49,535 nucleotides of DNA, taken from an uncultured Clostridia bacterium (GTDB taxonomy: Bacteria; Bacillota; Clostridia; Christensenellales; Borkfalkiaceae). Location of the stretch: NCBI GenBank assembly GCA_947627955.1, contig CANQXZ010000006.1:1-49535 (forward strand). The letters run 5' to 3'. Numbering within the stretch: the first letter of the stretch is position 1; every line of letters begins with the position of its first letter. Shown here in pieces: positions 1 through 49,535 of the stretch. The notes beneath the pieces were generated by a model. The model saw only the letters and a program-made list of their open reading frames with translations, was not told the DNA's origin and did not search any database. The position numbers and the translations under genes were made by a program.

Positions 1-69
1 GAGAAAGAACAGCAAGCCGCTTCCGCGGCATCTGCGCCCGCCCGCTCACGATGGGACTGGGGAAAGTAA
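1..69 (+). CDS. Possible C-terminal tail of an unidentified protein (partial)
   Basis: An open frame enters the window at base 1 and runs 22 codons to a TAA. The encoded tail is Ala/Ser-rich and ends in RSRWDWGK. It has no recognisable domain and the start is outside the window. The bases up to about 170 are GC-rich, unlike the rest of the element. It may be the 3' end of an element gene or chance. Confidence 0.25.
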   Translation, partial: EKEQQAASAASAPARSRWDWGK

Positions 70-176
70 CCCGCGCCCCGCGTCGCTTCGCTCTCCCCCC
101 TGCATAAGTCCACGCAGGAGGTGGAGCGGCACGCGAAAAATCTTTGCGCTATAACCGACTTTTCGCTTGTAAACCC

Positions 177-205
177 TTGACTCTTCGGCAAAGATAGTGT
201 AAAAT
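177..205 (+). promoter_or_regulatory. Sigma-A-type promoter of the RHH-like gene
   Basis: TTGACT and TAAAAT hexamers are separated by exactly 17 bases. The -10 overlaps the start of a long palindrome, as expected of a repressed promoter. Confidence 0.8.
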
Positions 206-237
206 ATATGTGTCGTATGAATACGATTGATATATTT
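202..237. promoter_or_regulatory. Palindromic operator over the promoter start region
   Basis: A 36-bp imperfect palindrome has inner arms TCGTAT / ATACGA around a 2-base centre and outer arms AAATATAT / ATATATTT; only three positions per arm fail to match. It covers the -10 end, the expected transcription start and the leader up to the ribosome site. The product of the gene directly downstream looks like an RHH DNA-binding protein, so autoregulation is likely (inference). Confidence 0.6.
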
Positions 238-250
238 TACGGAGGTAATT

Positions 251-538
251 ATGGAAAAGAAACCGAGAGCGATCAAGGACAAGCGTTATGAGGAGAAGCA
301 CAAAGCAGAACGCAAAGCGAAAAACACCACTTGGGGAACGAGCGTTCCCCGCGATAAGGCAGAACAAATAAATGCCTTTCTCGAAAATTATGGCTATACC
401 AAAGTCCAACTCATAGAAGCAGGCTACAAAGCCTTGTTGGATGATGCCGCAGAACGTAATCTTTCGCTCGGTAAGATTATGGACGGCTATGATGACTTCT
501 TCCCTTCTGAATTGGAGGCAATGAAGAAAACCGAGTAA
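251..538 (+). CDS. Small RHH-like putative DNA-binding protein
   Basis: A 95-residue protein with a very basic N-terminus (residues 1-30, rich in Lys and Arg). A central segment reads TSVPRDKAEQINAFLENYGY followed by TKVQLIEAGYKALL, which resembles the strand-helix-helix pattern of ribbon-helix-helix (Arc/MetJ-like) proteins. The C-terminal third is acidic. The start is fixed by an ideal GGAGG ribosome site 5 bases before ATG; an in-frame ATG 24 bases upstream has no such site. The gene sits under its own promoter and a large palindrome, and lies ahead of the recombinase, which suits a transcriptional controller of element excision or transfer. The fold assignment is by eye and no close family name is claimed. 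Confidence 0.7.
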   Translation: MEKKPRAIKDKRYEEKHKAERKAKNTTWGTSVPRDKAEQINAFLENYGYTKVQLIEAGYKALLDDAAERNLSLGKIMDGYDDFFPSELEAMKKTE

Positions 539-565
539 CGACTTTACATACAAGGAGGAAACGCG

Positions 566-788
566 ATGGAAAGAGAACATAGTATTCGGAGCTATAAGGG
601 CGCGGCGATTTGAGCCGACTTTGCCTGAATAAGAATACTTGAACGAAAAACAAGATAATTTTGAAATTGAAAAAGAGGGATTTAATGCGTTTATCGATAT
701 GATGGCGCAGTTGATACAAAAATACGGCAATAGAGTTTTGAATGATATTGCGGATGAAACGGAGAAGAATAATGAACAGAGAAGGTAA
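566..788 (+). pseudogene. Decayed small element gene between RHH protein and recombinase
   Basis: A strong AAGGAGG site is followed 7 bases later by an ATG, but this frame stops after only 15 codons. A second frame (from a TTG at 639) then encodes about 49 residues with a helical segment FNAFIDMMAQLIQKYG, and its stop overlaps the recombinase start. The good ribosome site with an immediate stop, then a protein-like tail in another frame without its own ribosome site, suggests one gene broken by frameshift or deletion. Alternatively these are two real short genes. Similar short Glu-rich proteins commonly precede serine recombinases in such elements. Confidence 0.4.
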
Positions 789-2484
789 GAAATGTTTTAT
801 ATATTCAAGAGTCAGTACCGAAATGCAGGTAGAGGGTTACAGCCTTGAAGCGCAGAAAAATTGTCTGACGAAGTTTGCCGAGCGTGAGGAAATGCAGATC
901 GTGAATTACTATGAGGACGCAGGTAAGTCAGGCAAATCGATTGAAGGACGCCCTGCTTTCAAAAAGATGCTTTCCGATATAGAGAGCGGTCAAAGCGTCG
1001 ATTACATTTTGGTTTACAAACTTTCACGTTTCGGCAGAAACGCGGCGGACATTCTCAATTCTTTGGAATTGATACAGACTTATGATGTGAATCTTATCTG
1101 CATCGAGGAAGGTATAGACTCTTCGCAGACGAGCGGGAAATTGCTTATTTCCGTTTTGTCTGCGGTTGCCGAGATTGAGCGAGAGAACATTCTCGAACAG
1201 ACAATGAACGGGCGCAGAGAAAAAGCTCGGCAAGGAAAATGGAACGGTGGTCCTGCGCCGTATGGGTATATGATAAAGGACAATATGCTGTGCGTGAACG
1301 AAGATGAGGCGGAATTGGTCCGCCTCATCTATGATAAGTATGTAAACACGAATATCGGTTATACGGGGATCGCAAAATATCTGAATATGCAAGGGATCAA
1401 GAAATCGGTTCGTACCGAAAAAATGATTGAACAATGCAGCGCGCATTTTGTAAGTTTGGTTTTGACAAATCCCGTTTATTGCGGTAAGATCGCTTACGGA
1501 AGGCGGACGCTTGAAAAGGTAAAAGGCAAGAAAAATCATTACAAACGAATCAACGCAAGCGAGTATATCAAGGTAGAGGGATTACACGAGCCGATCATCA
1601 GCGAAGAGCTTTGGAATAAGGCACAGGAAAAACGAAAAGCAACGGGGAGAAAGTTCGCCTCAAAGTACGGCAAGGACAGAACGCATTTACTTACGGGGCT
1701 GTTAAAATGTCCTGTATGCGGCGGTCCTATGTATGCCAATCGTCATTGTTGGACGAAAAAGGACGGCACTTATAAAGAAGTCGGCTATTATGTTTGCGGA
1801 CGAAATAAACTCGACAGAGGGAAATTCTGCGAGTATAAAGCCGATTTGAAAAAGAGTGTAATTGAGCCTCTCGTGATCGAGGCGATAAAAGAAGTTGTAA
1901 GCGACAAATATTTTGCCAAAGCCATAGAGGCGCACATAGGGAATATCGGTAAAGACGACAAGATCGATAAGGAAATAGCGAACTTTGAGAACAGGCTGAG
2001 CGAAATAGAGTTGAATAAGGCTCGTCTTGAAAAGGAAATAGATACTCTACCCGCCGATGTAAAATTCAGGGATAAAAAGCTCCATGATATGAATTTACGG
2101 CTTGACGGAATGTATGAAGTGATAGCGGAGATAGAAGAATCGATCGCCGATGCAAGGCTTCGCAAGAAAGCAATGGAAGAAGAAGCCGTAACATTGGAAA
2201 ATATCCGTAAAATACTGTTGAATTTTACAGAGCTTTTTGATATAATGGAAGAGGACGAGCAGAAGAATCTGTTGACTTACCTTGTTAAGGAAATTCAACT
2301 CAATCCAAATTGGGAGAGCAAGTCCCCGCTGAAATACATAGAATTTAACTTTCCCATCTATCGTAACGGGGAGGAGGTCAGAAAATTTATGTGTGAAAGC
2401 GATTCCAATGTCGAAACGCTCGTCGTCCTTTCCCGCAAAAATCAACTGAGGGGGACAAACTTCCCCGATACTGTTGATAAATAA
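772..2484 (+). CDS. Large serine recombinase (element integrase)
   Basis: A 570-residue site-specific recombinase of the TnpX/TndX/phiC31-type large serine class. The N-terminal catalytic domain (residues about 5-150) has the YSRVS motif with the nucleophilic serine and the conserved LSRFGRN segment. A recombinase domain follows. A zinc ribbon lies near residues 310-350 (CPVCGG, then a pair of later cysteines), and a long coiled coil runs over about 390-480, all in family order. Length is typical, so the gene looks intact. The start was taken at the ATG with GGAG 7 bases upstream; an in-frame ATG 30 bases earlier has no such site. It should catalyse integration and excision of the element, cutting attachment sites through a 5' phosphoserine link. 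Confidence 0.93.
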   Translation: MNREGKKCFIYSRVSTEMQVEGYSLEAQKNCLTKFAEREEMQIVNYYEDAGKSGKSIEGRPAFKKMLSDIESGQSVDYILVYKLSRFGRNAADILNSLELIQTYDVNLICIEEGIDSSQTSGKLLISVLSAVAEIERENILEQTMNGRREKARQGKWNGGPAPYGYMIKDNMLCVNEDEAELVRLIYDKYVNTNIGYTGIAKYLNMQGIKKSVRTEKMIEQCSAHFVSLVLTNPVYCGKIAYGRRTLEKVKGKKNHYKRINASEYIKVEGLHEPIISEELWNKAQEKRKATGRKFASKYGKDRTHLLTGLLKCPVCGGPMYANRHCWTKKDGTYKEVGYYVCGRNKLDRGKFCEYKADLKKSVIEPLVIEAIKEVVSDKYFAKAIEAHIGNIGKDDKIDKEIANFENRLSEIELNKARLEKEIDTLPADVKFRDKKLHDMNLRLDGMYEVIAEIEESIADARLRKKAMEEEAVTLENIRKILLNFTELFDIMEEDEQKNLLTYLVKEIQLNPNWESKSPLKYIEFNFPIYRNGEEVRKFMCESDSNVETLVVLSRKNQLRGTNFPDTVDK

Positions 2485-2502
2485 GGGGATATGTGTTAGA
2501 AT
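2474..2502 (+). promoter_or_regulatory. Promoter of tsaE, spanning the element junction; leaderless start predicted
   Basis: TTGATA and TAGAAT are 17 bases apart. The -35 lies within the last codons of the recombinase gene and the ATG of tsaE begins 7 bases after the -10, so the expected transcription start is the A of the ATG itself. There is no ribosome site before this ATG. Confidence 0.65.
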
Positions 2503-2508
2503 AGACCT

Positions 2509-2913
2509 ATGGCTGAAATTATTTGCGACAGCGCGGAAAGGACCTATCTCGCGGGACGCGAATACGCGGGAACGCTGCGCGCGGGGGATATAGTGCTCCT
2601 CTACGGAGAGATGGGCGCGGGCAAGACCGTATTTACAAAGGGCATAGCCGCGGGGCTCGGTATAGAGGACGAGATACTCAGCCCCACTTACGCCTATATG
2701 AACGACTATTACGGCAAGCTGTACCACTACGACTGCTACCGTCTGTCGTCGGGCGGGCAGGCGGACAGGCTCGGGCTCACCGAATACTTCGGCGGGGAGG
2801 GCGTGTGCGTCATCGAGTGGCCCGAAAACATAGCGGACGCGTTGCCCCGTGGGTGCAAAAAGGTGCGCATAGAAAAGCTGGCGGGGGACGCAAGGCGGAT
2901 AATATATGAGTGA
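2509..2913 (+). CDS. tsaE: tRNA t6A biosynthesis ATPase TsaE
   Basis: A 134-residue P-loop protein. The Walker A motif GEMGAGKT is at residues 33-40, SPTYAY follows near 59, and VIEWPE near residue 100 is typical of TsaE. It cooperates with TsaB and TsaD to make N6-threonylcarbamoyladenosine at position 37 of ANN-decoding tRNAs, in the cytoplasm. It is the first gene of an overlapping operon tsaE-tsaB-rimI-hydrolase-murF. Its stop overlaps the tsaB start in ATGAGTGA. There is no Shine-Dalgarno sequence and the -10 box ends only 6 bases before the ATG, so it is probably translated from a leaderless mRNA. Confidence 0.95.
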   Translation: MAEIICDSAERTYLAGREYAGTLRAGDIVLLYGEMGAGKTVFTKGIAAGLGIEDEILSPTYAYMNDYYGKLYHYDCYRLSSGGQADRLGLTEYFGGEGVCVIEWPENIADALPRGCKKVRIEKLAGDARRIIYE

Positions 2914-3499
2914 TTTTTTGGCTGTGGACTGCTCTTCGGAATATCTTACCGTAGCCGCCGTGAAGGGCGGCAGGGCGTTCGTGCGGCACATACCCGACTG
3001 CGGCAGGAACCATTCCGTTGTCCTTTCGGATGAAATAGACGGCGCGCTCGCCGAGGCGGGAATGACCTGCGGCGACTGCGATTTTTTCGCCGCCGTGACG
3101 GGCCCGGGCTCGTTTACGGGCATAAGGATAGGCGTCGCCACGGTGAAAGGGCTCGCCATGGGCGCGGGCAAACCCGCCGTGGGCATAACCTCTTTCGACC
3201 TCGCGGCATATAATGTCAACAGCGAAAATTTTTGCGTGGTGATAGACGCCGCGCACGGCTGTTACTATGTTCGCGGTTACGGCGAAAACGCCTTTCCGCC
3301 CGACTATCTTACCACGGAAGAGACGGCTGCCCTCAAATGCCCGCTTTACGGCTTCGGCGACTTGCCCTTCAAGGGCTATACAAGGCTTGACGCGGGGAAG
3401 TGCCTCGCGGCGGCGGCAGAAAAAGCCGCGGCGAAGGGCTACGGCGGATTGAGCGCGCTGTACGTGAAAAGACCGCAGGCGGAGGAGAACGCGAAATGA
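2906..3499 (+). CDS. tsaB: tRNA t6A biosynthesis protein TsaB
   Basis: A 197-residue member of the ASKHA-fold TsaB/YeaZ family. It opens with LAVDCSSEYLTVA and has the diagnostic GPGSFTGIRIG at residues 66-76. TsaB is an inactive paralogue that dimerises with TsaD and organises the t6A complex. The start overlaps the end of tsaE and its stop overlaps the rimI start (ATGA), so the genes are translationally coupled. It is somewhat shorter than the B. subtilis protein, with the reduced C-terminal part common in the family. Confidence 0.95.
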   Translation: MSDFLAVDCSSEYLTVAAVKGGRAFVRHIPDCGRNHSVVLSDEIDGALAEAGMTCGDCDFFAAVTGPGSFTGIRIGVATVKGLAMGAGKPAVGITSFDLAAYNVNSENFCVVIDAAHGCYYVRGYGENAFPPDYLTTEETAALKCPLYGFGDLPFKGYTRLDAGKCLAAAAEKAAAKGYGGLSALYVKRPQAEENAK

Positions 3500-3930
3500 C
3501 TTTGCGGGAGTGGAAATTCGAGGATATTCTTGGTATATCCGAGCTCGAAAAGGAGTGTTTCCCGAGCGGCACATGGTCTTACCGCATGCTCGCTTCGAGT
3601 TTCGAAAGCGAAAACTTCTGCGGCGTGCTCGCCGACGAGGGCGGCGAGATCGCGGGCTACGGCGGGATAACTTTCGCCGCCGACGAGGGCGACATAGAGA
3701 ACATAGCCGTGGCGGAGAGTTACAGGCGGAGCGGCTTCGGCAGCGCCATTCTGGAAGCTCTGTTATCCGCGGCAGCGGAGCGCGGGATAAAGAAAGTGTT
3801 TCTGGAAGTGCGCGTCTCCAATTCCGCGGCGCTCGGGCTGTATCTGAAGCACGGCTTCAAGGGCGCGTATGCGCGCACGCGCTATTACCCTGACGGCGAG
3901 GACTGCCTCGTCATGTCGAAGGAGCTTTGA
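3496..3930 (+). CDS. rimI: Ribosomal protein S18-alanine N-acetyltransferase RimI
   Basis: A 144-residue GNAT acetyltransferase. The acetyl-CoA binding segment IAVAESYRRSGFGSAILEAL fits the R/QxxGxG/A loop and helix, and EVRVSNSAALGLYLKHGFK is the typical RimI C-terminal region. The family acetylates the N-terminal alanine of ribosomal protein S18. The usual tsaE-tsaB-rimI order supports the name. The start overlaps the tsaB stop. The end of the gene carries AAGGAG, which serves as ribosome site for the next gene. Confidence 0.92.
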   Translation: MTLREWKFEDILGISELEKECFPSGTWSYRMLASSFESENFCGVLADEGGEIAGYGGITFAADEGDIENIAVAESYRRSGFGSAILEALLSAAAERGIKKVFLEVRVSNSAALGLYLKHGFKGAYARTRYYPDGEDCLVMSKEL

Positions 3931-4653
3931 ATTTTATTAGACGGCAGATATGTTTCACTGCTGAAAAAGGGCGAGGGCAGGGATATCGTGCTGTTGCACG
4001 GCTATCTCTCCTCCAAAGAGAGCTTTTATTACCAGACGGAATTCCTCGGCAGATATTTCAGGGTATACGCCCCCGATCTTCCGGGGTTCGGGTCGAGCGA
4101 CGGGCTCTGCGAGCCGTGGTCGGTGGGAGACTATGCCGCATGGCTCATACGCTTTGCCGACGCGCTCAGGCTCGGCGGCGTATATATTTTGGCGCATTCG
4201 TTCGGCGCGCGGGTGGCGTTCAAGGCGCTCTCCATGCGCCCGTCGCTTGCCTCAAAGCTCGCCGTGACGGGCGGGGCGGGGATAGTTAAACCCCGTTCGC
4301 CGCAGTATATCAGGCGGGTAAACGCTTACAGGCGGATCAAAAAATTCTTCCCCGCGTTTGCGGAAAGGCATTTCGGCAGCGCGGAATACCGTTCGCTCTC
4401 CCCGCTCATGAAGGAGAGCTACAAAAAGATAGTCAACGAGGATCTCTCGGAATGCGCGGCGGGGATAACCTGTCCCGTGTACCTGCTCTACGGCAGGGAG
4501 GACGCGGTCACGCCGCCCGCTGAGGAGGGCAGGATATTCCACGGGCTCATTGAAAACAGCGTTTTCGAGACCATGGAAGGAGGGCACTTCTGCTTTTCCG
4601 AACACCCCGACGCGTTCAACGCGAAGATCATTAAATTTTTTACGGAGCGATGA
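3931..4653 (+). CDS. Alpha/beta hydrolase, probably with a non-canonical ATT start
   Basis: A 240-residue alpha/beta-hydrolase-fold enzyme. The oxyanion HG follows strand IVLLHG (about residue 23), PDLPGFGSSD is the next conserved loop, the nucleophile elbow is AHSFGAR (Ser90), and the likely acid and base are Asp191 (GREDAVTP) and His219 (EGGHFCF). Substrate is unknown. The first ATG/GTG/TTG in frame is a GTG at 3988, which would delete the strand before HG. The frame is open from the codon right after the rimI stop, and that codon, ATT, lies 7 bases after AAGGAG. I therefore place the start at the ATT. ATT starts are known in a few bacterial genes (infC, pcnB). The 3' end overlaps murF. Confidence 0.8.
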   Translation: MLLDGRYVSLLKKGEGRDIVLLHGYLSSKESFYYQTEFLGRYFRVYAPDLPGFGSSDGLCEPWSVGDYAAWLIRFADALRLGGVYILAHSFGARVAFKALSMRPSLASKLAVTGGAGIVKPRSPQYIRRVNAYRRIKKFFPAFAERHFGSAEYRSLSPLMKESYKKIVNEDLSECAAGITCPVYLLYGREDAVTPPAEEGRIFHGLIENSVFETMEGGHFCFSEHPDAFNAKIIKFFTER

Positions 4654-6251
4654 TGGAACTTATCTTCATTTCGGTGGCAAAAACCGTGGAGTGCGCGGCG
4701 GTCGCGCTGGCGTTTACGGCGCTGTTCGCGCCCATGTATTTAAAGCCGCTCGGCATTCTCCAATCCGCGGGATACGCGGGCGGGCGGCTCGCCCGCTGGA
4801 CGGTGAAAAAGAACAACGCATATTATCTCAGGCAGAGCCTTCTTTTCATGCTGTGCCTTTTGTCGTGCGCGGTCGTCGGGCTGTGCTTTTCGTTCGCGGG
4901 CGGCTACGCGGCGCTGATAGGGCTTATACCGTACGCCGTGTTCTTCATCCTGTACGCTGTGGAGGACAAAAAGCGGGCTCTGCGCGTGCCCGTCTCGTTC
5001 ACGCCCCGCTTAAAGAGGCTGTACTGCGCCGCAGTGTTCTTTACCGCAGTGCTTTCCTATATCGCGGTGTGCCTCTTGAATTTCGCGGATATCGTGTGGG
5101 GCAACGCCGTATTCTCGGCGCTGAGATATTGTCCCCTCTCGGTATTCCCCTTCCTCGGCGTGCCCATATTGCTGCTTTCGAACCTCGTTATGAAGATATA
5201 CGAAGTGCCGCACAATAAGTCTTACGTGCGCGCCGCAGGCAAAAAGCTCGCGGCTTCGGGGATAAAGACGGTCGGGATAACGGGCAGCTACGGCAAGACG
5301 AGCGTAAAGCATATCCTCTCCGCCATGCTCGCCGCGAAGTACCGCGTTCTTTCCACGCCGCGCTCGCACAACACCCCTCTCGGGCTCGCGCTCACGGTCA
5401 ATTCCGCAGACCTCGGCGAATACGACATATTCGTCGCCGAAATGGGGGCGAGGCACGTGGGCGACATTGCCGAACTGTGCGCGTTCTGTCCGCCCTCGCT
5501 CGCGGTGATAACGGGCATATGCCCCCAGCACCTCGAGAGCTTCGGGTCGCTTGAAAACATCGTAAAGGCGAAGGGCGAAATACTTTCCGCCGCCGCGGAG
5601 GCGGTCATCGCGCCCTCCTGCGCGGAGTATTTTTCGGACTATTCCGTCAAAAAATATGTGCCCGACTGCGTTTCGGACGTGGAGTGCACGTGCGGCGGCA
5701 CCTCGTTCACCCTCACGATAGGTGGCGAAAGCGAGCGGGTCATGACCCGCCTTTTAGGGAGGCAGGCAGCTGAAAACATAGGCGTGGCTGCCTGCGCGGC
5801 GCACGCCCTCGGGGTGGATCTCGGCGACATATGCAAAGCAGTGCGCGGGCTGGACTTTGTGGAGCACCGCCTGCAACTTATAACGCAGAACGGCGTGAAT
5901 ATCCTCGACGACGGCTACAATTCCAACGTTACGGGCGCGGCTGCCGCGATAGAGACTTTGAAACTCTTCGGCGGGCGCAGGATATGCGTCACCCCCGGGC
6001 TCGTGGAGCTCGGCATACTCGAAGAGAGCGAAAACTACGCGCTCGGCAAGGAACTCGTCGGGCTCGACAGGGTGATATTGGTGGGCGAAACGCTGATAGC
6101 GAGCGTAAAGCGCGGCTATCTCGAAAACGGCGGCGAGGCGGAAAAGATTTCGCTCGCGCCTACGCTTTCCGCCGCGCAGGAAGAGTTGAAAGGCTATATC
6201 CGCACGGGCGACAGCGTGCTGTTTTTGAACGATTTGCCCGATATATATTGA
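4650..6251 (+). CDS. Membrane-anchored MurF-type Mur ligase
   Basis: A 533-residue protein with two parts. Residues 1-185 contain about five hydrophobic membrane segments separated by short basic loops. Residues about 195-533 are a Mur ligase: P-loop TGSYGKTS (211-218), RSHNTPLGLALT, the AEMGARHVGDI motif, KGEIL with the lysine expected to be carbamylated, and the MurF-like DDGYNSNVTG. It is predicted to add D-Ala-D-Ala to the UDP-MurNAc-tripeptide (UDP-N-acetylmuramoyl-tripeptide:D-alanyl-D-alanine ligase), which fits the D-Ala-D-Ala ligase gene next to it. Canonical MurF is soluble and about 450 residues, so the membrane domain replaces or precedes the usual N-terminal domain. The start is in ATGATGG overlapping the hydrolase stop, with CGGAG just before it. 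Confidence 0.85.
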   Translation: MMELIFISVAKTVECAAVALAFTALFAPMYLKPLGILQSAGYAGGRLARWTVKKNNAYYLRQSLLFMLCLLSCAVVGLCFSFAGGYAALIGLIPYAVFFILYAVEDKKRALRVPVSFTPRLKRLYCAAVFFTAVLSYIAVCLLNFADIVWGNAVFSALRYCPLSVFPFLGVPILLLSNLVMKIYEVPHNKSYVRAAGKKLAASGIKTVGITGSYGKTSVKHILSAMLAAKYRVLSTPRSHNTPLGLALTVNSADLGEYDIFVAEMGARHVGDIAELCAFCPPSLAVITGICPQHLESFGSLENIVKAKGEILSAAAEAVIAPSCAEYFSDYSVKKYVPDCVSDVECTCGGTSFTLTIGGESERVMTRLLGRQAAENIGVAACAAHALGVDLGDICKAVRGLDFVEHRLQLITQNGVNILDDGYNSNVTGAAAAIETLKLFGGRRICVTPGLVELGILEESENYALGKELVGLDRVILVGETLIASVKRGYLENGGEAEKISLAPTLSAAQEELKGYIRTGDSVLFLNDLPDIY

Positions 6252-6267
6252 GTTTCGCAGGAAAAAT

Positions 6268-6320
6268 ACCCGCTTGCGGGTGCAAATCACCAAAGCTGAA
6301 AATTCAGGCGGAGGTGATTT
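6268..6320 (+). promoter_or_regulatory. ddl leader: hairpin and helix that can cover the ribosome site
   Basis: A short hairpin (arms ACCCG / CGGGT) is followed by AAATCACC, which is perfectly complementary to GGTGATTT further on. The right arm contains most of the GGAGGTGA ribosome site of ddl and is followed by a run of T. The pair could hide the ribosome site or act as a weak terminator. Function is inferred only. Confidence 0.4.
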
Positions 6321-6324
6321 TTTT

Positions 6325-7407
6325 ATGTGCAGGACTGTAATAACGGTATTCGGCGGGCGTTCCAACGAGAACGAGATCTCTGTCATAACGGGGACGATGG
6401 CGGCGAACGTGCTCGCCGCGGGCGGGGATAAGGTGCTGCCCGTCTATATCTCGCGCGAGGGGAAATTTTACTACGGCAAAGAACTTTCCGACGTCGCGAC
6501 TTTCAAAAACGACGGCTATGCCGGGTGCGCGGAGGCGTTTATCGCGGCGGGAGGGCTGTATGTGCGCCGCCGCGGGAACAGATTCGCGTTTTACGGGGCG
6601 GACTGCGTGCTCAACTGCTGCCACGGCGGCTTCGGCGAGGGCGGCGGGCTCGCGGGGGTGTGCGCCGCCGCGGGACTGCCCATGGCGGGCGCGGGGATAT
6701 TCGAGTCCTCGGCGTTCATGGATAAGTATCTAACCAAGATAGTGCTCGGCGGGCTGGGCGCGCCCGTGCTGCCCTGCCGATATGTCCGCGAGGGGGAGGA
6801 GATCCCCGCCGATATCCTTTTCCCCGCGATAGTCAAGCCGGCGAACCTCGGTTCGAGCATAGGCGTGGCTGTGGCGGAGGACGTGCGCGGGCTGAAAGAG
6901 GCGCTGGACTGCGCCTTTATCTATGACAGCGCGGCGATAGTGGAAAAATATCTCTGTCCGCGCCGCGAGATAAACTGCGCCGCGTACCGCGGCGAGGAGG
7001 GCATAACCGTCTCCGAGTGCGAGGAGGCGGTCTCCGCGGGGGATATTTTCAGCTTCGAGGACAAATACCGCGGCGGCGGCAGATCGGTCATCCCCGCAGA
7101 CCTGCCCGCCGGGATCTCGGGGCAAATACGCGATATCACGCGGGAAGTCTACTTTAAGCTCAACATGCGCGGCGTCGTCCGCTTCGACTACATATTATCC
7201 GACAAGGTGTATCTCAGCGAGGTGAACACCGTGCCCGGCTCGCTTGCGTACTATCTCTTTGCGGACAGCTTCAGGGGCTTTTACGCCGTGCTGGACAGCG
7301 TGATCCGCGAGGCGGTGCAGAATTTCGCCTCGTCGCAAAAGCGCATATTGAGGACGGGAATACTCTCGGAGTTGCCCTCAAACGCTTGTAAATGCGGGAA
7401 AAAATAG
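6325..7407 (+). CDS. ddl: D-alanine--D-alanine ligase
   Basis: A 360-residue ATP-grasp enzyme that joins two D-alanines for the peptidoglycan precursor. Diagnostic parts are VFGGRSNENEISVITG at the N-terminus, NCCHGGFGEGGGLAG, FPAIVKPANLGSSIGV, EKYLCPRREINCA, FSFEDKYRG and the C-terminal LSEVNTVPGSLAYYLF. Length and motif order are normal. The start was chosen at the ATG 7 bases after a perfect GGAGGTGA; an in-frame ATG-like start 51 bases earlier would run through the leader hairpin. It lies 73 bases after the membrane-bound MurF, whose substrate it makes. Confidence 0.95.
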   Translation: MCRTVITVFGGRSNENEISVITGTMAANVLAAGGDKVLPVYISREGKFYYGKELSDVATFKNDGYAGCAEAFIAAGGLYVRRRGNRFAFYGADCVLNCCHGGFGEGGGLAGVCAAAGLPMAGAGIFESSAFMDKYLTKIVLGGLGAPVLPCRYVREGEEIPADILFPAIVKPANLGSSIGVAVAEDVRGLKEALDCAFIYDSAAIVEKYLCPRREINCAAYRGEEGITVSECEEAVSAGDIFSFEDKYRGGGRSVIPADLPAGISGQIRDITREVYFKLNMRGVVRFDYILSDKVYLSEVNTVPGSLAYYLFADSFRGFYAVLDSVIREAVQNFASSQKRILRTGILSELPSNACKCGKK

Positions 7408-7415
7408 TATATAAT
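7386..7415 (+). promoter_or_regulatory. Promoter of icd
   Basis: TTGTAA and TATAAT with an 18-base spacer overlap the end of ddl. The expected start lies about 25 bases before the icd ATG, which has CGGAG upstream. Confidence 0.65.
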
Positions 7416-7445
7416 ATACAAAAACTGTGACCTGCGGAGAAAGCA

Positions 7446-8651
7446 ATGGATAAGATCCCGATGAAGACCCCCCTCGTGGAGATGGACGGGGACGAGATGA
7501 CGAGAGTGCTGTGGGCGCTCATAAAGGAAAAGCTGATAGAGCCCTATGTGGAGCTGAAGACGGAGTATTTCGACCTCGGGCTGCCCGAGAGGGACAGAAC
7601 GTGCGACAGGGTGACCGTGGAAGCCGCCGAAGCCACCGCAAAGTACGGCGTGGCAGTGAAGTGCGCCACTATCACCCCCAACGCGCAGAGGGTGGAAGAG
7701 TATAATTTAAAGGAGATGTGGAAGAGCCCCAACGGCACCATCCGCCGCATTCTCGGGGGAACCGTGTTCCGCTCGCCCATAACGGCGGACGGCATAAAGT
7801 GCATAGTCCCCGGCTGGAAAAAGCCCATCGCCATCGCCCGCCACGCCTACGGCGACGTATACGGCGCGGTGGAGAGCGGAGTGGAAAAGGGGGGCAAGGC
7901 TTACCTTTCGGTCTGCGGCGCGGACGGAAAGGAGAGGGAACGCATCCTTGTGCACGACTTTAAGGAGAGCGGCGGCGTGGCGCAGGGCATGCACAATACC
8001 GACCGCTCCATAGAGGCGTTCGCGGAGTGCTGTTTTTCCTACGCGCTCACCGAGGGGCTGGACGTGTGGTTCGGCGCCAAGGACACGATCTCCAAGGTGT
8101 ACGACCGCCGTTTCAGGGACATATTCGCCCAAGTGTACGGGCGGTATGCCGCGGCGTTCGAAAAGAAGGGGATAACCTACATGTATTCTTTGATAGACGA
8201 CGTAGTGGCGCGCGTCATGCGCAGCGGCGGCGGAATGCTGTGGGTGTGCAAGAACTACGACGGCGACGTGATGAGCGACATGGTGGCGACGGCGTTCGGT
8301 TCCCTCGGAATGATGAGTTCCGTGCTCGTCTCGCCCGACGGAAAGTACGAGTTCGAGGCGGCGCACGGCACCGTGACGAGGCACTATTACAGGCGGCTCA
8401 AAGGGGAAAAGACCTCCACCAATCCCGTGGCTACGATATGGGCGTGGACGGGCGCGCTGAAAAAGCGGGGCGAGCTCGACGGGATCGGGGAACTTTCCGC
8501 GTTTGCCGCAAGGCTGGAGAGGGCTACGCTGGATACCATAGAGGGGGGATACATGACGGGGGACCTCGTTCCGCTGTTCGGAAAGGAGGGGGTAGTCCCC
8601 GTGAGCCTCACCTCGGAAGAATTTCTGGATAAGATCGCGGAAAAACTGTGA
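7446..8651 (+). CDS. icd: NADP-type isocitrate dehydrogenase
   Basis: A 401-residue isocitrate dehydrogenase of the subfamily otherwise typical of eukaryotes (homodimeric, IDH1-like). Evidence: PLVEMDGDEMTRVLW at the N-terminus, ATITPNAQRVEEY, KSPNGTIRRILGGTVFR (isocitrate-binding loop), DVMSDMVATAFGSLGMMSS (metal-binding aspartates) and AAHGTVTRHYYR with STNPVATIWAW, the NADP-type cofactor region. It converts isocitrate to 2-oxoglutarate and CO2 in the cytoplasm, supplying glutamate precursor and NADPH. It stands alone with its own promoter and terminator. Confidence 0.95.
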   Translation: MDKIPMKTPLVEMDGDEMTRVLWALIKEKLIEPYVELKTEYFDLGLPERDRTCDRVTVEAAEATAKYGVAVKCATITPNAQRVEEYNLKEMWKSPNGTIRRILGGTVFRSPITADGIKCIVPGWKKPIAIARHAYGDVYGAVESGVEKGGKAYLSVCGADGKERERILVHDFKESGGVAQGMHNTDRSIEAFAECCFSYALTEGLDVWFGAKDTISKVYDRRFRDIFAQVYGRYAAAFEKKGITYMYSLIDDVVARVMRSGGGMLWVCKNYDGDVMSDMVATAFGSLGMMSSVLVSPDGKYEFEAAHGTVTRHYYRRLKGEKTSTNPVATIWAWTGALKKRGELDGIGELSAFAARLERATLDTIEGGYMTGDLVPLFGKEGVVPVSLTSEEFLDKIAEKL

Positions 8652-8664
8652 ATTTTTGTTCAAA

Positions 8665-8696
8665 GCCGCGCGGCGCAGATCGCCGCGCGGCTTTTT
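8665..8696 (+). terminator. Intrinsic terminator after icd
   Basis: An 11-bp perfect GC-rich stem (GCCGCGCGGCG) with a 5-base loop is followed by five T. Confidence 0.9.
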
Positions 8697-8707
8697 ATGT
8701 GCGCGGG

Positions 8708-8736
8708 TTGACTTGCCCCGCCCTTTATGGTATTAT
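8708..8736 (+). promoter_or_regulatory. Promoter of the MocR-type regulator
   Basis: TTGACT and TATTAT are 17 bases apart, 37 bases ahead of the ATG. Confidence 0.75.
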
Positions 8737-8772
8737 CTGGATATATCAAAGACAGGTAACGGATAATATCAG

Positions 8773-10146
8773 ATGCCCTATTACGATCTCGACCCGAAGA
8801 ACAAATACTATTCCCTCTATGCCGCGCTGAGGGACGACATACTGCGCGGGAAGTACAGAACGGGCGAAAAGCTGCCCGCAAAGCGCGCGCTCGCCGCCGA
8901 GCTGGGGGTCAGCGTGGTCACGGTGGAGCTCGCTTACGGGCAGTTGCTCGCCGAGGGCTATGCCGAAAGCCGAGAGCGGAGCGGATATTTCGTGGGCGAG
9001 GTGTCCCCCCTGCCCGCGGGGGGAAGGACTGCGGCTACGTCGCTTTCCGCAGAGAGGGCGAAAAGTTACGTCGCCGACCTCGTCGCGCCGCCCGTTCCCG
9101 CGGAGCTGTTTCCCTTTTCGGTGTGGGCGAAGCTGATGCGCGGCGTTCTGGCGGACTGCGGGGAGCATCTCCTCGAAAGGGTGCCCGCCGCGGGCGACGG
9201 GGAACTCAGGGCGGAGATCGCCGCCTATCTGTACCGCAGCCGCGGGATAGACGTGGACCCCTCCCGCGTGATAGTGGGCGCGGGCGCGGAGTATCTGTAC
9301 GGGCTAACGGTGCGCCTTCTCGGGCGCGACAAGGCGTTCGCCGTGGAAAACCCGGGATACGGCAACATTTCCGAGAGCTATTCGATAAACGGCGCGCGCG
9401 TGGTGTATATCCCCGTCGGCGGCAGGGGGGCAGACGTGGACGCGCTGAAAGCCTCCCGCGCGGACGTTCTGCACATCTCGCCCTCTCACCAATTTCCCAC
9501 GGGGGCGGTGACCCCCGCGTCGGCGCGGCTCAGGTTAGTGGAGTGGGCGCGCGGCGGCGACAGATACATAGTGGAGGACGACTACGACAGCGAGTTCCGC
9601 CTTTCGGGCAGACCCCTGCAAAGCCTCTTCGGGCTCTGCCCAGACAGGGTGATTTACATAAACACCTTTTCCCGGAGCCTCGCCCCCTCGATGAGAATGG
9701 GATACATGGTGCTGCCCGAAAAGCTGTACGGCGATTACATGCGGCTGTTCTCTTCGAGCGCGAACGTCGTGCCCCTCTTCGAACAGAAAACGCTCGCCGC
9801 CATGCTCGGCGGGGGATACTTCGAGCGGCACATAAACAGGCTCAAAAAGTATTACAGGGAGATGAGGCGGGAGGTCACGGCTCTCCTTTGCGGGCTCCCG
9901 ACGCCCTGCGAGATAACCGATTCGGGGAGCGGACCCCACCTTTTGTGCAGGTTCCCAGCGGCTGAGTCGGACGGGGCGGTAAAGGCGTATGCCGAAAGGC
10001 TGGGCGTAAGGCTGAAATGCGTCGGCGACTATCTCGCCGTGCCCGCCCCCGCGGCGGACAAGACCGCGGTTATAAACTATTCGGGAGTGACCCGCGCGCA
10101 GCTCGGCGAGGTGAAAAGGCGGCTGGCGGAGCTCTCCGCAGAGTAA
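8773..10146 (+). CDS. MocR/GabR-type regulator with aminotransferase domain lacking the PLP lysine
   Basis: A 457-residue fusion of a GntR winged helix (residues 10-75; RTGEKLPAKRALAAELGVS, YAESRERSGYFV) with a fold-type I aminotransferase domain. The aminotransferase part keeps SPSHQFPTG and the pyridine-nitrogen aspartate in VEDDYDSEFR. The usual GTFSKSLAPSLRxGYMVLP block reads NTFSRSLAPSMRMGYMVLP here, so the Schiff-base lysine is Arg301. MocR proteins such as PdxR and GabR sense PLP or GABA and activate PLP or GABA genes. None of those genes is next to this one, so the target is unknown. The substitution should prevent an internal aldimine; ligand sensing may differ or be lost. Confidence 0.9.
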   Translation: MPYYDLDPKNKYYSLYAALRDDILRGKYRTGEKLPAKRALAAELGVSVVTVELAYGQLLAEGYAESRERSGYFVGEVSPLPAGGRTAATSLSAERAKSYVADLVAPPVPAELFPFSVWAKLMRGVLADCGEHLLERVPAAGDGELRAEIAAYLYRSRGIDVDPSRVIVGAGAEYLYGLTVRLLGRDKAFAVENPGYGNISESYSINGARVVYIPVGGRGADVDALKASRADVLHISPSHQFPTGAVTPASARLRLVEWARGGDRYIVEDDYDSEFRLSGRPLQSLFGLCPDRVIYINTFSRSLAPSMRMGYMVLPEKLYGDYMRLFSSSANVVPLFEQKTLAAMLGGGYFERHINRLKKYYREMRREVTALLCGLPTPCEITDSGSGPHLLCRFPAAESDGAVKAYAERLGVRLKCVGDYLAVPAPAADKTAVINYSGVTRAQLGEVKRRLAELSAE

Positions 10147-10184
10147 AAAAACGGCGCCCGCGGAATGCTCCGCGGGCGCTTTAT
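10145..10184. terminator. Bidirectional terminator between the MocR gene and the peptide operon
   Basis: An 11-bp stem GCGCCCGCGGA with loop ATGC is flanked by TTTATT on the plus side and by seven A (seven T on the minus strand). It ends the convergent transcripts from both sides; the minus-strand version is the stronger. Confidence 0.85.
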
Positions 10185-10218
10185 TCATGGGTTTATCTGT
10201 TGCGCTTTTAAGCCGCGC

Positions 10219-10311
10219 TTATCTCGCGCAGTTCAACGCAACGTACGAAAGGGGAGAAACCCCGTAATATTCATTTGTCTCTTCCATTTCGTTCAATTCG
10301 AAATATAACAT
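10219..10311 (-). CDS. 30-residue peptide, paralogue 2
   Basis: A 30-codon gene with an AAGGAGG ribosome site 7 bases before its ATG. The peptide has an acidic N-terminal half (MLYFELNEMEETNEYY) and ends in GVSPLSYVALNCAR. The last 14 residues match the sister peptide upstream in the same transcript at all but one position (Ala for Thr), whereas the first halves share mainly MLY and acidic character. There is no signal peptide, no membrane segment and a single cysteine three residues from the end. Conserved length, duplicate ribosome sites and conserved C-terminus say it is translated. Function unknown: a modified peptide, a signal or a protein-binding peptide are all possible. Confidence 0.8.
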   Translation of the reverse strand: MLYFELNEMEETNEYYGVSPLSYVALNCAR

Positions 10312-10384
10312 TGCAAATACCTCCTTATAAAAGTATTTTACCTCATGTTCTCTTGTGCTTTGCCGCCGATCGCGCGCGGATAAG

Positions 10385-10477
10385 TTATCTCGCGCAGTTG
10401 AGGGTGACGTAGGAAAGGGGCGACACCCCATAGATATCATTGGCTTCTTCGATTTTGCCGAGGTCATCGTACAACAT
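10385..10477 (-). CDS. 30-residue peptide, paralogue 1
   Basis: This is the promoter-proximal of the two twin genes. It too has 30 codons and an AAGGAGG site, 7 bases before the ATG. The peptide starts MLYDDLGKIEEANDIY and ends GVSPLSYVTLNCAR. It is transcribed from a strong promoter about 60 bases upstream, with the second copy 73 bases downstream and a strong terminator after it. No modifying enzyme, transporter or receptor gene is adjacent; neighbours are a MocR regulator and an M23 protein. I do not recognise the family. Confidence 0.8.
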   Translation of the reverse strand: MLYDDLGKIEEANDIYGVSPLSYVTLNCAR

Positions 10478-10508
10478 TGTATTTACCTCCTTGAAATGTA
10501 TTTTAAGA

Positions 10509-10523
10509 GAGAGCTTGCCGCTC
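10509..10523 (-). promoter_or_regulatory. Small leader hairpin of the peptide operon
   Basis: On the transcript, AGAGC and GCTCT pair around a 5-base GGCAA loop about 10 bases after the expected transcription start. It may stabilise the short mRNA. Confidence 0.4.
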
Positions 10524-10542
10524 TTTTCTTAATTGCAGTTGC

Positions 10543-10571
10543 AGTATAGCACCGAATTTTTTGTTAGTCAA
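10543..10571 (-). promoter_or_regulatory. Strong promoter of the twin-peptide operon
   Basis: Read on the minus strand: TTGACT, 17 bases, TATACT. Directly upstream of the -35 are phased runs of A and T like an UP element, so high expression is expected. Confidence 0.85.
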
Positions 10572-10780
10572 TAACAATTTCAAATTTTTTAAAAATTTTA
10601 TTTATGTTATTTTACAACATTATTTTATGATAATTTCGATAATTTATGTTAACTTAACAAAATAAAAAATTTTTTAGTGAAATAACTTTTCAAAGTTCAC
10701 AAAAATTTATGTTTTTTAACAACAAAGTTCACATTTTTGTTCGGCAGTGCAAAAACTGTTGAAAAAAGCGGTAAAAATAT
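10560..10780. promoter_or_regulatory. AT-rich regulatory block with repeated CAAAGTTCACA
   Basis: About 220 bases of extreme AT content stand in otherwise GC-rich DNA and contain no ORF of note. CAAAGTTCACA occurs twice, at 10691 and 10723, 32 bases (about three helical turns) apart. This is the pattern of a cooperative binding site upstream of the peptide promoter. No binding protein can be named. Confidence 0.5.
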
Positions 10781-10800
10781 GATTTAGGGCACATGCGGAG

Positions 10801-10862
10801 CGCGCCCGCTGTATGAAGACAGCGGGCGCGCCGTTCCCCGCGGCGGCGTTTTCGCCGCGGGG
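10801..10862 (-). terminator. Two tandem GC-rich hairpins after the M23 gene
   Basis: Arms CGCGCCCGCTGT / ACAGCGGGCGCG with a 6-base loop, and CCCCGCGGCG / CGCCGCGGGG with a 7-base loop. They follow the M23 stop codon on the minus strand. A clear T-run is missing, so termination or 3'-end protection is likely but not certain. Confidence 0.55.
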
Positions 10863-10892
10863 AGCAAGGGGAAATGCAAAAAAAGCAGTGCG

Positions 10893-11534
10893 TTACTTGG
10901 GGTCTATTTCGAGGTAGTCCTCGGGGTCGACGTTCACGCCGTCCTTGAACACCTCGAAGTGCAGGTGGTCGCCGTCGGCGTTTTCAATGCCCGTGGCGGC
11001 GGCAATGGCGCCTATCACCTGTCCGCGGGTCACAGCCGCGCCCGCAACGAGGCTTTCCGCGGGCTCGATAAATTTATACACGGTGGTCACTCCGCCCGCA
11101 TGCTCGATGGTGACGGTCGCATAGACGAGCTTGTCGTCTTTCTCTATGGAGAGCACCTTGCCGTCCACCGCGGCGAGCACTTCCGTGCCCGCGGGCGCGC
11201 CGAAGTCTATCGCCTGATGGAGATAGTACTTGTCGAGCGTCTTGTTGTGGGCGAACACGTGCGCGCAGATCACGTTCACGTCCTTTACGGGCGAGATGAA
11301 TTCGTATTGGGAGGAGGTATCGGCTCCGGGGTCGTCGTCGCCGCTATCGGGAGGCTCCTGCTGCCCGCCGCCTTCAACCGTTCCGCTGTCCAAAGTCATA
11401 TTCCGTCCGTTGCCGTTTACCGCGAATATAACCCCGACGGTTATCGCGGCGACAATAAGCAGGCATGCGGCAAGAATAAGCCAGAACAACAGCTTCTTCT
11501 TTCTTGTGGGTTTTGAATTTGCGTTGTCTTTCAT
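10893..11534 (-). CDS. Membrane-anchored M23 (LytM) peptidase-like protein, SpoIIQ-like
   Basis: A 213-residue protein: a basic N-terminus, one membrane segment (about residues 15-39), an acidic Gly/Pro/Asp linker (47-75) and an M23 domain. The zinc ligands are present: His106 and Asp110 in LHQAIDFG, and His190/His192 in HLHFEV. M23 enzymes cut peptide bridges in peptidoglycan outside the cell. Size and layout (one TM plus a single M23 domain) resemble SpoIIQ, the forespore protein that joins SpoIIIAH in the engulfment channel; Clostridial SpoIIQ usually keeps the metal ligands. The next upstream gene lies 41 bases away on the same strand, so they are probably co-transcribed. Confidence 0.85.
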   Translation of the reverse strand: MKDNANSKPTRKKKLLFWLILAACLLIVAAITVGVIFAVNGNGRNMTLDSGTVEGGGQQEPPDSGDDDPGADTSSQYEFISPVKDVNVICAHVFAHNKTLDKYYLHQAIDFGAPAGTEVLAAVDGKVLSIEKDDKLVYATVTIEHAGGVTTVYKFIEPAESLVAGAAVTRGQVIGAIAAATGIENADGDHLHFEVFKDGVNVDPEDYLEIDPK

Positions 11535-11575
11535 AGTTTACTCCTTTTTATTGCCGAAAGATCTTTCATAGAAAA

Positions 11576-11992
11576 TCAGTAGCCGCCGAAAATTATGGGC
11601 GACGCCACTTTTGCCACATTGCCCCGCACGCAGACGTGCAGATTTATCGTTTCGCCGTATAAGTTCACCGAATAGGGCAAATCGGCGGAGCAGTAGTAGT
11701 TCACCGAGTCGGAAAGCGTTTCCGTGAACATCACTTTGCCGTTTACCTTTTCAAGATAGCTTCCGAGGTCGAAATTTTCATATTCCGCGCTTTCCCCGCA
11801 CACGTCTTTCAGGAGCAGTTTTTCGGCTTCGGGATTGAAAGCCGCCACAACTTCCCTGCAATCAGCCGAGCTTGTCCCGCAGTAAAAGGTGTAGTTTTTG
11901 CCGCCCGAGAAGCATAAGCGGGAGGGGAATACGGAAAAAGCCGCCAATACGACAGAAGCGAACAGAGCCGTGATTATAAGAGCTATCTTCAT
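11576..11992 (-). CDS. Secreted or membrane-anchored hypothetical protein
   Basis: A 138-residue protein with an N-terminal hydrophobic segment (MKIALIITALFASVVLAAFS) that should act as signal peptide or anchor. The extracytoplasmic part has four or five cysteines and ends PIIFGGY. I do not recognise the family. The start was taken at the ATG preceded by GGGGAGGTG; an upstream in-frame ATG lacks a ribosome site. It is the first gene of a two-gene transcript with the SpoIIQ-like M23 protein, so a role at the cell envelope or in sporulation is possible (inference). Confidence 0.7.
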   Translation of the reverse strand: MKIALIITALFASVVLAAFSVFPSRLCFSGGKNYTFYCGTSSADCREVVAAFNPEAEKLLLKDVCGESAEYENFDLGSYLEKVNGKVMFTETLSDSVNYYCSADLPYSVNLYGETINLHVCVRGNVAKVASPIIFGGY

Positions 11993-12126
11993 TTTCACCT
12001 CCCCGGAAGGTTTCCATTCTGTTATTGCCACTGCCGCGGATATTAAACGTGGGCGGAGCGAAAAAATTTTAAAAGATCCCTTTCAGCGCGCGCGTTCCTT
12101 AAATTTTAAAGGAAGCCCCAAACTTC

Positions 12127-12155
12127 TTGCATTTTCGGGTATTTGTTGATATAAT
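12127..12155 (+). promoter_or_regulatory. Promoter of the yicC-gmk-rpoZ-priA-def-fmt-rsmB operon
   Basis: TTGCAT and TATAAT are separated by 17 bases. It is followed by a leader of about 90 bases that carries two hairpins. Confidence 0.75.
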
Positions 12156-12184
12156 ACAAGCGAAAAAACCCGCGGAGGGCAGGG

Positions 12185-12224
12185 CGCCGCCTTTGCGGCG
12201 TTTCCGCGCGTTAGGGCGCGGAAA
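12185..12224 (+). promoter_or_regulatory. Two consecutive hairpins in the yicC leader
   Basis: CGCCGC / GCGGCG with a 4-base loop is followed at once by TTTCCGCGC / GCGCGGAAA with a 6-base loop, ending about 26 bases before the yicC ATG. Possible stability or attenuation element; no T-run is present. Confidence 0.45.
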
Positions 12225-12250
12225 GATAAGGCGCGGGAAGAGGTGCAGAT

Positions 12251-13126
12251 ATGCTCAGTATGACCGGTTACGGCAAGGGCGGATACGAAGAGGGCGGCGT
12301 GGAACTCGCCGTCGAAATAAAGACGGTGAACAACCGCTATCTCGACGTCTCTATAAAGGCGCCGCGGGTGTTCTCCGCATACGAGGAAAATATACGGGGC
12401 GAGGTGCGCGCGATGCTCACTCGCGGGCACGCCGACGTGTTTATCTCCTTTACCGACAAGCGCGACAAGGAGAAGAAGATAACCCTCGACGAAAACGCCG
12501 CGCGCGCGTACATGGCTGCGGCGGAGCGCGTAAAGGAGCTCTTCCCTCAAATTGCGGACGACGTCACCGTAACTTCGGTGATGCGCTTCCCCGACGTCAT
12601 AAAACAGGAGGAGGCGGCAGCCGCGGACGAAGTTCTGGTCTCCGCAGCGGAAAAGGCGCTGAAAGAGGCGCTTTCAAACCTCAACGCGATGCGCCTCAGG
12701 GAGGGCGAAAAGCTGAAAGCCGACATGCTCTCCCGCATGGACGTCATAGAGGGGCTGGTCGCCTGTGTGGAAAAGAGGGCTCCGCTCGTGGCGGAGGAGT
12801 ACAGGGTCCGCCTCGAAACGAAGATAAAGAAGATATTGGCTTCCGAGCAGCCCGACGAGGGCAGGATACTCACCGAGGCGGCGCTCTTTGCCGACAGGTC
12901 GAACATAGACGAGGAGCTCACAAGGCTGGGCTCGCACATAGCGCAGTTCCGCGCCATCTGCAAGGAGGACATAGTGGGCAGAAAGCTCGACTTCCTCGTG
13001 CAGGAATTCAACCGCGAGACCAACACCATATGTTCGAAGTCGAACGACCTCGAGATAACCCGCCTCGGGCTCGCGCTCAAAAACGAGATAGAAAAGATAC
13101 GCGAACAAGTGCAGAACGTGGAGTAG
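12251..13126 (+). CDS. yicC: YicC-family endoribonuclease
   Basis: A 291-residue YicC/YloC protein. It opens with the diagnostic MLSMTGYGKG, carries VEIKTVNNRYLDVS, and ends with the conserved C-terminal domain EEELTRLGSHIAQF-like segment, KLDFLVQEFNRETNTICSKS and a LxLKNEIEKIREQVQN tail. YicC of E. coli and YloC of B. subtilis are RNases acting in RNA turnover. It is the first gene of the operon ahead of gmk, the standard order. AGAGGTG precedes the ATG. Confidence 0.93.
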   Translation: MLSMTGYGKGGYEEGGVELAVEIKTVNNRYLDVSIKAPRVFSAYEENIRGEVRAMLTRGHADVFISFTDKRDKEKKITLDENAARAYMAAAERVKELFPQIADDVTVTSVMRFPDVIKQEEAAAADEVLVSAAEKALKEALSNLNAMRLREGEKLKADMLSRMDVIEGLVACVEKRAPLVAEEYRVRLETKIKKILASEQPDEGRILTEAALFADRSNIDEELTRLGSHIAQFRAICKEDIVGRKLDFLVQEFNRETNTICSKSNDLEITRLGLALKNEIEKIREQVQNVE

Positions 13127-13129
13127 AAT

Positions 13130-13684
13130 ATGCGCAACCTGTTGATCGTGCTGTCCGGGCCCTCGGGCGTGGGCAAGGGCACGATAGTCAAAAGACTTTT
13201 AAAGAGCGGCAACTATGCGCTCAGCATTTCGTGCACGACGCGCGCGCCGCGCGCGGGCGAAACCGACGGAAAGGACTACTTTTTCCTCACCCGCGAGAGC
13301 TTCGAAGAGAGCATAGGCAAGGGCGGGTTTTTGGAATATTCCGAGCACTTCGGGAATTACTACGGCACGCCGCGCGCCTTCGTGGAAAAGAAGCTGAAAG
13401 ATAGGGACGTCCTCCTCGAAATCGACGTGGACGGCGCCCTCAACGTGAAAAAGGCGCACCCCGAGGCGCTGCTCATAATGATAGTCCCGCCCGACAAAAA
13501 CACCCTCTACGAAAGGCTTTTGAAGCGCGGTTCTGAGAGCGAGGAGAAGATAAGGGAGCGGCTCGCGCGGACGGACTATGAACTCTCCCGCGCGGACGGG
13601 TACGACTATACGGTAATAAACGGCGAATTAAACGCCGCCGTTTCGGAAATAGAAAATATAATAGAGCATGAAAAGGAGAAATGA
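13130..13684 (+). CDS. gmk: Guanylate kinase
   Basis: A 184-residue kinase that converts GMP and ATP to GDP and ADP. The P-loop GPSGVGKGT lies at residues 10-18, and STTRxPRxGExxGxDY appears as SCTTRAPRAGETDGKDYFF. LLEIDVDGALNVKK is also typical. It begins 3 bases after yicC and its 3' end overlaps the ribosome site of rpoZ. Confidence 0.96.
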   Translation: MRNLLIVLSGPSGVGKGTIVKRLLKSGNYALSISCTTRAPRAGETDGKDYFFLTRESFEESIGKGGFLEYSEHFGNYYGTPRAFVEKKLKDRDVLLEIDVDGALNVKKAHPEALLIMIVPPDKNTLYERLLKRGSESEEKIRERLARTDYELSRADGYDYTVINGELNAAVSEIENIIEHEKEK

Positions 13685-13685
13685 T

Positions 13686-13904
13686 ATGATAAATTCACCT
13701 TCGGTCGACGTTTTGATAGAAAAGCTCGGCACGGACGGGCAGCCCGTGTCCCGCTATGCGCTGTGCGTCGTGGCAGCCAAGCGCGCCCGCCAGATAATTG
13801 AGGCGACGCAGGGCACCGCCACCTCGTCCACCGACGTCATAAAGGAGCTTGCCATCGCCAGCCGCGAGATAGCCGCGGGCAAGATCAAGTGCGTAAAGGA
13901 CTGA
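13686..13904 (+). CDS. rpoZ: RNA polymerase omega subunit
   Basis: A 72-residue omega subunit. The conserved SRYALCVVAAKRARQI segment near residues 22-37 and the following AIASREIAAGKIK helix are diagnostic. It helps beta-prime fold and assemble. The start was set at the ATG 7 bases after AAGGAG; an in-frame ATG 18 bases upstream lies inside gmk and upstream of the ribosome site. Confidence 0.92.
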   Translation: MINSPSVDVLIEKLGTDGQPVSRYALCVVAAKRARQIIEATQGTATSSTDVIKELAIASREIAAGKIKCVKD

Positions 13905-13926
13905 GCCCAGCACGGATTGCCGTAAA

Positions 13927-16098
13927 ATGTATGCACAGGTGATCGTGGACATTGCCCACAGTCAGGTGGACAGGATCTTCGAGTATTCGTGCCCCGAGGG
14001 GCTTGCGGCGGGCAGCCGCGTAAAGGTGCCTTTCGGCGGCAGGATAATCGAGGGATTTGTAATAGGAATAGCGGAGACGTGTTCCCTTCCCGCGGACAAA
14101 GTGAAGCCGGTATATTCCGTCTTTGACGAATTGCCGGCGCTCGTGCCCGAGTGCTTTGACCTGATGGAGCACATTTCCGCACGCTATAAAGTGCCGAAAG
14201 CGACTTCGCTGAGGCTCTTTTTGCCGTCCGAAATGCGGCTCGGGAAGGTGCGCGAGGCGCAAAAGACCTTCGTCGTTTTACGCGACGGAGGACTTTCTCT
14301 GCCCAAATCCGCGAAAAAGCAGGCGGAGGCGCTCGCATATCTGAAAGAGCACGGCGAAGCCGAGCTCTCCCGTCTTTGCGCCCTGTTCGGCAGGGGCGCG
14401 GTCTCCGCGCTCATCGGAAAGGGCGCGGCTACGGCGGAAAAGAGGCGCGTAAAGCGCGCGCCGTCGGCGTTTTTAGGGGGCGGCGCGCCCGAAAGGGAGC
14501 TGACTCCCGCCCAAAATAACGCGATAGAGAGCATAGAGAGTTCCCCTAAGCGCGTGCATCTCCTGCACGGCGTTACGGGGAGCGGCAAGACGGAGATATA
14601 TTTAAGGCTCATAGCCCGCGCCATAGAGAGCGGCAAGACAGCCATATTCCTCGTGCCCGAAATTTCGCTCACCCCCCAGATGTTCGCCCAGCTGCGCGCC
14701 CGCTTTAAGGACGGGGTGGCGATATTGCATTCGGGGCTGACCGCGGGGGAGCGTTTCGACGAGTGGTGGAGGCTGAGGTCGGGCGAGGCGAAGATAGCCG
14801 TCGGCGCGCGCAGCGCCGTGTTCGCGCCCTTAAAGGACATAGGCGTAATAGTGATCGACGAGGAGCACGACGCCTCGTACTCGTCGGAGTCGGCGCCCCG
14901 CTATTCCACGGTGGAAATAGCCCGCATGCGCGCGGAATACAACGGCTGCAAGCTCGTTTTGGGGAGCGCGACGCCGTCGGTGGAGAGCTATCTCAAAGCC
15001 GAAGAGGGGGAATACGGGCTCGTGACCCTGCCCGAGCGGATAAACCGCCGCCCCCTGCCCGAGATAATCATAGCCGACATGCGCAAGGAGGCGCAGAGGG
15101 GCAACAACACCGCCTTTTCCGCCCCCTTGAAAGAGGAGCTCGCCGCAACGCTTAAAAGCGGCAATCAGGCGATACTTTTCCTCAACAGGAGGGGATATTC
15201 CCGCACGGTCATCTGCCGCGATTGCGGCTACGTCGCCAAGTGCGAAAACTGCGACGTGTCCTTGACCTATCACAGCGAGGATAACTGCCTCAAATGCCAC
15301 TACTGCGGCGCGAGATACAAGCTGCCCGCGGTATGCCCCGCGTGCGGCGGCAGACACATAATTTACAGCGGCACGGGCACGCAGAGGGTGGTGGCGGAAC
15401 TCGGGGAGCTCTTCCCCGGGGCGCGCACGCTCAGAATGGACAACGACACCGTTTCGGGCAAAGACGGGCACTATAACATACTCAAAAAGTTCGCCGCGCA
15501 CGAGGCGGATATCCTCGTCGGCACCCAGATGATAGCCAAGGGGCACGATTTCCCCTCGGTCACCCTCGTGGGCATTCTGGACGCCGACATGAGCCTGCAT
15601 TTTTCCGATTACAGGAGCGGCGAGCGCACTTTCCAGCTAATTACGCAGGTCTCGGGCAGGAGCGGGCGCGCGGACGAAAAGGGCAAGGTCGTCTTGCAGA
15701 CGTACAGCCCCGAAAACTACATTCTCCGCTATGCCGTGAAATACGACTACAAGGGCTTTTACGAAAACGAAAAGCAGGTGAGAAAAGCCACGCTTTTCCC
15801 GCCCTATTCGCTGATATGCCGCGTCATGGTGACGTCGGAAAACGACGCGCAGGCGCTTTCCGCCCTCAAAGAGGCGTACTTCTCGGCGGAGGCGCTGAGG
15901 GAAAAATATCCCGACAAATTTCTGTTTCTGAACAGGATGCACTCTCCCGTCAAAAAGATACAGGGCAAACACCGCTATCAGGTGCTCATGCGGCTGACGG
16001 ACGGGGAACTGCTCTCTGAAATTTACGAAATCGCGGCGGCGGTTTCGTCCCCCAACGTGCTCTGCTACGTGGAGGAAAATCCCGCCAATCTATCATAA
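13927..16098 (+). CDS. priA: Primosomal protein N' (PriA helicase)
   Basis: A 723-residue replication restart helicase. The N-terminal 3'-DNA-binding domain begins AQVIVDIAHSQVDRIFEYS. The helicase core has Walker A GVTGSGKTEIYL, Walker B VIDEEHDAS and GSATPSVES. The zinc-binding insertion has eight cysteines (CRDCG, CENC, CLKCHYCG, CPACGG). Motif V/VI regions GTQMIAKGHDFPSVTLVG and ITQVSGRSGR follow. It rebuilds stalled forks by loading the primosome. Position between rpoZ and def is standard. The ribosome site is weak. Confidence 0.96.
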   Translation: MYAQVIVDIAHSQVDRIFEYSCPEGLAAGSRVKVPFGGRIIEGFVIGIAETCSLPADKVKPVYSVFDELPALVPECFDLMEHISARYKVPKATSLRLFLPSEMRLGKVREAQKTFVVLRDGGLSLPKSAKKQAEALAYLKEHGEAELSRLCALFGRGAVSALIGKGAATAEKRRVKRAPSAFLGGGAPERELTPAQNNAIESIESSPKRVHLLHGVTGSGKTEIYLRLIARAIESGKTAIFLVPEISLTPQMFAQLRARFKDGVAILHSGLTAGERFDEWWRLRSGEAKIAVGARSAVFAPLKDIGVIVIDEEHDASYSSESAPRYSTVEIARMRAEYNGCKLVLGSATPSVESYLKAEEGEYGLVTLPERINRRPLPEIIIADMRKEAQRGNNTAFSAPLKEELAATLKSGNQAILFLNRRGYSRTVICRDCGYVAKCENCDVSLTYHSEDNCLKCHYCGARYKLPAVCPACGGRHIIYSGTGTQRVVAELGELFPGARTLRMDNDTVSGKDGHYNILKKFAAHEADILVGTQMIAKGHDFPSVTLVGILDADMSLHFSDYRSGERTFQLITQVSGRSGRADEKGKVVLQTYSPENYILRYAVKYDYKGFYENEKQVRKATLFPPYSLICRVMVTSENDAQALSALKEAYFSAEALREKYPDKFLFLNRMHSPVKKIQGKHRYQVLMRLTDGELLSEIYEIAAAVSSPNVLCYVEENPANLS

Positions 16099-16108
16099 GG
16101 AGCAATAT

Positions 16109-16573
16109 ATGTCGCGCAGATACGTGGTACAGACGGGCGATCCCGTGCTGAGACAAATTTGCGAGCCGGTCAAGGCGTTCAACGGGGAGCTTTGGGCTCT
16201 TCTCGACGATATGAAGACGACCGTCCGCGCGGAAAACGGGGCGGGTCTCGCCGCGCCGCAGGTGGGCGTGCCCATACGCGCCGTCGTGATCGACGTGGGC
16301 GAGGGCTATTTCGAGCTCGTAAACCCCAAGATAATCTCCGTAAAGGGCGAACAGACGGGACCCGAGGGCTGCCTTTCGGTAAAGGGCAAACAGGGCACCG
16401 TCACCCGCCCGAACGTGGTAAAAGCCGAATACAGGGACCGCAACGGCAAAAAGCACAAGCTGACGGCGGAGGGCTTTTTCGCGCGCGCGGTCTGCCACGA
16501 GCTCGACCACCTCGACGGAATACTCTATACGGATAAGGCGGCGGAGGTGTACGACCTGCCGCCCGAGGAGTGA
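16109..16573 (+). CDS. def: Peptide deformylase
   Basis: A 154-residue metalloenzyme that removes the formyl group from nascent N-terminal Met. All three motifs are present: GAGLAAPQVG, EGCLS (the metal-binding Cys) and HELDH (two His and the catalytic Glu). AAGGAG stands 7 bases ahead of the ATG. The next gene makes the formyl group it removes. Confidence 0.96.
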   Translation: MSRRYVVQTGDPVLRQICEPVKAFNGELWALLDDMKTTVRAENGAGLAAPQVGVPIRAVVIDVGEGYFELVNPKIISVKGEQTGPEGCLSVKGKQGTVTRPNVVKAEYRDRNGKKHKLTAEGFFARAVCHELDHLDGILYTDKAAEVYDLPPEE

Positions 16574-16574
16574 T

Positions 16575-17489
16575 ATGAAGATAGTCTATGCAGGCTCTCC
16601 CGCGTTCGCGGTGGAGCCCTTGAAAGCGCTCTTGTCAAGCGGCGCGTCCGTCGTGGCGGTGATAACCCAGCCCGACCGCCCCGTCGGGCGCAAAAAGACC
16701 TTAACGCCCACCCCCGTGAAGAGCTTTGCTCTCGCAAACGGGCTGAACGTGTTCGATTTTCCCAAAATCCGCGATCACGTAGCCGAGCTCGCCGCGCTCG
16801 GGGCGGACATAATGATAACGTGCGCCTACGGGCAGATTCTGCCCGAAGAACTCCTTGCCGTATTCGGGGGTGGGGTGTGGAATCTGCACGCCTCCCTTCT
16901 CCCCAAGTTCAGGGGCGCTTCCCCCATACAGGCGGCTATTCTCGCGGGCGAGGAGTATACGGGGATAACCGTCATGAAGACGGAGCCCGAGCTCGACAGC
17001 GGGGATATCCTGCTCGTAAAGAGGTGCAAGACGGGCAAAATGACCTGCGGGCAGCTCGGCGAAAAGCTCTCGTCGCTCGCCGCCGAAGCGGCTGTGGAAG
17101 CCGTAGAGCTCATTTCGGCGGGGAACGTACAGCTCCTCATGCAGGACTCCGCCTCGGTCTCCTATTGCAGGAAGATAAAAAAAGAGGACTGCGAAATAGA
17201 TTTTTCGGCTTCCGCGGAGGAGGCGGTAAGGAAGATCAAGGCGTTCAGCCCCGAACCCGCGGCTTATTCCCGCCTGAACGGCGCGGCGCTCAATATCCTT
17301 GACGCCGAAGAGGTTATAGGCTCGGGCGCGGCGGGCGAAGTTCTGCGCGCGGGCGGCGGCGAGATCGTGGTCGCGTGCGGCAAAAACGCAATACGTATCG
17401 ACATTTTGCAGCTTGCGGGCGGCAAAATAATGGGTGCAAAGGACTTTTTGAACGGCAGAAAGATAAAGGTGGGAGACATCCTTGGTTAA
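16575..17489 (+). CDS. fmt: Methionyl-tRNA formyltransferase
   Basis: A 304-residue enzyme that formylates Met-tRNAi with 10-formyl-tetrahydrofolate. Key parts: ITQPDRPVGR, HASLLPKFRGASPIQAAIL with the catalytic region and the preceding Asn (NLHAS), and MKTEPELDSGDIL. A C-terminal OB-like domain contributes tRNA binding. It starts 1 base after the def stop. The next gene starts within its last codons. Confidence 0.95.
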   Translation: MKIVYAGSPAFAVEPLKALLSSGASVVAVITQPDRPVGRKKTLTPTPVKSFALANGLNVFDFPKIRDHVAELAALGADIMITCAYGQILPEELLAVFGGGVWNLHASLLPKFRGASPIQAAILAGEEYTGITVMKTEPELDSGDILLVKRCKTGKMTCGQLGEKLSSLAAEAAVEAVELISAGNVQLLMQDSASVSYCRKIKKEDCEIDFSASAEEAVRKIKAFSPEPAAYSRLNGAALNILDAEEVIGSGAAGEVLRAGGGEIVVACGKNAIRIDILQLAGGKIMGAKDFLNGRKIKVGDILG

Positions 17490-18714
17490 TCCTCTCGCGG
17501 ACCCCTATCTCGTGCTCTCCAAGGTGTACAGGGAGGGGGCGTACTTAAAACATGCGCTTGCGGGCGTTCCTTTGGAGCCCGAGGGCAGGGCGCGCACGGT
17601 GAAGATATGCTACGGCGTCATCGAAAAGGATATCTTTTTGGAGGCGGTCATCGCCGCCAACGCCGGGCGCACGCCCCGCTCTTCCGTGAAGCTGATCTTG
17701 AAGATAGCCCTCTACATGCTCGAATTCATGGGCAAGCACGGCTATATGGTCATAGATTGCGCGGTGGAGCTCGTCAAAAAGGCGGGCAAGGGCGGCGCGG
17801 CGGGCTTCGTAAACGCCTTTTTGCGCTCTTATAAGCTCCCGCCCCCGCCGCAGACGGAGTACGGGCGGCTCTCTTCGGAGTACGGCGCGCCCGTGTGGCT
17901 TGTAAAAAAGCTGAAGCGGCGATACAAGGGGCAAACCGAGGCGATACTTGCCGCAAAGAGCCGCGGACTGTGCGTGCGGTTTGTGCGCGGCGCGGAAAAA
18001 TATCTGTCCCGCCCGCACATCGATACGCCCTTCGAGGGGGTATATATCTTCCCCGAATTCGTCCGCGACGGCGGCTTTGCGGCGGGCGACTACACCTTCC
18101 AATCCGTGGGCTCGGCGGCGATCTGCGCGGCGGTGGAGGGCGGAGAAAAACTTCTCGACGCCTGCGCGGCGCCGGGCGGCAAATCCGTGACCCTCTCCCA
18201 TAAGTTCGGCAGCGTGCTCGCCCGCGATATCCACCCGCACAGGGTGCGCCTTATCGGGGAGTACGCCGCGCGCATGGGCGTGGAAAATATCCGCGCGGAG
18301 GTATACGACAGCTCCGTATACGACCCCTCGCTGTGCGGCGCGTTCGACGCCGTTCTGGTAGACGCCCCCTGCTCGGGCACGGGCGTGATAAACGAAAATC
18401 CCGACATAATGCTGAGGCGCATGGAGAGCGACGTGCAGTCTCTCGCCCGGACCCAGCTCGCCATATTGTCGGCGTGCGCGGGATACGTGAAGGAGGGCGG
18501 CGCGCTCTATTACTCCACATGTTCGGTGCTGCCCGAGGAAAACGACAGCGTGGCGTACTCGTTTATGAGGGAGCACCCCGAATTCACGCTGAAAATACCC
18601 TCTTCCCCGCTCGCCCACGAAAAAACGCCGTTCGGACTGCAATTTTTACCGCATATTTCCCTCGGCGCAGGATTTTTTTTGACAAGTTTCATAAAAAACC
18701 GCACAGATGTGTGA
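17482..18714 (+). CDS. rsmB: 16S rRNA m5C967 methyltransferase RsmB
   Basis: A 410-residue protein: a NusB-like RNA-binding domain (residues 1-130) followed by a SAM methyltransferase. The SAM site is LLDACAAPGGKS. The two cysteines of the m5C mechanism are in DAPCSGTG and YSTCSVLPEEN. The start is a TTG overlapping the fmt end, with GGGAG 7 bases upstream. In most Clostridia rlmN follows at once; here a large TIR-LRR gene intervenes. Confidence 0.94.
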   Translation: MVNPLADPYLVLSKVYREGAYLKHALAGVPLEPEGRARTVKICYGVIEKDIFLEAVIAANAGRTPRSSVKLILKIALYMLEFMGKHGYMVIDCAVELVKKAGKGGAAGFVNAFLRSYKLPPPPQTEYGRLSSEYGAPVWLVKKLKRRYKGQTEAILAAKSRGLCVRFVRGAEKYLSRPHIDTPFEGVYIFPEFVRDGGFAAGDYTFQSVGSAAICAAVEGGEKLLDACAAPGGKSVTLSHKFGSVLARDIHPHRVRLIGEYAARMGVENIRAEVYDSSVYDPSLCGAFDAVLVDAPCSGTGVINENPDIMLRRMESDVQSLARTQLAILSACAGYVKEGGALYYSTCSVLPEENDSVAYSFMREHPEFTLKIPSSPLAHEKTPFGLQFLPHISLGAGFFLTSFIKNRTDV

Positions 18715-18720
18715 TATAAT
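18712..18720 (+). promoter_or_regulatory. Extended -10 promoter of the TIR-LRR gene
   Basis: TGATATAAT fits an extended -10 box (TGN-TATAAT), 28 bases before the ATG. No good -35 at the right distance; a TTGACA lies too far upstream (30-base gap). The gene has its own transcription start despite sitting inside a housekeeping cluster. Confidence 0.5.
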
Positions 18721-18748
18721 ATAAAAAACGGCATACAGGAGAAAAACC

Positions 18749-21325
18749 ATGGCTGAACTCAAACTACACAAGTGTAAACTCTGTGGCGAGCCGCTGGATA
18801 TCACGAAGGCGGTCGGCGGAGCCGTGCAGTGCGGATACTGCGGGACTATGTATACCCTGCCCAAGGAGACCGCGGACGACAGGCTTTTAAACTTCCTCGA
18901 TTCGGGCGAACTCTCGCTGGATAAGGGAGACTTTGAGGGAGCAATGACTTCGTACTCAAAAGCCGCCGAGATAGACGGCAACGAGCCCGAAGCCCATTTC
19001 GGCAAAGCCCTCTCGAAGTTCAAGGTGAGGTATATAAAGGACGAGGTCGCCAACAGGTTACAGCCCATATGCTACGAGGTCACGGACAAGAAATTCTCGG
19101 ACGACCCCGACTACATGAGGGCTTACATGAAAGCCACACCCGAACAGCGCGCGGTGTACGAGGAAAAGGCAAAGGATATAGATTACATACAGTCCGAGTT
19201 CTATAATCTGAAACAATCGGGGCTGGACTATGACTGCTTTATCTGCGTAAAGGTGACGGACGACAATACGAAACTTCGCACGGCGGACTATAAGTATGCG
19301 GACGACATATACTTTGCGTTGAAGAAGAAGTACAAGCCGTTTTTCTCGGAGAGAGAGCTGACGAACGTCACGGGCGCGGACTATGAGGCGAGGATACTAT
19401 ATGCGCTTTACAGTTCGGAGTGCATGCTTGTCGTGTGCGGGGACGAAGAATACTTGCAGACCAAGTGGGTAAAGAACGAATACAGCCGCTTTTTAAAACT
19501 TGTGAACGATTCCGAAAAGGAGACGGACAGCATAGCGATAGCTTTCACGGGTAAGCCTATAGAAAGGCTCCCGGGACGAAACGGCAAGTTGCAGGGGATA
19601 GACTTGGGTAAGCTCGGCGCGCTGTCGCGCGTAGAGGAGTTTGTGGACAGCCACACTCCCGCAGCCCGGGCAAAGCGGGCAGCCGAAGCCGAGGCAAAGA
19701 AGCGCGCCGCCGAAGAGCAGAAGAGGGAGCTCGCCGAACAGCGCCGCGCTCTCGAAGAGCAGCGCAAGGCAATGGAAGAGCAACAGCGGCAGTTTGCCGA
19801 GCAGCTCGAAAAAATAAAAAACGCCCCCTCGGGCAATATCTCCTATGAGGAACTCGCCAAAAGAATCGAGGAACAGCGCATAGCGCGCGAAAAGGAAGAA
19901 GCGGAAAGAAAACGTCAGGAAGAGGAGCGCATAGCGCGCGAGAAACGTGAAAAGGAAGAAGCCGAGCGCAAAAAGCGCGAAGAAGAGGAGAGAATAAAAA
20001 ATCTCGGATTCGAAATTTTCGGAACAGAATTTAAAAAATATACGGGCAAGGGCGGAGATGTGAAAATTCCGCACAATGTAACTTCTATTGCCGGTTCCGC
20101 ATTTAGAGGGTGCACGCAACTTAAACACATTATTATACCTATCAGTGTAACATCAATAGGTGCGGCTGCATTTCAAGGTTGTACGAACCTCAAAAGCATA
20201 ACCATACCCGAGGGAGTAACCTCAATCGGCGCGGCGACGTTTGATGGTTGTACAAACCTTGAAAGCATAATAATACCCGACGGTGTTACTTCAATCGGAG
20301 ATAAAGCATTTGGTGGTTGCAAAAAACTCACAGACATTACTATCCCCGCGGGCGTAACTTCTATCGGTAGAGGAATATTTGAAAGGTGCAGTAGTCTTAA
20401 AAGTATAGTAATTCCCGATAGATTGACTTATATCGGTGACGCCATGTTTAATTGGTGCGAAAATCTTACAAGCGTAACTATTCCGAACAGCGTTACTTCG
20501 ATCGGCGCGGCTGCGTTCAATAACTGCCATAGTCTTGAAAATATAGTACTGCCTGCAAGTGTGACTTCTATCGGCATAGAGGCGTTCCAGGGATGCACAA
20601 GCCTTATGAATATATCCTTGCCAAATATTGGCGGGTTAGGCGAAAGAGTGTTCAGTGGCTGTATAAAACTTACAGGCATAACGATACCCGAGAGCGTCAG
20701 CGTTATCGGCAGTGGTGCATTCAAGGACTGTGTAAGTCTTACTGAAATAACTATACCTAAAAGTGTGACCAGTATAGGTATATCGGCACTTGAAAATTGC
20801 CGTGGTCTTAAAAGTATAACCTTACCATTTGTGGGCAACGAACCTAACGCACCAAAAAATAAACATTTTGGTTATATTTTCGGTGCGCTTGATTATACAA
20901 CAAATTCAAAATTTGTGCCCGAATCATTGAAGAACGTGAACATTACCGACGGCGTGAGCATAGAAGCTAATGCGTTTTATGATTGTTCATGCCTTACAAA
21001 CGTAACAATATCCTCCACGAGAGTGCAATTTATCCGCGACAGGGCGTTTGGTTGTTGCAGAAGCCTTAAAAGTATGACTATACCCCCAACTGTAACTTTT
21101 ATCGGCGAAAAGGCGTTCGCTTTTTGCAATCTTACAAGCGTAATCATACCAAAAAGTGTAACTTTTATCGGCAAAGAGGCGTTCTATTACTGCTTAAACC
21201 TTAAAATATACTGCCACGCAGATAAGAAGCCAGAGGATTGGGCAGCGGATTGGAATCTGACGGAAGAGGGCAATATTTTCACCAAAAAGAAAGCGACAGT
21301 CGTGTGGTGTTATAGAGGAATATAG
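18749..21325 (+). CDS. Zinc ribbon-TPR-TIR-coiled coil-LRR protein (possible immune sensor/effector)
   Basis: An 858-residue multidomain protein. Residues 8-31 form a zinc ribbon (Cys9, 12, 28, 31). A TPR-like pair of helices lies at 55-95. Residues about 158-300 are TIR-like: YDCFICVKV as the first strand, FFSERELTNVTGADYEARI, and CMLVVCGDEEYLQTKWVKNEYSRFL. Glu203 is my candidate for the catalytic Glu of NAD-cleaving TIRs (inference). Residues 305-415 are a charged coiled coil of Ala/Glu/Arg/Lys. From 437 to the end are about 15 BspA-type leucine-rich repeats with the pattern VTSIGxxAFxGCxxLKxIxIP. No signal peptide or membrane segment, so it should be cytoplasmic. The LRR half is clearly AT-richer than the N-terminal half. 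It separates rsmB from rlmN, which are normally adjacent. A role in phage defence or stress sensing is plausible but unproven. Confidence 0.85.
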   Translation: MAELKLHKCKLCGEPLDITKAVGGAVQCGYCGTMYTLPKETADDRLLNFLDSGELSLDKGDFEGAMTSYSKAAEIDGNEPEAHFGKALSKFKVRYIKDEVANRLQPICYEVTDKKFSDDPDYMRAYMKATPEQRAVYEEKAKDIDYIQSEFYNLKQSGLDYDCFICVKVTDDNTKLRTADYKYADDIYFALKKKYKPFFSERELTNVTGADYEARILYALYSSECMLVVCGDEEYLQTKWVKNEYSRFLKLVNDSEKETDSIAIAFTGKPIERLPGRNGKLQGIDLGKLGALSRVEEFVDSHTPAARAKRAAEAEAKKRAAEEQKRELAEQRRALEEQRKAMEEQQRQFAEQLEKIKNAPSGNISYEELAKRIEEQRIAREKEEAERKRQEEERIAREKREKEEAERKKREEEERIKNLGFEIFGTEFKKYTGKGGDVKIPHNVTSIAGSAFRGCTQLKHIIIPISVTSIGAAAFQGCTNLKSITIPEGVTSIGAATFDGCTNLESIIIPDGVTSIGDKAFGGCKKLTDITIPAGVTSIGRGIFERCSSLKSIVIPDRLTYIGDAMFNWCENLTSVTIPNSVTSIGAAAFNNCHSLENIVLPASVTSIGIEAFQGCTSLMNISLPNIGGLGERVFSGCIKLTGITIPESVSVIGSGAFKDCVSLTEITIPKSVTSIGISALENCRGLKSITLPFVGNEPNAPKNKHFGYIFGALDYTTNSKFVPESLKNVNITDGVSIEANAFYDCSCLTNVTISSTRVQFIRDRAFGCCRSLKSMTIPPTVTFIGEKAFAFCNLTSVIIPKSVTFIGKEAFYYCLNLKIYCHADKKPEDWAADWNLTEEGNIFTKKKATVVWCYRGI
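20063..21215 (+). repeat. Tandem BspA-type LRR-coding repeats
   Basis: About 15 units of 66-69 bases, each coding one LRR_5 unit. Copies differ widely in DNA but keep the protein pattern; one degenerate stretch interrupts them around 20830-20940. Base composition is lower in GC than flanking genes. Confidence 0.8.
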
Positions 21326-21337
21326 ATAAGCGGCAGA

Positions 21338-22387
21338 ATGAAAGAGATATTGCAGGATATGTCCTTTGAAAGGCTAACAGAACTCGTGGCGGAACTCGGC
21401 GGAAAACCCTTCCGCGCAAAACAGCTGTTCACGGGGCTTATGAAGGGCAAAAAAATTTCCGAAATAAATGTGGACGGCGCGCTGAGGGAGAGCTTGCTCG
21501 CCCGCTTCGAGGACGAGCCCGTCAGAATAATAAAGACCCTCACCGCCGCCGACGGCACGGAAAAGTACCTTTTCCGCCTTGCGGACGGCAACATTGTGGA
21601 GGGCGTGCTCATGAAATACAAGTACGGCAACACCCAATGCGTTTCCACGCAGGTGGGGTGCCGCATGGGCTGCAAGTTCTGCGCGAGCACCTTGGGCGGG
21701 CTGGTGCGCAACCTGACTTCCGGGGAGATTTCGGCGCAGGTGCAAAAAGTGAACGCCCTGCACGCCTCGGGGAAGGAGCGCGGGGTCACGAATATCGTGC
21801 TTATGGGCAGCGGCGAGCCCCTCGACAACTATGAAAACGTAAAAAACTTCATAAAAAATATCTCGGCGGAGGGGGGACTGAACATTTCCACCCGCAACAT
21901 ATCCCTCTCCACCTGCGGGCTGGCTCCCGCCATATACAAGCTCGCGGAAGAGGGCTGGGGAGTGAACCTCACTGTCTCCCTGCACGCCGCGGACGACGAG
22001 GGCAGGCGGCGCACGATGCCCGTCGCCAACAGATACACGATATCCGAGATATTGAAGGCGTGCGACTACTACTTCAAAAAGACGGGCAGGCGGTATATCT
22101 TCGAATACGCCCTCATTTCGGGGGAGAACTGCGGCAAGGAGCACGCGGCTAAGCTGATATCCCTTTTAAAGGGCAAGCCCTGCCACGTGAACCTGATAAG
22201 GCTGAACGAGGTGAAGGAGAGGAAGCTCTCCTCCGCGGACGAAAAGGAGGCTTACCGCTTTTTGGGACTACTCGAAGAGGGCGGGCTCTCGGTCACGCTG
22301 AGGCGGCGGACGGGGGCGGACATAGGCGGCGCGTGCGGGCAGCTCCGCGCGGGATATTTGGGTGAAAACGACGGCGGACAGCCGTAA
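21338..22387 (+). CDS. rlmN: 23S rRNA A2503 / tRNA A37 C2-methyltransferase RlmN
   Basis: A 349-residue radical SAM methyltransferase. The cluster motif CRMGCKFC places the Fe-S cysteines at 108, 112 and 115. GEISAQV, NIVLMGSGEPLDNY, STCGLAP and the C-terminal TLRRRTGADIGGACGQLR with the methyl-carrying cysteine are all diagnostic. It makes m2A in 23S rRNA and in some tRNAs. It starts 12 bases after the TIR-LRR gene and is likely co-transcribed with it and with rpe and thiN. Confidence 0.96.
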   Translation: MKEILQDMSFERLTELVAELGGKPFRAKQLFTGLMKGKKISEINVDGALRESLLARFEDEPVRIIKTLTAADGTEKYLFRLADGNIVEGVLMKYKYGNTQCVSTQVGCRMGCKFCASTLGGLVRNLTSGEISAQVQKVNALHASGKERGVTNIVLMGSGEPLDNYENVKNFIKNISAEGGLNISTRNISLSTCGLAPAIYKLAEEGWGVNLTVSLHAADDEGRRRTMPVANRYTISEILKACDYYFKKTGRRYIFEYALISGENCGKEHAAKLISLLKGKPCHVNLIRLNEVKERKLSSADEKEAYRFLGLLEEGGLSVTLRRRTGADIGGACGQLRAGYLGENDGGQP

Positions 22388-22400
22388 AAGAGGTGAACAT

Positions 22401-23066
22401 ATGAAGATCAAGGTTGCGCCTTCCATACTTTCGGCGGATTTTTCCGCCATGGGCGAGGCGATAAAAAGGACCGAGGCGGCGGGCGCCGACCTCATTCACT
22501 GCGACGTCATGGACGGCAGTTTTGTGGAGCCCATAACTTTCGGCGGGCAGATGGTGAAAAACATACGCCCGCTCACAAAACTCCCCCTCGACTGCCACCT
22601 CATGATAGAGCACCCCAAAACGCAGATAAAGTTTTTCGCCGAGGCGGGGGCGGACATAATAACCGTGCACTACAAGGCGTGCAAAAAAATTTCGGACAGC
22701 TACCTCGAAGAGACGCTGAACCTTATAAAGAGCTACGGCGTGAAGTGCGGCGTGGCGATAAATCCCGACGTGGACGTGGAAAAGGTCTTTGACGTGTTCC
22801 CGCTGTGCGACATGGTCCTTATCATGAGCGTTTACCCGGGCTACGGCGGGCAGAAATTCATTCCCGAAACGCTTGAAAAGGTCAAAAAGGCGCGCGAATT
22901 TGCCCGTTTTTCGGGCATGGACGGGCTCGACATAGAGATAGACGGGGGCGTGACGGAGGAAAACGCCGCCGCGATCAAGGCGGCTGGCGCGAACGTGCTC
23001 GTCGCGGGGAGCGCGTTTTTCCGCTCTCCCGACCCAGCAAAGACGGTGAGGATACTCGCCGAATGA
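22401..23066 (+). CDS. rpe: Ribulose-phosphate 3-epimerase
   Basis: A 221-residue TIM-barrel epimerase interconverting ribulose-5-P and xylulose-5-P. Diagnostic: APSILSADFSAMG, HCDVMDGSFVEPITFG, CHLMIEHP, MSVYPGYGGQKFIPE and EIDGGVTEENA. Start chosen at the ATG behind AGAGGTG. It lies 13 bases after rlmN; in Bacilli and many Clostridia stp, prkC and rsgA lie between them and these are missing here. Confidence 0.95.
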   Translation: MKIKVAPSILSADFSAMGEAIKRTEAAGADLIHCDVMDGSFVEPITFGGQMVKNIRPLTKLPLDCHLMIEHPKTQIKFFAEAGADIITVHYKACKKISDSYLEETLNLIKSYGVKCGVAINPDVDVEKVFDVFPLCDMVLIMSVYPGYGGQKFIPETLEKVKKAREFARFSGMDGLDIEIDGGVTEENAAAIKAAGANVLVAGSAFFRSPDPAKTVRILAE

Positions 23067-23665
23067 GAGGGATACTGCTGTTGAACGGCGAGCCCTATCC
23101 GGGCGAAATAGACTGCGGCGGCGCGCTCGTGTACTGTTGCGACGGCGCGTACGGCTGGGCGAAGGGCAGGGTGCGCATAGACAAAAACGTGGGAGACTTC
23201 GACAGCCTCGGCTATGTCCCCGATCCCCCGCCCGAGGAGATATATCCCTCCGAAAAGGACTTCACGGACGGCGAGATAGCCCTGCGCAAACTCATTGACG
23301 CGGGCTGCGGCGAGATAGATATCTTCGGGGGCGGCGGCGGGCGCGAGGACCATTTTCTCGGCAACCTGCACCTTTTGCACTTCGCCGAGAGGCGGAAAGT
23401 GAAGTGCGTAATGCACAACGACCGCTCTCTTATCTTCGCGGCGGAGGGCAAAATACCCCTCGGCGAATACAATTTGAAGACGATTTCGGTGTTCCCTTTC
23501 GGCGGGATACTGCATATAATGGATTTTAAGGGGCTCAAATACGGCTATCCCGCGTCGATAGGATACGGCGAGTGCAGGGGCGTTTCAAACATCGTGCTCT
23601 CGCCCGAGGCGTATATCGACGTGCGGGGCGTCGCCCTCATCATAGTGAACAAGGGGGAAGTATGA
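23063..23665 (+). CDS. thiN: Thiamine pyrophosphokinase
   Basis: A 200-residue thiamine diphosphokinase (thiamine + ATP to TPP + AMP). Key motifs: CCDGAYGWA, VGDFDSLG, EIYPSEKDFTDGEIAL and IFGGGGGREDHFLGNLHLL. Its start overlaps the rpe stop and its stop overlaps the spoVM start (ATGA). Neighbours rpe and spoVM are the same as in B. subtilis. Confidence 0.94.
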   Translation: MRGILLLNGEPYPGEIDCGGALVYCCDGAYGWAKGRVRIDKNVGDFDSLGYVPDPPPEEIYPSEKDFTDGEIALRKLIDAGCGEIDIFGGGGGREDHFLGNLHLLHFAERRKVKCVMHNDRSLIFAAEGKIPLGEYNLKTISVFPFGGILHIMDFKGLKYGYPASIGYGECRGVSNIVLSPEAYIDVRGVALIIVNKGEV

Positions 23666-23736
23666 CCATCATATGCGTTAAACCGCCCAAACCCGTGCGC
23701 AGGATACTGAGGCTCATATTTAAAAAGTGCGCATAG
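23662..23736 (+). CDS. spoVM: SpoVM, 24-residue sporulation microprotein
   Basis: A 24-codon gene overlapping the thiN stop. Residues 6-10 read VKPPK and the rest is an amphipathic basic helix (RRILRLIFKK). B. subtilis SpoVM is 26 residues with IKLPK at the same place, and its Pro9 is critical; Lys7, Pro9 and Lys10 align without gaps. SpoVM sits on the convex face of the forespore membrane and anchors SpoIVA for coat assembly. The gene order thiN-spoVM is that of B. subtilis. A GGGGGAAG ribosome site lies in the end of thiN. The last residues (CA) differ from known forms. Confidence 0.85.
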   Translation: MTIICVKPPKPVRRILRLIFKKCA

Positions 23737-24614
23737 ACATGCACTGCGACGCCCTGTCGCTCGGCGCGCTCGCGGGGCAGGTCACATACGGATATCTCAG
23801 GTCGGAGCCGCTTTTGCAGTGCTTCGCCGCCTTTACTTGCGACGAGACCGCCGCGGCATACGCCGCGGCGGTAAAACTTTTCCATAGCCTCTTTCCCTGC
23901 CGCGGTATAGCCGCCGTAAGGACGTGCGCGGAGGCGGAAGCCGCCTTAAAAAACGGGGAGAGCTGCTGCGCCCTGACCTGCGAGAACATAGGCTTTACCG
24001 GCGGGAGCGCGCGGCGCATAGGGGAGCTGAAAGCGGACGGGGTGATAATGGCTTCGCTCGTGTGGAACAGCGAAAACGCCCTCGCCTATCCCAACGTGCG
24101 CGCGGACGGCAGGCGGGAGGAGCGCGGCTTGAAGGAGGCGGGCAGGGCGGCGCTCGCAGCCCTCGACGAAGAGGGGATAATCGCCGACATTTCGCACCTT
24201 TCGGACGGCGGAGCCGCAGAGATCTTGCAGGGCAGGAAGAGACCCGCCGCGGCGAGCCATTCCTGCTGCGACAGCGTGTGCCCGTCGCAGCGCAACCTCA
24301 CCGACGGGCTCTTGGCGCAGCTTGCGGACTGCGGCGGCGTTGCGGGCGTCAACTTTTACAAAAAATTCCTCGGCGGCGACGGCTCCTTTGAGGAGATACT
24401 CCGCCACATAAAGCGCATGATACAAGTCGGCGGGGAGGACCTGCCCGCATTCGGCAGCGATTGGGACGGCGTTCCCGCGGGCGGGATCTCGGTTTGCCCC
24501 CGCAATATGCCCGGATTAACGGCTTTTCTCTGCGACAACGGCATTCCTTTCCGCGTGGCTGAAAAGATATGTTACGGCAATTTTATGCGGGTGTTCAGAG
24601 AGGTGTGCGGCTGA
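23727..24614 (+). CDS. Membrane dipeptidase-like protein (peptidase M19)
   Basis: A 295-residue M19 family metal-dependent dipeptidase. Metal-binding and active-site parts: IDMHCD (HxD), LTCENIGF (bridging Glu), DISHLSDGG, ASHSCCDSVCPSQRNLTD and AFGSDWDGV. Members hydrolyse dipeptides, including D-amino-acid ones. No signal peptide, so cytoplasmic as is usual in Firmicutes. The start is a GTG overlapping the end of spoVM; an ATG 12 bases later would begin MHCD and clip the first strand. This gene and the next two are extra genes between spoVM and rpmB. Confidence 0.88.
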   Translation: MRIDMHCDALSLGALAGQVTYGYLRSEPLLQCFAAFTCDETAAAYAAAVKLFHSLFPCRGIAAVRTCAEAEAALKNGESCCALTCENIGFTGGSARRIGELKADGVIMASLVWNSENALAYPNVRADGRREERGLKEAGRAALAALDEEGIIADISHLSDGGAAEILQGRKRPAAASHSCCDSVCPSQRNLTDGLLAQLADCGGVAGVNFYKKFLGGDGSFEEILRHIKRMIQVGGEDLPAFGSDWDGVPAGGISVCPRNMPGLTAFLCDNGIPFRVAEKICYGNFMRVFREVCG

Positions 24615-24623
24615 AATTTTCTC

Positions 24624-24652
24624 TTGATTTTTCGCCCCGCATATGCTACAAT
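24624..24652 (+). promoter_or_regulatory. Promoter of the BspA-like lipoprotein; near-leaderless
   Basis: TTGATT and TACAAT are 17 bases apart. The ATG begins 10 bases after the -10, so the mRNA would have a leader of at most about 3 bases and no ribosome site. Confidence 0.7.
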
Positions 24653-24661
24653 ATATCCGTT

Positions 24662-25717
24662 ATGAAAAAATCTGTAATTGCAGTCATTGCGGCGGCTGCC
24701 GTCGCCGCCGCGTGCGTGCCCGTGTTTTCGGGGTGCAGCGCCTCGGCGGGCTACGAATTGAAGACCGACGGCGGGGAAAAGTACTACTGCGCTTCCCTCA
24801 CGGGATACTCTTCCGCGCTGAAAGGCGAGCTCGTCATTCCCGCGTATTACGGCGAGGGCGAAAACCGTTACCCCGTAAAGGAGATCGCCGCGCAGGGCTT
24901 TTCGGGTACTTCGGTTACAAAAATAGTAATCCCCTCCACGGTGGAGATAATAGGCGACGGCGCCTTTATATACAACGGCTATCTCGAAGAGGTGGTGTTC
25001 GAGGAGGGGAGCACGATAACGGCGGTGCCGTGGGGAATGTGCGGCGGGTGCAGCCTGCTCAAACGCATAAACATTCCCGATTCGGTCACCGAGATAGAGG
25101 GAATGGCGTTCACGGACTGCGCCTCGCTTGAAAGCATAGCCCTGCCGCCCGCGCTTACCGCGGTGAAGATGAGCGCGTTCGAGGGCTGTTCGTCGTTGAA
25201 AAACATCGTCTTCCCCGAGACCCTCGTCAGCATAGGCGCGCGCGCCTTTTACAACTGCACATCCCTTGAAGAGCTGGTTCTGCCCGACGGAATGCACTCC
25301 GTCGTCTCCACGGCAAAGGACGAAAACGGCGAGGACATTACCGAGACGACGCCCGCTCTCGGCTATGCCGCTTTCCACACCTGCACGGCTTTAAAGAGCG
25401 TCGTCGTGGGCGATGGCATAACGGAGATCTCCGAGGGGGCTTTCGGATATTGCTCTTCGCTTGAAACGGTGTATCTGCCGTCGGGGCTGCTCTCCGTAAA
25501 GGGCGCATATTTCAGCGGGGGCAGGTTCGTGTGCGGACATGCCTTCCACCACGACGGCAACCTGAAAAACGTGTACTTTGCGGGCACGGCGGAGGAATGG
25601 GAGAACGTGAGGAAGAATTCGGACACGCAGAGCTATTCCTCCAACGGCGCGGTATTCGACAACTCGGCGATCTTCGGCGGCGCAGACGTCAGGTTCGGCG
25701 TAAAGTACGGCTCATAA
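24662..25717 (+). CDS. BspA-like leucine-rich repeat lipoprotein
   Basis: A 351-residue lipoprotein. The signal peptide ends in the lipobox VFSGC with the lipidated Cys25. Behind it are about eight BspA-type leucine-rich repeats (pattern VTEIEGMAFTDCASLESIALP), interrupted by a non-repeat loop around residue 225. Such surface repeats usually bind proteins or glycans. The same repeat type occurs in the TIR-LRR protein 3 kb upstream, but there inside the cell. The start is fixed by the signal peptide; no Shine-Dalgarno precedes it. Confidence 0.88.
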   Translation: MKKSVIAVIAAAAVAAACVPVFSGCSASAGYELKTDGGEKYYCASLTGYSSALKGELVIPAYYGEGENRYPVKEIAAQGFSGTSVTKIVIPSTVEIIGDGAFIYNGYLEEVVFEEGSTITAVPWGMCGGCSLLKRINIPDSVTEIEGMAFTDCASLESIALPPALTAVKMSAFEGCSSLKNIVFPETLVSIGARAFYNCTSLEELVLPDGMHSVVSTAKDENGEDITETTPALGYAAFHTCTALKSVVVGDGITEISEGAFGYCSSLETVYLPSGLLSVKGAYFSGGRFVCGHAFHHDGNLKNVYFAGTAEEWENVRKNSDTQSYSSNGAVFDNSAIFGGADVRFGVKYGS

Positions 25718-25722
25718 AAAAC

Positions 25723-25745
25723 GCCCGCCATGCGGCGGGCTTTTA
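25723..25745 (+). terminator. Intrinsic terminator after the BspA-like lipoprotein
   Basis: A GCCCGCC / GGCGGGC stem with loop ATGC is followed by TTTTAT. Confidence 0.75.
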
Positions 25746-25760
25746 TAACGGAGAATATCT

Positions 25761-27233
25761 ATGGACGGCGGAAAGATAACTGTCTTTATAGTGGGCGATT
25801 CCACGGTGAGCGCCTTTAACGACCCCTATTATATCCCCCGCTGCGGCTACGGCGAGCAGATAGGATATTATCTCGACGGGGTCAGAACGGTCAACCTCGC
25901 GGTGTCGGGGAGGAGTTCGCTCAGCTTCCTTACCGACTCCTTCGGCAACTACGACAGGCTGAAAAGGGAGCTCAAAGCTGGGGACTATCTCGTGATAGGC
26001 TTCGGGCACAACGACGAAAAGAACGAGCCCGCGCGCTATACCAACCCCCTGAAGAGCGAGAGCGACGCAAGCGCGGAGGGGGGAGTTTCCTTCCGCAAGA
26101 ATCTGTACGACAACTATATAGCCCTCGCGCGTTCGCGCGGGGCGGTGCCAATACTCTGCACGCCCGTGGTGCGGCTCGACCCGCACGACGACTACGGCGG
26201 CAAGAGCGGGCACATAACCCGCGACGTGGGGGCGTTCAGGGGGGGAGACTATCCCCGCGCGATACGCGAGCTCGGCGCGGCGGCGGGCGTTACGGTCATC
26301 GACCTCACCGCCTCGTCCAAAGCGAGGTATCTCGCGCTCGGGCACGAGCGGGCGGCGGACTATCACGCCTTTACGGGCGCACTCGGCGGCAAGCGCACGG
26401 GAATGGACTCCACCCACCTCAACCTTTACGGCGCGCGCGCGGCTGCCTACGACTTTATCTGCGCCCTCGCGCGCACGGGTCTGCCCCTCGCGGAGCGCAT
26501 AAAAAAGGACGCCGCGCCGCCTTCTTACGACAAGGACTATCCCGAGGCGGTCAACTTATCTTACAGGGAGCCGCTCTACGAGCCGTTCTCTCCCGCCCGG
26601 AGCTCCGCGCTGTGGGATATAAAGGCGGACGGATGGTACGGAACGGTGTTCGGCGACGTCGGCGGGCAGAATAATATCTCGCCGCGGAATTTCACGCTCA
26701 AAGGGGACGGAAACGCTTTTTCGGTCGGCGGAAAAGGGGGGTTCGGCAAGACGGGCTCCACCGACGGCATAGCCGCCGTGTTCAGGCAGCTTCCCGCGGG
26801 GAAGAATTTCGAGATCTCCGCCGAGGTGTCGGGGGATATCGCCGACGAAAACCAGAACGCCTTCGGCATAATGCTCCGCGACTCAGTCTACATCGACAGG
26901 GACGATCCCACTATAAAGGACAACTACGTTGCCGCGGGGGCATACCACACGGGCGAACGCTGGAACGTCGTCTATTGCCGCGAGAACGGCGGCATAGTCC
27001 CCTCGGGCAGGACGGCTGAGAGCCTTTCGGGCAGAACGCACACCCTCTCGCTCAGAAAGATAAACCAGTCGGTGACGGCGGAGGTGGACGGGGAGAGCTG
27101 TACGTACACCGATTTCGACTTCGTGCAGAGGGACAACGAATTTGTGTATATCTGCCTCTTTGCGGCAAAGAACACCGTCGCGGAGTTTAAAAACGTGAAA
27201 TTTTCCGTGACGGGGGATTCTCTCGAAGCATGA
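25761..27233 (+). CDS. SGNH/GDSL hydrolase (CE12-like) with a C-terminal beta-sandwich-like domain
   Basis: A 490-residue two-domain protein. Residues 1-245 are an SGNH esterase resembling rhamnogalacturonan acetylesterases: VGDSTVSAF with the Ser, NLAVSGRSS, GFGHNDEKN and DSTHLNLYGA with the Asp-x-x-His pair. Residues about 280-490 look like an all-beta carbohydrate-associated domain. Deacetylation of plant or host glycans is the usual role. There is no signal peptide, so it may act on imported oligosaccharides. It has CGGAG before the ATG and follows the terminator of the lipoprotein gene by 16 bases, so its promoter is unclear. Confidence 0.82.
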   Translation: MDGGKITVFIVGDSTVSAFNDPYYIPRCGYGEQIGYYLDGVRTVNLAVSGRSSLSFLTDSFGNYDRLKRELKAGDYLVIGFGHNDEKNEPARYTNPLKSESDASAEGGVSFRKNLYDNYIALARSRGAVPILCTPVVRLDPHDDYGGKSGHITRDVGAFRGGDYPRAIRELGAAAGVTVIDLTASSKARYLALGHERAADYHAFTGALGGKRTGMDSTHLNLYGARAAAYDFICALARTGLPLAERIKKDAAPPSYDKDYPEAVNLSYREPLYEPFSPARSSALWDIKADGWYGTVFGDVGGQNNISPRNFTLKGDGNAFSVGGKGGFGKTGSTDGIAAVFRQLPAGKNFEISAEVSGDIADENQNAFGIMLRDSVYIDRDDPTIKDNYVAAGAYHTGERWNVVYCRENGGIVPSGRTAESLSGRTHTLSLRKINQSVTAEVDGESCTYTDFDFVQRDNEFVYICLFAAKNTVAEFKNVKFSVTGDSLEA

Positions 27234-27238
27234 TAAAA

Positions 27239-27262
27239 GGGCGCGCCGTAAAAGGCGCGCCC
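27239..27262. terminator. Convergent terminator between the SGNH gene and rpmB
   Basis: A perfect GGGCGCGCC / GGCGCGCCC stem with a GTAAAA loop lies between the two stop codons. Confidence 0.75.
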
Positions 27263-27284
27263 TTCCGCGTTTATTTTCGGGTTT

Positions 27285-27467
27285 TTAAGCTCTTTCTACC
27301 GTTTTAAGGCATCTTGCGCAGACATAGCCCGTCGTGACCTTGCCGCCCGCGACATAGGAGACCTTCTGGACGTTCGCCTTGAAAGTCCTCCTCGTCCTTC
27401 TCTTGGAATGGCTGACGTTGTTGCCCGAAGTCTGACCCTTACCGCACACTTCACAAACTCTTGACAT
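27285..27467 (-). CDS. rpmB: Ribosomal protein L28
   Basis: A 60-residue L28 of the zinc-binding type: [23 protein letters not shown] and a second CARC near the C-terminus. It is on the strand opposite to its neighbours, with its own promoter and a GGAGGT ribosome site, and shares a convergent terminator with the SGNH gene. Confidence 0.96.
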
Positions 27468-27533
27468 AAATATCTGTACCTCCGTGGGATTAAACAGTCA
27501 AAAATAAAGCCGCTGAAATTCACGACCTTTCTA

Positions 27534-27562
27534 AATATAACACGGCTTTTAAAAAAAATCAA
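27534..27562 (-). promoter_or_regulatory. Promoter of rpmB
   Basis: On the minus strand, TTGATT, 17 bases, TATATT, with T-rich spacer. Confidence 0.75.
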
Positions 27563-27655
27563 TCAAAAATCGGCGGTTAGTTTTAATTTTTTGAGAATTT
27601 TGCAAAATAAATTCAGGCAAAATCATACGAAATTCCAATATTTGTCGGAAATAAC

Positions 27656-27684
27656 TTGCAAAATGCTTTCAAATGTTATAAAAT
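27656..27684 (+). promoter_or_regulatory. Promoter of yloU-yloV
   Basis: TTGCAA and TAAAAT with a 17-base spacer, 21 bases before the ATG. It is divergent from the rpmB promoter; the AT-rich DNA between them has no other feature that I see. Confidence 0.75.
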
Positions 27685-27705
27685 AACTCTCGGACAGGAG
27701 AAAAT

Positions 27706-28056
27706 ATGTCAGTAAACACAAGCAACGTCTACGGTAAAATATCGATTTCCGACGCCGCCATCGCAAAGGTGGCGAAGAGCGCCACGCTCGAATGTTACGG
27801 GATCGTGGATACCGTGTCCCGCAAACTCGGCGATTCTCTGTCCGAGCTGCTCAAAAAACAACCGGACGGCAGAGGCGTAAAGGTCGTGACCAACGGCGAC
27901 AGGATATTCATAGACGTAAACGTCATAATAAAGTACGGCGTTTCCATCAACGCCGTGGCAGAATCCCTGAAAGAGAGTATCAAGTACAAGGTTGAGCGCT
28001 TCACGGGCATGATAGTGGACACCGTGAACGTCAACATCATAGGAGTAAAGCTGTAA
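27706..28056 (+). CDS. yloU: Asp23/Gls24 family protein (YloU)
   Basis: A 116-residue Asp23/Gls24 (DUF322) protein: NVYGKISISDAAIAKVAKSA at the start and VNIIGVKL at the end fit the family. Members are abundant envelope-associated proteins linked to cell wall stress or fatty acid metabolism; B. subtilis YloU lies beside yloV exactly as here. AGGAG precedes the ATG by 7 bases. Confidence 0.9.
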   Translation: MSVNTSNVYGKISISDAAIAKVAKSATLECYGIVDTVSRKLGDSLSELLKKQPDGRGVKVVTNGDRIFIDVNVIIKYGVSINAVAESLKESIKYKVERFTGMIVDTVNVNIIGVKL

Positions 28057-28065
28057 ACGGGCTAT

Positions 28066-28090
28066 TCGCGCAATTCTTCGGATTGCGCGA
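28066..28090 (+). promoter_or_regulatory. Intercistronic hairpin between yloU and yloV
   Basis: TCGCGCAA and TTGCGCGA arms enclose a C(TTCG)G tetraloop, with one bulged base. It is not followed by a T-run, so it is likely a processing or stability element. Confidence 0.5.
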
Positions 28091-28135
28091 TTTGCCGTAT
28101 TCGGATAGTTTGCGGCGAAATAAATAAGGAGAACT

Positions 28136-29794
28136 ATGCAAAAAACAGTCAACAGCACCGAATTCCGCAAAATGGTGGCTTCGGGCGCCAGAATGCTTGA
28201 AATAAACCGCGCCAAGATAGACGCGCTCAACGTGTTCCCCGTCCCCGACGGCGACACGGGCACCAACATGTCCCTGACGCTGCAATCGGCGGTGAAGGAG
28301 ATGAACGCCTGCACGTCGAACCGCTTTCAGGAGATATGCGATTCCGTCTCCAAGGGCGCGCTGAAAGGCGCGAGGGGAAATTCGGGCGTCATCTCTTCCC
28401 AGATATTCCGCGGTATATGTTCCGTCCTGAAAGACACCAAGGACACTTTCGACACAAAGACCTTTGCCAAGGCTATGGAGGCGGGCACAAAAGTCGCTTA
28501 CGGCGCCGTATCCATTCCCAAGGAGGGCACGATCCTCACCGTCGTGCGGCTTATGAGCGAGGCGGCGGGCAAACTTGCCAAAAAGCATTCCGATTTCGTT
28601 GACTTTTTAACGGCTCTCATAGAAGTGGGCGACGAGGCTCTCGCGAGCACCCCCGAACTGCTGCCCGTTCTCAAAAAGGCGGGCGTCGTGGACTCGGGCG
28701 GCGTCGGGCTTATGACCATAATGCGCGGCTTCCTTGCGGCTATCTCGGGAGATACCGCCGAGCTCGGCGAAATACCCACCGAGGCGTCCAACGATACAAA
28801 GAAGAGCGACGAGGACGTGTTCGGCGACAATTCCGACATAATCAACCTCGATTTGGGCGACATAGAATTCGCGTACTGCACCGAATTTTTCATAATCAAC
28901 TTAAAACAGATGACCACCCTCGCCGACATAGACAGGCTGAAAGAGAAGCTGATGCAGATAGGCGACAGCGTCATCTGCATAGGCGACCTCGAACTCGTCA
29001 AGGTGCACGTGCACACCAACACGCCCGGCATCGCGCTGACCTATGCGCTCGAACTCGGCGAGCTCGACAGGATAAAGATAGAGAACATGCTCGAAGAGAA
29101 CCGCGCGCTCAAAGCCAAGCTCGAAGCCGAGAAAAAGGAGATGGGCATGCTCGCTATATGCGCGGGCAAGGGGCTCGAAGAGATATTCAAGGATCTCATG
29201 TGCGACCGCGTGATAGAGGGCGGGCAGACCATGAACCCCTCGGCGCAGGACATCGCCGACGCGGTGCAGAAGATAAACGCCTCCAACGTGTTCGTGTTCC
29301 CCAACAACTCCAACGTCATTCTCGCGGCGGAACAGGCGAAAGACCTCGTGACAAAGCGCACGATACACGTCATTCCCACCAAGAACGTGCCTCAGGGCTT
29401 CTCGGCGGCGCTCGCGTTCAATCCCGAGGCGTCCGTGCCCGAAAACAAGACCAACATGACCCACGCGATAGACAACGTCGCCTCGGGGCAGGTGACATAT
29501 GCGGTGCGCAACACCACAATGAACGGGTTCAAGCTCAAAGAGGGCGACATAATAGGTCTTGACAACAAGCGCATCCTCGCCAAGGGCGAAGACATAGAGG
29601 AGACCACGCTGAAACTCATAAAGGCGTTGAAGAGGGACGAACACGAAATGATAACCCTCTACTACGGCGAAGGGGTCACCGAAGAGCAGGCGGAAGCGCT
29701 CGCGGGCAAGGTCGGCGAGGAATTCCCCGACTGCGACGTGGATTTCCATTTCGGCGGACAGCCCGTGTACTACTACATGGTCTCGCTCGAATAA
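28136..29794 (+). CDS. yloV: DAK-like fatty acid kinase family protein (YloV/FakA)
   Basis: A 552-residue protein. The N-terminal DhaL-like domain has NVFPVPDGDTGTNMSLTL and ARGNSGVISSQIFRG, the ATP and Mg sites of the family. The C-terminal two thirds match the YloV/FakA C-terminal domains (LEEIFKDL, FPNNSNVILAAEQA, SGQVTYAVRNT). FakA phosphorylates fatty acids held by a FakB (DegV) protein for entry into phospholipid synthesis. It follows yloU in the same transcript. In B. subtilis sdaAB-sdaAA follow, but here recG comes directly. Confidence 0.93.
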   Translation: MQKTVNSTEFRKMVASGARMLEINRAKIDALNVFPVPDGDTGTNMSLTLQSAVKEMNACTSNRFQEICDSVSKGALKGARGNSGVISSQIFRGICSVLKDTKDTFDTKTFAKAMEAGTKVAYGAVSIPKEGTILTVVRLMSEAAGKLAKKHSDFVDFLTALIEVGDEALASTPELLPVLKKAGVVDSGGVGLMTIMRGFLAAISGDTAELGEIPTEASNDTKKSDEDVFGDNSDIINLDLGDIEFAYCTEFFIINLKQMTTLADIDRLKEKLMQIGDSVICIGDLELVKVHVHTNTPGIALTYALELGELDRIKIENMLEENRALKAKLEAEKKEMGMLAICAGKGLEEIFKDLMCDRVIEGGQTMNPSAQDIADAVQKINASNVFVFPNNSNVILAAEQAKDLVTKRTIHVIPTKNVPQGFSAALAFNPEASVPENKTNMTHAIDNVASGQVTYAVRNTTMNGFKLKEGDIIGLDNKRILAKGEDIEETTLKLIKALKRDEHEMITLYYGEGVTEEQAEALAGKVGEEFPDCDVDFHFGGQPVYYYMVSLE

Positions 29795-29805
29795 AAAGGG
29801 ACTTG

Positions 29806-29833
29806 AAAGGGAGCTGCGGCTCCCTTTAATTTT
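29806..29833 (+). terminator. Intrinsic terminator after yloV
   Basis: A 9-bp stem AAAGGGAGC / GCTCCCTTT with loop TGCG is followed by AATTTTAA. Confidence 0.7.
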
Positions 29834-29846
29834 AACGGAAAAGGCT

Positions 29847-31853
29847 ATGCGGCTCACTTCATTGAAGTTCATCTCCGAAAAGCGGGAAAAGGACTTCGCA
29901 AAACTGAATATCCACACCGCGGAGGAGCTCATAAAGCACTTCCCGCGCGCCTATCTCGACCTCACGCGCCCCACGCAGCTTGCGGACGCCTATCACAACG
30001 ACGTGGTCCTGACCGTGTGCGAGGTGCTCAACGTGGAGATGAACCGCTATTCCAAGCGCCCCGTCGTAAAGGCGCTCTGCCAGCAGGGCGGGATCATCTT
30101 CGAGGCGGTGTGGTTCAACCAGCCCTACGTGGCTTCAAAGCTCCTGCCCGGGGAATACCTCTTTTACGGGCGGGTGCAGAACAAGTACGGCTACGGCTGC
30201 CGCATAGTCAACCCCTCTTTCGAAAGGGCGGAGGAAGCGGCGCGGCTCAAAGGCATTATCCCCGTGTATCCCCTCGCGGGCTCCCTAACTCAGGGCGTGG
30301 TGCGCGCGGCGGTAAAAGACGCCCTTTCAAAGGCGGTCTGCCATTCCCTCATCCCGCAGCCGCTGTGCGAAAAGTACGGGCTCATCCCGCTCGAACGGGC
30401 GTACGCCATGGTGCACTCGCCGCAGTCCGAAAAGGATATAAAGGCGGGCTCGGACAGGATAGCCGTGGAGGAGTATTTCCTGCTCATTTCGGCGTTCAAG
30501 GTGATAAAGGGGGGCAGGGACGACGCCCGCGTGAACCGTTACTGCGTGACGGGCGAGGACGTGCGCGCCTTCATATCCCGCTTCCCGTTCCCGTTTACCG
30601 AGGGGCAGAAGAACGCCGTAAACGAGATATTCGCCAACCTGCATTCCCCCCATACAATGAACAGGCTGTTGCAGGGCGACGTGGGCAGCGGCAAGACCGC
30701 AGTTGCGCTCACTGGCATATATATGGCGGTCAAGTCGGGATATCAGGCGGCGATGATCGCCCCCACCGAGGTGCTCGCGCGGCAAAACGCCGCGCTCGCG
30801 GAGAGGTATTTCCCCGACTTCAAAGTGCGCACGCTGACGGGCTCCACGCCCGCGGCGGAGAAGAGGAAGATAAAGGAAGAGCTGGCTTCGGGCGGGGCGG
30901 ATATAGTCTGCGGCACGCACGCCGTTTTAACGGAGGACGTGGCGTTCAAAGCTCTCGCCCTCGCGGTGTGCGACGAACAGCACCGCTTCGGCGTGGCTCA
31001 GCGTTCCTCGCTCACGGGCAAGGGGTTCGGGTGCGACGTGCTCGTAATGTCCGCTACACCCATCCCCCGCACGCTCTCGCTCATATTCTACGGCGACCTC
31101 GACGTGACCACCATAAAGGACAAGCCGCGCTCGCGGCAGGAGATAACCACCGCGGTCATATCGGAAAAGAAATACGGGGCGATGCTGCGCTACGTGGAAG
31201 AGCGCGCCGCCGCGGGCGAGCAGACCTATTTCGTCTGCCCCAAGATAGAGGGGGACGAAGAGGGCACCGTGATGTCTGTCACGGAGCTCTTCGGGGAGCT
31301 GAAAGAGAAGATGCCCGGCGTGCGCATAGCCCTGTTGCACGGCAAGATGCGCGACAGGCAGAAGAACGAAATAATGGCGGCGTTCAAAAACGGGGAGTAC
31401 GATTGCCTCGTCTCCACCACCGTGGTGGAAGTGGGGATAGACGTGCCCGCCGCCACCACGATGATAATCTATAACGCCGAACGGTTCGGGCTCTCCCAGC
31501 TGCACCAATTGCGGGGCAGAGTGGGCAGGGGCGAAAAGAAGAGCTATTGCTTTTTGCTGCTCGGCGCCGACACCGAGGAGACGCGCGAGAGGATGGCGGT
31601 CATGAAGAACAGCTCCGACGGCTTTGAGATAGCCGAAGCCGACTTAAAGATAAGAGGGGGCGGCGATTTTTTGGGCACGCGGCAGTCGGGGAGGGTGCTC
31701 TCGGAGCTCAAAAACCTCAGGTACGACGTCTCCGCCGTATTCACCGCAAAGGCGGTCTCCGACGAGGCGTTTTCGGGCGGCTTCGACGCGGGGCTCCTGA
31801 CCCGCGTCGCCATAGCCAAATACGAGAGCCTGAAAGACGTGGTGCTCAACTGA
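29847..31853 (+). CDS. recG: ATP-dependent DNA helicase RecG
   Basis: A 668-residue SF2 helicase that reverses stalled forks. The N-terminal wedge/OB domain includes YFPRAYLDLTRP-like FPRAYLDL and the later helicase core carries GDVGSGKTAVAL, CDEQHRFGVAQR, MSATPIPRTLSL, VSTTVVEVGIDVPAAT and LHQLRGRVGRG. The C-terminal TRG region is present. A terminator lies just upstream and no promoter is obvious in the short gap, so it may depend on readthrough. Downstream genes of the Bacillus cluster (fapR-plsX) are not here. Confidence 0.95.
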   Translation: MRLTSLKFISEKREKDFAKLNIHTAEELIKHFPRAYLDLTRPTQLADAYHNDVVLTVCEVLNVEMNRYSKRPVVKALCQQGGIIFEAVWFNQPYVASKLLPGEYLFYGRVQNKYGYGCRIVNPSFERAEEAARLKGIIPVYPLAGSLTQGVVRAAVKDALSKAVCHSLIPQPLCEKYGLIPLERAYAMVHSPQSEKDIKAGSDRIAVEEYFLLISAFKVIKGGRDDARVNRYCVTGEDVRAFISRFPFPFTEGQKNAVNEIFANLHSPHTMNRLLQGDVGSGKTAVALTGIYMAVKSGYQAAMIAPTEVLARQNAALAERYFPDFKVRTLTGSTPAAEKRKIKEELASGGADIVCGTHAVLTEDVAFKALALAVCDEQHRFGVAQRSSLTGKGFGCDVLVMSATPIPRTLSLIFYGDLDVTTIKDKPRSRQEITTAVISEKKYGAMLRYVEERAAAGEQTYFVCPKIEGDEEGTVMSVTELFGELKEKMPGVRIALLHGKMRDRQKNEIMAAFKNGEYDCLVSTTVVEVGIDVPAATTMIIYNAERFGLSQLHQLRGRVGRGEKKSYCFLLLGADTEETRERMAVMKNSSDGFEIAEADLKIRGGGDFLGTRQSGRVLSELKNLRYDVSAVFTAKAVSDEAFSGGFDAGLLTRVAIAKYESLKDVVLN

Positions 31854-31892
31854 CCCGCATGCGGGCGCGGGAGCAAAAAAACGATAGTTACA

Positions 31893-31921
31893 GGGCGGCA
31901 GACGATCTGCCGCCCTTATTT
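31893..31921 (+). terminator. Intrinsic terminator after recG
   Basis: A 10-bp stem GGGCGGCAGA / TCTGCCGCCC with loop CGA is followed by TTATTTC. Confidence 0.8.
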
Positions 31922-31945
31922 CGGCGGCATAATTCCGATTGAATA

Positions 31946-31974
31946 TTGACTTTGCGCCGCGGTTGTGTTAAAAT
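31946..31974 (+). promoter_or_regulatory. Promoter of the GH13-glgB pair
   Basis: TTGACT and TAAAAT are 17 bases apart, 40 bases before the ATG. Confidence 0.8.
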
Positions 31975-32013
31975 TCTTTATGGATAAATAACGGCTTTAA
32001 AAGGATTGCCCAG

Positions 32014-34086
32014 ATGATAAACAGAAACGCCCTGTTCAGCGACGAGACCCGCAGATACAAGACCCCTTACGAGCCCTTTCCCGGGGACCGCGTGACGGTG
32101 CGTATACGCACCCTCGCCAACGACGCGTTAAACGTGTACGTGGTCATAAACGGTTTGAAGCGGGAGATGAAGAAGATGTCCGTTTCCACCCGCAGGGAGA
32201 TGGTCTCCGTGAGGAAAGACGTCTTTTTCGACTATTACGAGTACTCTTTCAAGTGCCCCGAAAGGCACGTCAGATATTACTTTATCGTCTCCGACGCGGA
32301 CGACGCAGTGTACTATAACCGCCTCGGCTGCGTGGAGAACGCCCAAACGGAGTACGACTTTTCCTTTGTGCCCGGCTTCCACGTGCCCGATTGGGCGAAG
32401 GGCGCGGTGTTCTACCAGATATTCCCCGACCGCTTCTGCAACGGGGATCCCTCCAACGACGTGGAGGACAACGAGTACTACTATACGGGCGGGCACTCCA
32501 AGCGGATAAGGGAGTGGTATAAGTTCCCCGACGAGCTGGACGTGCGCTGTTTTTACGGCGGCGATCTGCAGGGGGTAATGCAAAAGCTCGACTATTTGCA
32601 GGACCTCGGCGTGGAGGCGATATACTTCAATCCCCTCTTCGTCTCGCCCTCCAACCATAAATACGACACGCAGGACTACGAATATATCGACCCCCACCTC
32701 GCGGTGATAGAGGAGGACGTGGACCACAGGATGCAGCATTGGGAGAAGCATAACGGCTTCGCCCCCAAGTACATCACGCGCACCACGAGCAAGGTCAACC
32801 TCGAAAAGAGCAACGAATATTTCTGCAAGCTCATAGCCGAGATACACAGGCGCGGGATGAAGGCTGTCATAGACGGCGTTTTCAACCACTGCGGCTCCTT
32901 CAACAAGTGGATGGACAGGGAGGGGATATATCTCGGCAAAGAGGGCTACGCCGAGGGCGCTTACCAATCGGCGAAGAGCCCTTACAGGAGCTATTTCAAG
33001 TTCAAAAGGCCCAACGAGGCGAGGAGCGCCTACGAGGGCTGGTGGAATTTCGAAACTCTCCCCAAGCTCAACTATGAAAACAGCAAGGAGCTGGAAAGCT
33101 ATATAATCTCCACGGGCAGCAAGTGGGTGTCAGAGCCCTTCGACGTGGACGGCTGGCGGCTCGACGTCGCCGCCGATTTGGGGCACAGCGCAAAGTACAA
33201 CCACAAATTCTGGAAGATGTTCCGCGAGCGCGTGCGCGAAGCCAATCCCGAGGCGTTCGTGTTCGCCGAGCACTACGGCTCGCCCGAGAGCTGGTTCGAC
33301 GGCAAGGAGTGGGACTCCGTGATGAATTACGACGCCTTTATGGAGCCCGTCACGTGGTTTTTGACGGGCATGGAGAAGCACTCCGAGGCGTTTGACGAGT
33401 CCAAGCTGTGGGACGGCAAGGCGTTCTTCGCCTCGATGTTCAAGAACATGGCGCGCTTCCCCCGCCCCGCCCTCGATTCGGCGCTCAACCAGCTCTCCAA
33501 CCACGACCATTCCCGCTTTCTCACCCGCACGAACCGCACCGTGGGCACCACGCGCACCAAGGGTCCGCAGGAGGCGGGCTACAACGTGGATAAGCGCACC
33601 ATGGAGCTCGCCGTGCTCATACAGATGACGTGGCCGGGCTCGCCCGGGATATACTACGCCGACGAGGCGGGACAGGTGGGGTGGAGCGACCCCGACAGCC
33701 GCAGGACGTACCCGTGGGGCAACGAGGATATGCAGCTAATCGAGTTCCACAAGCAGGCGATAAAGCTCAGAAAGAAGATAAAATGCCTCAAAATGGGCAG
33801 CATAAAGAGGCTGGACGCGGGTAACGGCTATATAATCTACGGCAGGTTCGACGAGGACGAGTGCTGCGTGGTAACGCTCAACTGTTCGGACGGCGAGGTC
33901 AGCCTCAACGCGCCCGTGTGGGAGCTCGGGGTGCCCCGCAACGGCGTGAAGATGACGAGAAAGTTCTTCTGCGGGAACTACGGTTTCGACCTCGAAGAGA
34001 CCGAAAACGAAGTGCGCTTCGGCAGGATGCTGGAGACTCTTCCTCCGCAGTCGGCAAGCGTGTATTACTACAAATTCGGCAAATGA
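32014..34086 (+). CDS. GH13 alpha-amylase family enzyme (neopullulanase/cyclomaltodextrinase type)
   Basis: A 690-residue glycoside hydrolase family 13 enzyme. An N-terminal CBM34-like beta domain (about 1-125) precedes the barrel. The barrel has FYQIFPDRFCNGDP, the catalytic nucleophile Asp384 in GWRLDVA, the acid/base Glu419 in FAEHYG and Asp498 in LSNHDHSRF. This arrangement is typical of neopullulanases, maltogenic amylases and cyclomaltodextrinases. There is no signal peptide, so it acts on imported or internal alpha-glucans. It precedes glgB by 57 bases, suggesting a role in glycogen handling. Confidence 0.9.
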   Translation: MINRNALFSDETRRYKTPYEPFPGDRVTVRIRTLANDALNVYVVINGLKREMKKMSVSTRREMVSVRKDVFFDYYEYSFKCPERHVRYYFIVSDADDAVYYNRLGCVENAQTEYDFSFVPGFHVPDWAKGAVFYQIFPDRFCNGDPSNDVEDNEYYYTGGHSKRIREWYKFPDELDVRCFYGGDLQGVMQKLDYLQDLGVEAIYFNPLFVSPSNHKYDTQDYEYIDPHLAVIEEDVDHRMQHWEKHNGFAPKYITRTTSKVNLEKSNEYFCKLIAEIHRRGMKAVIDGVFNHCGSFNKWMDREGIYLGKEGYAEGAYQSAKSPYRSYFKFKRPNEARSAYEGWWNFETLPKLNYENSKELESYIISTGSKWVSEPFDVDGWRLDVAADLGHSAKYNHKFWKMFRERVREANPEAFVFAEHYGSPESWFDGKEWDSVMNYDAFMEPVTWFLTGMEKHSEAFDESKLWDGKAFFASMFKNMARFPRPALDSALNQLSNHDHSRFLTRTNRTVGTTRTKGPQEAGYNVDKRTMELAVLIQMTWPGSPGIYYADEAGQVGWSDPDSRRTYPWGNEDMQLIEFHKQAIKLRKKIKCLKMGSIKRLDAGNGYIIYGRFDEDECCVVTLNCSDGEVSLNAPVWELGVPRNGVKMTRKFFCGNYGFDLEETENEVRFGRMLETLPPQSASVYYYKFGK

Positions 34087-34143
34087 CGGAAATACCGCCG
34101 CACGCGCGGCGCGGAATATAAGAAAATTTTTCAGGGGGAAAAC

Positions 34144-36195
34144 ATGGATAGATTTTTCGGCGATCTGGACAGATATCTGTTCCATCACGGCACACATTAC
34201 GAACTGTACAACAAGATGGGGGCGCACCTTGCCGAGCACAACGGGGTGCGCGGCGTGCACTTCGTGCTCTGGGCGCCCAACGCGCGCGCAGTCTGCGTTC
34301 TCTCCGACGGCAACGGCTGGACGCCGTGGAGGGACGTCATGGAAAAGGTGGACGACTCCATATGGGAGCTGTTCGTGCCCGGAATGTGCGAGGGGGTAAA
34401 GTACAAGTATCTCGTCGTGCGCGCCGACGGCAGCGAGGTGCAGAAGATCGACCCGTACGCCTTCCGTTCGGAGCTCCGCCCCGCAAACGCCTCGATAGTC
34501 TGCGATTACGACAAATACGGGTGGACGGACGGCGAGTGGCGCAAGGCAAAGAGCGAGGAGAACTTCCTCGAAAAGCCCATGGCTGTTTACGAGGTGCACC
34601 TCGGCAGCTGGAAAAAGGACCTCTCCAAGTGGGACGAGGACCAATATTTCGATTACAGGCGGCTCGCGCACGAGCTCGCGGAATACGTCAACTATATGGG
34701 ATATACGCACGTCGAGCTGATGGGCATCTGCGAATATCCCTTCGACCCGTCGTGGGGCTATCAGGTGACGGGATACTTTTCTCCCACCTCCCGCTACGGC
34801 ACGCCCGAGGACTTCCAATATTTCGTCGACTACATGCACAAGTGCGGCATAGGCGTTATCCTCGATTGGGTGCCCGCGCACTTCCCCAAGGACGACTTCG
34901 GGCTCGCCAACTTTGACGGCACGCCCCTCTACGAATACGCCGACCCCCTGCGCGCAGAATATCCCGAGTGGGGCACAAAGGCGTTCGATCTGGGCAAAAA
35001 GGAGGTCTCCAACTTCCTCATAGCCTCCGCCTTCTTCTGGGTGGAAAAATATCACGTGGACGCCCTCCGCGTGGACGCCGTGGCGGCTATGTTCTATAAC
35101 AGCTTCGGCAGGGAACAGTGGCGCCCGAACATGTACGGCGGAAACGAAAACCTCGAGAGCTTCGAGTTCTTCCGCCACCTGAACAGCGTTTTGCGCCAGC
35201 GCACGAGCGCCTTCCTCATCGCTGAGGACAGCTCCATAATAGAGGGCGTCACCAAGCCCGCCAAAAAGGGCGGCTTCGGGTTCGGGCTCAAATGGAACAT
35301 GGGCTGGATGAACGACACGCTCACATATATCAAAAAGGACCCCATTTACCGCCCCTATCACCATTGGCTGCTCACGCATACCTTCGAGTATATCTTCAAC
35401 GAGAACTATATGCTCGTCCTCTCGCACGACGAGGTCGTCTACGGCAAGGGGAGCATGTACAACAAGTTCCCGGGCAACAGAATGGACAAGTTCGGCTCCC
35501 TCAAAGCCCTATATACCATGATGATGGGTCACCCCGGCAAAAAACTGCTGTTCATGGGTCAGGACTTCGCGCAGGAGAACGAGTGGAACTTCCGCACGGG
35601 TCTCGATTGGTGGCTCGCCGACGACGAGGGTCACCGCGACGTCATGAACTGTTACCGCACCCTTCTGCACATATACAGGGAGCGCCCCGTGCTCTATAAC
35701 GACTGCGGCGGACCCAAGACCTTCGAGTGGATAAATTCGGGCGACTTCAACCGCAACATATTCACGTTTATAAGGCGCAACCCGTGGAACTACAACAACG
35801 CGCTCATATTCGTGGTGAACTTCGCGCCCGTGGAGAGATGGGAGATGGGCGTCGGCGCCCCTCTTCCGGGGAAATACAAGAGGATATTCTCCACCTATCC
35901 CGACGGGAGCCCGCTCGAGATCGACGCCCGCGAAGAGCTGTGCGACGGCAGACCCTATAAGCTCGTGTTCGATCTGCGCCCCTTCGAGGCGGCGATATTC
36001 GAGGTGCCCTATGTGGAGAGCACTCCCGAGGAGCAGAAGGAGGAAAAGACCGTCCGCAACAGGATAAAGAGGGCGCACAGGGAGGCGAAAAACGACGATT
36101 CGCACATCCCGCAGATCCCCCCTCACCCCGACCAGACGGCGGAAGAGGTAAAGCCCGCCCCCAAAAAGCGCGCTTCCCGCAAAAAGACGGTATAA
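34144..36195 (+). CDS. glgB: 1,4-alpha-glucan branching enzyme
   Basis: A 683-residue GH13 branching enzyme. An N-terminal CBM48 domain is followed by the barrel with GSWKKD, ELMGICEYPFDPSWGYQVTG, nucleophile Asp311 (ALRVDAVAAM), acid/base Glu361 (IAEDSS) and Asp429 (LSHDEVVYGKGS). It makes the alpha-1,6 branches of glycogen. No other glg genes are in the window. About 50 residues at the C-terminus (from EEQKEEKT to RASRKKTV) form a charged, Lys/Arg/Pro-rich tail beyond the usual end of the family. Confidence 0.95.
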   Translation: MDRFFGDLDRYLFHHGTHYELYNKMGAHLAEHNGVRGVHFVLWAPNARAVCVLSDGNGWTPWRDVMEKVDDSIWELFVPGMCEGVKYKYLVVRADGSEVQKIDPYAFRSELRPANASIVCDYDKYGWTDGEWRKAKSEENFLEKPMAVYEVHLGSWKKDLSKWDEDQYFDYRRLAHELAEYVNYMGYTHVELMGICEYPFDPSWGYQVTGYFSPTSRYGTPEDFQYFVDYMHKCGIGVILDWVPAHFPKDDFGLANFDGTPLYEYADPLRAEYPEWGTKAFDLGKKEVSNFLIASAFFWVEKYHVDALRVDAVAAMFYNSFGREQWRPNMYGGNENLESFEFFRHLNSVLRQRTSAFLIAEDSSIIEGVTKPAKKGGFGFGLKWNMGWMNDTLTYIKKDPIYRPYHHWLLTHTFEYIFNENYMLVLSHDEVVYGKGSMYNKFPGNRMDKFGSLKALYTMMMGHPGKKLLFMGQDFAQENEWNFRTGLDWWLADDEGHRDVMNCYRTLLHIYRERPVLYNDCGGPKTFEWINSGDFNRNIFTFIRRNPWNYNNALIFVVNFAPVERWEMGVGAPLPGKYKRIFSTYPDGSPLEIDAREELCDGRPYKLVFDLRPFEAAIFEVPYVESTPEEQKEEKTVRNRIKRAHREAKNDDSHIPQIPPHPDQTAEEVKPAPKKRASRKKTV

Positions 36196-36225
36196 ACCGC
36201 TTCATAATTTTTGACTTACGAAAAA

Positions 36226-36256
36226 GCCGTGCGCGGAATATCCGCGCACGGCTTTA
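36226..36256 (+). terminator. Intrinsic terminator after glgB
   Basis: A 12-bp perfect stem GCCGTGCGCGGA / TCCGCGCACGGC with loop ATA, then TTTA. Confidence 0.8.
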
Positions 36257-36269
36257 CTGCGATAGGAAA

Positions 36270-36365
36270 TCAGATCTCTTTCAGCCCGAGCAAAAAGTCG
36301 GTAGAAACGTTGAAATAACAGGCAATCTTTAAGAGTGAATCGTAGTAAATTTTCTCGGGCGGAAC
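36270..36365 (-). pseudogene. C-terminal remnant of an XRE-family HTH regulator
   Basis: Thirty-one codons on the minus strand end in a TGA and encode PPEKIYYDSLLKIACYFNVS followed by TDFLLGLKEI. This is the usual end of a Cro/CI-type HTH domain (LLKIADYFNVSxDYLLG). There is no start codon or N-terminal half; upstream the frame enters a terminator hairpin. It is therefore a leftover of a deleted regulator gene. Confidence 0.65.
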
Positions 36366-36396
36366 GCATTTGTTCGTTCCGCCCCTATATTTTTTA
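36357..36396 (+). terminator. Hairpin with T-run upstream of nadA
   Basis: GGGCGGAACG / CGTTCCGCCC with an 8-base loop is followed by CTATATTTTTT. On the plus strand this is terminator-like and insulates nadA from upstream transcription. Confidence 0.6.
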
Positions 36397-36404
36397 AAAA
36401 GTTG

Positions 36405-36433
36405 TTGACCTTGCAAAAAATATGGTGTATAAT
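36405..36433 (+). promoter_or_regulatory. Promoter of nadA
   Basis: TTGACC and TATAAT are 17 bases apart, 25 bases before the ATG. Confidence 0.85.
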
Positions 36434-36458
36434 TCCCATATATTCGGTAGGTAATCGT

Positions 36459-37373
36459 ATGATAAAAGATTTACAGCTGGAGATAGAGAGGCTGAAAAGG
36501 GAGAATGACGCGTGCGTGCTCGCCCACAGCTATATGTCCGAGGACGTGTGCGAAGTCGCCGATTTCGTGGGCGACAGCTACGCGCTGGCGGTCAAAGCCA
36601 AGTCTGCGCCGCAGTCGCACGTGATAATGTGCGGGGTGCGCTTCATGGCGGAGACGGTGAAGATGCTCTCGCCCCAAAAAAAGGTGACTCTCGCCCACCC
36701 GCTCGCGGGCTGCCCCATGGCGGAGCAGATGGACAGGGACGTCATTGCGGAAGTCAAAAAGATGTACCCCGGCTATGCCGTCGTCGCCTACATAAACACC
36801 ACGGCGAGCCTCAAGACCATAGCCGACTACTGCGTCACCTCTTCGAGCGCGGTGAAGATATGCCGCGCCATACCCGAAAAGGACATTCTCTTCATACCCG
36901 ACATAAATCTCGGCACTTTTGTCAAGGATCGGATCCCCGAAAAGAACTTCAAACTGCTCTCGGGCGGCTGCCCCACCCATGCGAGGATAGAGGAGAGGGA
37001 CGTGCTCCTCGCCAAAAAGCTCCACCCGCAGGCTCTCGTGCTCGTTCACCCCGAGTGCCGCCCCGAAGTCGTGAGCCACGCCGACTACGTGGGCTCCACG
37101 TCGGGGATAATGGAATACGCCGCATCCTCGCCCGCGGAGGAGTTCATAATAGGCACGGAAAACAGCATAGTCCAACACCTTAAATTCGCGCATCCCGCAA
37201 AGAGATTTTACGAACTTTCCAAGGATATCGTGTGCCACAACATGAAGCTCACGACCCTTCCCGACGTGTACGCCTGCCTTACGGGGACGGGCGGCGAGGA
37301 GATAGTCCTCGGCGAAGACGTCATCAGGCAAGCCGTCAGGTGCATAGAGAGAATGATAGCTCTCGGAGGCTGA
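36459..37373 (+). CDS. nadA: Quinolinate synthase
   Basis: A 304-residue NadA, the [4Fe-4S] enzyme condensing iminoaspartate and dihydroxyacetone phosphate to quinolinate for NAD synthesis. Evidence: VCEVADFVGDSY, IMCGVRFMAETVKML (first cluster Cys), TSSSAVKICRA, HPECRPEV (second), STSGIMEYA and KLTTLPDVYACLTGTGGEEI (third). nadB and nadC are not in the window. It is followed within 5 bases by the Rrf2 regulator and then Fe-S assembly genes, which fits its cluster requirement. The start is the ATG behind the weak AGGT site 26 bases from the -10. Confidence 0.95.
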   Translation: MIKDLQLEIERLKRENDACVLAHSYMSEDVCEVADFVGDSYALAVKAKSAPQSHVIMCGVRFMAETVKMLSPQKKVTLAHPLAGCPMAEQMDRDVIAEVKKMYPGYAVVAYINTTASLKTIADYCVTSSSAVKICRAIPEKDILFIPDINLGTFVKDRIPEKNFKLLSGGCPTHARIEERDVLLAKKLHPQALVLVHPECRPEVVSHADYVGSTSGIMEYAASSPAEEFIIGTENSIVQHLKFAHPAKRFYELSKDIVCHNMKLTTLPDVYACLTGTGGEEIVLGEDVIRQAVRCIERMIALGG

Positions 37374-37378
37374 CAATT

Positions 37379-37777
37379 ATGATGATAACCACAAAGGGCA
37401 GGAACGCCCTCAAAGTTATGGTGGACCTCGCCCGCCACGAGGGGGAGGGATATATCTCCCTTGCGGACGTGGCTGAAAGGCAGAGGGAAAGCCTGAAATA
37501 TCTCGAAACTTCGGCAAAGCAGCTCACGTCGGCGGGGCTCGTCGTGTCGGCGCGCGGCAAGAGCGGCGGCTACAAGCTCGCCCGCCCCGCTGCGGAGTAC
37601 ACGGCGGCGGAGATACTGCTCTCGGGCGAGGGCACGCTGGCTCCCGTCAGCTGCCTCGAAGAGGGCTCGGCTCCCTGCGAAAACGCGGGCACCTGCGCCA
37701 CGCTTCCCCTGTTTAAGGAGTTGGACGAAGTGATAATGAACTTCCTCAATTCCAAAAAGCTCTCGGACCTCATATGA
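37379..37777 (+). CDS. Rrf2-family Fe-S-type transcriptional regulator (IscR-like)
   Basis: A 132-residue Rrf2 winged-helix protein. The N-terminus MITTKGRNALKVMVDLA, the recognition region SLKYLETSAKQLTSAGLV and the wing GKSGGYKLARP are typical. Three cysteines in CLEEGSAPCENAGTC (CX7CX5C) match the cluster-binding region of IscR-like members. It likely senses Fe-S status and represses the adjacent Fe-S assembly genes; a 25-bp palindrome lies in the promoter just downstream. Two adjacent ATG codons are possible starts behind GGAGG that overlaps the nadA end. Confidence 0.9.
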   Translation: MMITTKGRNALKVMVDLARHEGEGYISLADVAERQRESLKYLETSAKQLTSAGLVVSARGKSGGYKLARPAAEYTAAEILLSGEGTLAPVSCLEEGSAPCENAGTCATLPLFKELDEVIMNFLNSKKLSDLI

Positions 37778-37803
37778 GCGAAAAAAATTTTGCATAATGC
37801 GTT

Positions 37804-37828
37804 AATTCCTATTGACACAATAGGAATT
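37804..37828. promoter_or_regulatory. 25-bp perfect palindrome, likely Rrf2 operator
   Basis: AATTCCTATTG and CAATAGGAATT form perfect 11-base arms around ACA. The TTGACA -35 box lies across its centre. Size and symmetry suit a dimeric Rrf2 protein, and the regulator gene ends 27 bases upstream. Confidence 0.75.
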
Positions 37829-37840
37829 TAATTTTATAAT
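37812..37840 (+). promoter_or_regulatory. Promoter of nifS-nifU
   Basis: Consensus TTGACA and TATAAT with a 17-base spacer; the -35 is inside the palindromic operator. Confidence 0.9.
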
Positions 37841-37872
37841 ATCGGTATACTGAATATACGGGAAAGAAAAAA

Positions 37873-39069
37873 GTGGAAAAAAGAACTGTTTATGCGGACA
37901 ACGCCGCGACCACGGCGATGAGCGAAAGGGCGTTAGAGGCAATGAAGCCCTGTTTCATGCAAATTTACGGAAATCCCTCTTCCCTGCACAGCGTGGGGCA
38001 GGAGGCGAAAGAACTGCTCGGCGCCTGCCGCGAGAAGATAGCGGCGTGCCTCGGCTGCGAGCCCTCGGAGATATATTTCACCTCGGGCGGAAGCGAGGCG
38101 GATAACCAGTGCATCCGCTCGGCGGCGCTTTTCGGCGCGCGAAAGGGCAAAAGGCACATAGTATCCACCGCGTTCGAGCACCATGCCGTGCTCCACACCC
38201 TCGACAAGCTGAAAAAAGAGGGCTTCGAAGTGACATTGCTCGACGTGCACAAAAACGGCGTGATAACGGCGGAGGAAGTCAAGGCGGCTATCCGCCCAGA
38301 CACGGCTCTCGTCACCGTGATGTACGCCAACAACGAGATAGGCACCATACAGCCCATCCGTGAGATAGGAAAGGTCTGCCGCGAGGCGGGCGTCATATTC
38401 CACACCGACGCCGTTCAGGCGGTCGGGCATATACCCGTGAACGTAAGGGAGGACTGCGTGGATATGCTCTCCCTCTCGGCGCATAAATTCCACGGACCCA
38501 AGGGCGTGGGCGCCCTCTACTGCAAAAAGGGGCTGCCCCTTTCCACCCTCATCGAGGGGGGAGCGCAGGAAAAGGGCAAGCGCGCGGGCACGGAGAACAT
38601 CGCGGGCATAGCGGGGATGGCGGCGGCGCTGGAAGAGGCGTGCGAAAACCTCGGCGCGAACATGGCAAGGCTCACCGCCATGCGCGACAGGCTGATAGCG
38701 GGGCTCCTCAAAATACCCTATTCGGGGCTCAACGGCGACCCCGTGCGCAGGCTTCCCGGCAACGTGAACATGTCGTTCGAGGGCGCGGAGGGCGAGAGCT
38801 TGATACTCTCGGCGGACGCGGAGGGCATATGCCTTTCCTCGGGCTCGGCGTGCACCACGGCTTCGCTCAAACCCTCGCACGTGCTGATGAGCCTCGGGCT
38901 GCCGCACGAGATAGCGCACTGTTCGCTGCGCATAACCCTCGCGGACACCAACACCGAAGAGGACGTGGACTATATGCTCGAAAAATTGCCCGGAGTCGTG
39001 AACAGGGTTAGGAGCTTATCTTCCCTCTGGGACGACTACGTATCGGGCAAAATACCGCACGTATTATGA
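37873..39069 (+). CDS. nifS: Cysteine desulfurase (NifS/IscS type)
   Basis: A 398-residue PLP enzyme that takes sulfur from cysteine for Fe-S clusters. ADNAATT opens the protein, EHHAVL and YANNEIGTIQPI follow, Lys205 in SAHKFHGPKG binds PLP, and Cys327 in SSGSACTT carries the persulfide. The order NifS-NifU after an Rrf2 gene is the common Clostridial Fe-S locus. The start is a GTG; its ribosome site is weak (GGGAAAG). The name nifS follows usual annotation; there are no nitrogen-fixation genes here. Confidence 0.94.
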   Translation: MEKRTVYADNAATTAMSERALEAMKPCFMQIYGNPSSLHSVGQEAKELLGACREKIAACLGCEPSEIYFTSGGSEADNQCIRSAALFGARKGKRHIVSTAFEHHAVLHTLDKLKKEGFEVTLLDVHKNGVITAEEVKAAIRPDTALVTVMYANNEIGTIQPIREIGKVCREAGVIFHTDAVQAVGHIPVNVREDCVDMLSLSAHKFHGPKGVGALYCKKGLPLSTLIEGGAQEKGKRAGTENIAGIAGMAAALEEACENLGANMARLTAMRDRLIAGLLKIPYSGLNGDPVRRLPGNVNMSFEGAEGESLILSADAEGICLSSGSACTTASLKPSHVLMSLGLPHEIAHCSLRITLADTNTEEDVDYMLEKLPGVVNRVRSLSSLWDDYVSGKIPHVL

Positions 39070-39104
39070 CTGAAAACCAACGGAAATAACGGAGGAACAA
39101 ATAT

Positions 39105-39542
39105 ATGGCACTATACAGCGAAAAGGTCATGGACCACTTCACCAATCCCCGCAACGTGGGCGTTATAGAGGACGCCGACGGCGTGGGCGAAGTGGGGAAC
39201 GCCGTCTGCGGCGACATAATGAAGATATATCTCAAGATAGACGGCGGGGTGATAACCGACGTCAAGTTCAAGACGTTCGGGTGCGGCAGCGCGATAGCCT
39301 CGTCGTCCATGGCGACGGAGATGATAAAGGGCAAGCCCCTTTCTCAGGCGCTCGAACTCACCAACAAGGCGGTGGCGGAAGCCCTCGACGGCTTGCCCGC
39401 CCACAAGATGCACTGTTCGGTGCTCGCCGAGGAGGCGATACGCGCGGCGATCAAGGACTATTACGACAGGCACGGCATAGAGTACGACAAATCGCAGTTC
39501 CCCGATCCCCACGAAGAGGAAGAAGAGGGCCCGGAGGACTGA
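39105..39542 (+). CDS. nifU: Fe-S cluster scaffold protein (NifU N-terminal/IscU type)
   Basis: A 145-residue scaffold. It opens MALYSEKVMDHFTNPRNVG and has the three cluster cysteines in VCGD, GCGSAIASSS and MHCSVLAEEA. The C-terminus is an acidic tail of about ten Glu/Asp, longer than usual. Strong GGAGG site. It receives sulfur from the desulfurase encoded 35 bases upstream. Confidence 0.94.
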   Translation: MALYSEKVMDHFTNPRNVGVIEDADGVGEVGNAVCGDIMKIYLKIDGGVITDVKFKTFGCGSAIASSSMATEMIKGKPLSQALELTNKAVAEALDGLPAHKMHCSVLAEEAIRAAIKDYYDRHGIEYDKSQFPDPHEEEEEGPED

Positions 39543-39553
39543 CAGGGCATAGC

Positions 39554-39579
39554 GGGAGCCACGGAGCTTCCGTTTTTTT
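39554..39579 (+). terminator. Intrinsic terminator after nifU
   Basis: A six-pair stem GGGAGC / GCTTCC (one G-T pair) with a 6-base loop is followed by G and seven T. Confidence 0.7.
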
Positions 39580-39591
39580 GCCCTTCTTTTA

Positions 39592-39620
39592 TTGACTTAG
39601 CCGCCCCGTTGCGGTATAAT
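39592..39620 (+). promoter_or_regulatory. Promoter of the glycosyltransferase gene
   Basis: TTGACT and TATAAT with a 17-base spacer. An 8-base inverted repeat (GCCGCCCC at 39600, GGGGCGGC at 39638) brackets the -10 and transcription start and could be an operator. Confidence 0.85.
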
Positions 39621-39657
39621 TACGCTGACCGCCGTTTGGGGCGGCAGGGAGAATCAA

Positions 39658-40827
39658 ATGAGCAAACCCAGGGTACTGTTTCCGTATACGGAAGCCGGGC
39701 TCGGGCACATCCAACCCATGATAAGCATAGCCGACGAGTTCGAGCGGCGTTACGGCGACAGGGTGGAATGCGTCCGCTCGCACTTCTTTACGGAAGCGGG
39801 AGATAAAAATCTCGAGATTTTCGAACGTCGTCTGCGGGGCGAAGTGGAAAAGCAGAACAGATCCTCGGCTTACGGTTTTTTCGGCACATTCAATATGGAG
39901 TTCTGGCGCATACACCTCGCCACATGGGCGACCATGAAGTTCCTGAAATTCGGAAACCGCGAGCCCGGGCGCAGATATATGGACGAACTCAGACCCGACC
40001 TCGTGTTCAGCACGCATTGGGCTACCAACTACTACGCCGTTACCTGCAAGACAAAGCCGCTGACCATAATGTACTGTCCCGACGTGGAGGTCAACTCCCT
40101 CTTTTCATACACCTGCGACCTCGTGCTCGTGTCCAACAGATCGGGCTATGAGCACGCCCTCAAAAAGCACTGCAAGCGTTTCAACGCGGACAATCTGAAA
40201 CAGGTGCCCGTGCTCATCCGCAAGGAGGCGTACGCCTACCGCGGCGCGGACAAAAAGGAGATCCGCCGCAAGCTGGGCATGGATGAAGACAAGTTCACCG
40301 TCGTCATTTCTGAGGGCGGTTACGGCATAGGCAAGCTCGAAAAGATCTGCCTTGAAATTTTGAAGAGGGATCTGCCGATAAACCTGATAGCCGTCTGCGG
40401 CAGGAACGCCGGGCTCTATGAAAAATTCACCGCCCTCGGCTACAAGGGCAGGACGGATTTCTACCCCATGGGGCTCGTGGACAATATGCCCGAGCTTCTG
40501 GCGTGCGCGGACCTCGCATGCGGCAAGAGCGGCGCGAACAGCTGCGCCGAGGCGTGCTTTTTCGGGCTCCCGATGATAATCACCAAGTACGCCACGTCGA
40601 TAGAAAAGCACATAGGCAAATATTACATAAAGCAAGTCGGCAACGCGATAAAGATATTCAAGCCGTCCGCCGTGGCGGAAAAGATAGCGCAGTTTGCCGC
40701 CGACCCCTCGCTGATGGAGCCGTACATAAGGGCTACGGAGAGCCAGAGGAACAACTACGGCGCGGGCGAGTGCGCGGACGAGATATTCGCGCTGCTCTGC
40801 AAGCGTTTCCCCGAACTTTCAAAATGA
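39658..40827 (+). CDS. GT28/MGDG synthase-like glycosyltransferase
   Basis: A 389-residue GT-B glycosyltransferase related to MurG and diacylglycerol glycosyltransferases (UgtP/MGD synthase type). N-terminal: FPYTEAGLGHIQPMISIADEF with the glycine loop; middle: RPDLVFSTHWATNYYAV; C-terminal donor site: VVISEGGYGIGKLE and PELLACADLACGKSGANSCAEACFFGLPMI. It likely adds sugar to a membrane lipid at the inner face. AGGGAGA precedes the ATG. There is no terminator before the next gene. Confidence 0.85.
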   Translation: MSKPRVLFPYTEAGLGHIQPMISIADEFERRYGDRVECVRSHFFTEAGDKNLEIFERRLRGEVEKQNRSSAYGFFGTFNMEFWRIHLATWATMKFLKFGNREPGRRYMDELRPDLVFSTHWATNYYAVTCKTKPLTIMYCPDVEVNSLFSYTCDLVLVSNRSGYEHALKKHCKRFNADNLKQVPVLIRKEAYAYRGADKKEIRRKLGMDEDKFTVVISEGGYGIGKLEKICLEILKRDLPINLIAVCGRNAGLYEKFTALGYKGRTDFYPMGLVDNMPELLACADLACGKSGANSCAEACFFGLPMIITKYATSIEKHIGKYYIKQVGNAIKIFKPSAVAEKIAQFAADPSLMEPYIRATESQRNNYGAGECADEIFALLCKRFPELSK

Positions 40828-40843
40828 CATAATAGAGGCTTTG

Positions 40844-40878
40844 TCCGCATACTTTACTAACGAGGTAGAGTATGCGGA
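40844..40878 (+). promoter_or_regulatory. Hairpin enclosing the start codon of the P-type ATPase
   Basis: TCCGCATACT and AGTATGCGGA form 10 perfect pairs around a 15-base loop. The ATG lies inside the right arm and the GAGGT ribosome site is in the loop. Folded, it should hinder initiation. Confidence 0.6.
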
Positions 40879-43484
40879 ATTTTTGTTTCGAGGAAGCGGA
40901 ACAGGTATTAAAGGAGCTCGGCACGGGCAGGGAGGGACTCAGCGGCGCGGAGGCGGAAAAGCGGCTCTCGGCGTACGGCAAAAACGTGATAGAGAGCGGC
41001 AAAAACGCAGGCGTTGTACGCCTGTTTTTTTCGCAGTTCGGCGACTTCATGACCATTCTTCTGATGGTCGCCGCCGCCGTTTCGGGGATAATAGCCTTCA
41101 TTTCGAGGGATTCGGGCGATCTCACCGATACGCTCATAATCCTCTCCATAATCTTTTTGAACGCCCTCGTGGGCACGGTGCAGCAGTTCAGGGCGGACAG
41201 GGCGATAGAGAACCTCAAAAAGCTGTCCGCGGCGAGCTGCAAGGTGCGGCGGGACGGCAGGGAACAGACCGTCCCCTGCGAATGCCTGACGGTGGGGGAC
41301 GTGGTGCTGTTGGAGGAGGGCGACGTCGTCCCCGCGGATCTCAGGATAATAGAGGAGAGCTCCCTTCGCTGCGACGAGGCGGCGCTCACGGGGGAGAGCA
41401 TGAGCGTGGAAAAGAGCGCGGAGAGGATACACGGCAACAGCGTCCCCCTCGGCGGCATGACGAATTGCCTCTTCGGCTCCACTTCGGTGGTGGGCGGGCA
41501 CTGCACCGCCGTCGTCACCGCCGTGGGAATGGGCACCGAGATGGGCAAGATAGCCGAGATGCTCAAAGGCGCGAAGCCCGAGCCCACGCCCCTCGAAAAG
41601 AGCCTTTCCAAGCTCGGAAAAGTCATAACGTGTTGCGTTATCGTTGTCTCCGTGCTGATATTTGTAATGGGGCTCATTTTCAGGCAGGACGGGATACTCA
41701 AAAACTTCATGACGGCTGTGGCGATCGCCGTAGCCGCCATTCCCGAGGGCTTGCCCGCCGTGGTGACCATAATCATGGCTATGGGCGTGCAGAAGATGAG
41801 CCGCAAACACGTGGTGATACGGAAGCTGAAAGCCGTGGAGACGCTGGGGGGATGTTCGGTCATCTGCACGGACAAGACGGGCACTTTGACCGAAAACAGG
41901 ATGAAAGTGGTGAAAACCGCGCCCGCGGACGGCGGTTCGCAGGGCAATATGTCGGGGGCAACGGCTAAGATGTTGCAGTGCATGGCTATCTGTTCCACCG
42001 TAAAGGGCGAACGCGGAAAATATCTCGGCGACCCCACGGAGATAGCCCTCAGGGAATACGCCGACGGCGCGGGCTGCGCGCCCGTGTACGAACGCCTCGG
42101 CGAGATACCCTTTTCCTCCGACAGAAAGATGATGAGCGTGCTCGCGGAAGTGGGCGGGGAGAGGACGCTGTTCACGAAGGGCGCCCCCGATATCCTCGTC
42201 AGAAAGTGCGCCTTCGTGCTCTCGGCGGCGGGGGTGAGGAAGCTGACCGCTGAGGACGCGGCTGCGATCCTCTCCGAAAACGACGGCATGTCCGACTCCG
42301 CCCTGCGCGTGCTCGCCTTTGCGTACAAGCCGTGCGCGGGAAAAATGGACGAGGAGGGGCTGATCTTCGCGGGGCTGTGCGGCATGTATGACGGGCTCAA
42401 AAAGGGAGTGAAAGCCGCCGTGGAGGAGTGCCGCGCCGCGGGGATAAAGACGGTCATGATAACGGGCGACCACGTGCGCACCGCCCTCTCCGTGGCGAGG
42501 GAGCTCGGGATAGCGCGGGAGCTTGCCGACGTCGCTACGGGCGCGGAGCTCGACGCGATGTCCCGCGCCGAGCGGGAGAAGAAGATAACCTCGTGCAGCG
42601 TGTTCGCGAGGGTCTCGCCCAAGCACAAGAACATGATAGTCAGGTGCCTCAAAAAGCGGGGAGAAGTCGTGGCGATGACGGGCGACGGCATAAACGACGC
42701 GCCCGGGATAAAGAGCGCCGATATAGGCGTCGCCATGGGGATATACGGCACCGACGTGACGAAGAGCGCCTCCGACATGGTCATAACGGACGACAATTTC
42801 GCGACGATAGTCTCCGCCGTCAGGGAGGGCAGGCGGATCTCCGCCAACATAAAAAAGACGATACAGTTCTTCATTTCCACAAATCTCGCCGAGGTGCTGG
42901 CGATATTCATAGCCTCGGTGTTCTTCTTCAAGTACGATTTTCTCGTCTCCACCCAGCTGCTGTGGCTCAACCTTATCACGGACAGCTTCCCCGTGCTGGC
43001 GCTCGGCACGGAGCGGGCGGAAGATGACATAATGCGCCGCCCTCCCGAGCGGGCTGAAAAGAGCATATTCTCCGCGGCGTCCGTCGCGGGGATGGCTGTC
43101 GGCGGTATATATATGACGGCGGTCACAGTGGCGGTGTACGCCGCCGCCCTTTCGATATGGGGCAACGCCGCCGCGTCCACCATGACCTTCCTCACCATCT
43201 CGTTTCTGGAACTGTTCCACGCGTTCAACATCCGCTCGGAGCGCGCTTCCGCTTTGAAGGGGCTCGGCGGGAACAGGATACTGCTCGCAACTGTCGCGGC
43301 GGCGGTCGTTCTCAACGTTTTGCTCTGCGCGACGCCCCTCGGCGCGGCGTTCTCCCTCGTGCCGCTTTCCGCGGCGCAGTGGATCGCGGTCTTTGCGGCT
43401 TCCCTCTCGGTCGTGCCCTTCTTCGAGATATACAAATCAATACTGCGGCGAACCTCGAAAAAGCGCCGTAAAAGGCGCGCCTGA
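40872..43484 (+). CDS. Calcium-type P-type ATPase (P2A)
   Basis: An 870-residue cation pump of the SERCA-like class. The N-terminal cation-ATPase domain, actuator loop CDEAALTGESMSVEK, TM4 motif AAIPEGLPAVVT, phosphorylated Asp334 in CTDKTGTLT, FTKGAPD in the nucleotide domain, MITGDH and MTGDGINDAPGIKSADIGVAMG are all present. Ten membrane segments can be counted. QLLWLNLITDSFPVLALG in TM6 carries the N-x-x-T/D-D-type residues of Ca pumps. It is expected to export Ca2+ (or Mn2+). It begins 44 bases after the glycosyltransferase, with its start codon in a hairpin. Confidence 0.94.
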   Translation: MRNFCFEEAEQVLKELGTGREGLSGAEAEKRLSAYGKNVIESGKNAGVVRLFFSQFGDFMTILLMVAAAVSGIIAFISRDSGDLTDTLIILSIIFLNALVGTVQQFRADRAIENLKKLSAASCKVRRDGREQTVPCECLTVGDVVLLEEGDVVPADLRIIEESSLRCDEAALTGESMSVEKSAERIHGNSVPLGGMTNCLFGSTSVVGGHCTAVVTAVGMGTEMGKIAEMLKGAKPEPTPLEKSLSKLGKVITCCVIVVSVLIFVMGLIFRQDGILKNFMTAVAIAVAAIPEGLPAVVTIIMAMGVQKMSRKHVVIRKLKAVETLGGCSVICTDKTGTLTENRMKVVKTAPADGGSQGNMSGATAKMLQCMAICSTVKGERGKYLGDPTEIALREYADGAGCAPVYERLGEIPFSSDRKMMSVLAEVGGERTLFTKGAPDILVRKCAFVLSAAGVRKLTAEDAAAILSENDGMSDSALRVLAFAYKPCAGKMDEEGLIFAGLCGMYDGLKKGVKAAVEECRAAGIKTVMITGDHVRTALSVARELGIARELADVATGAELDAMSRAEREKKITSCSVFARVSPKHKNMIVRCLKKRGEVVAMTGDGINDAPGIKSADIGVAMGIYGTDVTKSASDMVITDDNFATIVSAVREGRRISANIKKTIQFFISTNLAEVLAIFIASVFFFKYDFLVSTQLLWLNLITDSFPVLALGTERAEDDIMRRPPERAEKSIFSAASVAGMAVGGIYMTAVTVAVYAAALSIWGNAAASTMTFLTISFLELFHAFNIRSERASALKGLGGNRILLATVAAAVVLNVLLCATPLGAAFSLVPLSAAQWIAVFAASLSVVPFFEIYKSILRRTSKKRRKRRA

Positions 43485-43485
43485 A

Positions 43486-43527
43486 AAGGGCTCCCGTCCG
43501 ACAAAATCGGACGGGAGCCCTTTTTTT
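43486..43527 (+). terminator. Strong intrinsic terminator after the P-type ATPase
   Basis: A 16-bp perfect stem beginning AAGGGCTCCCGTCCGA with a CAAAA loop, followed by five further T. Confidence 0.95.
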
Positions 43528-43562
43528 ATGCCTGTAACAAAACGGGCTGTTTTTCCGTCTGC

Positions 43563-43595
43563 TTTTATGCCGCGGGTCGGAAAAACGGCATAAAA
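43563..43595. promoter_or_regulatory. 10-bp inverted repeat upstream of the DUF2589 operon
   Basis: TTTTATGCCG and CGGCATAAAA are separated by 13 bases, and a run of seven T follows about 14 bases later. Operator or terminator; no clear promoter hexamers could be fixed in this gap. Confidence 0.45.
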
Positions 43596-43648
43596 TGCGG
43601 AGAATATTTTTTTAACGTCGCAAGCATATGGAACGTCTTGAAAGTAAT

Positions 43649-43679
43649 GTGGATTTGCTTACCGGTAAAGCAAATCCAT
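43649..43679 (+). promoter_or_regulatory. Hairpin just ahead of the DUF2589 gene
   Basis: GGATTTGCTT and AAGCAAATCC pair around ACCGGTA, extendable by one T-A and one G-T pair, then TTTT and the AAAAGGAG ribosome site. This looks like an attenuator or a 5' stabiliser. Confidence 0.55.
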
Positions 43680-43697
43680 TTTAAAAGGAGAACATCC

Positions 43698-44555
43698 ATG
43701 TACAATCCCGCAGAAGAACTTTCGAGTATTTCATTTGACAAGATCATAGGCGGAACTTTAAACGCCGTCGTCAACGCGCAGAACACTTCGTCCATGACTA
43801 CGGTCGAATTCATAAAGAACGTGGGCTTCAAGACGGACGCCAACGGCGTTCCCGTGGAGCCGATATATGTGGATTTCAAGTATCCCAAGGAAGTTTCGCC
43901 CTACCGCGACGAGGTGCCCGCATATTACACCGCGTCGGTCGTGGACGGCGGCGCAGGCTATTCGGACGGCGCCGCTTCGGGCGAGAACGGAGAGGCTTTC
44001 ACCGTAACGGTGAACAAGGACGGCGAGGTGATAAACGCCGAGCTTACGGGCGGATATTCCGCCGAAAGCGACGGCGTGATAAAGCTCAAAAGCCCCGAGG
44101 ACGGCGCAGCCGCAACGATTAAAGTGACCTATCACAAAAAGCAGGAGGCGAGGAGCGCGCAGTTCAAGGATATGGTGCTGCAAGTGCCCATTCTCACCAT
44201 AATGCCCGTGCCCTTTATCCGCGTAGACACTACGGATATAGAGCTCAACGTGAAGATAAATTCCATCAGCACTACGGAAGAGAGCTCCTCGACGGATACC
44301 GCGGCGGATGTGTCCGCCTCGGCGAATTACAAGGCGTTTTTCGTCAAGGGCAGCGTGAAGATGAACGCCTCGATATCCCACCAGAAAAAGAGCTCTTCCA
44401 CTGAAGAGGTGAAAAAGGAGTATTCGCTCAACGTGAAGATCCACGCCGTGCAGGACGACCTTCCCGTCGGCATGAGCAGGATATTGGATATTCTCGAGGA
44501 GTCGATAATCCCCAGACAGGCGCGCGGCTCCGCACCCGCGCCGCAGAAGGCGTGA
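43698..44555 (+). CDS. DUF2589-domain protein
   Basis: A 285-residue protein. Residues 1-45 (LSSISFDKIIGGTLNAVVNA, then QNTSSMTTVEFIKNVGF) and the core LQVPILTIMPVPFIRVDTTD, then IELNVKINSI, are the signature of the DUF2589 family. The C-terminus SLNVKIHAVQDDLPVGMSRI followed by LDILEESI also fits. The region between about 65 and 145 is a variable, Gly/Asp/Glu-rich beta segment. No signal peptide or membrane helix. Function of the family is unknown; members usually occur in gene clusters with partners like the next gene. AAAAGGAG precedes the ATG. Confidence 0.85.
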   Translation: MYNPAEELSSISFDKIIGGTLNAVVNAQNTSSMTTVEFIKNVGFKTDANGVPVEPIYVDFKYPKEVSPYRDEVPAYYTASVVDGGAGYSDGAASGENGEAFTVTVNKDGEVINAELTGGYSAESDGVIKLKSPEDGAAATIKVTYHKKQEARSAQFKDMVLQVPILTIMPVPFIRVDTTDIELNVKINSISTTEESSSTDTAADVSASANYKAFFVKGSVKMNASISHQKKSSSTEEVKKEYSLNVKIHAVQDDLPVGMSRILDILEESIIPRQARGSAPAPQKA

Positions 44556-44570
44556 CGGGGGCGGATCGCA

Positions 44571-45431
44571 ATGGTTGAATTATCTGCATTTGTGGGTCAG
44601 ATCGTCGCCGACCTCGCCGCCGCGAGGACAAACGCCGACTATTTCGCCGCGGGCATAAGCGAGCGCTATCACGCAGACCCCTTCGTAAAGGGGCTGCCCG
44701 TGCCCCACTACATAATCGAGGACGTGGAAGTGGACGTGCCCGTGATGATAGTGGGCATAGCCCGCACGTCCGACGAGTTTGCGGCGCAGAGGGACGAGAT
44801 ATTGGAGATGGTAAGGGAAAAACTGCCCGTATACCTCTTGCGCTCTTTCAAGTATAACTTCGTCAAAGAGCGCGAGGAGGAAAAGCGCAAGGAGTCCGAA
44901 AAGAACAGGTCGCGCGAAAAGCTCCGCGCCGAAACAAACGGCGGCGAGGAGCGCGCGTCGGGCGACGGCGAGGAGTTCAACATAGAGATCCCCCCGGAAC
45001 AGCTCGACGAATTCGCCGCCTCCGCAAAGAAGATCACGGACGACATGGCGGCAAACGTCAAGAGCTATCTCGACAGCTACAACTACGAGATAATCAAGAT
45101 CCTCGACCTGTCCGACGACTTCCGCGAAAAACTGCGCAGGGAGATAAAGGCGGATTCGGCAACATACAAAAAGAACGTCCGCCCCTTCGGCTCGGACGAG
45201 GCTGTGCAGCGGGCGGCAAAGTACATCGGCAACCTGATGTTCTTCGAGTTCAAAAAGATAATGCGCTCGTCCGCTTCGGTGCAGGTGGACATAAACACTG
45301 TGAAGATGAACGAGTACGCCACGCAGGATTGTCTCATGCACATAAAAATGAAGATAAAGGAGCAGGACCTCACTTTGCAGGTAGAGTCTGACGGCGAAGG
45401 CAAGGAGAAGAGGTATCTGTCGCTGACCTGA
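44571..45431 (+). CDS. DUF2589-partner protein, unknown
   Basis: A 286-residue protein that I do not place in a named family. Residues 1-60 (MVELSAFVGQIVADLAAART and PFVKGLPVPHYIIEDVEVDV) form an N-terminal domain that recalls proteins encoded beside DUF2589 genes. Residues 85-145 are highly charged (KEREEEKRKESEKNRSREKL), probably disordered or helical. The C-terminal half is mixed helix and strand and ends in a beta-rich segment QVDINTVKMNEY. It is cytoplasmic by sequence. It follows the DUF2589 gene by 15 bases with a GGGGGCGG-type site. Confidence 0.65.
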   Translation: MVELSAFVGQIVADLAAARTNADYFAAGISERYHADPFVKGLPVPHYIIEDVEVDVPVMIVGIARTSDEFAAQRDEILEMVREKLPVYLLRSFKYNFVKEREEEKRKESEKNRSREKLRAETNGGEERASGDGEEFNIEIPPEQLDEFAASAKKITDDMAANVKSYLDSYNYEIIKILDLSDDFREKLRREIKADSATYKKNVRPFGSDEAVQRAAKYIGNLMFFEFKKIMRSSASVQVDINTVKMNEYATQDCLMHIKMKIKEQDLTLQVESDGEGKEKRYLSLT

Positions 45432-45432
45432 C

Positions 45433-45978
45433 ATGTTGAATTATCCCGTGTATCTGCGGCTGAGGCAGTCGCTGGCTGAGCTTTCCGCCCTGTCCCCCAT
45501 GTTAAAGGGCGGAAGCGGGCTGTACGCCGAGGGCGCGGTGGCGTTTTTGCAGAGATTGCAGGCGTTTGCGGGCGGAGAATCGCTCTATGTGGAGCCCGAT
45601 ATCGCGCTCGCGCTGCAAAAGATATCAGTCTTTGACGGCAAGGCGCCCCGCGACGGCGTGCGCCGCAGCGCGCGCAAGGAACGCGACAGTTACGCCGCCG
45701 GCTGCCTTTCGGAATTGCAGGGACGTATCGAACAGTTTCTCGACAGGTACGAAAAAATCTACGAAGAGAGCGCCGACATGTGCCGTGCCATAGCCGCGCA
45801 GATAGTCTCGGCAGACCCCCGCGCCGCCGTCGGCGGAACGGCGGAAAGGTTCCTTGCGATAGCGCAGAGGGAGGAGTCGTTGCGCCCTTACTATGCGCAC
45901 GTTCTCGGCGTTCTCGGCAAATACAATTTGAGGGCGGTTTTCGATTCCGTCCTGCCGCAAGTCGGCATAACGAATTAA
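45433..45978 (+). CDS. Helical hypothetical protein of the DUF2589 operon
   Basis: A 181-residue, mostly helical protein without recognisable motif, signal peptide or membrane segment. It starts 1 base after the preceding stop, so translation is coupled. The composition (Arg/Glu/Ala/Leu heptad-like stretches around residues 75-115) suggests a coiled coil or helical bundle. Likely a subunit of the same system (inference from coupling). Confidence 0.65.
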   Translation: MLNYPVYLRLRQSLAELSALSPMLKGGSGLYAEGAVAFLQRLQAFAGGESLYVEPDIALALQKISVFDGKAPRDGVRRSARKERDSYAAGCLSELQGRIEQFLDRYEKIYEESADMCRAIAAQIVSADPRAAVGGTAERFLAIAQREESLRPYYAHVLGVLGKYNLRAVFDSVLPQVGITN

Positions 45979-45988
45979 AGGAGTAATT

Positions 45989-46417
45989 ATGGATCTTGAT
46001 ATTTTTAAGGGTAAAACCGAGCTTACCGAGGGCGTTTATACGCTCACGGAAGCGGGCGGAAGAAGTCTCGCCGCGCGCAGGGATGGCGCAGGTTACGTCC
46101 TCTGCCTCACGGGCGGAAGCGGCAGCGAACAGCGGTTCAGGCTCGAAAAGAGACAGGGCGGACAGTGGGAAATTATTTCCGTTGCCGCAGAGGGATATTC
46201 CCTCGACGTATCCGGCTGCTCGGGCGCGGAAGGCGCGCGCGTACAGCTCTATCCCTCCAACGGGACGAGGGCGCAGCGCTTCGCGATCGAAGCCGAGGGC
46301 GGACTGTTCAGGATAGCTACCGCGGCTTCGTCTTTGGGGAAGTACGTGGGCAACACGCTCACGCAGATCTCCCAAAAGAGCGAAAAAACGCTGTGGGCGC
46401 TCGACCGCGCCGACTGA
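45989..46417 (+). CDS. Ricin-type beta-trefoil-like protein
   Basis: A 142-residue protein with three internal repeats resembling ricin B lectin units: GVYTLTEAGGRSLAARRDGA, SVAAEGYSLDVSGCSGAEGA plus VQLYPSNGTRAQRFAIE, and FRIATAASSLGKYVG ending LWALDRAD. QRF occupies the place of the usual QxW. Such trefoils bind sugars or proteins. No signal peptide is present although ricin-like lectins are mostly secreted, so it may decorate an intracellular particle or leave by a non-classical route. AAAGGAG precedes the ATG. Confidence 0.75.
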   Translation: MDLDIFKGKTELTEGVYTLTEAGGRSLAARRDGAGYVLCLTGGSGSEQRFRLEKRQGGQWEIISVAAEGYSLDVSGCSGAEGARVQLYPSNGTRAQRFAIEAEGGLFRIATAASSLGKYVGNTLTQISQKSEKTLWALDRAD

Positions 46418-46446
46418 TAAAGGCAGTCTGTTAAGGGCGTCTGGTC

Positions 46447-46770
46447 ATGAGCGCTAAGTACGACAGACAAATCAATATAATCAACCTGCTGATAAAGGGC
46501 AACAGGATGACGATGCTCGAGATCTCCTCCGATATAGGCGTGTGCGTGCACACCGTAAAAAGAGACATCGCCGACCTGCAATATCACTTTCCGATAGACA
46601 CGTATCCCGGCAAGGGCGGCGGGGTGGAGATGAACAAGTGCTTCAATCTGAACGGCTATATGCTCAAACGCGAACAGGTCGTCACGATAAAGCACGCGCT
46701 TGAAAATCTCGCCTGCTCGAAAAGCGGTGAAAGTGCCGACGCGGAAAAACTGCTGAAACTGTTGTTCTGA
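46447..46770 (+). CDS. Small HTH_11/DeoR-like regulator without effector domain
   Basis: A 107-residue protein. Residues 5-60 form a winged helix: KYDRQINIINLLIKGNRMTM and LEISSDIGVCVHTVKRDIAD, as in HTH_11 domains at the start of DeoR and WYL regulators. Beyond residue 70 is only a short helical tail; no WYL or sugar-binding domain. It may regulate the operon it closes, whose leader carries two inverted repeats. Confidence 0.75.
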   Translation: MSAKYDRQINIINLLIKGNRMTMLEISSDIGVCVHTVKRDIADLQYHFPIDTYPGKGGGVEMNKCFNLNGYMLKREQVVTIKHALENLACSKSGESADAEKLLKLLF

Positions 46771-46790
46771 ACATCTTTTGCGCACAGAAA

Positions 46791-46836
46791 AAGCGCCCGC
46801 GGCTTATTGCCGCGGGCGTAGGTCGCGCGCTTTTTT
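46791..46836 (+). terminator. Intrinsic terminator of the DUF2589 operon
   Basis: CGCCCGCGGC / GCCGCGGGCG with loop TTATT, enclosed by AAGCGC / GCGCTT, and then TTTTTT. Confidence 0.85.
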
Positions 46837-46863
46837 GGTGCAGAGCAAATAAACTGAACCGAA

Positions 46864-47331
46864 CTATGTGTTTATAGGATAATTTTCGCAAATGCGGTGG
46901 TAATGTTTTACCCACACGCTTTTGTCGTTGTGCAAAACTTTTTTACTCGTATCGGGGTTTTCACACACTTCATAAACTCCCAAAAAGTGGTAACCGCTCC
47001 CTTTCTTTTTTGCAAACGTAACACGATATCTTAAACTTATAAAGTCATTGTAGTCATGGCTTATATCTTCCCAATACTCGTCTATAAATTCTTCTCCGTA
47101 GCTGATTTCATTAGACCAATCTCCGCCCTTATCTTCCGTCCAATTACTGTGCCCTATACACCATACATTATAGCCTTCGGGCGTTGCTTTGCGGGCGTAT
47201 AGCGGAGCTCCCTGCCTGCCGAATTGATTTGCCTGAAACTTGTCCCAGCCGAATTTTTCGGCAAATTCTTCATAAATTTTTCGCGTGTTTGTGCCACACG
47301 GCAAACCGTTAAAAAGCCTGTAATTTTGCAT
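46864..47331 (-). CDS. Hypothetical protein, AT-rich island
   Basis: A 155-residue protein rich in aromatic residues (NVWCIGHSNWTEDKGGDWSN, GYHFLGVYEV, VWVKHYHRI). The alternation of aromatic strands and GYHFLGVY recalls small EVE/PUA-like or nuclease-accessory domains but I cannot name it. Start chosen at the ATG with AAAAAGGAG upstream; an in-frame ATG 36 bases earlier lacks one. An operator-like palindrome lies 35 bases ahead. Base composition is much lower in GC than in the host genes, so it was probably acquired. Confidence 0.7.
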   Translation of the reverse strand: MQNYRLFNGLPCGTNTRKIYEEFAEKFGWDKFQANQFGRQGAPLYARKATPEGYNVWCIGHSNWTEDKGGDWSNEISYGEEFIDEYWEDISHDYNDFISLRYRVTFAKKKGSGYHFLGVYEVCENPDTSKKVLHNDKSVWVKHYHRICENYPINT

Positions 47332-47365
47332 TTTCTGCTCCTTTTTGGTTGATTTTTTAATTTTC

Positions 47366-47385
47366 AATGTTGTTAAAACAACATT
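47366..47385. promoter_or_regulatory. 20-bp palindrome upstream of the 155-residue protein gene
   Basis: AATGTTGTT and AACAACATT are perfect arms around AA. On the minus strand it begins at the end of a TAAAAT box with TTGAAA 19 bases further upstream, so it could be an operator. Confidence 0.5.
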
Positions 47386-47441
47386 TTAGTCTGATTTGTC
47401 TCCGATTTTTCAATATACTTCAAATTTATATATGAAAACGG

Positions 47442-48446
47442 TCAGTCCGGCTTCCGGATTTCGTCCAACAACGCTTTTGCCTGTTCAATTACCTCTTTAT
47501 CCAAAATATCGTCATATACCCTGATTATTTCGGTAAGGGCAAGCTCCGACAAGCCGAGATCAATGATTTTTTTGGCGGCAAGTAGCCGCTCTTCACGTTC
47601 GGCGGAAGAATAATTTTCAGTAACGTCCACGTCTTTTAATGGTAAACGCAAAATTTTGCGGTAATATTTGATAAAAAACCGAATACCGCACTTTTCAATC
47701 AAGGCGAGGTATTGTTGCTTATCCTGTTCGGATTTTTTAGCTGGTTGTGTATTGTTAATATTATTTACCTGTGCCGGTTTACTACTATTTAAACTCTCTT
47801 CTTTGTGCTTATAGTAATAATCCATACCATAACAAACAGCAACCGTGCAGCCTACACCTATTGCAAGTCCCAATATGGCAAGATATTGGTTTATGTAACT
47901 GAATGACCAACCGAGAATAATTCCGACGACCGCACCTATAATCAGACCCCACCTTAGAATTTTCCTGTTTAATTTATATTCTTTAATATTATTATCTAAA
48001 ATTTCTTGTTTAAAAGCGCCTGTTTTTTCGTCTAACTGTTTTTCGTCTATTAAAATTCCCACATTTCGCAACGATTGCGTAGCTGAAAGAGACGGCAGTT
48101 GATTCTTATACATATCAAATCTCACGTCTTTAAATCTTTCCTTATCCGCGTCTGTTATAGGATATATTGCATAACCATTATTCTTCAAAAATGTAAGATA
48201 ATCTTTGTTATTTGTTCTATCTAACGATTTTTCAATAAATTCATTGTTTTGATTGTTTGCCCTTAATTTTGTTCGTTCATTTACCGTAAGCGTTAGATAT
48301 TCGTTACCTCCCGTCTTTATTAACCCGCCGCAAACTTTGCATCGTATTAACGGTACCCATATATCGGGGATATTATCGCCGTAACCTACGCCTTGTGCAA
48401 TGGCGGCATTACAGTGAGGGCAACTTACCATCCAATGTCTTCCCAT
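47442..48446 (-). CDS. Zinc ribbon protein with two membrane segments, unknown
   Basis: A 334-residue protein. An N-terminal zinc ribbon (CPHC near residue 9, CKVCGG near residue 36) is followed by a soluble segment, two adjacent membrane helices (about 165-210, LRWGLIIGAVVGIILGWSFS and YLAILGLAIGVGCTVAVCYG) and a charged helical C-terminal domain. The zinc ribbon and C-terminus would face the cytoplasm. Strong AAAGGAG site. It lies 22 bases after the lipoprotein gene, so the two probably form an operon. AT-rich like its neighbours. I do not recognise the family. Confidence 0.75.
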   Translation of the reverse strand: MGRHWMVSCPHCNAAIAQGVGYGDNIPDIWVPLIRCKVCGGLIKTGGNEYLTLTVNERTKLRANNQNNEFIEKSLDRTNNKDYLTFLKNNGYAIYPITDADKERFKDVRFDMYKNQLPSLSATQSLRNVGILIDEKQLDEKTGAFKQEILDNNIKEYKLNRKILRWGLIIGAVVGIILGWSFSYINQYLAILGLAIGVGCTVAVCYGMDYYYKHKEESLNSSKPAQVNNINNTQPAKKSEQDKQQYLALIEKCGIRFFIKYYRKILRLPLKDVDVTENYSSAEREERLLAAKKIIDLGLSELALTEIIRVYDDILDKEVIEQAKALLDEIRKPD

Positions 48447-48468
48447 TTTAAATCTCCTTTATGTGTTT

Positions 48469-49023
48469 TTATAATTTTTCAATTTTATAGCTTGTAACTT
48501 GATATGTTGTTTCATTATTCCCTGATTTAATTACAATAGTTGTATCGTTTTTGATTTTTACATATACAAAGTTAAAATAAGTTTTAATATAGCTCATACG
48601 GGTATAATAAGTATACCCGTTTGGAGCATAACGAGACATCTCATAATAGTAACCTTTCAACGCCGGTTCAACGGTTTCATAATGAGTAGAGCCTTTCGCG
48701 GATTTTATTGCATCTGCGAACGAAATTTTTGACATTTTGTTAATATCATCAATTTTTAACGGCTTTCCTTCGTCTACAACGTTGTACAATTTTCTATTTT
48801 CGGGTGCCGCATCAAACACTGCTTTACCTTCCACAGGGTCATAGTATATAGCATCACTCAATTCAACTACGGGCGTTGTAGTAGTTTTAAAAGTTTTAGT
48901 TTCTCCTCCCGTAACAATGGTAATTGACTTAACCATTTCAAAATCGTCCGAACAACTCGTCAGGCATAAACAGACAAATAAAAGAACAAAAATGACGCTT
49001 AGTGTTTTGAAAATTTTTTTCGT
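48469..49023 (-). CDS. Lipoprotein with apparent ACG start codon
   Basis: A 184-residue lipoprotein if started at an ACG. The signal peptide would read (M)KKIFKTLSVIFVLLFVCLCL ending in the lipobox LTSC. GGAGG stands exactly 6 bases before this ACG, where an ATG is expected. The only in-frame alternative nearby is a TTG that touches the GGAGG with no gap. Frames further upstream run through the leader RNA and its terminator and so are not coding. The mature part (about 160 residues) is beta-rich with many Tyr and Thr and no recognised domain. Either the gene is translated weakly from ACG, or it has been silenced by an ATG-to-ACG change. Confidence 0.65.
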   Translation of the reverse strand, partial: TKKIFKTLSVIFVLLFVCLCLTSCSDDFEMVKSITIVTGGETKTFKTTTTPVVELSDAIYYDPVEGKAVFDAAPENRKLYNVVDEGKPLKIDDINKMSKISFADAIKSAKGSTHYETVEPALKGYYYEMSRYAPNGYTYYTRMSYIKTYFNFVYVKIKNDTTIVIKSGNNETTYQVTSYKIEKL

Positions 49024-49042
49024 AACCAACCTCCGTAAAATT

Positions 49043-49070
49043 AAAAAATGCGCCAACCGAAGCTGACGCA
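49043..49070 (-). terminator. UUCG-tetraloop terminator at the end of the leader RNA
   Basis: On the minus strand TGCGTCAGC and GTTGGCGCA pair (two G-T pairs) around TTCG and are followed by six T. It lies only 8 bases before the lipoprotein's GGAGG site, so it must be read through for the lipoprotein to be expressed. Confidence 0.85.
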
Positions 49071-49251
49071 TACAAAACGCAAACCCCGATTGTCGCCAAA
49101 CAATTCTTATGCAGCGTACGATTTTTGCATATACAAACATAAGTGGAGTTCGCAGTCTTGCTAAACCCATTGTTTGTACATGCAAAAAAATTATGTAATT
49201 TTTGATAAAATAAAAAAATCGCGCTCCTTGCATCATGTGAATTGTTTGGCA
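49049..49251 (-). ncRNA. Structured leader RNA of about 200 nt (attenuator or sRNA candidate)
   Basis: The transcript from the consensus promoter would begin near GCCAAACAATTC, which pairs perfectly with GAATTGTTTGGC 134 bases later. The helix continues through ATGCA / TGCAT, AGCG / CGCT and CGA / TCG. An 18-bp inner helix (TTTTTGCATGTACAAACA with one mismatch) closes a loop of about 31 bases, and a side hairpin AAAAATTA / TAATTTTT branches off. The RNA ends in a UUCG terminator. Layout is that of a riboswitch-like attenuator or a free small RNA. No known class was recognised. A transposon-derived inverted repeat is the alternative. Confidence 0.6.
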
Positions 49252-49257
49252 TTTTTA

Positions 49258-49287
49258 ATTATATCACAAAAAAAGGCGTTTTGTCAA
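49258..49287 (-). promoter_or_regulatory. Consensus promoter of the leader RNA
   Basis: On the minus strand TTGACA, 18 bases, TATAAT; both hexamers are perfect. The expected start falls at the first base of the outer helix of the leader. Confidence 0.9.
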
Positions 49288-49535
49288 GAGCGGCTAAAAT
49301 TTCTCCAAAAAATCAAACCAAAGCTGAAATCAACTCGGTTTGGAAAGGTGGAGTAGAAAGTCTGCCGTTTCCGCAAGCGGAGCCTCGGCAGGGCTTCGCA
49401 AACTTTGTTTGCTCGCGCGGGGTCGAACGCGGCTCCGCCGGTTCTTGAACTGTCATATGATTGAATTGTCAAACTAAGTGCAACAGTTTGAGATAAAAAA
49501 GTTAAATAAATCAACAGGTTTTTTGTAAGATAAAA
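49288..49535. other. Right-end intergenic DNA with small inverted repeats, no gene seen
   Basis: No convincing coding frame or RNA gene is seen. CAAACC / GGTTTG arms lie near 49316-49344. TCAAACT / AGTTTGA arms around AAGTGCAAC lie at 49469-49491, which loosely recalls IS30-type ends. The GC-rich stretch 49371-49445 contrasts with AT-rich flanks and looks like a dispersed, non-coding repeat; this needs genome context. Confidence 0.4.

What the first reader, a model, noticed from the sequence alone, without database searches (positions are those of the whole stretch)
10219..10571. Twin 30-residue peptide genes under a very strong promoter
Two tandem minus-strand genes, each 30 codons with its own AAGGAGG site, encode peptides sharing GVSPLSYV(A/T)LNCAR at the C-terminus and differing in the acidic N-terminal half. 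They have a TTGACT-17-TATACT promoter with an AT-rich upstream block and a strong terminator. Conserving the C-terminus and varying the N-terminus is the reverse of what duplicated RiPP precursors usually show, so the tail is probably the working part: a bound ligand, a signal or a modification target. No enzyme or exporter is adjacent. This is my strongest candidate for an undescribed system.
Basis: partly seen in the sequence, partly recalled or inferred. Interest (0 to 1): 0.85.

Follow-up and report, generated by a model that had tools for sequence, protein, structure and literature searches.

The report
Genus-only promoter with swapped peptide genes
The two tiny peptide genes are real, and they belong to an unnamed family found only in one genus of gut bacteria (Candidatus Coproplasma), where a nearly unchanging strong switch drives short, interchangeable sets of roughly 30-residue peptides whose job is unknown.

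Summary
Observation confirmed, and the finding is larger than reported. Both 30-codon ORFs exist. Their family (117 of 118 detected copies start with ATG) occurs in 72 of 93 genomes of the genus, is absent from 386 other genomes of the order, and is the only thing hit by a degenerate DNA pattern across 84,980 genomes. Purifying selection on the protein is clear (pN/pS 0.19-0.28). The N-terminus is conserved too (IY[DE]xLNELDE); both tyrosines are invariant in 110 of 110 peptides. The promoter is the striking part: a gapless ~115-bp block with two TGTTA-N5-TAACA palindromes 43 bp apart, found in 81 of 93 genus genomes (usually once) and in 0 of 212 other genomes of the family. Behind it lie 1-6 SD-led ORFs of many unrelated classes; 'lacking' genomes often carry other peptides, or an empty site, at the same place. 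Payload changes at least 8 times on a gene tree. No Pfam, NCBIfam, PHROG, PADLOC, PDB or Rfam match. Function is inferred only: most likely an accessory, regulated locus for short partner-binding effector peptides. Membrane-active bacteriocin/PSM, RiPP, pheromone and arrest-peptide readings each fail or lack a defining feature.

The parts
10647..10659 (-). Third TTAACA-type half-site (TGTTAAGTTAACA), about 42 bp upstream of O1
   Evidence: Conserved right half in gapless alignment of 78 promoter regions
10605..10619 (-). Operator O1, TGTTG-TAAAA-TAACA (consensus TGTTA-N5-TAACA)
   Evidence: 71 of 78 promoters within 1 mismatch at this exact offset, shuffled expectation 0.02
10562..10576 (-). 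Operator O2, TGTTATTGACTAACA, overlapping the -35 hexamer, 43 bp from O1
   Evidence: 74 of 78 promoters within 1 mismatch; exact in window
10566..10571 (-). -35 hexamer TTGACT
10543..10548 (-). -10 hexamer TATACT with TG extension, 17-bp spacer
10503..10532 (-). Stem-loop at the 5' end of the mRNA
   Evidence: Perfect stem of 5 or more pairs at this place in 56 of 81 mRNAs vs 7.2 in shuffles (max 17) and 9 at a slid position; stem sequences vary while pairing is kept
10486..10492 (-). Shine-Dalgarno AAGGAGG of ORF1
10385..10477 (-). ORF1, 30 aa, MLYDDLGKIEEANDIYGVSPLSYVTLNCAR (class A)
10320..10326 (-). Shine-Dalgarno AAGGAGG of ORF2
10219..10311 (-). ORF2, 30 aa, MLYFELNEMEETNEYYGVSPLSYVALNCAR (class A)
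10154..10179 (-). Intrinsic terminator (11-pair stem, then T run)

Best explanation
Shown by sequence: an accessory expression site confined to Candidatus Coproplasma. A very strong promoter with phased palindromic operators and a 5' mRNA stem-loop drives a short polycistronic message of leaderless peptides of about 30 residues, each with its own strong ribosome-binding site; promoter and leader stay nearly constant while the peptide classes are gained, lost and exchanged. Inferred: a dimeric regulator binding TGTTA-N5-TAACA at O2 (over the -35) and O1 (43 bp, about four helical turns away) represses or gates the promoter; when released, peptides are made in large amounts. Each peptide is a two-helix unit (aromatic-headed acidic helix, loop, hydrophobic-basic tail) that binds a specific protein partner through conserved residues (both Tyr and PLSYVxLxCAR in class A), as a small inhibitor or effector. 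Turnover of payload suggests that the partners belong to something that changes, such as competitors, phages or hosts. Whether the peptides act inside or outside the cell is not known.
For: Coding: pN/pS 0.19 (162 pairs) and 0.28 (46 disjoint pairs); codon-position differences 183/146/477. Genus-wide and genus-only: 72/93 vs 0 credible of 386 in the order, with an E-value gap from 1e-11 to 1e-3; 43 of 43 hits among 84,980 genomes are contigs of this genus; none in viral contigs, phages or plasmids. Promoter single-locus and genus-only: 81/93, reversed control essentially 0, and 0 of 212 in sister genera. Operators O1/O2. SD-led ORFs 132 forward vs 4 reverse. Payload exchange: other classes behind the same promoter, at least 8 changes forced on the tree. 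Dispensable: SpoIIQ-like gene directly followed by PdxR with no array in G081 and G082. Sister genera have no array at the site (1 SD-led small ORF forward, 1 reverse in 29 loci). Shared two-helix prediction in classes A and C. Specific invariant residues rather than a generic amphipathic pattern.
Against: No partner, regulator, exporter or immunity gene identified. AlphaFold confidence is moderate (pLDDT 72-74, pTM 0.32-0.36), so the two-helix unit is a weak inference. Profile comparison of classes A and C does not show homology. Low pN/pS within class A is not what an arms race alone predicts. 'noA' genomes include incomplete assemblies, so the count of payload changes is approximate. No expression data.
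Confidence: 0.4

Rival explanations
1. Leaderless membrane-active peptides (multi-peptide leaderless bacteriocin or phenol-soluble-modulin-like): exported without a leader, they permeabilise competitors.
For: Tandem leaderless ORFs with strong SDs and exchange of payload under constant control, as in bacteriocin loci (blp: PMC4860687; leaderless bacteriocins: PMC9602277). Class L peptides (MKLIKYLRYVHSLMTPAKTLKK and relatives) are short and cationic, +4 to +6.
Against: Class A is acidic (mean charge -3.7). Helical amphipathicity is no better than shuffles for class A and nearly all other classes (class F is the exception). No exporter or immunity gene adjacent. blp bacteriocin genes mostly show higher dN/dS (values of 0.36-2.6 among those shown; PMC4860687) than 0.19-0.28 here.
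Confidence: 0.17
2. RiPP precursors: the N-terminal IYxxLNELDE helix is a recognition leader and the conserved tail is a core modified by an enzyme encoded elsewhere.
For: Two-block conservation; small cofactor-type RiPP precursors such as mycofactocin's MftA also have a functional C-terminal tail (general knowledge; literature entry PMC7491314 found).
Against: No maturase or transporter adjacent at the locations examined. The tail is not shared among payload classes, and Cys is mostly missing outside class A. A common remote enzyme would have to accept unrelated tails.
Confidence: 0.13
3. Secreted pheromones for cell-cell signalling.
For: Short, species-variable, under dedicated control with a promoter built for high output.
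Against: No receptor, kinase or protease recognised adjacent in the window; up to 6 different peptides from one message (L070); no hydrophobic export segment; the same promoter would carry unrelated signals in sister species.
Confidence: 0.1
4. Cellular regulators tied to sporulation or vitamin B6, judged by the neighbouring SpoIIQ-like M23 gene and PdxR-like MocR gene.
For: Conserved neighbours c0, SpoIIQ-like and PdxR in many genomes; two arrays lie beside a pyridoxamine-kinase-like ORF (L059, L081; assignment from general knowledge, not scanned).
Against: The array with its promoter sits in other neighbourhoods in several clades; own promoter and terminators on both sides; the SpoIIQ-like gene persists in sister genera without the array.
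Confidence: 0.12
5. Leader or arrest peptides, or a regulatory RNA with incidental ORFs.
For: Conserved C-terminus up to the stop codon and a conserved 5' stem-loop are seen in arrest peptides and regulatory RNAs (general knowledge).
Against: No gene downstream to regulate (a terminator follows); amino-acid-level purifying selection across the copies; peptide classes exchanged while the RNA leader stays; no Rfam match above gathering score.
Confidence: 0.05

Closest known systems
Pneumococcal blp bacteriocin locus (PMC4860687)
   Same: Conserved regulatory part with variable small-peptide payload; several peptides per operon; accessory.
   Different: blp peptides have double-glycine leaders, exporters and immunity genes next to them and a two-component regulator; none of these is adjacent here, and pN/pS is lower here.
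Leaderless multi-peptide bacteriocins, e.g. bacins A1-A4 (PMC9602277)
   Same: Tandem ORFs without leader, expected to start with formyl-Met.
   Different: The class A peptides here are acidic, show no unusual amphipathicity, have conserved single residues and no neighbouring immunity or export gene.
Phenol-soluble modulins of staphylococci (PMC10941976)
   Same: Short leaderless peptides from strong regulated promoters, multiple copies (partly general knowledge).
   Different: No dedicated ABC exporter known here, acidic class A, weak amphipathicity, no sequence relation found in any library.
Cofactor-type RiPP precursors (mycofactocin MftA type; general knowledge, PMC7491314 as literature entry)
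   Same: About 30 residues, functional C-terminal tail.
   Different: No maturase cluster; tandem copies; other payload classes with unrelated tails.
Taxonomically restricted small bacterial proteins (smORF surveys, e.g. PMC13376575)
   Same: Unannotated short proteins of gut bacteria restricted to one lineage.
   Different: Here a genus-wide, single-locus promoter with phased operators is the constant and the peptides are the variable.

Membership tests
Leaderless bacteriocin / PSM-like | No N-terminal leader or signal peptide, small ORF in tandem with strong SD | tested here: met
Leaderless bacteriocin / PSM-like | Amphipathic helix, usually cationic | tested here: not met
   Class A charge -3.7; max hydrophobic moment within shuffles. 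Class L cationic, moment not significant
Leaderless bacteriocin / PSM-like | Adjacent immunity or export gene | tested here: not met
   Neighbours in the window are housekeeping genes, SpoIIQ-like M23 and PdxR, with the same order in many relatives; an unlinked exporter was not tested
Leaderless bacteriocin / PSM-like | Kills or lyses target cells | not testable with these tools
   Needs peptides and assays
RiPP precursor | Modification enzyme linked to the precursor | tested here: not met
   None adjacent in the window; conserved neighbours in relatives are the same genes; unlinked enzyme not tested
RiPP precursor | Post-translational modification of the core | not testable with these tools
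   Needs mass spectrometry
Double-glycine class II bacteriocin (blp type) | Double-glycine leader and C39 exporter | tested here: not met
   No double-glycine leader seen in the ORFs listed; no exporter adjacent in the window
Arrest/leader peptide | Regulated gene directly downstream in the same transcript | tested here: not met
   Terminator after the array, next gene convergent
Any family in Pfam, NCBIfam, PHROGs, PADLOC, PDB sequences, Rfam | Significant profile match | tested here: not met
   only sub-threshold hits in one or two members
Type I toxin (Hok/Fst type) | Hydrophobic membrane-spanning segment | tested here: not met
   Hydrophobic C-terminal stretch only about 11 residues in an acidic peptide; antisense RNA not tested

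The most novel reading that the evidence does not exclude
A new kind of accessory locus: a genus-specific 'peptide expression site' in which a fixed promoter with phased operators and a fixed mRNA leader hosts interchangeable cassettes of leaderless, partner-binding mini-proteins that arose within one genus and diversified into a dozen or so classes without detectable relation to each other.
Probability: 0.4. Interest if true: 0.85.

Novelty: categorically new. Interest (0 to 1): 0.72.

Why it matters
It is a complete gene system that is easy to overlook: present in most species of a gut genus, absent from the family libraries searched, with products about 30 residues long. The reversal of the usual pattern (promoter constant, proteins exchanged) gives a handle to find such loci elsewhere, by searching for conserved single-locus promoters rather than proteins. 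It also offers a natural case for how tiny proteins arise and are replaced within one genus, with empty sites in sister lineages and sister genera for comparison.

Tried and rejected
Operator TGTTA-N5-TAACA alone has 3 sites in the own genome against 6 for the reversed control, so it does not point to a regulon or regulator. PdxR as the regulator: no such site in its own upstream region, and arrays occur away from PdxR. Known operators with similar half-sites (Rex, GlnR/TnrA) have different spacing (general knowledge). Excess of contig ends near arrays (11 within 500 bp vs 4.0 expected) hints at strain-level variability or assembly trouble, not pursued. hhalign of class A against class C not significant. 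Fold search skipped: pTM 0.32 for 30 residues would give meaningless matches. Sub-threshold hits (HokA E=0.15, Halocidin E=0.031, JetB E=0.023, each in 1-2 members) treated as chance.

Full report
Observation. The two minus-strand ORFs are at 10477-10385 and 10311-10219, each 30 codons after an AAGGAGG site. They are 70% identical. The promoter TTGACT-17-TATACT with TG extension and the GC-rich terminator are present. Neighbours: upstream, a SpoIIQ-like M23 protein (10893-11534), an unassigned 151-aa protein (11576-12031), then YicC, guanylate kinase, RNA polymerase omega-type subunit; downstream and convergent, a PdxR-like MocR regulator, then isocitrate dehydrogenase, D-Ala-D-Ala ligase and a Mur ligase. 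No recognised modification enzyme, exporter or immunity gene adjoins.

A real protein family. A tblastn-type search found homologues in 69 genomes, all of the same genus. After fetching the loci, an iterated HMM gave 118 copies, 110 of them different and complete. Consensus: MxIY[DE]xLNELDE-(acidic)-YGVSPLSYV[VA]L[ND]C[AG]R-stop. The Tyr of each block is invariant in 110 of 110; Cys in 103. So both ends are conserved, not only the tail. Nearest-pair tests give pN/pS 0.28 over 46 disjoint pairs (0.19 over 162 pairs at 75% identity or more) and 477 of 806 differences at third codon positions: these are selected as proteins. In genomes of the genus the profile hits 72 of 93 credibly; in 386 other genomes of the order nothing below E=1e-3 appears, against about 1e-11 or better for full-length members. 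Viral contigs, phages and plasmids gave none.

The promoter is the constant part. Aligning 78 promoter regions needs no gap over more than 110 bp. It contains two TGTTA-N5-TAACA palindromes: O2 over the -35 box (74 of 78 within one mismatch) and O1 43 bp upstream (71 of 78; shuffled expectation 0.02; other offsets score at most once). A further TTAACA half-site lies about 42 bp beyond O1. The spacing is about four helical turns, as expected for cooperative binding of one protein (inference). The core pattern occurs in 81 of 93 genus genomes at up to two mismatches, mostly once per genome, with essentially no hit for the reversed control, and in none of 212 genomes from other genera of the family at up to one mismatch. 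Right after the expected start of the mRNA a stem-loop is kept while its sequence varies (CAGG/CCTG, CGGG/CCCG, CAAG/CTTG, CAGC/GCTG): 56 of 81 against 7.2 in shuffles and 9 at a slid position. This looks built for abundant, long-lived message (inference).

The payload is the variable part. Behind about 81 promoters there are 132 SD-led ORFs of 19-50 codons on the transcribed strand and 4 on the other. Ninety-nine are class A, the finding's family. The others, together with ORFs with a slightly weaker SD, fall into about a dozen sets sorted by eye, without sequence relation detected here: B (MIFNELL...LPLVYLALTNAR), C (MFIAKLLGNMYENIERRC...LDLKTTARFYLALSNI), D (MNNIIKNFLFSMNMATWSAQGS...), E (MNMYANLTQTCVAHCKNYC...), F, G, H, I (MKINFEKLS...FPLFSFFLNSAR), J, K, L (MKLIKYLRYVHSLMTPAKTLKK) and M. 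Classes B, H, I and K resemble class A weakly and could be distant relatives (E 0.01-0.5). Most share a scheme: aromatic residue at positions 2-5 (97% of non-A peptides, 51% in shuffles), hydrophilic middle, hydrophobic C-terminal third and a basic residue near the end (72% vs 45%). Genomes that 'lack' class A often have other classes behind the same promoter at the same site: G072, G073, G075 class I; G011 and G066 class L; G017 class D. Two near-complete genomes, G081 and G082, have an empty site, with the SpoIIQ-like gene followed directly by PdxR. On a tree of the SpoIIQ-like protein, presence of class A changes at least 8 times on well-supported branches; this count is approximate because some assemblies are incomplete. 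In 29 loci from 15 sister genera the site holds no array (one SD-led small ORF forward, one reverse). Profiles for classes C and D also find nothing credible outside the genus; the sample for class C happened to include no class-C genome, so that search had no positive control.

Structure and chemistry. AlphaFold predicts helix 2-12, loop, helix 20-25 for class A and helix 2-19, loop, helix 25-37 for class C, at moderate confidence. Helical amphipathicity is not above shuffles for class A. Class A is acidic (mean -3.7), while classes C, D and L are cationic. Conservation of individual residues rather than of amphipathic pattern fits binding to a specific partner better than membrane disruption (inference).

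What it is and how it may work. Established: a genus-confined, essentially single-locus, dispensable, strongly and probably repressibly controlled site coding for leaderless mini-proteins, whose classes turn over while the control region stays fixed. Inferred: the peptides are small effectors binding partners that themselves change over time. Confidence is about 0.95 for the anatomy and about 0.4 for the functional reading. Inside versus outside the cell cannot be decided from sequence.

Comparison with known systems. The blp locus of pneumococci has the same overall logic (constant control, changing peptides; PMC4860687) but with leaders, exporters and immunity genes that are missing here. 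Leaderless bacteriocins (PMC9602277) and PSMs (PMC10941976) share the absence of a leader but differ in charge, amphipathicity and neighbours. No library searched contains the family. Six papers in the held library mention Coproplasma; by title and abstract none concerns these peptides, though none was read in full. 'Categorically new' is chosen because no known kind's defining features were met; it is a statement about distance from known kinds, not about proven function.

Noticed in passing
G000:C15:33184-33217 (L239 3185-3218, outside the window): A second copy of the promoter in the same genome drives MIYELFGEMEELDGKSGEKNFTCAFLNAFLRTM (class H), between a LacI-type regulator gene and a 5S rRNA/tRNA region; the same class-H peptide exists behind the promoter in G006, G013, G016 and G065.
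   Followed up: partly
L174 (G081) and L180 (G082): Empty sites: the SpoIIQ-like gene is followed directly by the PdxR gene with no promoter block and no small-ORF array.
   Followed up: partly
L059 and L081: Arrays moved to a place beside a pyridoxamine-kinase-like ORF, while elsewhere the array neighbours PdxR; a possible vitamin B6 link or coincidence.
   Followed up: no
window 11576-12031 (-): Conserved 139-151 aa protein with an N-terminal hydrophobic segment and no Pfam match, usually upstream of the SpoIIQ-like gene.
   Followed up: no
arrays in 69 genomes: Arrays lie near contig ends more often than contig length predicts (11 within 500 bp vs 4.0 expected), which could reflect within-species variability.
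   Followed up: partly
L070, 70-1000 bases downstream of its promoter: Three tandem class E peptides with 2-3 Cys each (e.g. MNMYANLTQTCVAHCKNYCEQFNGRRFIEG) precede two class A peptides and one class F peptide: six SD-led ORFs behind one promoter.
   Followed up: no
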